Below, piece after piece: positions 1 to 34,420 of a DNA stretch of 34,420 nucleotides. The notes below the pieces were generated by a model. That model saw only the letters and a list, made by a program, of their open reading frames with translations, was not told where the DNA came from and searched no databases. The stretch is taken from positions 1 to 34,420 of the forward strand of contig CANHFG010000017.1 of the NCBI GenBank assembly GCA_947459875.1, given 5' to 3'. Every line of letters begins with the position of its first letter. The stretch's first letter is position 1. This DNA is from Ignavibacteria bacterium (GTDB lineage: Bacteria > Bacteroidota > Ignavibacteria > Kapaibacteriales > Kapaibacteriaceae). Both the position numbers and the translations under genes were made by a program.

Positions 1-240
1 GTTGCCCCGTAGGGGCGAGACGCAGTCTCGCCCGGTGCCCTCGCCCGATGCCATGTAGGGGCGAGACGCAGTCTCGCCCGGTGCCATTTAGGGGCGAGAC
101 GCAGTCTCGCCCGATGCCCTGTAGGGGCGAGACGCAGTCTCGCCCGTTGCCCTCGCCCGATGCCATGTAGGGGCGAGACGCAGTCTCGCCCGGTGCCCTC
201 GCCCGATGCCATGTAGGGGCGAGACGCAGTCTCGCCCGGT
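1..240. repeat. Array of six palindromic intergenic repeats
   Basis: Six copies of a 21-bp perfect inverted repeat, GGGCGAGAC-GCA-GTCTCGCCC, lie at 13-33, 59-79, 92-112, 125-145, 171-191 and 217-237. Each is preceded by TAG(G) and followed by CG. Start-to-start spacing is 46, 33, 33, 46 and 46 bp. The spacers are not unique: they are short (7-8 nt) or a recurring 20-nt form containing CTCGCCCGATGCC, which looks like a repeat unit that has lost its left arm. The same family recurs at 31629-31680. In RNA each copy would fold into a 9-bp hairpin on either strand. No coding sequence is visible here. The function is unknown; the array may be a REP-like family. Confidence 0.93.
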
Positions 241-253
241 GACCTGAAACCTG

Positions 254-302
254 AAAAGAAAAACCGCAAACGGCGCGACGAAGTCGCCACCACTTGCGGT
301 TT
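254..302 (-). terminator. Intrinsic terminator of the rpsU transcript
   Basis: Read on the minus strand, a nested hairpin follows rpsU. The outer arms are AAACCGCAA (302-294) and TTGCGGTTT (269-261), the inner stem is GCGAC-TTC-GTCGC (287-275), and a T-rich run TTTTTCTTTTC follows (about 263-253). Stem plus U-tract is the classic intrinsic terminator layout. It lies about 90 nt beyond the rpsU stop codon. Confidence 0.75.
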
Positions 303-348
303 GTTGATTTTCGATTTTACTGGAATCTTACAGGTGTAGGAGGTACGT

Positions 349-391
349 ACTTCAGTAACTCCGTACTTCCGCAATTCCGTAATTACTTCCG
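349..391. repeat. Degenerate 8-bp tandem repeat in the rpsU 3' region
   Basis: Four adjacent octamers, ACTTCAGT, AACTCCGT, ACTTCCGC and AATTCCGT (349-380), are followed by a partly matching tail ending TTCCG at 391. The consensus is close to A(A/C)(C/T)TTCCGT. The repeat lies between the rpsU stop codon and its terminator, so it would be transcribed in the 3' untranslated region. No protein is encoded. Confidence 0.6.
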
Positions 392-394
392 AAA

Positions 395-589
395 CTATTC
401 CTGTTCCATTTGCGCGCGGTGCTGACGGCGCGCAGCCTTGAGGCGAGACATGCGACGCTCGACGCTTGGCTTTACGAAGAATGCGCGCTTCTTGAATTCG
501 CGCAGAACGCCGGAGCGCTCGTATTTCTTCTTAAAACGGCGCAGGGCACGGTCGATCGACTCATTGCTTTGTACGGTGACTCCGATCAC
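395..589 (-). CDS. rpsU: 30S ribosomal protein bS21
   Basis: This 64-residue protein matches bS21 in length and pattern: VIGVTVQSNESIDRALRRFK, then a basic C-terminal half rich in Arg and Lys. bS21 sits on the small-subunit platform near the 3' end of 16S rRNA and acts in translation initiation. The start is a GTG at 589-587, preceded by AGAGGT six bases upstream (601-596). The reading frame stays open further upstream, but that extension lies over the end of the preceding gene and does not resemble bS21. The uncharacterised lysine-rich gene ends 23 nt upstream, so the two are probably co-transcribed. A terminator follows at 302-254. Identification is secure. The GTG start combined with a clear Shine-Dalgarno sequence is notable in a genome where many genes lack one. 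Confidence 0.95.
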   Translation of the reverse strand: MIGVTVQSNESIDRALRRFKKKYERSGVLREFKKRAFFVKPSVERRMSRLKAARRQHRAQMEQE

Positions 590-595
590 GGGATG

Positions 596-601
596 ACCTC
601 T
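596..601 (-). promoter_or_regulatory. Shine-Dalgarno site of rpsU
   Basis: AGAGGT on the minus strand ends six bases before the GTG at 589. It fixes the start of rpsU against a longer open frame. In some Bacteroidota a strong Shine-Dalgarno sequence on rpsU is linked to feedback control by bS21 itself; whether that applies here is inference. Confidence 0.7.
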
Positions 602-612
602 AAGTTGGGGGG

Positions 613-1104
613 TTACTTGAAATTCTCGACGAGACGTTTTTCTTTGTTCTTTTCGAAGTGCACCAGCACTGCGCCGCGGCCATTGGACATGATCTCCTTG
701 GAGCGGACGATTCCGACATCGTCCCACAGCTTGTGATAGATCACATCGCCAACCTTATACACGTTCTTGGGTGAGTACTCCTTGGAATCCTCACGGGCTA
801 GCTTGATCTCGGCAACCTTCTTCTCTGTGTTCGTTGCCAGAGTGTCAAGGTTAACCATTTGCATGTGACGGCTCAGCGTACAGCGGGCCCACTGCATGCG
901 GCCAGCTTCTGTTTCGGTTGGCTCGCCCATAAGTTCGTGCTTCGTGTCCTTCATGAGGAACGGCGAATACAGAACCATGTACTTGGCTTTGCGCTTGGTC
1001 TTCTTTGGTGCCTCGGCGCCTTCAGCGTCTACGGCTTTGGCCGTGACCTTCTTGGCTTTCGGGGTCTTGGTTGTAGCGGCCTTGGAGGCTTTCGCTGCGG
1101 GCAT
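613..1104 (-). CDS. Uncharacterised protein: lysine-rich tail plus Tudor-like C-terminal segment
   Basis: This 163-residue protein is not one I can name. Residues 1-41 are rich in Lys, Ala and Thr (MPAAKASKAATTKTPKAKK and onward), resembling a histone H1-like or nucleic-acid-binding tail. The middle (about 42-110) is mixed and begins YMVLYSPFLMKD. Residues 115-163 read VYKVGDVIYHKLWDDVGIV, then a strand ending VLVHFEKNKEKRLVENF. That pattern (VGD.I.H..W..GIV ... V.F....KRL) resembles the Tudor-like/SH3 barrels at the C-terminus of UvrD/PcrA helicases and CarD-type proteins, which bind RNA polymerase. The ATG at 1104 has GGAA upstream; an upstream TTG at 1134 is possible but adds only ten residues. 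A promoter box lies at 1139-1132. The gene is 23 nt ahead of rpsU and probably shares its transcript. A role in transcription or ribosome-linked control is inference only. Confidence 0.75.
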   Translation of the reverse strand: MPAAKASKAATTKTPKAKKVTAKAVDAEGAEAPKKTKRKAKYMVLYSPFLMKDTKHELMGEPTETEAGRMQWARCTLSRHMQMVNLDTLATNTEKKVAEIKLAREDSKEYSPKNVYKVGDVIYHKLWDDVGIVRSKEIMSNGRGAVLVHFEKNKEKRLVENFK

Positions 1105-1131
1105 AGGAATTCCGACGAGGTTTTTGGGCCT

Positions 1132-1139
1132 CAAAGATA
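1132..1139 (-). promoter_or_regulatory. Bacteroidota-type -7 promoter box
   Basis: TATCTTTG on the minus strand fits the TAnnTTTG -7 consensus of Bacteroidota sigma-A promoters. It lies 27 nt before the ATG at 1104. The -33 side is only T-rich (GGTTTTAGG). It would drive the lysine-rich gene and rpsU. Confidence 0.5.
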
Positions 1140-1187
1140 GGAAGAAAAATCCTAAAACCGAGCCTTTGTGCCCGAAAAATCAGCCCC

Positions 1188-2261
1188 TTAGCGAGCCTTG
1201 GCGAGTTTTGCCTTGAGGGACTGGATGACAGGAACGGGGCTTGGGTCCACCTTATTCAGCACAGCCAGGTGCCAGCTGACCCAGTCTCCGAGGTAGATCT
1301 GTGCGAACATCCTGCCGAGCAGGGTGACGCCCTTGGCCTCGGGGGCGATCACCTCGGCTACGCTGCCTTTGATGATGTCCTTGAGAGCGTCAAAGCGGAT
1401 CTGCACGCGGCGATGATCCTCGGGGTCGCGTAGCATAACGGCGGTGAAGTTCTTGGTCTTGCCCTTCGGATGCTGCCAGCCATTGATCTCGTTATGGTTC
1501 ATCTCCGGCAGAAGGTTACCGAAGGCCAGCTGCTTGGCATTTTCCTGGATCTGACCTCTCCAGCGAAGGTTGACCACGTCCATCCGCTCGCTGGCCGAGT
1601 AGATGACCGGCACGGAACCGTGGAGCTTCTTGGCGATCTGCAGGGCAGGATTCTTGGCGGCTGAGGATGCGTAAAGATCGCGGACCTCGTCGGTGTGAGC
1701 CAGGATCTCGCGGATACCTTTGGCATTCATACGTCCGGCGCGGTTGTCCATAGCCCCATACCGCGACATGATCATGAGCAGCGGAAAGAACGAATAGGCA
1801 ATGGCGCAGCGAGGCTGATACCCGGGAGGGATGTTGATGATCGGGAAGCCATACGTGATGGCCCGCTTGCCCAACTGTCCGCCTGTGGTGATACACACCA
1901 CGCGCATGGTCTTCTTGCGGACGTCGTCAAATGCGGCGAGCGTTTCTTCGGTCTCGCCCGAATAGCTCGTGCACACCACGTTCGTGTCGCTGTCCATCCA
2001 GTTCGGTACACCGTAGCCGCGATGCACCGATATGTTCAGATGGTCTGCTCCGATGGTCGAGGCGGCATAGCTGCGCAGCAGATCCGCCCCGATGGCCGAT
2101 CCACCTAAGCCGAAGAAAGCATAGCGGTTAGACGTAGATTGCTGCCGCCAGAGCGGTGCATTTTCTCCGATGTTGACGGCTTCTTTAACCTGCTCAGGGA
2201 ATCGATACAGAGTATCGAACATGTTCGAGGCATCGAGAGTCGATGCCGGATTCTTGGGCAT
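1188..2261 (-). CDS. Bifunctional phosphoglucose/phosphomannose isomerase family protein
   Basis: This 357-residue cytoplasmic enzyme has two SIS (sugar isomerase) domains and fits the archaeal/bacterial bifunctional PGI/PMI family, which interconverts glucose-6-P or mannose-6-P with fructose-6-P. Visible motifs are FFGLGGSAIGADLLR (residues 49-63) and the phosphate-binding SYSGETEETL (99-108). The C-terminal segment LLPEMNHNEINGW carries the conserved Glu and His expected for ring opening and proton transfer. The ATG at 2261 is supported by AAGGGG about six bases upstream. Upstream on the same strand is terC, 74 nt away with a hairpin between; downstream, after 83 nt, is the lysine-rich gene. 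It may serve as the only glucose-6-phosphate isomerase of the cell, but no other glycolytic gene is in the window. Family assignment is firm; substrate preference is not visible. Confidence 0.9.
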   Translation of the reverse strand: MPKNPASTLDASNMFDTLYRFPEQVKEAVNIGENAPLWRQQSTSNRYAFFGLGGSAIGADLLRSYAASTIGADHLNISVHRGYGVPNWMDSDTNVVCTSYSGETEETLAAFDDVRKKTMRVVCITTGGQLGKRAITYGFPIINIPPGYQPRCAIAYSFFPLLMIMSRYGAMDNRAGRMNAKGIREILAHTDEVRDLYASSAAKNPALQIAKKLHGSVPVIYSASERMDVVNLRWRGQIQENAKQLAFGNLLPEMNHNEINGWQHPKGKTKNFTAVMLRDPEDHRRVQIRFDALKDIIKGSVAEVIAPEAKGVTLLGRMFAQIYLGDWVSWHLAVLNKVDPSPVPVIQSLKAKLAKAR

Positions 2262-2312
2262 GACGGCCCCTTTCAGTCTTAATCGTTGGCGGCGATAATA
2301 GAAAGGGTTATC

Positions 2313-2334
2313 ATCGTTTCCAAGCGAAAACGAT
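2313..2334 (-). other. Stem-loop after terC
   Basis: Seven-base arms ATCGTTT and AAACGAT (2313-2319 and 2328-2334) enclose an 8-nt loop, just past the terC stop codon. On the minus strand only a weak T-containing stretch follows, so this may be a weak terminator or an mRNA-stabilising hairpin between terC and the isomerase gene. Confidence 0.4.
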
Positions 2335-2335
2335 A

Positions 2336-3103
2336 CTATTCTTCCATGGTCGAATTGCGTAGTTCTACGGGAGCAGCACTTTGACGCTGACGAAAACGCA
2401 TATTCAGGAACTCCACGCTGATGGAGAAGAGCATCGCCGTGTAGACGTAACCCTTTGGCACGTGAACACTTAGGCCTTCAAGCATGAGTACCAGGCCGAC
2501 CATCATCAGAAACGCCAGGGCCAGGATCTTCACCGTCGGATGCTGGTGAATGAAAGCCGATATCTTTCCTGCACTGAGCTGCATAACGATGACGGCGATG
2601 ATGACCGAGATGGCCATGACCATGAAATTCTGCGACAGTCCGATGGCCGTGATCACGGAATCGATCGAAAACACGATATCCAGAACGATGATCTGCACGA
2701 TCATGGTCGCAAATGCTGCCTTCGCCGCCTTGGAGGAGGCCTGTTCGGCACCCTCGAGCTTGCTGTGGATCTCGGTCGTTGCCTTGGCCAGCAGGAAGAG
2801 TCCCCCACTGAGCATGATCAGGTCGCGTCCACTCACGCCCCATGGCGCTTGCATGGCCAAGATCGGCGGAATGGTGAAGAGCGGAGCGGTCAGCTGAGCG
2901 ATCCAAACAGCACCCAGCAGAAACACCAGTCGCAGAATGAGTGCTAAAGACAGGCCGATGGTGCGTGCCTTCTGTTGCTGCGACGGGTCGAGTCGCCCAA
3001 CAAGAATGGATATAAAGATGATGTTGTCGATCCCGAGAACGATCTCAAGCACGGTAAGCGTGAGCAGCGAGACAAGGCTATCGGAGGTAAAGAGTGTTTC
3101 CAT
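2336..3103 (-). CDS. terC: TerC family integral membrane protein
   Basis: This 255-residue membrane protein begins METLFTSDSLVSLLTLTVLE and continues with the TerC signature EIVLGIDNIIFISILVGRL; a second matching motif, DIVFSIDSVITAIGL, lies in the middle. These paired acidic membrane motifs define the family, which includes tellurite-resistance TerC and the Mn2+ exporters Alx/MeeF/MeeY, the latter linked to metal supply for secreted enzymes. I count about seven hydrophobic segments. The frame is open far upstream, but METLF is the usual TerC start and the extension overlaps the divergent dehydrogenase. There is no Shine-Dalgarno sequence. A -7 box, TAGATTTG, ends five bases before the ATG, which predicts a leaderless or nearly leaderless mRNA. 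The transported ion cannot be read from the sequence. Confidence 0.92.
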   Translation of the reverse strand: METLFTSDSLVSLLTLTVLEIVLGIDNIIFISILVGRLDPSQQQKARTIGLSLALILRLVFLLGAVWIAQLTAPLFTIPPILAMQAPWGVSGRDLIMLSGGLFLLAKATTEIHSKLEGAEQASSKAAKAAFATMIVQIIVLDIVFSIDSVITAIGLSQNFMVMAISVIIAVIVMQLSAGKISAFIHQHPTVKILALAFLMMVGLVLMLEGLSVHVPKGYVYTAMLFSISVEFLNMRFRQRQSAAPVELRNSTMEE

Positions 3104-3108
3104 GGATG

Positions 3109-3116
3109 CAAATCTA
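3109..3116 (-). promoter_or_regulatory. -7 box of terC (overlaps the divergent box)
   Basis: TAGATTTG on the minus strand matches TAnnTTTG exactly. Its last base is five bases from the terC ATG at 3103. It shares the two bases 3115-3116 with the plus-strand box TAAATTTG. Confidence 0.6.
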
Positions 3117-3122
3117 AATTTG
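3115..3122 (+). promoter_or_regulatory. -7 box of the aldehyde dehydrogenase gene
   Basis: TAAATTTG matches TAnnTTTG exactly. Its last base is five bases from the ATG at 3128, the same distance as in the divergent terC promoter. A leaderless transcript is predicted. Confidence 0.6.
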
Positions 3123-3127
3123 TGGCT

Positions 3128-4498
3128 ATGAACTTCCGCAGTATCGACCCCACAACGGAACAGACCGTTGCTGAGTTCACGGCGCATACGGCCCTTGACG
3201 TTGGGCGCATGCTCAGTGCCGCATCTTCGGCTCAGGGACAATGGGCCCGTCGTCCTCTTCTTGAAAGGGTGCGCCTCATCGAAGGTCTTGCCGACGTGCT
3301 GGAGAAAAGGCGTCATGAGGGGGCGAGCACGATCACAAGGGAAATGGGAAAGCCCCTTGCCCAGGCACTGGCCGAGGTCGACAAATGCGCCGGCGCCGTA
3401 CGGTATATGGCGTCGATCGCCCCGACGGTGCTGGCCGATGAGACCGTGGATGCCGGTTTTCGACACAGCAGGGTGGTCTATGAGCCCCTAGGCCTGGTGC
3501 TCTCGATCATGCCATGGAATTTTCCGCTCTGGCAGTTCTTCCGGTTTGCCGCTCCGGCGCTTCTTGCCGGCAACGGTGTTCTGCTGAAGCACGCACCCAG
3601 TACTATGGGCTCGGGTCTCTTTGCGGAATCTGTCTGTCTTGAAGCTGGTCTGCCTGCGGGACTGGTGACTTCGCTTCTGATCGACGTACCGCAGGTTGAG
3701 AGCGTTATGGCCAACCCCGCCGTTGCCGCCGTGACGTTCACCGGGTCAACGGGTGGCGGAAGGGCTGTGGCGCAGGTTGCTGCCCGCCATATCAAGCCCG
3801 TGGTTCTGGAACTTGGCGGGAGCGACGCCTATATCGTGCTTGGCGATGCCGACCTCGATGTTGCCGTCAGCGCCTGTGTTGCCGGACGCCTTCTGAATGC
3901 CGGACAGTCCTGCATCGGTGCAAAGAGGTTCATCGTTCACACCTCGCTGCATGATGCATTCGTTTCCAGGGTTGCAGAGGCGTTTGACGCGGCCATCGTC
4001 GGATCTCCGCACAATCCTGACACTCAGGTCGGTCCTCTTGCGCGGCAAGATCTGCGCGATATCCTTCTGGATCAGGTTCGTCGCGCGCTCAACAGCGGTG
4101 CCCGCTGCGCCACGAAGCGGACTCTTGAAGATGTCCCGTCACGGGGCTGGTTTGTTCCGCCCATGTTGCTGGTGAACGTTCATCAAAACAATCCGGCCTT
4201 CCGGGAGGAACTGTTTGGTCCGGTGGCCAGCGTGACCTCCTTTGAAACGGAACACCAGGCCGTGGCCCTGGCCAACGACACGGAGTTTGGACTCGGCAAC
4301 GCCGTGTTCTCCCGTGACACGCCTGCCGCGCTTCGCATCGCCGCTCAGTTACAAAGCGGCACGGTGTTTATCAACGACTTCGTGCGCAGTCATGCGGCCC
4401 TGCCATTCGGCGGAGTGAAGTCGTCCGGTTACGGACGTGAACTTGGACGCTGGGGAATGCTGGAGTTCGTAAACGTAAAGAACATTACGATTGGCTGA
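3128..4498 (+). CDS. NAD(P)-dependent succinate-semialdehyde dehydrogenase-type aldehyde dehydrogenase
   Basis: This 456-residue aldehyde dehydrogenase is closest by motif to the Sad/YneI branch of succinate-semialdehyde dehydrogenases, which oxidise succinate semialdehyde to succinate. Signatures are IMPWNFPLWQ (Asn at 131, oxyanion), VLKHAPSTMG after it, FTGSTGGG in the Rossmann fold, LELGGSD (catalytic Glu228) and NAGQSCIGAKR (nucleophile Cys262), with PFGGVKSSGYGREL near the end. The length is normal for this branch. The ATG at 3128 begins MNFRSIDPTTEQ; the longer open frame upstream runs into the divergent terC gene. There is no Shine-Dalgarno sequence, and the -7 box is five bases upstream. 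The 3' end overlaps the convergent CNNM gene by 14 nt. Substrate is inferred from the family; no GABA or alpha-ketoglutarate decarboxylase gene is nearby. Confidence 0.9.
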   Translation: MNFRSIDPTTEQTVAEFTAHTALDVGRMLSAASSAQGQWARRPLLERVRLIEGLADVLEKRRHEGASTITREMGKPLAQALAEVDKCAGAVRYMASIAPTVLADETVDAGFRHSRVVYEPLGLVLSIMPWNFPLWQFFRFAAPALLAGNGVLLKHAPSTMGSGLFAESVCLEAGLPAGLVTSLLIDVPQVESVMANPAVAAVTFTGSTGGGRAVAQVAARHIKPVVLELGGSDAYIVLGDADLDVAVSACVAGRLLNAGQSCIGAKRFIVHTSLHDAFVSRVAEAFDAAIVGSPHNPDTQVGPLARQDLRDILLDQVRRALNSGARCATKRTLEDVPSRGWFVPPMLLVNVHQNNPAFREELFGPVASVTSFETEHQAVALANDTEFGLGNAVFSRDTPAALRIAAQLQSGTVFINDFVRSHAALPFGGVKSSGYGRELGRWGMLEFVNVKNITIG

Positions 4499-5519
4499 TC
4501 CGCGCCACGCGCGCATCACGACGCTGCTTGGCCAGCTGTCGCAGGTCCACCACGTGATCGGCCTCATCGACGATCTCGGCACCGAGCATTGTCTCAAGGA
4601 CGTCTTCCATGGTGATAATGCCTTCGACGCCACCGTGTTCATCGACGACCATAAAGACGTGCTGACGCTTTTGCAGAAACTGCTCCAAGGCGTGGTCGAG
4701 CGTAATGTTCTCAGGAATGAACCCGATCTCGCGCTTCAGCCTGCCGAGCTCCACGGACTGACGTCCGGCCAGGGCCGCGCGGAGAATGTCCTTCGTCATC
4801 ACGTAACCGGCCACTGAATCCAGATCGCCCCCTTCACAGACCGGCAACCGCGAGAACATCTGCAGCTCCGGGTGCTTGATGGCCTCGCCGACGGTTAGTT
4901 CGACGTTCAATGCTGAGACCACCATGCGAGGTGTCATCACGTCACCAACTTCGATACTGCTGAGCTGCATGATGTTGGTCATGATCCGGTACTCTCCCGG
5001 ATCAAGAGCCCCTTCCTCGCGCGCCGTCTCTACAAGCGCCTCGAGTTCTTCACGGGCTTCTTCTTCCTCTTCTTCCTGGGAACGGGGCTTGGTGAGCGCA
5101 AGGATCAGACGGTGCACCAGCAACATCGGCGTTGCCAGGAGCGTGACCACGGCAAGGGACACACTTGCAAAACGCAGAAGATGCTCGACAGTGCGTTCGC
5201 CGATGACCGTTGCTACAACCTTGATAAGCGCAAGACCCGTTGCCAGAACGGCCACATCGATGGCCAGGCGCGGACCGTCGATCTGCGCCATCAGCAGGAT
5301 TCCCACCACGGCCAGGATCTGCACCAGAACGTCCAGAAGACTGATGGCCAGACGGGACTCGTTGGGCTCGTCAAGGGCCTGCTTGAGGCGGCGTCCGACG
5401 CTCGATCCTTCTTCGGCCATCGTCGAGACAACCGAAATCGGAAGATTGGCCAGCATCGAAGCCAGCAGCTCGAGGTAGCCGCTGATCAGAACCGATATGA
5501 CGACAAGCGCAATGTCCAT
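4485..5519 (-). CDS. CNNM/CorC-type membrane protein (DUF21 + CBS pair)
   Basis: This 344-residue inner-membrane protein has hydrophobic segments at about 3-28, 58-79, 86-106 and 117-142 (DUF21/CNNM transmembrane domain). An acidic stretch follows (EEEEEE at about 149-154), the linker EEGALDPGEYRIMTNIMQLS, then VGDVMTPRMVV at 191-201 opening a CBS pair that runs to about 315 (VEGIITMEDVLETMLG). CNNM/CorC/MpfA proteins act in Mg2+ or Co2+ export, with nucleotide binding to the CBS domains. The usual C-terminal transporter-associated (CorC_HlyC) domain is absent: only about 30 residues follow the CBS pair. The start ATG overlaps the stop codon of the upstream lipoprotein by one base (TGATG), so translation is probably coupled. 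It is the last gene of the long minus-strand operon. Confidence 0.88.
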   Translation of the reverse strand: MDIALVVISVLISGYLELLASMLANLPISVVSTMAEEGSSVGRRLKQALDEPNESRLAISLLDVLVQILAVVGILLMAQIDGPRLAIDVAVLATGLALIKVVATVIGERTVEHLLRFASVSLAVVTLLATPMLLVHRLILALTKPRSQEEEEEEAREELEALVETAREEGALDPGEYRIMTNIMQLSSIEVGDVMTPRMVVSALNVELTVGEAIKHPELQMFSRLPVCEGGDLDSVAGYVMTKDILRAALAGRQSVELGRLKREIGFIPENITLDHALEQFLQKRQHVFMVVDEHGGVEGIITMEDVLETMLGAEIVDEADHVVDLRQLAKQRRDARVARISQS

Positions 5520-6130
5520 CAGCGGGAACGGAACTCCGTGTTGACAATGCGGATCGGACTTGGACTCTTCCAGACACCAAATGGAGTATTGACGACCGGA
5601 GTTGCCTCGACCATCAGCTTGGTGGGTTCGGCATTGACGCCGCCGATGGACAGAGCAAGAGACATTAGCTCGTCATACCCGCGGTCGGTGATGACCTTTG
5701 TCAGGTCGACCTCGATCTCGATCGGGATCGGCGCTGAGGTCTGGCCGCCCGGTATGGCGATCTCCTTGCGGATCGACCCGCTGATCGTTTGCTTCCCGTC
5801 GATATAAAGCTGCCACGGCAGCTCCTTCAGCGTCAGATCTGCAGGCTTGCTACCACCGCCACCGTCGTTAGGGTTGCGGGCCTCGAGATACACGGTAAAG
5901 GTGGTTGTAAGACGCTTTGAGCGGAAGGCATCAGCAAGCCGTATGGCATCCATCGCCGATACGTCTGTGAGCGACCGCAGGCGGGAAACGTCGACGCCGA
6001 CAACCCGCATGTTCTCAACGCGGACAATGCGAAACTGCATATCGCGTAGCGACATAAGCGAGTTGGCCATCTGGCGCACGTTCGCACAGGAAGTAAGCAA
6101 AAGGAGACCAACGATCAAAAGGGTGCGCAT
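5519..6130 (-). CDS. Lipoprotein with LEA2 (WHy-like) domain
   Basis: This 203-residue protein starts MRTLLIVGLLLLTSCANV, a short lipoprotein signal peptide with lipobox LTSC and lipidated Cys15. The body resembles the LEA type 2/WHy fold: a beta-rich segment with ARNPNDGGGG (compare the NPN motif), LPWQLYIDGKQTISG, and IPIEIEVDLTKVI. Bacterial LEA2 lipoproteins are thought to sit in the periplasm or outer membrane and are linked to stress tolerance, but their function is poorly known. The start has no Shine-Dalgarno sequence and lies 13 nt after the desaturase stop codon. The stop codon shares a base with the next start. Lipoprotein status is secure; the LEA2 call is moderate. Confidence 0.7.
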   Translation of the reverse strand: MRTLLIVGLLLLTSCANVRQMANSLMSLRDMQFRIVRVENMRVVGVDVSRLRSLTDVSAMDAIRLADAFRSKRLTTTFTVYLEARNPNDGGGGSKPADLTLKELPWQLYIDGKQTISGSIRKEIAIPGGQTSAPIPIEIEVDLTKVITDRGYDELMSLALSIGGVNAEPTKLMVEATPVVNTPFGVWKSPSPIRIVNTEFRSR

Positions 6131-6143
6131 GGGTGTACTGGAA

Positions 6144-7625
6144 CTATGAGGTTGTGGTGATGATACTCTCTGCCGCGATCATGCCGCTGGTGGCCACAAG
6201 CGGAATGCCACCTCCCGGGTGTGCACTGCCGCCAACATACCAAAGATTCGCGACCTCCCGCGAGCGCTGCCGTGGACGAAGAAAGGCGCTCCATGGTGTG
6301 TTTGAAGACGCACCATAGAGAGAACCGCGATCGGTTGACCATTGCTGCGCCATCGTGTCCGGCGTACGTATGCCCATGGCATGAACGTGCGGCCGCAGCC
6401 CGAAGGCCTCCATCCGGCGCAGCACGTCCTCGGCCCGCGCTTCCTGCTGACCGGCCCACATGGAGCGCTCACTGCCGGAGCCGGTTGCGCCGACGCCGTT
6501 GGCCGGTGCGTTGACCAGGACAAACCAGTTCTCACGGCCGTCGGCAGCAAGCGACTGGTCGGCTGCACACGACCGCGAGATGTAAACTGTTGCGTGTGGA
6601 TCCGGATGCGCACCATACCGAATGGCATTGAACTCGGCGGCATAATCGTCGCTGAACAGAATGGTGTGCTGTGCCAGACCACGCTCGACACGGTCTGCGC
6701 TGATGTGCAGCACGAGGCCACTGCATGATGGATCGGAAGGGGGCTTTACCGGCATCCCCAGCAACTGATGCCGCGTCACCCAGACGTCGGCATTCGAGAC
6801 CACATGATCATACTCCCGGCGTTCTCCGCTTGAGAGCTCCAGCGCACTTGCACGTCCGTTGAGCACAACGATCTTACGAACTCCGCAGCCGAGGTTGATC
6901 ATCACTCCCAGCTCACGCGCGCGACGCTCAAGTCCGTCGGCGATAGAGTGCATGCCCCCTTCAGGATACCACGCACCGAAGCCGATCTCCACCCATGGGA
7001 TTACCATGAGCGTGGCCGGCGCACGGAATGGAGACGAGCCATTGTAGGTGGCAAAGCGGTCAAAGAGCTGCACCAATCGACGGTCCGCGAAATACGATGC
7101 GTTGTGAGCGTGCAGAGTCGAGAATGGTCGGAGTTTCGGTAGCGACGGAAGAAGGGGCAGGTTGCGAGGCTTAATGAGTTCTCGTGCACCGTCGAAGGCG
7201 CTGAAAATGAAAATGTCCTTTGTCAGCTCGTATACCGTGCGGGCATGCTCCAGGTAGGCGCGCGCGGCCGCGCCCTGACCCGGTGAGAACTGTTCGATTG
7301 CGTCGATCAATGCATCGTGATCGAACGGCAGGTCCAGCAGAGCGCCATCGCTCCATCGATACTGACAGGCCGGATCGACGCGTTTCAATGTGATGTAGTC
7401 CTCGCGCCGCGCGCCGGTTGCGGCAAACACCCCGTCGAGCACAAACGGCATCGTCACAAGCGTTGGGCCGGTCTCGAAGACACCCCCATCGAGCAGCACG
7501 CGATTGAGCTTTCCGCCGAGGCGTTCGCCCTGTTCGAACAGGTCAACCCTGTGTCCGGCAGCCGCCAGGCGCACAGCAGCAACGAGTCCGCCGATGCCCC
7601 CTCCGATGATACCGATGCGCTGCAT
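6144..7625 (-). CDS. Phytoene desaturase-family FAD oxidoreductase (CrtI/CrtD/CrtN group)
   Basis: This 493-residue flavoprotein begins MQRIGIIGGGIGGLVAAVRL, a dinucleotide-binding fold with GxGxxG at residues 8-13, followed by the acidic strand end DLFEQGERLGGKLN. It ends with the carotenoid desaturase C-terminal signature WYVGGSAHPGGGIPLVATSG. This family desaturates phytoene or later carotenoid intermediates. The exact step (CrtI, CrtD, CrtN or CrtO) cannot be fixed from sequence alone, and no phytoene synthase or other crt gene lies in the window. The frame remains open upstream for about 68 codons, but that extension lies inside bshC. The ATG at 7625 is one base past the bshC stop codon (TAG-G-ATG), pointing to translational coupling in the operon. 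Confidence 0.87.
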   Translation of the reverse strand: MQRIGIIGGGIGGLVAAVRLAAAGHRVDLFEQGERLGGKLNRVLLDGGVFETGPTLVTMPFVLDGVFAATGARREDYITLKRVDPACQYRWSDGALLDLPFDHDALIDAIEQFSPGQGAAARAYLEHARTVYELTKDIFIFSAFDGARELIKPRNLPLLPSLPKLRPFSTLHAHNASYFADRRLVQLFDRFATYNGSSPFRAPATLMVIPWVEIGFGAWYPEGGMHSIADGLERRARELGVMINLGCGVRKIVVLNGRASALELSSGERREYDHVVSNADVWVTRHQLLGMPVKPPSDPSCSGLVLHISADRVERGLAQHTILFSDDYAAEFNAIRYGAHPDPHATVYISRSCAADQSLAADGRENWFVLVNAPANGVGATGSGSERSMWAGQQEARAEDVLRRMEAFGLRPHVHAMGIRTPDTMAQQWSTDRGSLYGASSNTPWSAFLRPRQRSREVANLWYVGGSAHPGGGIPLVATSGMIAAESIITTTS

Positions 7626-7626
7626 C

Positions 7627-9201
7627 CTATTCTCGCGGTCGTTCGGCATTGAGCTCGACAAGCAGGTGATGTCCGCTGCCGACGGCATCGAAGACCTCCA
7701 GCGCGTCGGCCAGAGCGTCCGCACCCACCTGTGCCTCCCAGTATGCAAGAGGGTAGACGCGCTCCTGAAGCGTGTCCTGCGGATACAGCCCACTGTGCAG
7801 ACTGCGTGCCCGATCCAGATCGGCAGCATTGCGCCGCTTGATAGCCGAGCGGATCTTGCCCTCGAGTGCCTCGATCGAGCTGAGGATGCTGGCGCGCTGC
7901 GCCGCCACCGAAGGTATCAGCGTGACATCGGTGCGCGAGGCAGCGTCTGAGTAGGGTGCGAGCAACGAATCGACGGCCGACAGCGTAGCGTCAGCGTCAG
8001 GAAAGATATCCTGCGTAAGCTGCTGCGCGAGTCGGCGTTCGATCTCCGACCACGGATGCAGATACGATGTGGCCTCAGTTTCGGACTTGGCAAGCAGGCG
8101 TTGGATCTTTGGCGAGAGAAGCGTTGCCCCGTGTCGCAGCATCGGCACCGGCATTTCGATGCCGCATGCCTGATAGGCCTCGGCCAGCTGCGCGTGGTAG
8201 GCAAGTTCGGCCCCACCCAACACGCTGACAACGGTCGGCAAGAGTGCATCCTGGATTAGGGGGCGCGTGAGCACCGATGGGCTGAAGTCCTGCGGACGCG
8301 TCTGAGCTCGCTCGAGCAGGCCAGGCTCAATGGGGTCCGGCCGGCGACGTGACCGATCATCGATCACAAAGAAGCCGAACTCCGGTGGCTGCGCCTGAAT
8401 GCTCAGCCCCTTCTGACGGCACGACTCTGTTCCGAGCTGAAGTGCCGCCGTGATCGTGCGGCCGCCAATCTCGCGCATGACCAGCGGAGCGTGCATCCCG
8501 GAGCGGATGACCTCGCTGGCGCGCACCACAAGTACTCCCCAGCGTTTAAGGTAGGGGGCCAGTGTCGCGATAAACGCATCGCCCCATGAGATGTCTGTCG
8601 ACCATGCCTCGAGCAGCTGACGTCGTACGGTTTCGGCATGCTGTCCGGTGAGCAGCGTCGAGGCGTCAGCAATACGCGCATGCATTGCCGCATCCACGCT
8701 GCGCATGCTCACCGGCGTGCGAGGATTATGGCCGTCCCATGTCTGCAGGTTCGTCGGAGCCGAGTCTGCACCGGGCAGAGTCACCTGCGATGCTTCGGCG
8801 GCATCATGATCGTTGTCCTCCAGCCAGAACACCGGCACAGCCTCCATGCCATGCGTGCGGCGGATCGTACGGCTGACGGAGACAGCCGTGCGGATCTTGT
8901 AGAGCGTATACATCGGGCCGCCCATCATGCCTACTTGCTGCCCCGTAGCCACCACCACAGAGTCGGGACTGGACAGAGCAGAGAGGGCCACTTGCTGCTG
9001 CGGCGACAGTTCGCGTGGTGCCATCGAGGATGTCACCAGTGCCGCAAGGCGTGAGCGGGAAGCCCCCTGAGAGGCACGTTTCCGGCAGAACTCCTGCGTC
9101 AGTTCTCGATGCGGGAATCGGCTCGATACCGCTTCCTCGCCGGCGATGTACGATCGAACGAAGGCGGATGTTCGGATGATCTCGTGATCGATGATCTTCA
9201 T
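7627..9201 (-). CDS. bshC: Bacillithiol biosynthesis cysteine-adding enzyme BshC
   Basis: This 524-residue cytoplasmic protein has BshC signatures: VATGQQVGMMGGPMYTLYKI (residues 84-103) and PVFWLEDNDHD (123-133), with a C-terminal coiled-coil-like segment (about 445-480, IEALEGKIRSAIKRRN). BshC is the putative ligase that adds cysteine to glucosaminyl-malate in the last step of bacillithiol synthesis, giving the low-molecular-weight thiol used by Firmicutes and many Bacteroidota. The length is normal. The ATG at 9201 overlaps the upstream amidohydrolase stop codon by four bases (ATGA), and the next gene starts one base after the stop. bshA and bshB are not in the window, so pathway completeness is unknown. 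Confidence 0.93.
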   Translation of the reverse strand: MKIIDHEIIRTSAFVRSYIAGEEAVSSRFPHRELTQEFCRKRASQGASRSRLAALVTSSMAPRELSPQQQVALSALSSPDSVVVATGQQVGMMGGPMYTLYKIRTAVSVSRTIRRTHGMEAVPVFWLEDNDHDAAEASQVTLPGADSAPTNLQTWDGHNPRTPVSMRSVDAAMHARIADASTLLTGQHAETVRRQLLEAWSTDISWGDAFIATLAPYLKRWGVLVVRASEVIRSGMHAPLVMREIGGRTITAALQLGTESCRQKGLSIQAQPPEFGFFVIDDRSRRRPDPIEPGLLERAQTRPQDFSPSVLTRPLIQDALLPTVVSVLGGAELAYHAQLAEAYQACGIEMPVPMLRHGATLLSPKIQRLLAKSETEATSYLHPWSEIERRLAQQLTQDIFPDADATLSAVDSLLAPYSDAASRTDVTLIPSVAAQRASILSSIEALEGKIRSAIKRRNAADLDRARSLHSGLYPQDTLQERVYPLAYWEAQVGADALADALEVFDAVGSGHHLLVELNAERPRE

Positions 9202-12200
9202 CGGTTCGAACCGGAACCCGCAACCTCATCTTCCTGCGTGTCGCAGTGATACTCGCGCCGTGGACCTTTTCCGCCCGCAGCTGATGAAGCCCCCTGACCG
9301 ATGGCCGTGATGGCCTCCTGCTCGAGGAATGCGCGAAGCTCGGCATCACGTTTGCGAAGCATCTGATCAACATCACGTGCGAAGTACTGGCGTCCGTCCA
9401 CAAAGGTGCGTTCCACGCGCGACATGTTCGAGAGAGGATTGCCGCTCCAGACAACCACATCGGCGTCCTTACCCACCTCGATGCTGCCCAGACGCTGATC
9501 GATGGCCATCTGCTTTGCGGCATTGATGGTCACAAACTTCATTGCGTCTTCTTCGGAAACGCCGCCGTACTTGATACTCTTGGCCGCTTCCTGATTCAGG
9601 CGGCGCGCCATTTCGGCATCGTCGGAGTTGATCGAGACCGTTACACCCTGCTCGTGCATGATGGCCGGACTCTCCGGGATCGCATCGTAGACCTCGAACT
9701 TGTAGGCCCACCAGTCGGCAAAGGACGATGCCCGCGCACCGTGCCTGGCCATTTCCTTTGCAACCTTATAGCCCTCGAGAATGTGTGTGAAGGTGTGCAC
9801 GCGAAAGCCGAACTCTTCGGCCAGACGCATGAGCATGAGTATCTCGCTCTGCACGTAGGAGTGACAGTGAATATTGCGCTTGCTGCTGGCGATCTCCACC
9901 AGAGCGTCAAGCTGCAGGTCACGTCGCACAGGCTTTGTCGGGTCGCCGGCACGCATCTCCCTCTCATACTCCTTTGCCGTGCGGAATGCATCGCGCATGA
10001 TCTCTTCCACTCCCATACGTGACTGCGGATAGCGCACCGTATAGCGGTCGCCCCAGTTTGCCTGCTTCACGTTTTCGCCGAGGGCGAACTTGACCGTTGG
10101 GACGGCTCCTTCGACCTTGAGTTCCTCGGCATCGGCGCCCCATCGCGTCTTGATGTACTGCAGCTGACCGCCCATGGGATTTGCCGAGCCGTGCAGAAGA
10201 TGCGTCGAGGTCACTCCTCCGGAAAGCTGGCGATAGATGTTCACATCATCCGGGTACACGACGTCTCCGATACGCACTTCGGTTGTTATCGCATGCGTTC
10301 CTTCGTTCACACCGCGGCTGATGGCAATGTGGGAGTGTTCATCAATTATCCCGGGCGTGATCTGCATGCCCGTGCAGTCGATGACGGTATCAGCGGTAAG
10401 CCCCTTACCAACGGCCGCAATCTTGCCATCGCGAAGGACAACGTCCGTACTGTCCAGGATACCTGCCGCAGCCGAGGTCCACACGCGTGCATTTTTGAGT
10501 ACAACGCTCAGCTGCTTTGGACGGCCGCTAAGTCCGAACGGACCAAAGGGCAAAGTGTTCGGCAGGGGGCGACGCGCGCGCACTGTCGATGGTTCATCGC
10601 CGGCTTTTGTCTGACGCAGTGTTGAATCGCGGCGCAGCACAAATGGCACGGTTGTGCCGTTGGGCTGAAGAAGTTCTCCGCTCATCATGACACTGTCGGC
10701 CGGAGCTACTGCGCGCATCGTGCCTTTAAGACCCAGCGTATCGGTGGTGACTGAAAAAGCGGCGCGTCGGCCCGTCACGCTGAATGTTGCGGGAACCGTT
10801 ACACTATCGCGGCTGGCTTCGATCGAGGGATTCTCGGCCGTTCCTGTGATGGAGATGCGCAGGGGGCGCGCCGACGGCAAGGCCGAGGATGATAAGGTCC
10901 AGTGTCCGCGCGTGTCGACCTCTGCATGGTGATGCATGACGTTTTCCGCACCGGCAACGACAACGCTCTGGAGCTCACTGCCGGAATCAAAGATCTGCTT
11001 TGAGAGCACAACAAGGTTCGCGTAGTAGCCCCGTTCGATCTTGCCTACGCGGTCGGACAGACCAGCCATGCGGGCCGGCTCGGTGGTCATGGCTGCAAGA
11101 GCAACGTCTGCACGCAGACCACGCTGCACGCACTCGCGCACGCGCACGAGGAAGGCCGAACGATCCTTCAGTCCATCCGTTGTGAAGGCAAACCGTACGC
11201 CTACAGAGTCGAGCAGACGCGCATTGTCGGCCGCCCAGTACCACGTCATGAGATCAGCAAGACCAACCTCGTGAGCCGAGACTGCGTCACGGACGTCGGG
11301 TACCTTGGGAAACTCGAGTGGAAGGATCATATCCGGCTTGATGCGCGCTACCATGGATAGGCGACGAAACTCAGTTCCTGTGCCCTTGTAGATCATCGGC
11401 ACGGAGAACTCCTTGGCGATACGGTCCCAGCGGCTGATGTCGTGCTCATCGATACACTCAGCAACGAAGTTCGTCCTGGAGCTGATCGCCGTGCGCAGCG
11501 CGTCGAGAGAGTGGTTGAATTCCGGTGGACGCTGTGCCGAGCCCCTTGCCGCTGCCGCGTGCGCCCGCCCATACCAGTCGGCGTCATAAAATGCCTGACG
11601 GATAAGGGCAATCGAGCCCATCTGTGACGACGGGTATGGTGTCTTGCTCGATCCCTTGGTGAAGGACAGTGCCTGATAGACGTTGTCATTGATGATCGTC
11701 TGTGATGCCGTCCCCTGACGAACAAGAACTGCCGCGGCGCTGCCTCGGAAGATGCCGTCGTTGCTCACCGTGGCGGCAGCTCCGAATCCCACATTCTGCC
11801 ACTCCCGGGCAACGTCGGCCGGTATCGTGAGATCGGCCGAGGCCCGTCGCTCCGGGCGCACCGCCTGATTCCAGTATCGCGCACCCTGCTGACCCGGGGT
11901 TACCGGATCGCCGTCGTCGCCCCAGTTCTGTCCGCCGCCGGCGGCGTTCTTGCTGAACGATGCGATCGGCAGAAACGGCTCGACAAAGCCGGCGTACACC
12001 CAGGCACCGCGCAGATCGCGCAGGACTGCGCCGGGCGGAATCGCCAGATTTCGACCCACGTCCGCGATGCGCTCGCCGCGCACGATGATGACGGCCGAAT
12101 CAATGCGCGAACCCGGTGAAGGCACGACCGTGCAGTTGACGTAGACCACTGTCGGAACGCGCTTGTCGCGCAGTCCTTCAACGGCCGTTGTAGAAACCTG

Positions 12201-12251
12201 TGCCGACGCGATCACGGTCGACACGACAAGCAGAAGGAGATAACGTAGCAT
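9198..12251 (-). CDS. Secreted tandem-domain amidohydrolase
   Basis: This 1017-residue protein has signal peptide MLRYLLLLVVSTVIASAQ. It carries two amidohydrolase-type halves. The N-terminal half (about 20-440) has the strand IPPGAVLRDLRGAWVYAGFV, but where HxH is expected it reads EPFLPIA, so the metal site looks lost. The C-terminal half (about 600-1000) keeps GIIDEHSHIAI (His639, His641), HCHSYVQSE, FTHILEGYK, the catalytic-type INSDD, and the closing GSIEVGKDADVVVW. Such proteins resemble imidazolonepropionase-like hydrolases and peptidases acting on amide or ring substrates; the substrate here is unknown. The usual single-domain length is about 400-450, so this is a duplication or fusion known from Bacteroidota. 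The ATG at 12251 is chosen because it opens the signal peptide. It lies 10 nt after the S8 peptidase stop codon, and the stop overlaps bshC by four bases. Confidence 0.88.
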   Translation of the reverse strand: MLRYLLLLVVSTVIASAQVSTTAVEGLRDKRVPTVVYVNCTVVPSPGSRIDSAVIIVRGERIADVGRNLAIPPGAVLRDLRGAWVYAGFVEPFLPIASFSKNAAGGGQNWGDDGDPVTPGQQGARYWNQAVRPERRASADLTIPADVAREWQNVGFGAAATVSNDGIFRGSAAAVLVRQGTASQTIINDNVYQALSFTKGSSKTPYPSSQMGSIALIRQAFYDADWYGRAHAAAARGSAQRPPEFNHSLDALRTAISSRTNFVAECIDEHDISRWDRIAKEFSVPMIYKGTGTEFRRLSMVARIKPDMILPLEFPKVPDVRDAVSAHEVGLADLMTWYWAADNARLLDSVGVRFAFTTDGLKDRSAFLVRVRECVQRGLRADVALAAMTTEPARMAGLSDRVGKIERGYYANLVVLSKQIFDSGSELQSVVVAGAENVMHHHAEVDTRGHWTLSSSALPSARPLRISITGTAENPSIEASRDSVTVPATFSVTGRRAAFSVTTDTLGLKGTMRAVAPADSVMMSGELLQPNGTTVPFVLRRDSTLRQTKAGDEPSTVRARRPLPNTLPFGPFGLSGRPKQLSVVLKNARVWTSAAAGILDSTDVVLRDGKIAAVGKGLTADTVIDCTGMQITPGIIDEHSHIAISRGVNEGTHAITTEVRIGDVVYPDDVNIYRQLSGGVTSTHLLHGSANPMGGQLQYIKTRWGADAEELKVEGAVPTVKFALGENVKQANWGDRYTVRYPQSRMGVEEIMRDAFRTAKEYEREMRAGDPTKPVRRDLQLDALVEIASSKRNIHCHSYVQSEILMLMRLAEEFGFRVHTFTHILEGYKVAKEMARHGARASSFADWWAYKFEVYDAIPESPAIMHEQGVTVSINSDDAEMARRLNQEAAKSIKYGGVSEEDAMKFVTINAAKQMAIDQRLGSIEVGKDADVVVWSGNPLSNMSRVERTFVDGRQYFARDVDQMLRKRDAELRAFLEQEAITAIGQGASSAAGGKGPRREYHCDTQEDEVAGSGSNR

Positions 12252-12261
12252 GGTGACAAAA

Positions 12262-13395
12262 CTACGGCGTAGAGCCGCTCTGGCGCACCATTTCGAGCGC
12301 CGCCGCCGGATCGACCATGCCGGCCCCCTGACGCGTCGGGGCGACATCACTCAGGGGGCGTGCCGTCTGCATCAGGATACTCTTGATGCGGGCCGGCGTG
12401 AGCGACCCGTCACAGGCGATCATCTGGGCTACCGCGCTGGCAACGATCGGGGCGGCAAAGGACGTCCCGTCGACAAGCTTGTAGTAGGGGGCTACCAGCT
12501 GCTCATGGATGATCGCCGCGTCGATCGACTGTCGCAGAAGCGAGGCATCCGCCGAGCTCCACGACTCTGCCTCAAGTCCGGCCGCCGAGGCAACGCGGGC
12601 TGCAGACCTGCACAGCGCATCATCTGACATTGCATCAAGCGCAAAGAGAGCACCGGCGCGACGCTGCTGGGATGTGCCCGGCAGAAGCGGACCGGCCAGC
12701 CAGAGTGCAGGCGCGATCACGTCGGGCTTCTGCATCCCCAGGTCGGTGATCCCAAACGTCGAATGATACATAACGTTATCATCCCGTCGCACCGTGTTGT
12801 TGTCGTTAAGCCCTCCAACGGTGATGGCGCTCGGGGCGGCTGCCGGCGGACGGATCGGTGCCATCGGATTGTTGCCGGCAGCAGCAACGACAACGATGCC
12901 CTGTGCGGTGAGGGCCTCGACGGCTGCGTTGACAGGATGCCGCAGTGTGTGATCGATCTCGTCGGCATAGACGCTGATGTTCACCACCCGGATTCCGAGG
13001 GATGATGCATTCTGGGCGATCCATTCCAGAGCCCAGGTGATGGTTGACGTCGGGATGCGCCCGTTGTCGTGCATCGTGCGGATGAGCACCAGCGGCGCAT
13101 CGGGTGCCAGCGAAGTGTACATGCCCCGCGAAAGGTAACCGTTGCCCGCTGCCGTGCAGGCCGTCATGGTCCCATGCCAGTGTCGGTCGCGGGCCACGGC
13201 CGGTGGGTGCTCAGGAATGCACTGGCGGACAGCGTCCACGTAGCGAATGATGCGGTTGACAGGCTGGATCAGATCAGGATGCGCAACAAAATCACTGTCG
13301 ACCATGGCAATGACCACCTCGCGCGCCGATGGCGCAGATGCCGAGCGAAGACGGGTTGGAATCGGCAGTGCGGTTGGACGACGTTCAGGGGGCAT
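12262..13395 (-). CDS. S8 (subtilisin-like) serine peptidase without an obvious signal peptide
   Basis: This 377-residue protein carries the subtilase triad: Asp33 in IAMVDSDFVAHPDL, His74 in RHWHGTMTA and Ser312 in DGTSFAAPIVAS, with the oxyanion Asn in VVAAAGNNP. An insertion of roughly 60 residues, rich in Ala, Ser and acidic residues, lies before the Ser motif. The N-terminus (MPPERRPTALPIPTRLR) has no hydrophobic signal and no clear propeptide. An upstream TTG at 13425 would add ten residues (beginning LDLPGTPYPS) but also no signal. There is no Shine-Dalgarno sequence at either start. A -7-like box, TAACTTCG, lies at 13444-13437. It is the first gene of the operon that continues through the amidohydrolase, bshC, the desaturase, the lipoprotein and CNNM. 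Cellular location and substrate are unknown. Confidence 0.88.
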   Translation of the reverse strand: MPPERRPTALPIPTRLRSASAPSAREVVIAMVDSDFVAHPDLIQPVNRIIRYVDAVRQCIPEHPPAVARDRHWHGTMTACTAAGNGYLSRGMYTSLAPDAPLVLIRTMHDNGRIPTSTITWALEWIAQNASSLGIRVVNISVYADEIDHTLRHPVNAAVEALTAQGIVVVAAAGNNPMAPIRPPAAAPSAITVGGLNDNNTVRRDDNVMYHSTFGITDLGMQKPDVIAPALWLAGPLLPGTSQQRRAGALFALDAMSDDALCRSAARVASAAGLEAESWSSADASLLRQSIDAAIIHEQLVAPYYKLVDGTSFAAPIVASAVAQMIACDGSLTPARIKSILMQTARPLSDVAPTRQGAGMVDPAAALEMVRQSGSTP

Positions 13396-13436
13396 GCTGG
13401 GGTACGGAGTACCGGGGAGATCCAAAATCGGAGACG

Positions 13437-13444
13437 CGAAGTTA
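13437..13444 (-). promoter_or_regulatory. -7-like box for the S8 peptidase operon
   Basis: TAACTTCG on the minus strand is a one-base variant of TAnnTTTG and identical to the box before lepA. It lies 41 nt before the ATG at 13395 (11 nt before the TTG at 13425). Confidence 0.4.
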
Positions 13445-13464
13445 GTGCAAGCGGACCTATGGCA

Positions 13465-13472
13465 TACATTTG
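13465..13472 (+). promoter_or_regulatory. -7 box for the DUF3078 gene
   Basis: TACATTTG matches TAnnTTTG exactly, 34 nt before the ATG at 13507, with TTAG about 19 nt further upstream in the -33 position. A start site after this box excludes the longer open frame. Confidence 0.5.
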
Positions 13473-13506
13473 CACCATCTTTTCACTACGACCAAGGGGA
13501 CGGGGT

Positions 13507-14463
13507 ATGCGTGGAAGCCTGCTGGGCGCTTTTGTGCTTTTGATGACCATTGTGCGACCGCTTGAGGCACAGGTGGATTCCAAGATCACGGTTGATTCTC
13601 TGACGAAGATCCCGACACAGAAGGCGCAGGCCGGGCCATGGTCATGGTACTCCAAGTTCGGTGTGGGCTTTACCACGGTGCAGCTGACGAACTGGACCGG
13701 CGGTGGTCAGGATGCCATCAGCGTTGCACTCAACTGTCTGGCATCGTACGACTACACTGATTCCGTGTTCTACTGGGACAACGAAATGCAGCTGGGTTAT
13801 GGTCTTGTGCGTCAGGGCAAGCAGGCCATCCAGAAGTCGGATGACCGCATCATCCTCAGCACTCGGGCCTCGCATAAGACCGCTGATTGGTATCGCTTTA
13901 CCGGCTTCGTTGATCTTCGTTCGCAGTTTGTGGATGGTTTCAATTATGGAGCGCTCGACACGCTTGGCAATCCAAAGCTGATTTCGAGTTTCTTCGCGCC
14001 GGCGTTTCTGACGGCCGCACTCGGCGCTGAGCTTCGGCCGGTATCGCAAGTGCGGATCCTTGCCGCACCGCTTTCTTCCCGTTCGACGTTTGTGGCGGAC
14101 GATCGCATCATCGCTACCGGCGTGGCAACGGGCGACGGGGTCTTTGGTCTTGCGCCGGGAGAGCGCTCACGTACTTCGCTGGGTGCGGTGCTCAATGCCA
14201 GCATTGATTGGGAGATGTTCACCAACGTGACGTTGCGCACGAGGTTCAACGGCTTTATGCCGTACGAGACCCCCGAGCTCTGGGTGGTTACGCTGGAAAA
14301 TGCCGTGATGATGAAGGTCAACAGCTGGCTGAACATCCAATGGCTGGCTGATGTGTTCTATGACGACCGCATTCCGGTGCAACGCACTGATGGCACAACG
14401 GGTCCGTCCACGCAGCTGCGTAACCAGCTGATCGTGAATATCAACTGGAACCTGGGCTCGTGA
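13507..14463 (+). CDS. DUF3078 family outer-membrane-type protein
   Basis: This 318-residue protein has signal peptide MRGSLLGAFVLLMTIVRPLEAQ, cleaved near residue 22. The mature part has the DUF3078 pattern: WSWYSKFGVGFTTVQLTNWTGGGQDAIS at the start, alternating aromatic and polar strands, and QLRNQLIVNINWNLGS at the end. DUF3078 proteins are found in Bacteroidota and are predicted outer-membrane beta-barrels of unknown role. The ATG at 13507 has AAGGGGACGGGGT before it (a good Shine-Dalgarno sequence) and a -7 box 34 nt upstream. The gene stands alone between two minus-strand genes, and its last 23 nt overlap the end of ligA in the convergent direction. Family assignment is good; function is unknown. 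Confidence 0.82.
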   Translation: MRGSLLGAFVLLMTIVRPLEAQVDSKITVDSLTKIPTQKAQAGPWSWYSKFGVGFTTVQLTNWTGGGQDAISVALNCLASYDYTDSVFYWDNEMQLGYGLVRQGKQAIQKSDDRIILSTRASHKTADWYRFTGFVDLRSQFVDGFNYGALDTLGNPKLISSFFAPAFLTAALGAELRPVSQVRILAAPLSSRSTFVADDRIIATGVATGDGVFGLAPGERSRTSLGAVLNASIDWEMFTNVTLRTRFNGFMPYETPELWVVTLENAVMMKVNSWLNIQWLADVFYDDRIPVQRTDGTTGPSTQLRNQLIVNINWNLGS

Positions 14464-16474
14464 TCATGGCCAGGAACTCCTCCTGACTGATCACCGGCAC
14501 TCCAAGAGATCGGGCCTTTTCCAGCTTACTTCCGGCGGACTCGCCGGCTACGACGTAGCTTGTCTTTTTTGAGACCGATCCCGAGGCCTTGCCTCCTCGC
14601 TGTTCGACGGCCTCTTCGGCTTGCCTGCGCGTCATGCGCGTCAGCTCGCCGGTAAAAACAAAGGTCATCCCGGCCATCTCATTGCTGGTCACGACGCCGG
14701 CGGCCGACTCCATCTGAAGGCCTGCAAGGCGCAGTGCGGATATTTGCTCACGGTTGTCTTCTTCCGACATGTAGGCGATGATGGACTCGGCAATCGCGTC
14801 GCCGATCTCATTGACCGAGGTAAGGTGCTCACGGGTCGCCCCTTGAAGAGCGTCCATCGAAGCGAAGCTGCGAGCAAGGATCTTGGCCACACCCTCTCCC
14901 ACGAAACGTATGCCGAGGGCGAACAGAACCCGCTCGAAGGGGCGTGTCTTGCTTTCTTCAATACCGTCGAGCAGACGCTGCAGACTCTTGGGTGCCCATC
15001 GCTCGAGACGCAGGATCTGCTCTTGCCGATCGCCGAGACGGTAGATGTCGGCGATCGACGTCAGAAGTCCAGCCTCAATGAACTGCTCGATTGCCTTCTC
15101 ACCAAGACCGTCTATGTCCATCGCATCGCGCGAGGCGAAGTGCTCGAGCGTGCGTCGCAGTTGCCAAGGACACTTGCCGTCGTTGCAGAACCACTGCGCA
15201 CTGCCCTCCGGACGATGAATGTGGGAGTGGCGATCGCATGGACAGAGGTTCGGCATGCTCCAGCGCTGCGCCTGCTGAGGCCGGAGTTCAGCAATTACGC
15301 CACTGACCTTGGGAATCACATCGCCCCCTTTCTCGATCACCACCATGTCGCCGATCCGCAGGTCAAGTTCGTGCACGAAGTCCTCGTTGTGCAGCGTCGC
15401 CCTCGAAATGGTTGAGCCCGCCAGCAATGTGGGTTGGAGTTCGGCAACGGGAGTGACCACGCCGGTTCGGCCGACCTGGAGAGTGATGTCCAGCAGGCGT
15501 GCCTGCGCCTTGCGGGCTTCATACTTGTATGCGATGGCCCAGCGTGGTGAGCGGGCTACAGAGCCGAGCTCTGCCTGCTGGCGCAGTGCGTCCACCTTGA
15601 TGACCACGCCATCGATCTGAAACGGCAGATCGAAGCGCCGTTCGTCCCACTCGCTAAGAAAGGCCATGATCTCATCAACGCTACCACACGTGGCCGTGGC
15701 CGGTGAGGTTGGCAAGCCCATCGTTGCCAGAAGCTCAAGATTGCTCGAGTGCGACCGTAGTTCGGAATCCTGCGTGTCGATCCAATAGGCAACGAATTCA
15801 AGTCGCCGGCGCGCAACAGCTTTGGGGTCCTTTTGTTTGAGCGTACCTGCCGTAAGGTTGCGCGGGTTTGCATAGGTCTTCTCGCCGCGTGCTTCAGCCT
15901 GGCGGTTGATCTCGAGAAACGTTTCGTTGAGCATGTAGACCTCGCCGCGCACCGTCGCTGAGCCGATCGTGGGGTGATCCAGGCGAAGGGGTACGGCATG
16001 GATGGTGCGCACGTTGGCCGTGACGTCGTCACCGGTCTGCCCGTCTCCACGTGTTGCCGCCTGCACCAGCAGGCCATCTCGATACGTCAGCGACAAGGCC
16101 ACACCGTCGTACTTCAACTCGCAGACGTAGCTTGGTGTAGCCCCCTCCAGACCCTGTCGTACACGACGGTCGAAGTCCTCGACCTCCTGTCGTGAATAGG
16201 TGTTAGCCAGTGACAGCATCGGAACGCTGTGGGTGACTGTTTCAAAGGTTCCGATCGGTTCGCCCCCTACACGCTGCGAGGGAGAATCGGGCGTGAGCAG
16301 TTCGGGATTCTGCTTCTCAAGGCGGATGAGTTCGTCAAGCAGCGCGTCGTACTCGCGATCGGAGATCTCAGGGCGGGCCTCAGCGTAATAGAGCCGGTCA
16401 TGATGCAGTATCTGGCGCCGCAATTCCAGGATTCGATCGGCGGCGTCCGACGGCGGGTCGAAGAGCGATTTCAT
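14441..16474 (-). CDS. ligA: NAD-dependent DNA ligase LigA
   Basis: This 677-residue replication and repair enzyme has the full LigA layout: domain Ia (HHDRLYYAEARPEISDREYD, 24-43), adenylation domain with nucleophile Lys121 in ELKYDGVALSL, GEVYM and ANPRNLTAGTLKQKD, OB fold (GRTGVVTPVAELQP), a four-Cys zinc finger, helix-hairpin-helix repeats, and a C-terminal BRCT domain (MAGMTFVFTGELTRMTRRQA onward). It seals nicks using NAD+. The zinc finger is odd: the first pair of Cys is spaced C-P-C rather than the usual CPxC, followed by a His-rich DRHSHIH. The ATG at 16474 begins MKSLFDPPSD and has GGGG next to it; the further open frame upstream enters the divergent gene region. The 3' end overlaps the convergent DUF3078 gene by 23 nt. 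Confidence 0.97.
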   Translation of the reverse strand: MKSLFDPPSDAADRILELRRQILHHDRLYYAEARPEISDREYDALLDELIRLEKQNPELLTPDSPSQRVGGEPIGTFETVTHSVPMLSLANTYSRQEVEDFDRRVRQGLEGATPSYVCELKYDGVALSLTYRDGLLVQAATRGDGQTGDDVTANVRTIHAVPLRLDHPTIGSATVRGEVYMLNETFLEINRQAEARGEKTYANPRNLTAGTLKQKDPKAVARRRLEFVAYWIDTQDSELRSHSSNLELLATMGLPTSPATATCGSVDEIMAFLSEWDERRFDLPFQIDGVVIKVDALRQQAELGSVARSPRWAIAYKYEARKAQARLLDITLQVGRTGVVTPVAELQPTLLAGSTISRATLHNEDFVHELDLRIGDMVVIEKGGDVIPKVSGVIAELRPQQAQRWSMPNLCPCDRHSHIHRPEGSAQWFCNDGKCPWQLRRTLEHFASRDAMDIDGLGEKAIEQFIEAGLLTSIADIYRLGDRQEQILRLERWAPKSLQRLLDGIEESKTRPFERVLFALGIRFVGEGVAKILARSFASMDALQGATREHLTSVNEIGDAIAESIIAYMSEEDNREQISALRLAGLQMESAAGVVTSNEMAGMTFVFTGELTRMTRRQAEEAVEQRGGKASGSVSKKTSYVVAGESAGSKLEKARSLGVPVISQEEFLAMITSPGSS

Positions 16475-16534
16475 CCCCAAATATGAGCAAGGAACGGGGT
16501 ATTTTGGCCGCACTTTGTCACACTGAGGTACCGA

Positions 16535-19500
16535 ATGCTGTCGACCATCCGAATCGCCATTCTGCACGTGTCTCTTCTTTGCTGGGCCTTGCCGTCGATG
16601 GCCCAGTTTTCATTCACTCCAGTGGGAATCGATCGCCTTCGCACCCGGGCACCGCTGCCGGAGCAGCGCTCGTTGATTACGCCGCCGGCAGGTCTGCCCG
16701 AGGCCTTCGCGAGCGAGCAAACCGTGCGTCTTAGCATTCCGATACCGGGTCGCACGGTGAGCGTTTCTGGCAAAGGCTTCCAACTCTTCTCGCCCGAGGC
16801 TGTGATGATCGCGCGCTCAGCCGACGCAGAGCGCAGTCTAGATCTGCCCAGGCACGGGCTGTTTTCGGGAACCATTGATGGACTGGCCGGTTCGTCGGTG
16901 TTTCTTGCGGCCTTCGACCATCACGTGGTCGGTTTTATCGAGGTGCCCGAACCCGAGGGTCGCCGGCGGTACCTGATCTCGCCCGACACGGTGATCAGCG
17001 GCCGCATGGCCACGCACGTCGTATACGAAGTCACCGAGAGTTCCGGCTCGGCGCGTCAGTGTCTATCGGAAACACTTCCCGACTACCAGCAGCGCGCGGA
17101 TTCGATCATGGCAATGGTCAGCGCCTGGGAACGTGCCAAGGGGGCTGAGGGCGACGTCACCCAGGATGCTACGCGGCGTTCACTGCACCTTGCGCTGGAC
17201 TGTACGGAGTCGCTGTACAAGAATCTTGGAAGCAACCTGACCAATGTGGCTACCTCTGCCATCGCCATCATCGGCGCAGATGCGATGGTGTTTCTGCGTG
17301 ATGCAAATGTGATCGTTCGCGTGCCGTATCTGCGGGTGTGGACATCTACTGATCCGTATCCGGGTGACATCGGTGAAAAGCTGGGCAAGCTTCGGGATCA
17401 CTGGAACGGCAACATGCAGCACGTCAACCGCAGCGTCACGTGCCTTCTCTCGGGCGAAGGCGGCGGTGGACTTGCATGGGTGGGTGTGCTCTGCAGTGGA
17501 TTTGGATACAATGTTTCGGGTGTCGACGGACGCGTCAACTTCCCGGCTCCTGGATACCAATGGGACGTGGATGTGACGTCGCACGAGCTCGGTCACAACA
17601 TCGGCTCATCACACACGCATAACTGCGGATGGAATCCTCCGATCGATTCGTGCTGGAACGCCGAGGGCGGATGTTACCAGGGAACACGGACACGACGCGG
17701 CACGATCATGAGCTACTGTCACCTGCAGTCGCTCGGAACCGAGCTGCAGCTTCACCCGCGCGTGGCCACGTTGTTCAATCGTGTTCTGGCAAACACGGGC
17801 TGCACCGGCCCAGAGCCGGCACAGCAGGATACGGACCTTGCGGTGGTCGATATCCGCATGCCGATCAGTGGTGGTTCAGTGATCACCAAGGCAAGCTTTA
17901 CGCCGTCGGCAGTGGTGCGAAACATTGGACGTCGAGCCGTTACCGGTGCCGTTCTGCGATGTTCATTAACCCGGCTGAACAACTCGGTCAGCAAGACGAT
18001 GACGGCTACCATCGGACGGCTTGATCCGGGACAGTCACAGGTGATCACCTTCAACAGCGTTGCATTGGACACGGCGGCGGACTACCTGGCGCGTGTTGCC
18101 CTTGAGCTGTCGTCGGACAAGTTCTCAACGAACAATGCTCTGACGCGACCGTTTCGCGTAGTCGATCGCGACACGGGGACGATCCGTGTGACCGCACCAA
18201 ACGGCGGTGAAACGCTCATCTCCGGTCAGCGTGCAACGATCACCTTCACGGCAACGCAGGCGCCGGGCGTGTACATCGAGTACTCGTCCAATGCCGGCGC
18301 AGAGTGGTTCACCGTACAGACGTTCGTGGAGTCCGCCTCGGGATCCTATGACTGGCTGGTCCCGTACACGCCCTCGAGCACATGTCTCGTACGCGTACGC
18401 AGCGCACGTAACGCCTCGGCCATGGACGTGTCCGACGCGACGTTCACGATAGCCACGCAGCGGGATGTGCAGGCATACGACATTGTCGACCCTTCGACTG
18501 ACAGCACCGTCGCGACGCCGTTTGTGCCGAAGGTGGTTATCCGCAACAACGGTACCGCCGATCTGAAGGACATCTCCGTGCGTCTGACCATGCGCTGGAC
18601 GCGTGCCGGCCAGGCATCGTTCGATACAACCCTCATGCATCCGTTGCTCAAGGGGCTTGCCCAGGATACGATCTCTTTCCCGCGCACACCGACGATGGCC
18701 AATGGCGTGCACGTGATCGAGTTGAATGTTGATGCCAAGGAGGATTCCAACAAGACCAACAACCGGTTCTGGCGGGAATACTCATCCACCGGGATCAACC
18801 CACCGTATGGTGTGCGACTGGAGGCCGGCGCAAATCGCGTGATTCTGCAGTGGTCATTGTTCGATGTGGACGACGCGGCTCGGGTTGAAATCTGGCGCGG
18901 AGAGACTGCCACCAGTCTGGCGCGCATCCGAACGCTTCGTCGGTCGGTGGAAACCTACGTCGACGATGGTCTTGAGAACGGGCGTCGCTACTTCTACGCC
19001 TTGCGCACGTCGCTTGGTTCGAAGCTGAGTGTTTTCACGCCGGTGACCAGTGAGCTGCCACAGTCCTTTGCTGCCGGCGCAGTGCTGCAGGCCCCCGGAA
19101 TCATCTCGCCTCCGGACGCGGCCCAGGGAGTGCCGAGCATGGCCGATCTGGTGTGGGCAAGCGTGCAGGGCGCAGACCAGTATGAGATCAACGTCGCAAC
19201 AGATGCCTCGTTCCAGGATCTTGAGCGCGTCTATGTTGTGCGCGATGCCGGTGACATCATTGTTCCGCTCGACTTCAACGTAACTCGTCGCTGGCGCGTG
19301 CGCGCGATGAATCAAACCCTCATCGGTCCGTGGTCAGCCCCCTCTACCTTCATCACGACAAAGAACTGCGCCGGCTCCGCTGTCGAGTTCGATGGTCAGG
19401 GCCGGAAGGCCACCGATGCAACTCTCACATGGAACGGCGGACCGGTCACGGTTGAATTCTGGACGTACGTGCGGCGCTCGACGTTGCGTCCGACGACCAC

Positions 19501-21514
19501 CTTCATGATCGGTGAAACCGACGACGGTGGCAACCGCTTTCAGGCGCATGTGCCGTGGGAGGATCGACGCATATACTGGGACTATGGCAACCTCAGCGGC
19601 AAGGGGCGCATTTCGGCACCGTTTGGCGATGGCAACTTTGACCGCTGGACGCACATTGCGCTCGTCAGTGATGGTGCAACGTTCAAGGCCATCTATGTGA
19701 ACGGCGAACTCGTCGGCTCGGCCAATGAGGCGGGGCAGCCAACCGGACTCAAAGAGCTAACCATTGGTGGCATGCGCACCTCAACATGGTTTAACGGCTT
19801 GGTCGATGAGTTTCGCGTCTGGAATGTCGTACGCAGCGCAGAGGAGATCCGCAGCAGCATGGGGCGTCGCTTGCCACAGGCATCCGACAACGCCAAGGTC
19901 GTTGGCTGGTGGCGATTCGATGAGGGGGCTGCGCGTTCCGCACGCGACGCAGTACGTGGACGTACCCTTACGCTGAGCGCCGATGGTATGTGGAAGCCAA
20001 GTCAGGCGGGCATTGTCTGTGACGATCCCGTGAATCTTGCTGCAACGAAGTTCACATCCGGCACCGGTGTTGCACCGTCGATTCGAAATGCCGTGCATGA
20101 CGTTACATGGCAGTCCAGCTCCGTCACCCGCGGAGCGCTTTGGTATCAACTTCAGGTGGTGGACACGGCCTCGAAAGGCGTGATGATCGACGTCAACAAC
20201 ATCCCGCATTCGGCCGGAGCCAGTGCCGTGTCGTATGCGCTTCGCGGACTTCCGGCTGATTCGACGATGGAACTGCGCCTGCGGCCACGTGGCACGTATG
20301 GAGACGGACCGTGGACAACGGCATCGATCACTACGCGTACGCCCTGCACCAACAGTGCTGTGACGTTTGAGGGCAATGGCAACAGGCTCATCTCGGAGAA
20401 TTTCCTCTACAACGGTCGGGCCGCAACGGTCGAATACTGGAGCTACGTGGATGCATCGCAGCTGATGAACAGTGTCTCGTTCATGGTTGGCGCGGCCGAT
20501 AACGAAGCCCGCCGATTCCAGTCTCATGCTCCATGGAGCGATAGAAATCTCTACTGGGACTACGGCAACTGGCGCGAAGCAGGCCGCGTTTCAACGTCGT
20601 ATGAAAAGAACCTCGGAAAGTGGACGCATGTTGCGCTGGTAAGCAACGGACACGACTCGATGTCGATCTACTACGACGGAGTTCTTGCGGCGTCATCGAA
20701 CTTCACAGGTGCACCGGGTGAGCTGCGCCAGCTTACGCTGGGCGGCAATCCGTTTTCGAGAACCTACTGGAAGGGGACCATGCGCGATTTCCGCATCTGG
20801 AACACCATGCGCAGTCAGCAACAGATCCGTCAGTCGATGTATGACCGGTTCACCGAGCCGCAGAGCGGTCTGCTTGGCTCGTGGCTTCTTGATGAGGGCA
20901 GGGGGCTTCGCACGGCCGACGTGACGCGGCGTAATGCCGCAGCCCGCAGTGACGTTGAGTTCCGCTGGGACACGGTCCGTGCCAAGCTTGCTCATGCTGC
21001 GGCGGTCGTGACGGGTCGCCGTATCGTGCAACGTGGTGACACGGCAGCGTACGACGTGCGTGAGATCCGTGATGCCTCGCATTCATGGAGCGTAACCGGC
21101 GGCGTGCTTCAATCAGACCCGTCATCGACATCCGCCGTGGTGCGCTGGAATGCATCCGATACGGCTGGCATCATCACGCTCACGCGCACATGGCCGGGCG
21201 GCTGCACGGATCAGACGCGCCTGCAGGTGACTCTGCCTGTTCTGGTGTCTGTCGACGAGCCCCGCGACAATGACGTGTGGCTTGCATCGACTCCAAACGT
21301 GATGCCGAATCCGGCAAGTGATCTCATCAAGGTCTCGTCGGCATCACCGTCGACATTGGAGCTTGTCGACGTCCACGGCCGTGTGGTCGCGCGTCGCGAG
21401 ATCAGCGCCGGCGGACATGACATCGACATATCGGCACTGGCACAGGGAACCTATTACGTGCGCTTTGTGATGCCGCTGACGACCCACGTCACCACGCTCA
21501 CAATCCGACGCTGA
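16535..21514 (+). CDS. Large secreted metzincin metallopeptidase with two LamG domains and T9SS sorting domain
   Basis: This 1659-residue exported protein begins with signal peptide MLSTIRIAILHVSLLCWALP..SMAQ. The catalytic domain (about 190-425) has the zinc motif HELGHNIGSSH (350-360) and the Met-turn IMSYC, as in reprolysin-like metzincins. CARDB-like beta domains follow (about 430-545 and 645-745), with a Kre9/KNH-like segment (IRVTAPNGGETL) between them and an FN3-like unit at about 755-840. Two LamG/concanavalin-like domains lie at about 945-1150 and 1272-1480; they share WDYGN, WTH.ALVS and FR.WN motifs, suggesting internal duplication. The C-terminus (about 1588-1659) has PNPASDLIKVSS and HDIDISALAQGTYYVRF, a type A T9SS sorting domain for export and cell-surface anchoring. 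The ATG has GAGGT five bases upstream. Substrate is unknown; LamG domains often bind glycans or proteins. Confidence 0.92.
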   Translation: MLSTIRIAILHVSLLCWALPSMAQFSFTPVGIDRLRTRAPLPEQRSLITPPAGLPEAFASEQTVRLSIPIPGRTVSVSGKGFQLFSPEAVMIARSADAERSLDLPRHGLFSGTIDGLAGSSVFLAAFDHHVVGFIEVPEPEGRRRYLISPDTVISGRMATHVVYEVTESSGSARQCLSETLPDYQQRADSIMAMVSAWERAKGAEGDVTQDATRRSLHLALDCTESLYKNLGSNLTNVATSAIAIIGADAMVFLRDANVIVRVPYLRVWTSTDPYPGDIGEKLGKLRDHWNGNMQHVNRSVTCLLSGEGGGGLAWVGVLCSGFGYNVSGVDGRVNFPAPGYQWDVDVTSHELGHNIGSSHTHNCGWNPPIDSCWNAEGGCYQGTRTRRGTIMSYCHLQSLGTELQLHPRVATLFNRVLANTGCTGPEPAQQDTDLAVVDIRMPISGGSVITKASFTPSAVVRNIGRRAVTGAVLRCSLTRLNNSVSKTMTATIGRLDPGQSQVITFNSVALDTAADYLARVALELSSDKFSTNNALTRPFRVVDRDTGTIRVTAPNGGETLISGQRATITFTATQAPGVYIEYSSNAGAEWFTVQTFVESASGSYDWLVPYTPSSTCLVRVRSARNASAMDVSDATFTIATQRDVQAYDIVDPSTDSTVATPFVPKVVIRNNGTADLKDISVRLTMRWTRAGQASFDTTLMHPLLKGLAQDTISFPRTPTMANGVHVIELNVDAKEDSNKTNNRFWREYSSTGINPPYGVRLEAGANRVILQWSLFDVDDAARVEIWRGETATSLARIRTLRRSVETYVDDGLENGRRYFYALRTSLGSKLSVFTPVTSELPQSFAAGAVLQAPGIISPPDAAQGVPSMADLVWASVQGADQYEINVATDASFQDLERVYVVRDAGDIIVPLDFNVTRRWRVRAMNQTLIGPWSAPSTFITTKNCAGSAVEFDGQGRKATDATLTWNGGPVTVEFWTYVRRSTLRPTTTFMIGETDDGGNRFQAHVPWEDRRIYWDYGNLSGKGRISAPFGDGNFDRWTHIALVSDGATFKAIYVNGELVGSANEAGQPTGLKELTIGGMRTSTWFNGLVDEFRVWNVVRSAEEIRSSMGRRLPQASDNAKVVGWWRFDEGAARSARDAVRGRTLTLSADGMWKPSQAGIVCDDPVNLAATKFTSGTGVAPSIRNAVHDVTWQSSSVTRGALWYQLQVVDTASKGVMIDVNNIPHSAGASAVSYALRGLPADSTMELRLRPRGTYGDGPWTTASITTRTPCTNSAVTFEGNGNRLISENFLYNGRAATVEYWSYVDASQLMNSVSFMVGAADNEARRFQSHAPWSDRNLYWDYGNWREAGRVSTSYEKNLGKWTHVALVSNGHDSMSIYYDGVLAASSNFTGAPGELRQLTLGGNPFSRTYWKGTMRDFRIWNTMRSQQQIRQSMYDRFTEPQSGLLGSWLLDEGRGLRTADVTRRNAAARSDVEFRWDTVRAKLAHAAAVVTGRRIVQRGDTAAYDVREIRDASHSWSVTGGVLQSDPSSTSAVVRWNASDTAGIITLTRTWPGGCTDQTRLQVTLPVLVSVDEPRDNDVWLASTPNVMPNPASDLIKVSSASPSTLELVDVHGRVVARREISAGGHDIDISALAQGTYYVRFVMPLTTHVTTLTIRR

Positions 21515-21526
21515 GGGCCGCGCGGT

Positions 21527-22003
21527 ATGTTCTCACTGCCAGACCGCTCGACGGATCTGCAGATTCTGCGGGAGTCTATCCTACAGACCGTGCGGCACGT
21601 CACCGAAGCAGAGCATGACCTGGTTGCCAACCTGGCCAATGCTGCGTCGATCATGTATCACGCGCTTGCAGATGTGAACTGGTCCGGGTTCTACCTCTTC
21701 GATGGAACGGAGCTCGTGCTCGGACCTTTCCACGGCAAGCCGGCGTGCATCCGCATCGCCCTTGGACGTGGCGTGTGCGGAACGGCCGCGCTGGAAAGAC
21801 GCACATTTGTGGTTCCGGACGTAGAGGCATTCCCCGGACACATCGCCTGCGATGTCGCCAGTCGCAGTGAGGTCGTTGTACCGATGATCCGTGCAGGTGT
21901 TCTGGTTGGCGTACTGGATGTTGACAGTCCGGTTGTCGATCGGTTTTCGGCTGACGACGTCAGGCTGCTTGAAGAGATCGTTGCCGTGCTGATGTCACGC
22001 TAA
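21527..22003 (+). CDS. msrC: Free methionine-(R)-sulfoxide reductase (GAF domain)
   Basis: This 158-residue cytoplasmic GAF-fold enzyme reduces free L-methionine-(R)-sulfoxide with thioredoxin. Diagnostic motifs are NWSGFYLFDG (51-60), LVLGPFHGKPACIRIALGRG (63-82), VCGTAA, and AFPGHIACDVASRSEVVVP (101-119), closing with GVLDVDSP. Cys74, Cys84 and Cys108 sit where the E. coli enzyme has Cys84, Cys94 and Cys118, so the full catalytic set is present. The ATG begins 12 nt after the metallopeptidase stop codon, so it is probably co-transcribed; GAGGG lies somewhat far upstream. The lamin-tail gene follows 26 nt later. Repair of oxidised methionine fits the thiol-redox enzyme BshC elsewhere in the window, though they are not in one operon. 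Confidence 0.95.
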   Translation: MFSLPDRSTDLQILRESILQTVRHVTEAEHDLVANLANAASIMYHALADVNWSGFYLFDGTELVLGPFHGKPACIRIALGRGVCGTAALERRTFVVPDVEAFPGHIACDVASRSEVVVPMIRAGVLVGVLDVDSPVVDRFSADDVRLLEEIVAVLMSR

Positions 22004-22029
22004 CGCGACGTTGCAGCACAAGGAGGGAT

Positions 22030-23730
22030 ATGAAAAGCCCCCTGAGAATTCCTGTTCTCCTGCACGATGCCGTGCATGCTGTTTGCATGTGCGCCTGCGT
22101 GCTGGCACTGTTGGCTGTTCCGGCAGAATCCATGGCGCAGCTGCTTATCACGGAAGTGCATCCAACGCCGGCATCAGGAGAGCCGGAATGGGTGGAGTGC
22201 GTCAATACCGGCGCACGCCCGCTGAGGCTTGTCTCGTGGATGATCTGCGACAGCCGCACGTGTGCATCACTTGCTGATGTCACGATTCCGGCAGGGGGCT
22301 TTGCCGTCCTCACTCCCGATGCGGAAGCGCTGGCCGAAACGCGGTCGGTTCCGGCAGACGCCGTTGTGATCGATTGCCGATTACCGTCGCTCAACAACAC
22401 GGTCGACCGCGTAGAGCTGCGCAGTTCCGATTCGTCGATCGTTGATTCGGTGACGTATGATACGCGACGGCATGAGCGCGGACGCAGCATTGAGCGCTGC
22501 GGTGAATGGGTCGATGGCACCGTAACGTACCGATCTTTATGGTCAGCCTCGCAGCGCCGGGACAGTGCAAGCTGCGGTATGCTCAATTCCTGTGTTCTGC
22601 TGCCGCGGGATGTGCGTGTGATGCCTCTGCTGGTGCTCGACTCGTCGATCACCATCAGCCTGCACAATAGCGGACTCATGACGTCTGCCGCGCGGCGGTT
22701 TGTCATTGATGTCGGCGCTGACCGCCTCCGCGGTGAGATCCCGCCGCTTGAACCGGGCAGAAGTAGCGAGATCACCATTGACCGTCTGGATCTCGGCCTG
22801 ACCGATACGGTGAGAACGATTCTGCTTCGCGTTGCGATCAATGCCAGCGATGATCGCCCGGAGAACGATACGCTTGAGACAAGGATCACCGCTGCGCCGC
22901 TTGGTCCGGCGATCACCATAACGGAGATGATGGCCGAGCCAGATGATCATCAGCCCGAATACGTGGAGCTTTGGAATGGCACGCCGCGGCCCCTGGATGT
23001 GGCTGGCTGGACGCTGGAGGATGCGTCGGGACGTCGGTGCGTGATCCTTCCGCCGGCAACGATCCTGCCGTCTGCCTACATGGCAGTGTCGACCGATACG
23101 GCGCTGAGGCGCATGCAAGGAGTTGGATACTGGACGCTGATGCGTCCGGCCATGAACATTAATGCCACAGCCGATACCGTCACGCTGCGTACTCCCGAGG
23201 GTCTGGTTGTTGAGAGGGTTGCCTACGATGACGATGCCCATGTAGCGGTCCTGACCACGCGCGGACGCTCACTTGAACGCCGTGCGCCGTGGTCGAGCGC
23301 AGGGGGCGTGGTGGCATGGACAACGTGTGTCCACCCGTCGGGCGGCACTCCCGGCCGGCCGAACAGTGTCGGTCTGCCGCCGCCCGTGATCGTGGGCATG
23401 CGAAGCTGGCCGGATCCATGTTCGGCTGTGGCGTCATCGGCATTCCATCCTTGCGTAATCACCTGGGAGCAACCCATCGAGCAGGGCATTGGCCGGCTTA
23501 GGATCTTCCGACTTGACGGGATGCAGGTTGCCGAGCTTCTCAATGGCGAGGTCATCGGTCGAACAGGTTCGGCCATATGGGACCTGCGCGACGCAACCAC
23601 GGGTGCGGCCGTAAGCGTCGGCACCTACGTGGCCGTGCTGGAATGCACGGCACTTTCAACGACCGATCATCATGTCGAGCGCTGCCTTGTCAACATTGGA
23701 CAGAGCGACCTTCCGCCGAAAAAAAGATAA
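22030..23730 (+). CDS. Secreted protein with two lamin-tail domains and a FlgD/T9SS-like C-terminus
   Basis: This 566-residue exported protein has a long signal peptide (residues 1-36, ending ESMAQ). Two lamin-tail domains (LTD) are visible at about 38-145 (LLITEVHPTPASGEPEWVEC onward) and 295-405 (ITITEMMAEPDDHQPEYVEL onward, with LDVAGWTLEDASG). A beta-rich CARDB-like linker lies between them. The C-terminal part (about 453-560) reads GRLRIFRLDGMQVAELLNG, then IWDLRDATTGAAVSVGTYVA, a FlgD-Ig-like fold typical of T9SS cargo ends. The ATG has a strong AAGGAGG immediately upstream, the best Shine-Dalgarno match in the window. The gene lies 26 nt after msrC. LTDs occur in many secreted bacterial proteins, often as surface or binding modules. 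No catalytic motif is visible and the function is unknown. Confidence 0.85.
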   Translation: MKSPLRIPVLLHDAVHAVCMCACVLALLAVPAESMAQLLITEVHPTPASGEPEWVECVNTGARPLRLVSWMICDSRTCASLADVTIPAGGFAVLTPDAEALAETRSVPADAVVIDCRLPSLNNTVDRVELRSSDSSIVDSVTYDTRRHERGRSIERCGEWVDGTVTYRSLWSASQRRDSASCGMLNSCVLLPRDVRVMPLLVLDSSITISLHNSGLMTSAARRFVIDVGADRLRGEIPPLEPGRSSEITIDRLDLGLTDTVRTILLRVAINASDDRPENDTLETRITAAPLGPAITITEMMAEPDDHQPEYVELWNGTPRPLDVAGWTLEDASGRRCVILPPATILPSAYMAVSTDTALRRMQGVGYWTLMRPAMNINATADTVTLRTPEGLVVERVAYDDDAHVAVLTTRGRSLERRAPWSSAGGVVAWTTCVHPSGGTPGRPNSVGLPPPVIVGMRSWPDPCSAVASSAFHPCVITWEQPIEQGIGRLRIFRLDGMQVAELLNGEVIGRTGSAIWDLRDATTGAAVSVGTYVAVLECTALSTTDHHVERCLVNIGQSDLPPKKR

Positions 23731-23754
23731 CACGGCAATGCACGAAAGGATCGG

Positions 23755-23762
23755 TAGCTTCG
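23755..23762 (+). promoter_or_regulatory. Possible -7 box before ppk1
   Basis: TAGCTTCG fits TAnnTTCG, 15 nt before the ppk1 ATG, in the 47-nt gap after the lamin-tail gene. It may allow ppk1 and the permease gene to be expressed apart from the upstream secreted proteins. There is no clear -33 element. Confidence 0.35.
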
Positions 23763-23777
23763 TGACCCGAGCCACGT

Positions 23778-25915
<2,138 letters not shown>

Positions 25916-25919
<4 letters not shown>

Positions 25920-27106
25920 ACATTGACCTTACGATCGCTCTACGATATCTCCGTCCGCGCCGATTCTCCTTCATCGGACTCATCGGCGTGCTCTCCGGCC
26001 TGGGCATCATCATCGGCACGGCCGCACTGATCATCGTGATGTCGCTCTTCAATGGCTTCCGTGATGTGGCGCATGATCTTATGACGTCCTTCGGACCGCA
26101 CTTGCGTGTGACGGCTACTTCGGGCTCGACGATCGACGGAGCATCCCGGAACTGGTCTCCCGTTTGGCGCACATCACTGGTTGTTCAGGCACCGCAGGGG
26201 ACGTCAGTTGTTCAGGCCGTGGGAATCACGGAAAGCGATCTCTCCACTCGCCGTGTTCTGCAGCAGGCGATGATAGGGGGCAAAGCGGAACTGTCACTGA
26301 GCGGCGGAGCTGCCGGGGCCGTTGTCAGCTCCGGTGTCGCCCAGTCATTGAATCTCTTTCTCGGTGACACGCTGCGCGTGATAAGTCCGCGGCAGATCGA
26401 ATCGGCGTTAACGATGATGTCCATGCCCCTGGGCACGCCAGTCGTTGTGGTCGGTGTCTTCCAGTCCAACGCCTCTCGCGATGTCGACGCATCCACCGTG
26501 TATCTTTCTGCCGAAGTTGTTAAGCCCCTTATCGCCTCTACCGAGCCCACCGAGTGGCACGTGCGCATTGATCAGCCGGAGCGCTCCGAGCAGGTAGCTG
26601 CCAGCCTCGCGGCATCGCTCGGGTCGACAGCGCGCATCGAGACATGGCAGCAGATCAACAGCGGTGTTTATGATACGATGCGGCTCGAGCGGCTCGGTTC
26701 ATTCGTGGTGCTACTGCTGATCATTGTGGTTGCAGCATTCAGTATTCTGGTTTCGCTCACGATGGGAGTGGTGGAGAAGAGGCATGATATTGCGATGCTC
26801 AAGGCCATGGGGATGACCAATACGATGATCGCGAAGATCTACGTCTGGCAGGGTCTGTTCATTGGCGTCATCAGTTCCGGGCTCGGAACCATGATCGGAC
26901 TTGGGCTCTGCTGGGGGCAGATGCACTTTCAATGGATACGCTTTGATATGTCGCAGGGGTATCTCATCCCCGCACTGCCGCTTGATGTACAGACCGTTGA
27001 CGTCGTGGCCACGGCAGCGTGTGCCGTCATGGTCTCGTCCGCTGCGGCGATCTATCCTGCCATGCGGGCAGCGGCCTTGGAGCTGATCTCGTCGCAGACA
27101 CGGTAA
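25916..27106 (+). CDS. LolC/LolE-type ABC transporter permease (FtsX-like)
   Basis: This 396-residue inner-membrane protein has the MacB/FtsX-type topology: one N-terminal helix (about 18-45, FIGLIGVLSGLGIIIGTAAL), a large periplasmic domain (about 50-255), and three C-terminal helices (about 260-285, 310-335 and 360-385). The N-terminus ALRYLRPRRFSFIGLIGVLS and the C-terminal KRHDIAMLKAMGM and AAIYPAMRAA match the LolC/E lipoprotein-release permeases, which detach lipoproteins from the inner membrane with the ATPase LolD. No lolD is in the window, so the partner is encoded elsewhere. The ATG overlaps the ppk1 stop codon by four bases. The last 55 nt overlap hemW on the other strand. Assignment to the family is firm; LolC versus LolE is not resolvable. 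Confidence 0.88.
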
Positions 27107-28188
27107 CCTTCAGCGGTCAGCGACAGAACATCGTTGCGGTCGCTTACGAAACCCGCTTCGATCCAGTACGATAGATCGGGCTGCAGGCGCTGCCGCACAT
27201 CAAGACCAAAGCGGCGCTGTACCTCGGCCAGGCGGAGTCCATCGGCGCGCAGGTGCAGAAAAACATGCTCGGTCAGCAGATCCGCCGCCGATAAATGCTC
27301 ATGATTTGCTTCCGGCAGTGTGCCCTTCATGACGTGATCCGTCCACGCACTCAGCGAGCGGTAGTTCCAGTAGCGGGTTGTTCCAAGAAAGCCGTGAGCG
27401 CTTGGTCCAACCGACAGATACGGCTCGCCGTGCCAGTAGGTGAGGTTATGGCGACACTCCCGGCCGGGACGGGCAAAGTTGCTGACCTCGTACTGATGAT
27501 ATCCGTGCTGACGCAGTGTAGAGATCACCATGTGGTACATCTCGGCGTCGACCTCTTCGGGAAGGGGCGTTACGCGACCTTTCAGGAGATCGGCATAGAG
27601 TGGTGTGCCGTGTTCATAGATAAGCGAGTAAGCCGAGATGTGGTCCGGCTGCAGATCGATCATCCGACGCAGATTGTCGCGCAGCGTTTCGATGGTCTGC
27701 CCGGGCACGGCAAACATCAGGTCCATGTTCACGTTGTCAAATCCAGCTCGCCGGGCAAGGTGCATCGACACCACTGCCTGGTCGGCGTCATGGATGCGAT
27801 CCAGGAATTCCAGTTCGGCCGACTGAAACGACTGCACACCGAAGGACAGCCGATTGATGCCGCAGCGCCGATAGCCCTCAAGCCGTTCAAGCGTCACCGT
27901 TCCGGGGTTGCATTCCATCGTCCACTCGCAATCGTCGCTGAAAGCGAAGTACGAGCGCAGACGTGTGGTGATCGCCATGATCTCATCCGGGTGCAGTAGC
28001 GAAGGAGTTCCGCCACCGAAGAACACCGACGTAAAGGCAGTGCCATCATAGGAGGCCGCACGCAGATCGATCTCGCGCTTGAGCGTTTCAACGAATCGCT
28101 GGATATGCTCGGTCGACTCGATGCTGTAGAAGTCGCAGTATGAGCACTTCTTTTCGCAGAACGGGATATGAAGGTAGAGTCCGAACAT
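27052..28188 (-). CDS. hemW: Radical SAM heme chaperone HemW
   Basis: This 378-residue protein starts MFGLYLHIPFCEKKCSYCDF, with Cys11, Cys15 and Cys18 forming the CxxxCxxC site for the radical-SAM 4Fe-4S cluster. FFGGGTPSLL, FGVQSF and the HemW heme-binding motif HNxxYW (HNLTYW, His247) are present. The last of these separates HemW from true coproporphyrinogen dehydrogenase HemN. HemW inserts heme into respiratory enzymes. The ATG at 28188 overlaps the stop codon of the upstream signal peptidase (TGATG); a GTG three bases earlier is also possible. Its 3' end overlaps the convergent permease gene by 55 nt. It is the last gene of the lepA-lepB-lepB-hemW operon. Confidence 0.93.
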   Translation of the reverse strand: MFGLYLHIPFCEKKCSYCDFYSIESTEHIQRFVETLKREIDLRAASYDGTAFTSVFFGGGTPSLLHPDEIMAITTRLRSYFAFSDDCEWTMECNPGTVTLERLEGYRRCGINRLSFGVQSFQSAELEFLDRIHDADQAVVSMHLARRAGFDNVNMDLMFAVPGQTIETLRDNLRRMIDLQPDHISAYSLIYEHGTPLYADLLKGRVTPLPEEVDAEMYHMVISTLRQHGYHQYEVSNFARPGRECRHNLTYWHGEPYLSVGPSAHGFLGTTRYWNYRSLSAWTDHVMKGTLPEANHEHLSAADLLTEHVFLHLRADGLRLAEVQRRFGLDVRQRLQPDLSYWIEAGFVSDRNDVLSLTAEGYRVCDEISSKAAARMAG

Positions 28189-28784
28189 CACTTCACCGAC
28201 GACAGAACGCGGTCCCAGCGGATATGGGTCAGGGGGTTATCCGTGCTGCCACCGCGCGACCAGTAAATGAAGAGCGGCGTACCAATCACGGCTGCCGTGG
28301 GAAGGCATCCCCAGTATCGGGAATCAAACGAATTCCGGCGATTGTCGCCCAGCACGAACAATGAATCACGGCCGACGATGATCTCCACCGGACTCCTCTG
28401 GGAGGCAAGCACGGGGTCGGCCGGTAGTTTACACTCCGGCGGATCTGGCAGGGGGCGACCATTGACCCACACCCCTTCATGGGTAAGCGTTACGGTGTCC
28501 GACGCAAGACCGATCACGCGCTTGACGTAGGTCTCGCGAACCATTGACGTGTCGGCCTGATGATGAAAGATCACGACGTCTCCGCGGCGCACGTCGCGCA
28601 GCACGTATGCGAGCTTGTTGACGACGATGTAATCACCCGGAAGAAGGGTATTCTCCATCGAATGCGATGGTATCTCAAACGCACCAACGATAAATACCCT
28701 CAGCAGCAGGGCAACAATGATCGCCACGGTGGCACTGGTGGCGATGTCTCTCCATGAGAGTTCTGCAAGCCCCTTATCCGACAT
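28188..28784 (-). CDS. lepB: Type I signal peptidase (short form)
   Basis: This 198-residue membrane peptidase removes signal peptides from exported proteins. One transmembrane helix (about 15-35) is followed by box B, FEIPSHSMENTLLPGD, with nucleophile Ser42, then YVKRVIGLASD with general base Lys88, and box E, VLGDNRRNSFDSRYWG. These are the S26A catalytic dyad and structural boxes. It follows a longer signal peptidase by 42 nt and precedes hemW with a one-base overlap. The ATG at 28784 has no Shine-Dalgarno sequence. The presence of two signal peptidases in tandem suggests division of substrates; this form lacks the insertions of its neighbour. Confidence 0.94.
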   Translation of the reverse strand: MSDKGLAELSWRDIATSATVAIIVALLLRVFIVGAFEIPSHSMENTLLPGDYIVVNKLAYVLRDVRRGDVVIFHHQADTSMVRETYVKRVIGLASDTVTLTHEGVWVNGRPLPDPPECKLPADPVLASQRSPVEIIVGRDSLFVLGDNRRNSFDSRYWGCLPTAAVIGTPLFIYWSRGGSTDNPLTHIRWDRVLSSVK

Positions 28785-28826
28785 GGTCAGCGCTATCGTG
28801 GAGGTGTCGAAGTGAGCTCAGGACCA

Positions 28827-29795
28827 TCAGTTAATGATCGTGCCGATACGTCCCCAGCGGATGTTCTTCAGGCGCTGCATGAGCGTGAGCCTGCGACCAT
28901 CGGGAGTTTCAACGGGCAGGGACCAATACACGATCATCGGGGTTCCGACGACGTCTTCTTCCGGGATGAATCCCCAGAAGCGTGAGTCAAGCGAGTTGTC
29001 GCGATTGTCGCCCATACCAAACACGTAATCACGCTTGACGGTATAGGCTGTGGCCGGCCGGCCGTCGATCGTGCGAAGGTCTGCGTTAACCTGATGTCCT
29101 TCACGGGCAATAAAGACGGACCATTCGTGGAAGTTCTCCGGTGTCAGACGGATCACGTCGCCCTGCTTGGGAATGCGGATCGGACCATAATCATCGCGTG
29201 TGTAACCACGTCCTGGCGGGAAGGTTGCCTCGCGGTCCGCCTCCGACACCATAGCCCGCTGCTCAGGGGTCCACCCCATAAACTGTGCATGCTCCGGAAG
29301 ACCATACTCGACTCCATTGACAAAAACTCTTCCGGCGCGGATATGAAGCGAGTCTCCGGCGACGGCCACACATCGTTTGAGGTAGTACTCAAATGCCGGC
29401 GGATGAGCAACCTCTCGATTACCCGGAAACACAAAGACGATCACGTCTCCCTGCTTTGGCGCGATGATTGGCGGCAGCTTGTAGTAGGGAAGGGGCATGT
29501 TGAGAAAAGGCACGATCTGCGGCGTCGAAGGTCCGAACTTGAACTTGTTTACGAACAGGAATTCTCCCGCCAGCACGGTGCTCTCCATCGACCCCGTGGG
29601 GACGACGAACGACGCCAGGGCCAGGCCGTTGATGATCGTTACGACGGTGAGCGACCAGATGATGGTCTTGCCCCAGGCAACAAGATGTTCCTTAAGGGTC
29701 TCGGGCTTTGGGGCATTGAGCCGGTCATGCCGCCGCTTCAGAAGGAACGCACCGAGGCGGCCCATGCGCTGATAGAGTGATTCGATGAGTGCCAT
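28827..29795 (-). CDS. lepB: Type I signal peptidase (long form)
   Basis: This 322-residue S26A signal peptidase has a cytoplasmic N-terminus with basic residues (about 1-40), a transmembrane segment (about 43-64), then SFVVPTGSMESTVLAGE with nucleophile Ser69, and YYLKRCVAVAGD with general base Lys140. MGDNRDNSLDSRFWG is box E. Insertions between the Ser and Lys boxes (about 85-112) and after Lys140 (about 160-235) make it larger than its downstream paralogue, a form common in Bacteroidota. It starts 11 nt after the lepA stop codon. The lepA-lepB order is conserved across many bacteria. The start has no Shine-Dalgarno sequence, so translation may depend on the upstream gene. Confidence 0.95.
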   Translation of the reverse strand: MALIESLYQRMGRLGAFLLKRRHDRLNAPKPETLKEHLVAWGKTIIWSLTVVTIINGLALASFVVPTGSMESTVLAGEFLFVNKFKFGPSTPQIVPFLNMPLPYYKLPPIIAPKQGDVIVFVFPGNREVAHPPAFEYYLKRCVAVAGDSLHIRAGRVFVNGVEYGLPEHAQFMGWTPEQRAMVSEADREATFPPGRGYTRDDYGPIRIPKQGDVIRLTPENFHEWSVFIAREGHQVNADLRTIDGRPATAYTVKRDYVFGMGDNRDNSLDSRFWGFIPEEDVVGTPMIVYWSLPVETPDGRRLTLMQRLKNIRWGRIGTIIN

Positions 29796-29806
29796 AGATG
29801 AGACGA

Positions 29807-31606
29807 TCAGTCCAGTGAGAGAACGGCGTGGAAGGCCTCTTGAGGTATCTCGACCTTGCCGACCTGCTTCATGCGTTTTTTGCCTTCCTTCTGCTTTTCG
29901 ATCAGCTTGCGCTTACGGGAAATGTCGCCGCCGTAACACTTGGCAAGAACGTTCTTGCGCATGGCGCTGATCGATTCACGAGCGATGATCTTTGAACCGA
30001 TCGCAGCCTGGATGGCCACTTCGAACATCTGACGCGGGATCAGTTCGCGAAGCTTCGAACACAGACGCTTGCCCCATTCATGGGCCTTCTGCCGGTGGAC
30101 GATCGACGAAAGAGCGTCGACCTGTTCACCGTTGAGCAGAATGTCCATACGCACCAGTTGCCCCGGCTTATAGTCCGCATACTCATAGTCGAGCGATGCA
30201 TAGCCCCGTGTATTGCTCTTGAGCTTGTCGTAAAAGTCAAACACAACCTCGGCAAGCGGAAGCTCAAAGGTCATATCAACACGGTCGGCCGAGAGATAGG
30301 ACTGCCCCATCATTGTTCCACGGCGGTCCATGCAAAGTTTCATGATCGTACCCACATACTCTGAGGGGGCGATGATCTGCGCGCGGATGTATGGTTCAAG
30401 GATCTCGCTGATCAGTGTCGGATTGGGAAGCTGAGCCGGATTGTCCACCCATAGCACCTCTTCACGCGTCGTCACCACCTGATACCGCACGTTCGGCACC
30501 GTTGTAACGATCGTCTGATTGAACTCTCGTTCGAGGCGCTCCTGCACGATCTCCATGTGGAGAAGACCCAGGAATCCACAACGGAATCCAAATCCAAGCG
30601 CGCTCGAGGATTCGGGTTCAAACGTGATGGCCGAGTCGTTTAGCGAGAGCTTGCCGAGCGCTTCGCGCAGGTCTTCAAAGTCATCGCTGTCGGCAGGATA
30701 GATGCCACTGAACACCATTGGCTTGACCTCGCGGAAGCCTTCGATGGGGTTCGTTGTCGGGTTAGAGAAAAGGGTAACCGTGTCGCCAACCTTTGAGTCC
30801 TGCAGCTTGCGGATCGCAGCGGTAAAGTACCCCACGTTCCCGGCTGAGAGCTCGCCCGTTCGCTGCCTCTGCATATAGAGCACACCGACCTCATCGAGCT
30901 CGTAGGACTGTCCGGTAGCCATGAAGAGGATCTTGTCCTTTTCACGCATTGTTCCGTCGATCACCCGTACATAGACGATCACGCCGCGATAGGCATCGAA
31001 CACGGAATCGTAGATAAGTGCGCGCAAGGGGGCTTTAGGGTCACCCTTTGGCGGCGGCACACGGGCAACAACTGCCTCGAGGATCTCATCGATACCGATG
31101 CCGGCCTTGGCCGAGGCAAGGATCATGTCATCTTCTTTACAACCGATCAGGTCCATGACCTGCTGCTTGACGTTTTCGATCGTTGTCACCGCGCTCGGCA
31201 GGTCGATCTTGTTGATCACCGGGATGATCTCCAAGCCCTGCTCGATAGCCATGAACAGATTTGAGATCGTCTGTGCTTCCACGCCCTGCGTGGCATCGAC
31301 CACCAGGAGAGCCCCTTCGCAGGCGCTCAGCGAGCGGGAAACCTCGTAGGAAAAGTCGACGTGACCGGGCGTATCAATGAGATTCAGCTTGTAGGTGCTC
31401 CCGTCCTTGGCTGCATAGTCCATCTGGATGGCATGCAGCTTGATGGTGATGCCACGTTCCTGCTCGAGTGGGTTGTCGTCGAGGATCTGATTCATTGTCA
31501 TCTCGCGCGCCGAAACCCGTCCGGTGCGTTCCAGCAGCCGGTCGGCCAGTGTTGACTTGCCGTGGTCAATGTGCGCGATGATGCAAAAGTTGCGGTAGTT
31601 CTGCAT
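29807..31606 (-). CDS. lepA: Elongation factor 4 (LepA) GTPase
   Basis: This 599-residue translational GTPase acts on the ribosome (back-translocation or initiation/biogenesis roles are proposed). It begins [20 protein letters not shown], with the P-loop AHIDHGKST at residues 11-19. [18 protein letters not shown] and NKIDLP are the further G motifs. The C-terminal domain typical of LepA ends [20 protein letters not shown]. Length and domain order are standard. There is no Shine-Dalgarno sequence; a -7-like box TAACTTCG ends seven bases before the ATG, suggesting a very short leader. A palindromic repeat copy starts only eight bases beyond that box. It heads the operon with both signal peptidases and hemW. 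Confidence 0.98.
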
Positions 31607-31613
31607 AAGGCAG

Positions 31614-31621
31614 CGAAGTTA
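31614..31621 (-). promoter_or_regulatory. -7-like box of the lepA operon
   Basis: TAACTTCG on the minus strand is seven bases before the lepA ATG, with the same sequence as the box before the S8 peptidase. The expected -33 position falls inside the adjoining palindromic repeat. Confidence 0.4.
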
Positions 31622-31628
31622 CGGAGTA

Positions 31629-31680
31629 GGGGCGAGACGCAGTCTCGCCCGAGGCGTTGTAGGGGCGAGACGCAGTCCGA
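31629..31680. repeat. Two copies of the palindromic repeat, one truncated
   Basis: A complete copy (perfect inverted repeat at 31630-31650) and a second copy at 31661-31680 belong to the family seen at 1-240. The second runs GGGGCGAGACGCAGTC and then CGAGG, so five bases (TCGCC) of the right arm are missing and the hairpin is broken. They lie between lepA and the NTF2-like gene, directly against the lepA promoter. Confidence 0.9.
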
Positions 31681-31702
31681 GGCTTGCCCCATTATCACAT
31701 CC

Positions 31703-31718
31703 GACCGACGGGTCGGTC
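31703..31718. promoter_or_regulatory. 16-bp palindrome, probable repressor operator
   Basis: GACCGAC-GG-GTCGGTC has seven-base perfect arms around a two-base centre. Size and composition are typical of operators for TetR/AcrR-type dimeric repressors. It ends 16 bp before the candidate -7 box of the NTF2-like gene, so a bound protein would cover the -33 region. No regulator gene is adjacent. Confidence 0.5.
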
Positions 31719-31734
31719 AAAGCAAAAAATGACG

Positions 31735-31742
31735 TAGTTTCG
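31735..31742 (+). promoter_or_regulatory. Possible -7 box of the NTF2-like gene
   Basis: TAGTTTCG fits TAnnTTCG, 49 nt before the ATG. The leader then contains part of a small palindrome, CGCCGT-GTTG-ACGGCG (31741-31756). Confidence 0.4.
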
Positions 31743-31791
31743 CCGTGTTGACGGCGCTCAAGTTTTCATCACCAAATGAGTTCGCACCACT

Positions 31792-32154
31792 ATGGCAAAC
31801 CCAGATTTTTCGGTCCTGTTCAGCGGTATTGATGCCAAGGATCATAATCTCTTTGGCACATTCCTGACCGACGATGCCCAGTTTCGTTTTGCAAACCACC
31901 CAGCGGTGGTTGGCAAGGACGCCATCGTCAACTTTCTCGAGGGATGGTTCCAGTCGATCGCAGCCATTAAGCACTCAGACCTGAAGGTTCGCGAGGCTGA
32001 CGGATTTGTTCTCACCGAGGGAACTGTAACCTATACACGACATAGCGGTTCTACGTTGTCAGTGCCCTTTGCCAATGTGTTCAACATGGTCGATGGGAAG
32101 ATCAAGGACTACTTGATCTATGTTGACAATTCGACACTCTACACCGAAGCCTAA
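31792..32154 (+). CDS. NTF2-like (SnoaL-type) small protein
   Basis: This 120-residue protein without signal peptide has the cone-shaped NTF2-like/SnoaL pattern: an N-terminal helix, LFGTFLTDDAQFRFANHPAVVGKDAIVNF (about 20-48), a curved beta sheet with LTEGTVTYTRHSG, and VPFANVFNMVDGKIKDYLIYVD at the end. This fold covers isomerases, hydrolases and binding proteins, so function cannot be fixed. The ATG at 31792 has no Shine-Dalgarno sequence. It is a single-gene unit: a palindromic operator and -7-like box upstream, and a very strong terminator after it. That layout suggests it is regulated on its own, perhaps by a ligand-responsive repressor encoded elsewhere. Confidence 0.8.
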   Translation: MANPDFSVLFSGIDAKDHNLFGTFLTDDAQFRFANHPAVVGKDAIVNFLEGWFQSIAAIKHSDLKVREADGFVLTEGTVTYTRHSGSTLSVPFANVFNMVDGKIKDYLIYVDNSTLYTEA

Positions 32155-32171
32155 AGACGTATTTTTGTTTC

Positions 32172-32193
32172 GGATGGGGCTTCGGCCTCGTCC
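32172..32193 (+). other. UUCG-tetraloop hairpin in the NTF2-like 3' region
   Basis: GGATGGGGC-TTCG-GCCTCGTCC folds into nine pairs in RNA, including two G-U pairs, closed by a C(UUCG)G tetraloop, which is unusually stable. It lies between the stop codon and the terminator and may stabilise the 3' end. It has no T-run of its own. Confidence 0.5.
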
Positions 32194-32199
32194 TCCTTA

Positions 32200-32243
32200 C
32201 AAGCCCCATGATCACGCACTGCTCATGGGGCTTGCTTTTTTTT
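32200..32243 (+). terminator. Strong intrinsic terminator after the NTF2-like gene
   Basis: Twelve-base perfect arms CAAGCCCCATGA (32200-32211) and TCATGGGGCTTG (32223-32234) enclose an 11-nt loop and are followed by C and eight Ts (32236-32243). It acts on the plus strand only; the minus side has no T-run. The remaining bases to the barrel gene at 32278 show nothing else. Confidence 0.93.
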
Positions 32244-32277
32244 CCGTAGCCGGCCCAGAGCGAAAGCGTTGTGAGTT

Positions 32278-33360
32278 TTACAGGCTGGTGCTTATCGTAA
32301 CGGTGCCGAAGACTTCGGACGTCGATACGCCGCCGGTGGCGGGGAAGACCTGGTCGTTGGCGAACAACCCACGAAGCTCTGCTCGGATCGTGATCATGGA
32401 CGTTGCCGACCAGTCGATGTTCGCCGAAACTGAAGACGCAGTAAATCCATGACCTGCTGCAGGTTGTATGATCACCGATTCGGGATCTGAGAAGTGTTCG
32501 GCGCGCACGGCTGCACGCCACCGCGGATGCAGGCGGTAGGCCATGATGGCGGCAACGGAAAAGGTGGATGCCGCTGAGTCTGTCGAAATCGTCTGATGTC
32601 CGTTATCGATGATCGCTACAACGGTCACATTCTCCGAGGGCTTCCACTCAGCCCAGACGTTGCTATAGAAGCGCCATCCGAGTTGAGCAGAAGATGGTTG
32701 TCGGAGTGCACGACGGTCGAACATATTGCCGTAGAAAGTGCTCCAGTTCAGGGTAAGGGCCGAGTCAGGACGCCAGACGATCCGCGAGCCCCATGCCACA
32801 TTGTCATTGATGGCAACGATCCTCTGCCATCCGTTCAGGACAAGACCCTCAAGAGTTACCTGATCCGTAGGCTGCCATTGCAGGGCCACACCGGTCTCGT
32901 AATACGGTGTCGCATCGGAGCAGAAGAGTCGCGAAACGATCAGGTTCTCCCGCTCATTGACTGGCTCATAACCGATGTGCGAAGGCATCACTCCTGCACG
33001 CAGGGAAACATCCGCGGACATATCAATGCCGACCCATGCCTGCTGAAGGTATCGATAGGCATAGTCATCGCCGGCATAATTCGCTTCGGCAAACCAGCCC
33101 TGCTGTCCAACAAGCGTGGCCTGCAGCCAGCGACTCCTGTATTGAACGCCGAGATCCATCTGCATGACGCCGAGGCGGCCATTGACAGATGGCTGCAGGG
33201 TATACGCGCGACGTCCGGCCGCAATACCATTTGCCGACGCGGAGTATGCCAGTGTGGCACCACCGAGAGTCGTTAGCCCATCGGTCGGCGCTGACTGCGC
33301 TGGGCCTCTGTTCGGCAGCGAACACAGCAGCAGGACCGTGATGATGCACCCTCGTAGCAT
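32278..33360 (-). CDS. Outer-membrane beta-barrel protein (porin-like, BBP2 type)
   Basis: This 360-residue protein has signal peptide MLRGCIITVLLLCSLPNRGPAQ. The mature part is a run of amphipathic strands ending in aromatic or polar residues (LGVQYRSRWLQATLVGQQGW, YLQQAWVGIDMSADVSLRAG, NVWAEWKPSENVTVVAIIDN). The motif SLRAGVMPSHIGYEPVNERENL resembles the BBP2/OmpL-like putative porins, in which a 'G.....GYE' segment precedes 'N'. The C-terminus ends in a strand (VFGTVTISTSL), not in the classic terminal Phe. The ATG at 33360 has TAGGGGTG upstream as a Shine-Dalgarno sequence, overlapping the stop codon of the preceding lipoprotein gene nine bases away, so the two form an operon. Role and substrate are unknown. 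Confidence 0.75.
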   Translation of the reverse strand: MLRGCIITVLLLCSLPNRGPAQSAPTDGLTTLGGATLAYSASANGIAAGRRAYTLQPSVNGRLGVMQMDLGVQYRSRWLQATLVGQQGWFAEANYAGDDYAYRYLQQAWVGIDMSADVSLRAGVMPSHIGYEPVNERENLIVSRLFCSDATPYYETGVALQWQPTDQVTLEGLVLNGWQRIVAINDNVAWGSRIVWRPDSALTLNWSTFYGNMFDRRALRQPSSAQLGWRFYSNVWAEWKPSENVTVVAIIDNGHQTISTDSAASTFSVAAIMAYRLHPRWRAAVRAEHFSDPESVIIQPAAGHGFTASSVSANIDWSATSMITIRAELRGLFANDQVFPATGGVSTSEVFGTVTISTSL

Positions 33361-33369
33361 GACGCACCC

Positions 33370-34296
33370 CTACCGTGCCGCGGCGGGTTTGATAACAACC
33401 CATGCCAGCTTGGTCGAAGCGTCATTTGCGGTGATGCGCGCCCCCTGACCTCCCAGATACAGTGACGTGAGCGGCTGAAGGCCGAGTTCGGTACCCTTGA
33501 TCCACCGATAGACGTTGCCGGTGCTTGTAAGAAAGAGTACTGAGGTATCCCAGAGCCAGCAGTAGTCTTCCGTGCCGGGTGGCATCACCACAAGCGTGTC
33601 CGGGGGTATGGAAGGACCGATGGTCATCATGAGCCGGTTAGCTGCTGTGTCGGACTTGTCGACGTAGCTCAGCTGTCCCGAAGGGTGCCGTCGTATGCAC
33701 CGCCCGATCGAGTTTGCAATTGGGTAAACAGTGCCCGATTCAACGCCCTGGATCTCCAGCCGATGCGGACTGCCTTTCTGGTCATCACCGACAAGAAAGA
33801 GCGCCACCCAGGCAGAATCCATCCACGTATGATAGCCAACGCGTCGTTGCTGAATGATGGGCGATCGGGGCTCACCGTCAGCCGAATAGCGCCACAGCTG
33901 CTGTGACTCGGTGTATACCTCGCCGGTATCCCGTGGGCGCGCAACGCGCACCACAGAGAAGTCCGTCGACCCCGGAATCGGCGTCGGAGAGAACTCCTGC
34001 TCCGGCGTCGAGGTCAGTCGCGCGGTGGTCTGCGTGGCAAGATCATACCGATACACGTCAGTGCTGCCATCCCCCGCGCGATCCGAGACGAACAGCAGCC
34101 CCTTGCCATCAGCGGTGAACATCGGCTGGTTGTCGTACCCGGGCGCGTCGATGATCATCGACGCATTGCTTAGCTCACCGGTGCGGATGTCAAAGTCGGC
34201 CAGCCAGATCTGCGTTTCGGGAAGGGGCTCCGACGGAACCGAACGGCAGGAAGGAAGCAGAGCTGCCAGTGCGGCAAGAATCAGGAGGATGCGCAT
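33370..34296 (-). CDS. TolB-like (PD40 beta-propeller) lipoprotein
   Basis: This 308-residue protein starts MRILLILAALAALLPSCRSV, a lipoprotein signal with Cys17 in LLPSC. The body contains WD40-like PD40 repeats: YDNQPMFTADGKGLLFVSDR followed by DVYRYDLATQTTARLTSTPE, which is the TolB beta-propeller pattern. Such lipoproteins bind partners at the outer membrane or periplasm. The frame continues upstream for 40 codons through the 7-bp tandem repeat (MSLVTCHSSLVTRH and so on), but that extension is repeat-derived and hides the lipobox, so the ATG at 34296 is chosen. There is no Shine-Dalgarno sequence and no visible promoter; the repeat fills the upstream region. The barrel gene follows nine bases after the stop codon and may be its functional partner. 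Confidence 0.75.
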   Translation of the reverse strand: MRILLILAALAALLPSCRSVPSEPLPETQIWLADFDIRTGELSNASMIIDAPGYDNQPMFTADGKGLLFVSDRAGDGSTDVYRYDLATQTTARLTSTPEQEFSPTPIPGSTDFSVVRVARPRDTGEVYTESQQLWRYSADGEPRSPIIQQRRVGYHTWMDSAWVALFLVGDDQKGSPHRLEIQGVESGTVYPIANSIGRCIRRHPSGQLSYVDKSDTAANRLMMTIGPSIPPDTLVVMPPGTEDYCWLWDTSVLFLTSTGNVYRWIKGTELGLQPLTSLYLGGQGARITANDASTKLAWVVIKPAAAR

Positions 34297-34302
34297 ATGG
34301 TC

Positions 34303-34420
34303 AAGTGACGAGTGACAAGTGACGAGTGACAAGTGACGAGTGACAAGTGACGAGTGACAAGTGACGAGTGACAAGTGACGAGTGACGAGTGACGAGTGAC
34401 AAGTGACGAGTGACAAGTGA
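34303..34420. repeat. 7-bp tandem repeat (RAGTGAC), running off the window end
   Basis: Sixteen full units of (A/G)AGTGAC and one partial unit run from 34303 to 34420. AAGTGAC and GAGTGAC mostly alternate, giving a 14-bp higher-order period, with three GAGTGAC units in a row at 34380-34400. The array lies just upstream of the lipoprotein gene and has no stop codon in that gene's frame. It continues beyond the window, so its full size is unknown. Confidence 0.95.

Follow-up and report, generated by a model that had tools for sequence, protein, structure and literature searches.

The terC-family gene and the aldehyde dehydrogenase (ALDH) gene of this Ignavibacteria bacterium lie divergently on either side of an intergenic gap of only 24 bp, and the question raised by this locus is whether so short a gap could serve as the promoter of both genes. 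Among named organisms, the host is closest to Candidatus Kapaibacterium MAGs of the phylum Bacteroidota, with terC 85% and 69% identical. The following features were located in the window, the whole stretch of 34,420 nt that was analysed.

2336..3103, minus strand: terC-family membrane protein gene, 255 aa (Pfam TerC, 4e-45); TTTGCATCC-ATG upstream; predicted leaderless mRNA
3104..3127, no strand: entire intergenic gap, 23-24 bp long in 11 of 11 genomes of the genus
3109..3116, minus strand: -7 box TAGATTTG on the terC side, exact TAnnTTTG, followed by CATCC and then ATG (5 nt)
3115..3116, no strand: TA common to both boxes, unchanged in all 11 congeners; predicted to form -12/-11 of each promoter
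3115..3122, plus strand: -7 box TAAATTTG on the ALDH side, exact TAnnTTTG, followed by TGGCT and then ATG (5 nt)
3128..4498, plus strand: aldehyde dehydrogenase gene, 456 aa (Pfam Aldedh, 3e-132); TTTGTGGCT-ATG upstream; predicted leaderless mRNA

Two opposed -7 boxes in the terC/ALDH gap

Direct reading of the gap gave the sequence GGATGCAAATCTAAATTTGTGGCT, bounded by the ATG of terC at 3103-3101 on the minus strand and that of ALDH at 3128-3130 on the plus strand. Both start codons were taken as sound because homologues of the two proteins align from residue 1. The nearest NCBIfam model for the aldehyde dehydrogenase was NADP-dependent succinic semialdehyde dehydrogenase, with a score below the model cut-off. 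TerC relatives are often under riboswitch control, but Rfam gave no match in the window and a riboswitch or leader for terC was rejected. Reading of TTTGCATCC-ATG and TTTGTGGCT-ATG showed no Shine-Dalgarno sequence before either gene, while Shine-Dalgarno cores do precede some other genes of the host genome.

A preliminary description of this DNA had placed two exact TAnnTTTG boxes in the gap, with the TA in common and five bases to each ATG, and all of its coordinates proved correct. The -7 element of Bacteroidetes sigma-A promoters is thus present in exact form on both strands, with a pyrimidine directly after each box, and the key -7 positions of each box overlap those of the box on the other strand, as in prokaryotic bidirectional promoters. 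A TTTG element near -33 was looked for on both sides of the gap and was not found where it would be expected. The motif alone is not rare across the window (7 found versus 3.9 expected). When the gap's own letters were shuffled 200,000 times, either box alone fell 3-6 nt from its ATG at a frequency of 0.0036 and both boxes did so at 5e-6, or about one shuffle in the entire set. The exact 30-bp pattern CAT-N5-CAAANNTANNTTTG-N5-ATG occurs once in the host genome and once in each of four congeners, always at the terC/ALDH locus, and was absent elsewhere in the 99 related genomes searched.

Leaderless geometry as a genome-wide class

The host sigma-A is a protein of 287 aa in which Pfam recognised only regions 1.2, 2, 3 and 4, with no match to region 1.1. 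Bacteroidetes sigma-A factors likewise lack region 1.1 and use TAnnTTTG as their -7 element (PMC6847099), and the host factor therefore fits the expectation for TAnnTTTG promoters. In flavobacteria this box spans -12 to -5 (PMC6847099, PMC9723704), so that a box 4-5 nt before a start codon would place +1 at the A of the ATG or one base before it.

This geometry was surveyed in 813 kb, roughly a third of the genome, made up of the window and 39 further stretches. TAnnTTTG occurred at 144 sites, 27 of which lie 3-6 nt before the ATG of an ORF of at least 100 aa with a mode of 4-5, whereas 29 letter-permuted motifs gave between 0 and 9 sites at this distance, though several of them were commoner overall. 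Exact boxes stood 3-7 nt before the start in 25 of the 590 genes sampled, and when one mismatch was allowed this rose to 54, compared with 12-24 genes at other spacings. Across the whole genome, TAnnTTTG-N5-ATG was found 25 times versus 6 for the reversed pattern, and TAnnTTTG-N(4-6)-ATG 71 times versus 16, which on our reading of the table is seemingly the highest ratio among 118 sampled members of the phylum. In the aligned set of leaderless-spaced sites a pyrimidine follows the box in 0.87 and G stands at -10 in 0.32, and no -33 signal was visible in 31 aligned leaderless sites. Many housekeeping genes carry the box 3-7 nt before their ATG (for example L174 2973, L163 17867, L158 19525 and L118 18261), and the genes behind the boxes include, by N-termini recognised by eye, what we take to be guaA, guaB, serS, accC, thyX, metH, murI, pth and truA.

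The sharp peak of TAnnTTTG 3-6 nt before ATGs indicates that leaderless geometry forms a genome-wide class in this host, which lends support to the earlier prediction of such geometry at the terC/ALDH gap. A smaller class of genes with Shine-Dalgarno cores coexists with the leaderless class. Elsewhere on contig C1, the stretch L118 3257-3296 carries a pair of exact TAnnTTTG boxes pointing towards one another (TAACTTTG, plus strand, at 3260; TAGTTTTG, minus strand, at 3281), so that the 5' ends of the transcripts predicted from them would overlap. It was also observed that CAAANNTANNTTTG-N(4-6)-ATG occurs 93 times versus 13 for the reversed control in 36 genomes of the host's own class and 126 versus 88 in 112 others of the phylum; this class-level enrichment possibly reflects further promoters with a shared TA, or A-rich sequence ahead of -7 boxes.

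Conservation within the genus

The divergent terC/ALDH pair is found in each of the 11 genus genomes, with a gap of 23 or 24 bp, the common TA and 4-5 nt between box and ATG on both sides; ALDH identity within this set goes down to about 54%. Both boxes are exact in five of these genomes, namely the host and the four congeners with the exact 30-bp pattern, and in the other six one box is exact and one is off by 1-2 bases. On the terC side the box is exact in 8 of 11 genomes and reads TACACTTG or TACACTCG in the remaining three; on the ALDH side it is likewise exact in 8, with TAAATTGT in two and TAATTTAG in one. The variant TAAATTGT fits the alternative motif TAnnTTGY (SM5) reported for F. psychrophilum (PMC9723704), by resemblance only. 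Loss of the boxes in close relatives that retain the gene pair, which had been named in advance as the outcome that would speak against the promoter, was not seen. The paired boxes with their common TA accordingly stood up with respect to the invariant TA and the gap length, while exactness on both sides was not universal.

Information content was also higher within the boxes, as the ten box-defining columns averaged 1.69 bits compared with 0.83 for the other 13 columns (NN and spacer), with a permutation p of 8e-5 that ignores the kinship of the genomes. Within the 14-mer the box/non-box split ranked 7th of 1001, again with kinship ignored, and wobble positions in the adjoining codons gave 0.57 and 0.87 bits. 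Outside the genus the terC/ALDH gaps measured 81, about 300 and 568 bp, or the ALDH gene had no terC beside it. The arrangement thus dissolves beyond the genus, and among the genomes sampled the compact form is confined to the genus.

A second tight divergent pair

Within the host genome, only the terC/ALDH locus combines boxes that share a TA with an ATG on both sides. The 813-kb sample contained one further tight divergent pair, encoding an M16 peptidase and an SDR protein.

L172 4005-4021, contig C29: 17-bp gap with palindrome TAAATTTA, between the M16 peptidase gene (minus strand, ATG 4004) and the SDR gene (plus strand, ATG 4022)

The palindrome is one mismatch from TAnnTTTG on each strand and lies 4-5 nt from each ATG. 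It was invariant in 10 of 10 genus genomes where the gap was readable, and two genomes from a different genus within the family carry the same 23-bp pattern. The two boxes coincide fully and the predicted start separation is 17 bp. Judged by its sequence, this gap is a candidate for a second doubly leaderless bidirectional promoter. As the terC/ALDH boxes overlap by the TA whereas those of the M16 peptidase/SDR pair coincide, the two conserved pairs represent two overlap registers.

Alternative readings of the gap

The terC/ALDH site is a near-perfect inverted repeat (CAAAT-CTAA-ATTTG), and it could be interpreted as the operator of a dimeric regulator acting over both genes, with the promoters elsewhere or partly coincident; shared operators are frequent among divergent genes. 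However, the palindrome recurs just once in the genome, in a one-sided copy before a thyX-like gene, so that no regulon is visible, and single TAnnTTTG boxes at equal spacing are common. In relatives, moreover, the symmetry becomes imperfect, yet one or both TAnnTTTG boxes remain exact. Because there are no other two-sided copies and it is the palindromy, not the box, that decays, we consider an operator improbable. The other genomic copy of CAAANNTANNTTTG (G000:C1 18255-18268) was rejected as a two-way promoter in its own right, being one-sided with no long ORF opposite. Among the matches listed, at least four two-sided ones in other Bacteroidota (G158, G178, G164 and G168) had no long ORFs on either side and were for this reason judged to be chance.

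Alternatively, only one promoter direction may be real; the opposite box would then be a side effect of the symmetry, with the other gene transcribed from a different site. The six congeners in which one box departs from consensus would agree with this, but the degraded side varies by lineage, with the terC box affected in three genomes and the ALDH box in another three, and every genome holds the spacing towards both ATGs, and a one-way promoter is quite unlikely in our estimation. A chance match was suggested by the AT-rich gap being short and by a motif with six fixed bases only, a point already raised in the preliminary description, which nevertheless thought chance the less likely explanation. 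The shuffling frequency and the retention of the site across all 11 genomes, where drift falls mostly on the non-box columns, bear out that judgement and make a coincidence extremely improbable.

A proposed two-way promoter

We conclude that the 24-bp gap is probably, and with considerable confidence, one bidirectional core promoter for the housekeeping sigma-A of this Kapaibacteria lineage that would give rise to two leaderless mRNAs, a reading drawn from sequence and its conservation. A presumed sigma-A holoenzyme would bind the site in either orientation, with the common TA supplying -12/-11 to both opposed -7 elements. Predicted starts would fall at 3127/3128 on the plus strand and 3104/3103 on the minus strand, at the A of each ATG or one base before, and the -12 to +1 geometry predicts a start separation of 23 bp, or up to 25 for starts on the A. 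Translation of terC and ALDH would then proceed in both cases from leaderless mRNAs that carry no Shine-Dalgarno sequence. Counting against a two-way promoter are the lack of a visible -33 element and the one imperfect box in 6 of 11 congeners. The -33 element was not taken as defining, since the corresponding TTTG element was likewise not identified in F. johnsoniae (PMC7366714). The terC box also has G at -10, which is disfavoured in F. johnsoniae (PMC6847099) yet common in this host.

As the TA is common to both -7 elements, the site would admit one polymerase at a time and mutual exclusion of polymerases at the gap is likely, in line with the finding that overlapping opposed -10 elements exclude simultaneous binding (PMC12825309). 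It is important to note that five E. coli bidirectional promoters were not active enough at their basal level for competition to matter, and that competition set in only once one side was activated (PMC12825309). This implies that competition between terC and ALDH would be relevant only if one direction were strongly active.

A more general interpretation is tentative and on balance doubtful, namely that divergent pairs of the genus have become fused through gaps of 17-24 bp that contain hardly anything beyond a symmetric sigma-A -7 site. As such gaps could not accommodate operators, leaders or ribosome sites, the ratio of the two leaderless mRNAs might be set only by box strengths and polymerase competition, and lineages might re-tune it by weakening either box, as the six asymmetric congeners could suggest.

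Relation to known promoters and significance

Bidirectional promoters are defined by divergent starts 7-25 bp apart (Warman et al.; PMC12825309, PMC10268837) and favour separations of 18, 10 and 23 bp (PMC12825309). The terC/ALDH site resembles these prokaryotic promoters (PMC12825309, PMC10268837) in its opposed, overlapping -10-type elements, which would admit one polymerase at a time, and in a predicted separation that lies within the defined range and, at 23 bp, in a common class. It differs from them in having TAnnTTTG in place of TATAAT, in that both mRNAs are predicted to be leaderless, and in that its starts are predicted from sequence. A literature search of papers available without subscription found no title describing a bidirectional promoter in Bacteroides or Bacteroidetes.

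With Bacteroidetes sigma-A promoters (PMC6847099, PMC9723704, PMC7366714) the site shares the box and a sigma-A without region 1.1, and like F. johnsoniae the host has no clear -33 signal. In contrast to the Bacteroidetes species studied, where very short or no leaders were found in only 3.7-5.5% of mapped mRNAs (PMC6847099, PMC9723704, PMC7366714), the host box peaks at leaderless spacing and commonly has G at -10. Leaderless bacterial genes have previously been surveyed with Pribnow-like boxes only, which placed such genes in 1 of 37 Bacteroidetes/Chlorobi genomes (PMC3160421). The host genes are like those surveyed in that the promoter box is placed for transcription to start at the start codon, but unlike them in that the box is TAnnTTTG and not Pribnow (PMC3160421).

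In summary, two-way promoters as such are already known, and the terC/ALDH locus is a well-supported prediction of a further, strongly conserved case. Such promoters have so far been characterised mainly on TATAAT-type -10 elements, and this gap would provide a conserved natural example on the Bacteroidota TAnnTTTG box with both products predicted to be leaderless. With the divergent regulatory region shrunk to about 14 bp, it would offer a clean test case for the choice of orientation by polymerase. The host also represents a Bacteroidota lineage with a clear class of leaderless genes, which may have escaped a survey based on Pribnow boxes.
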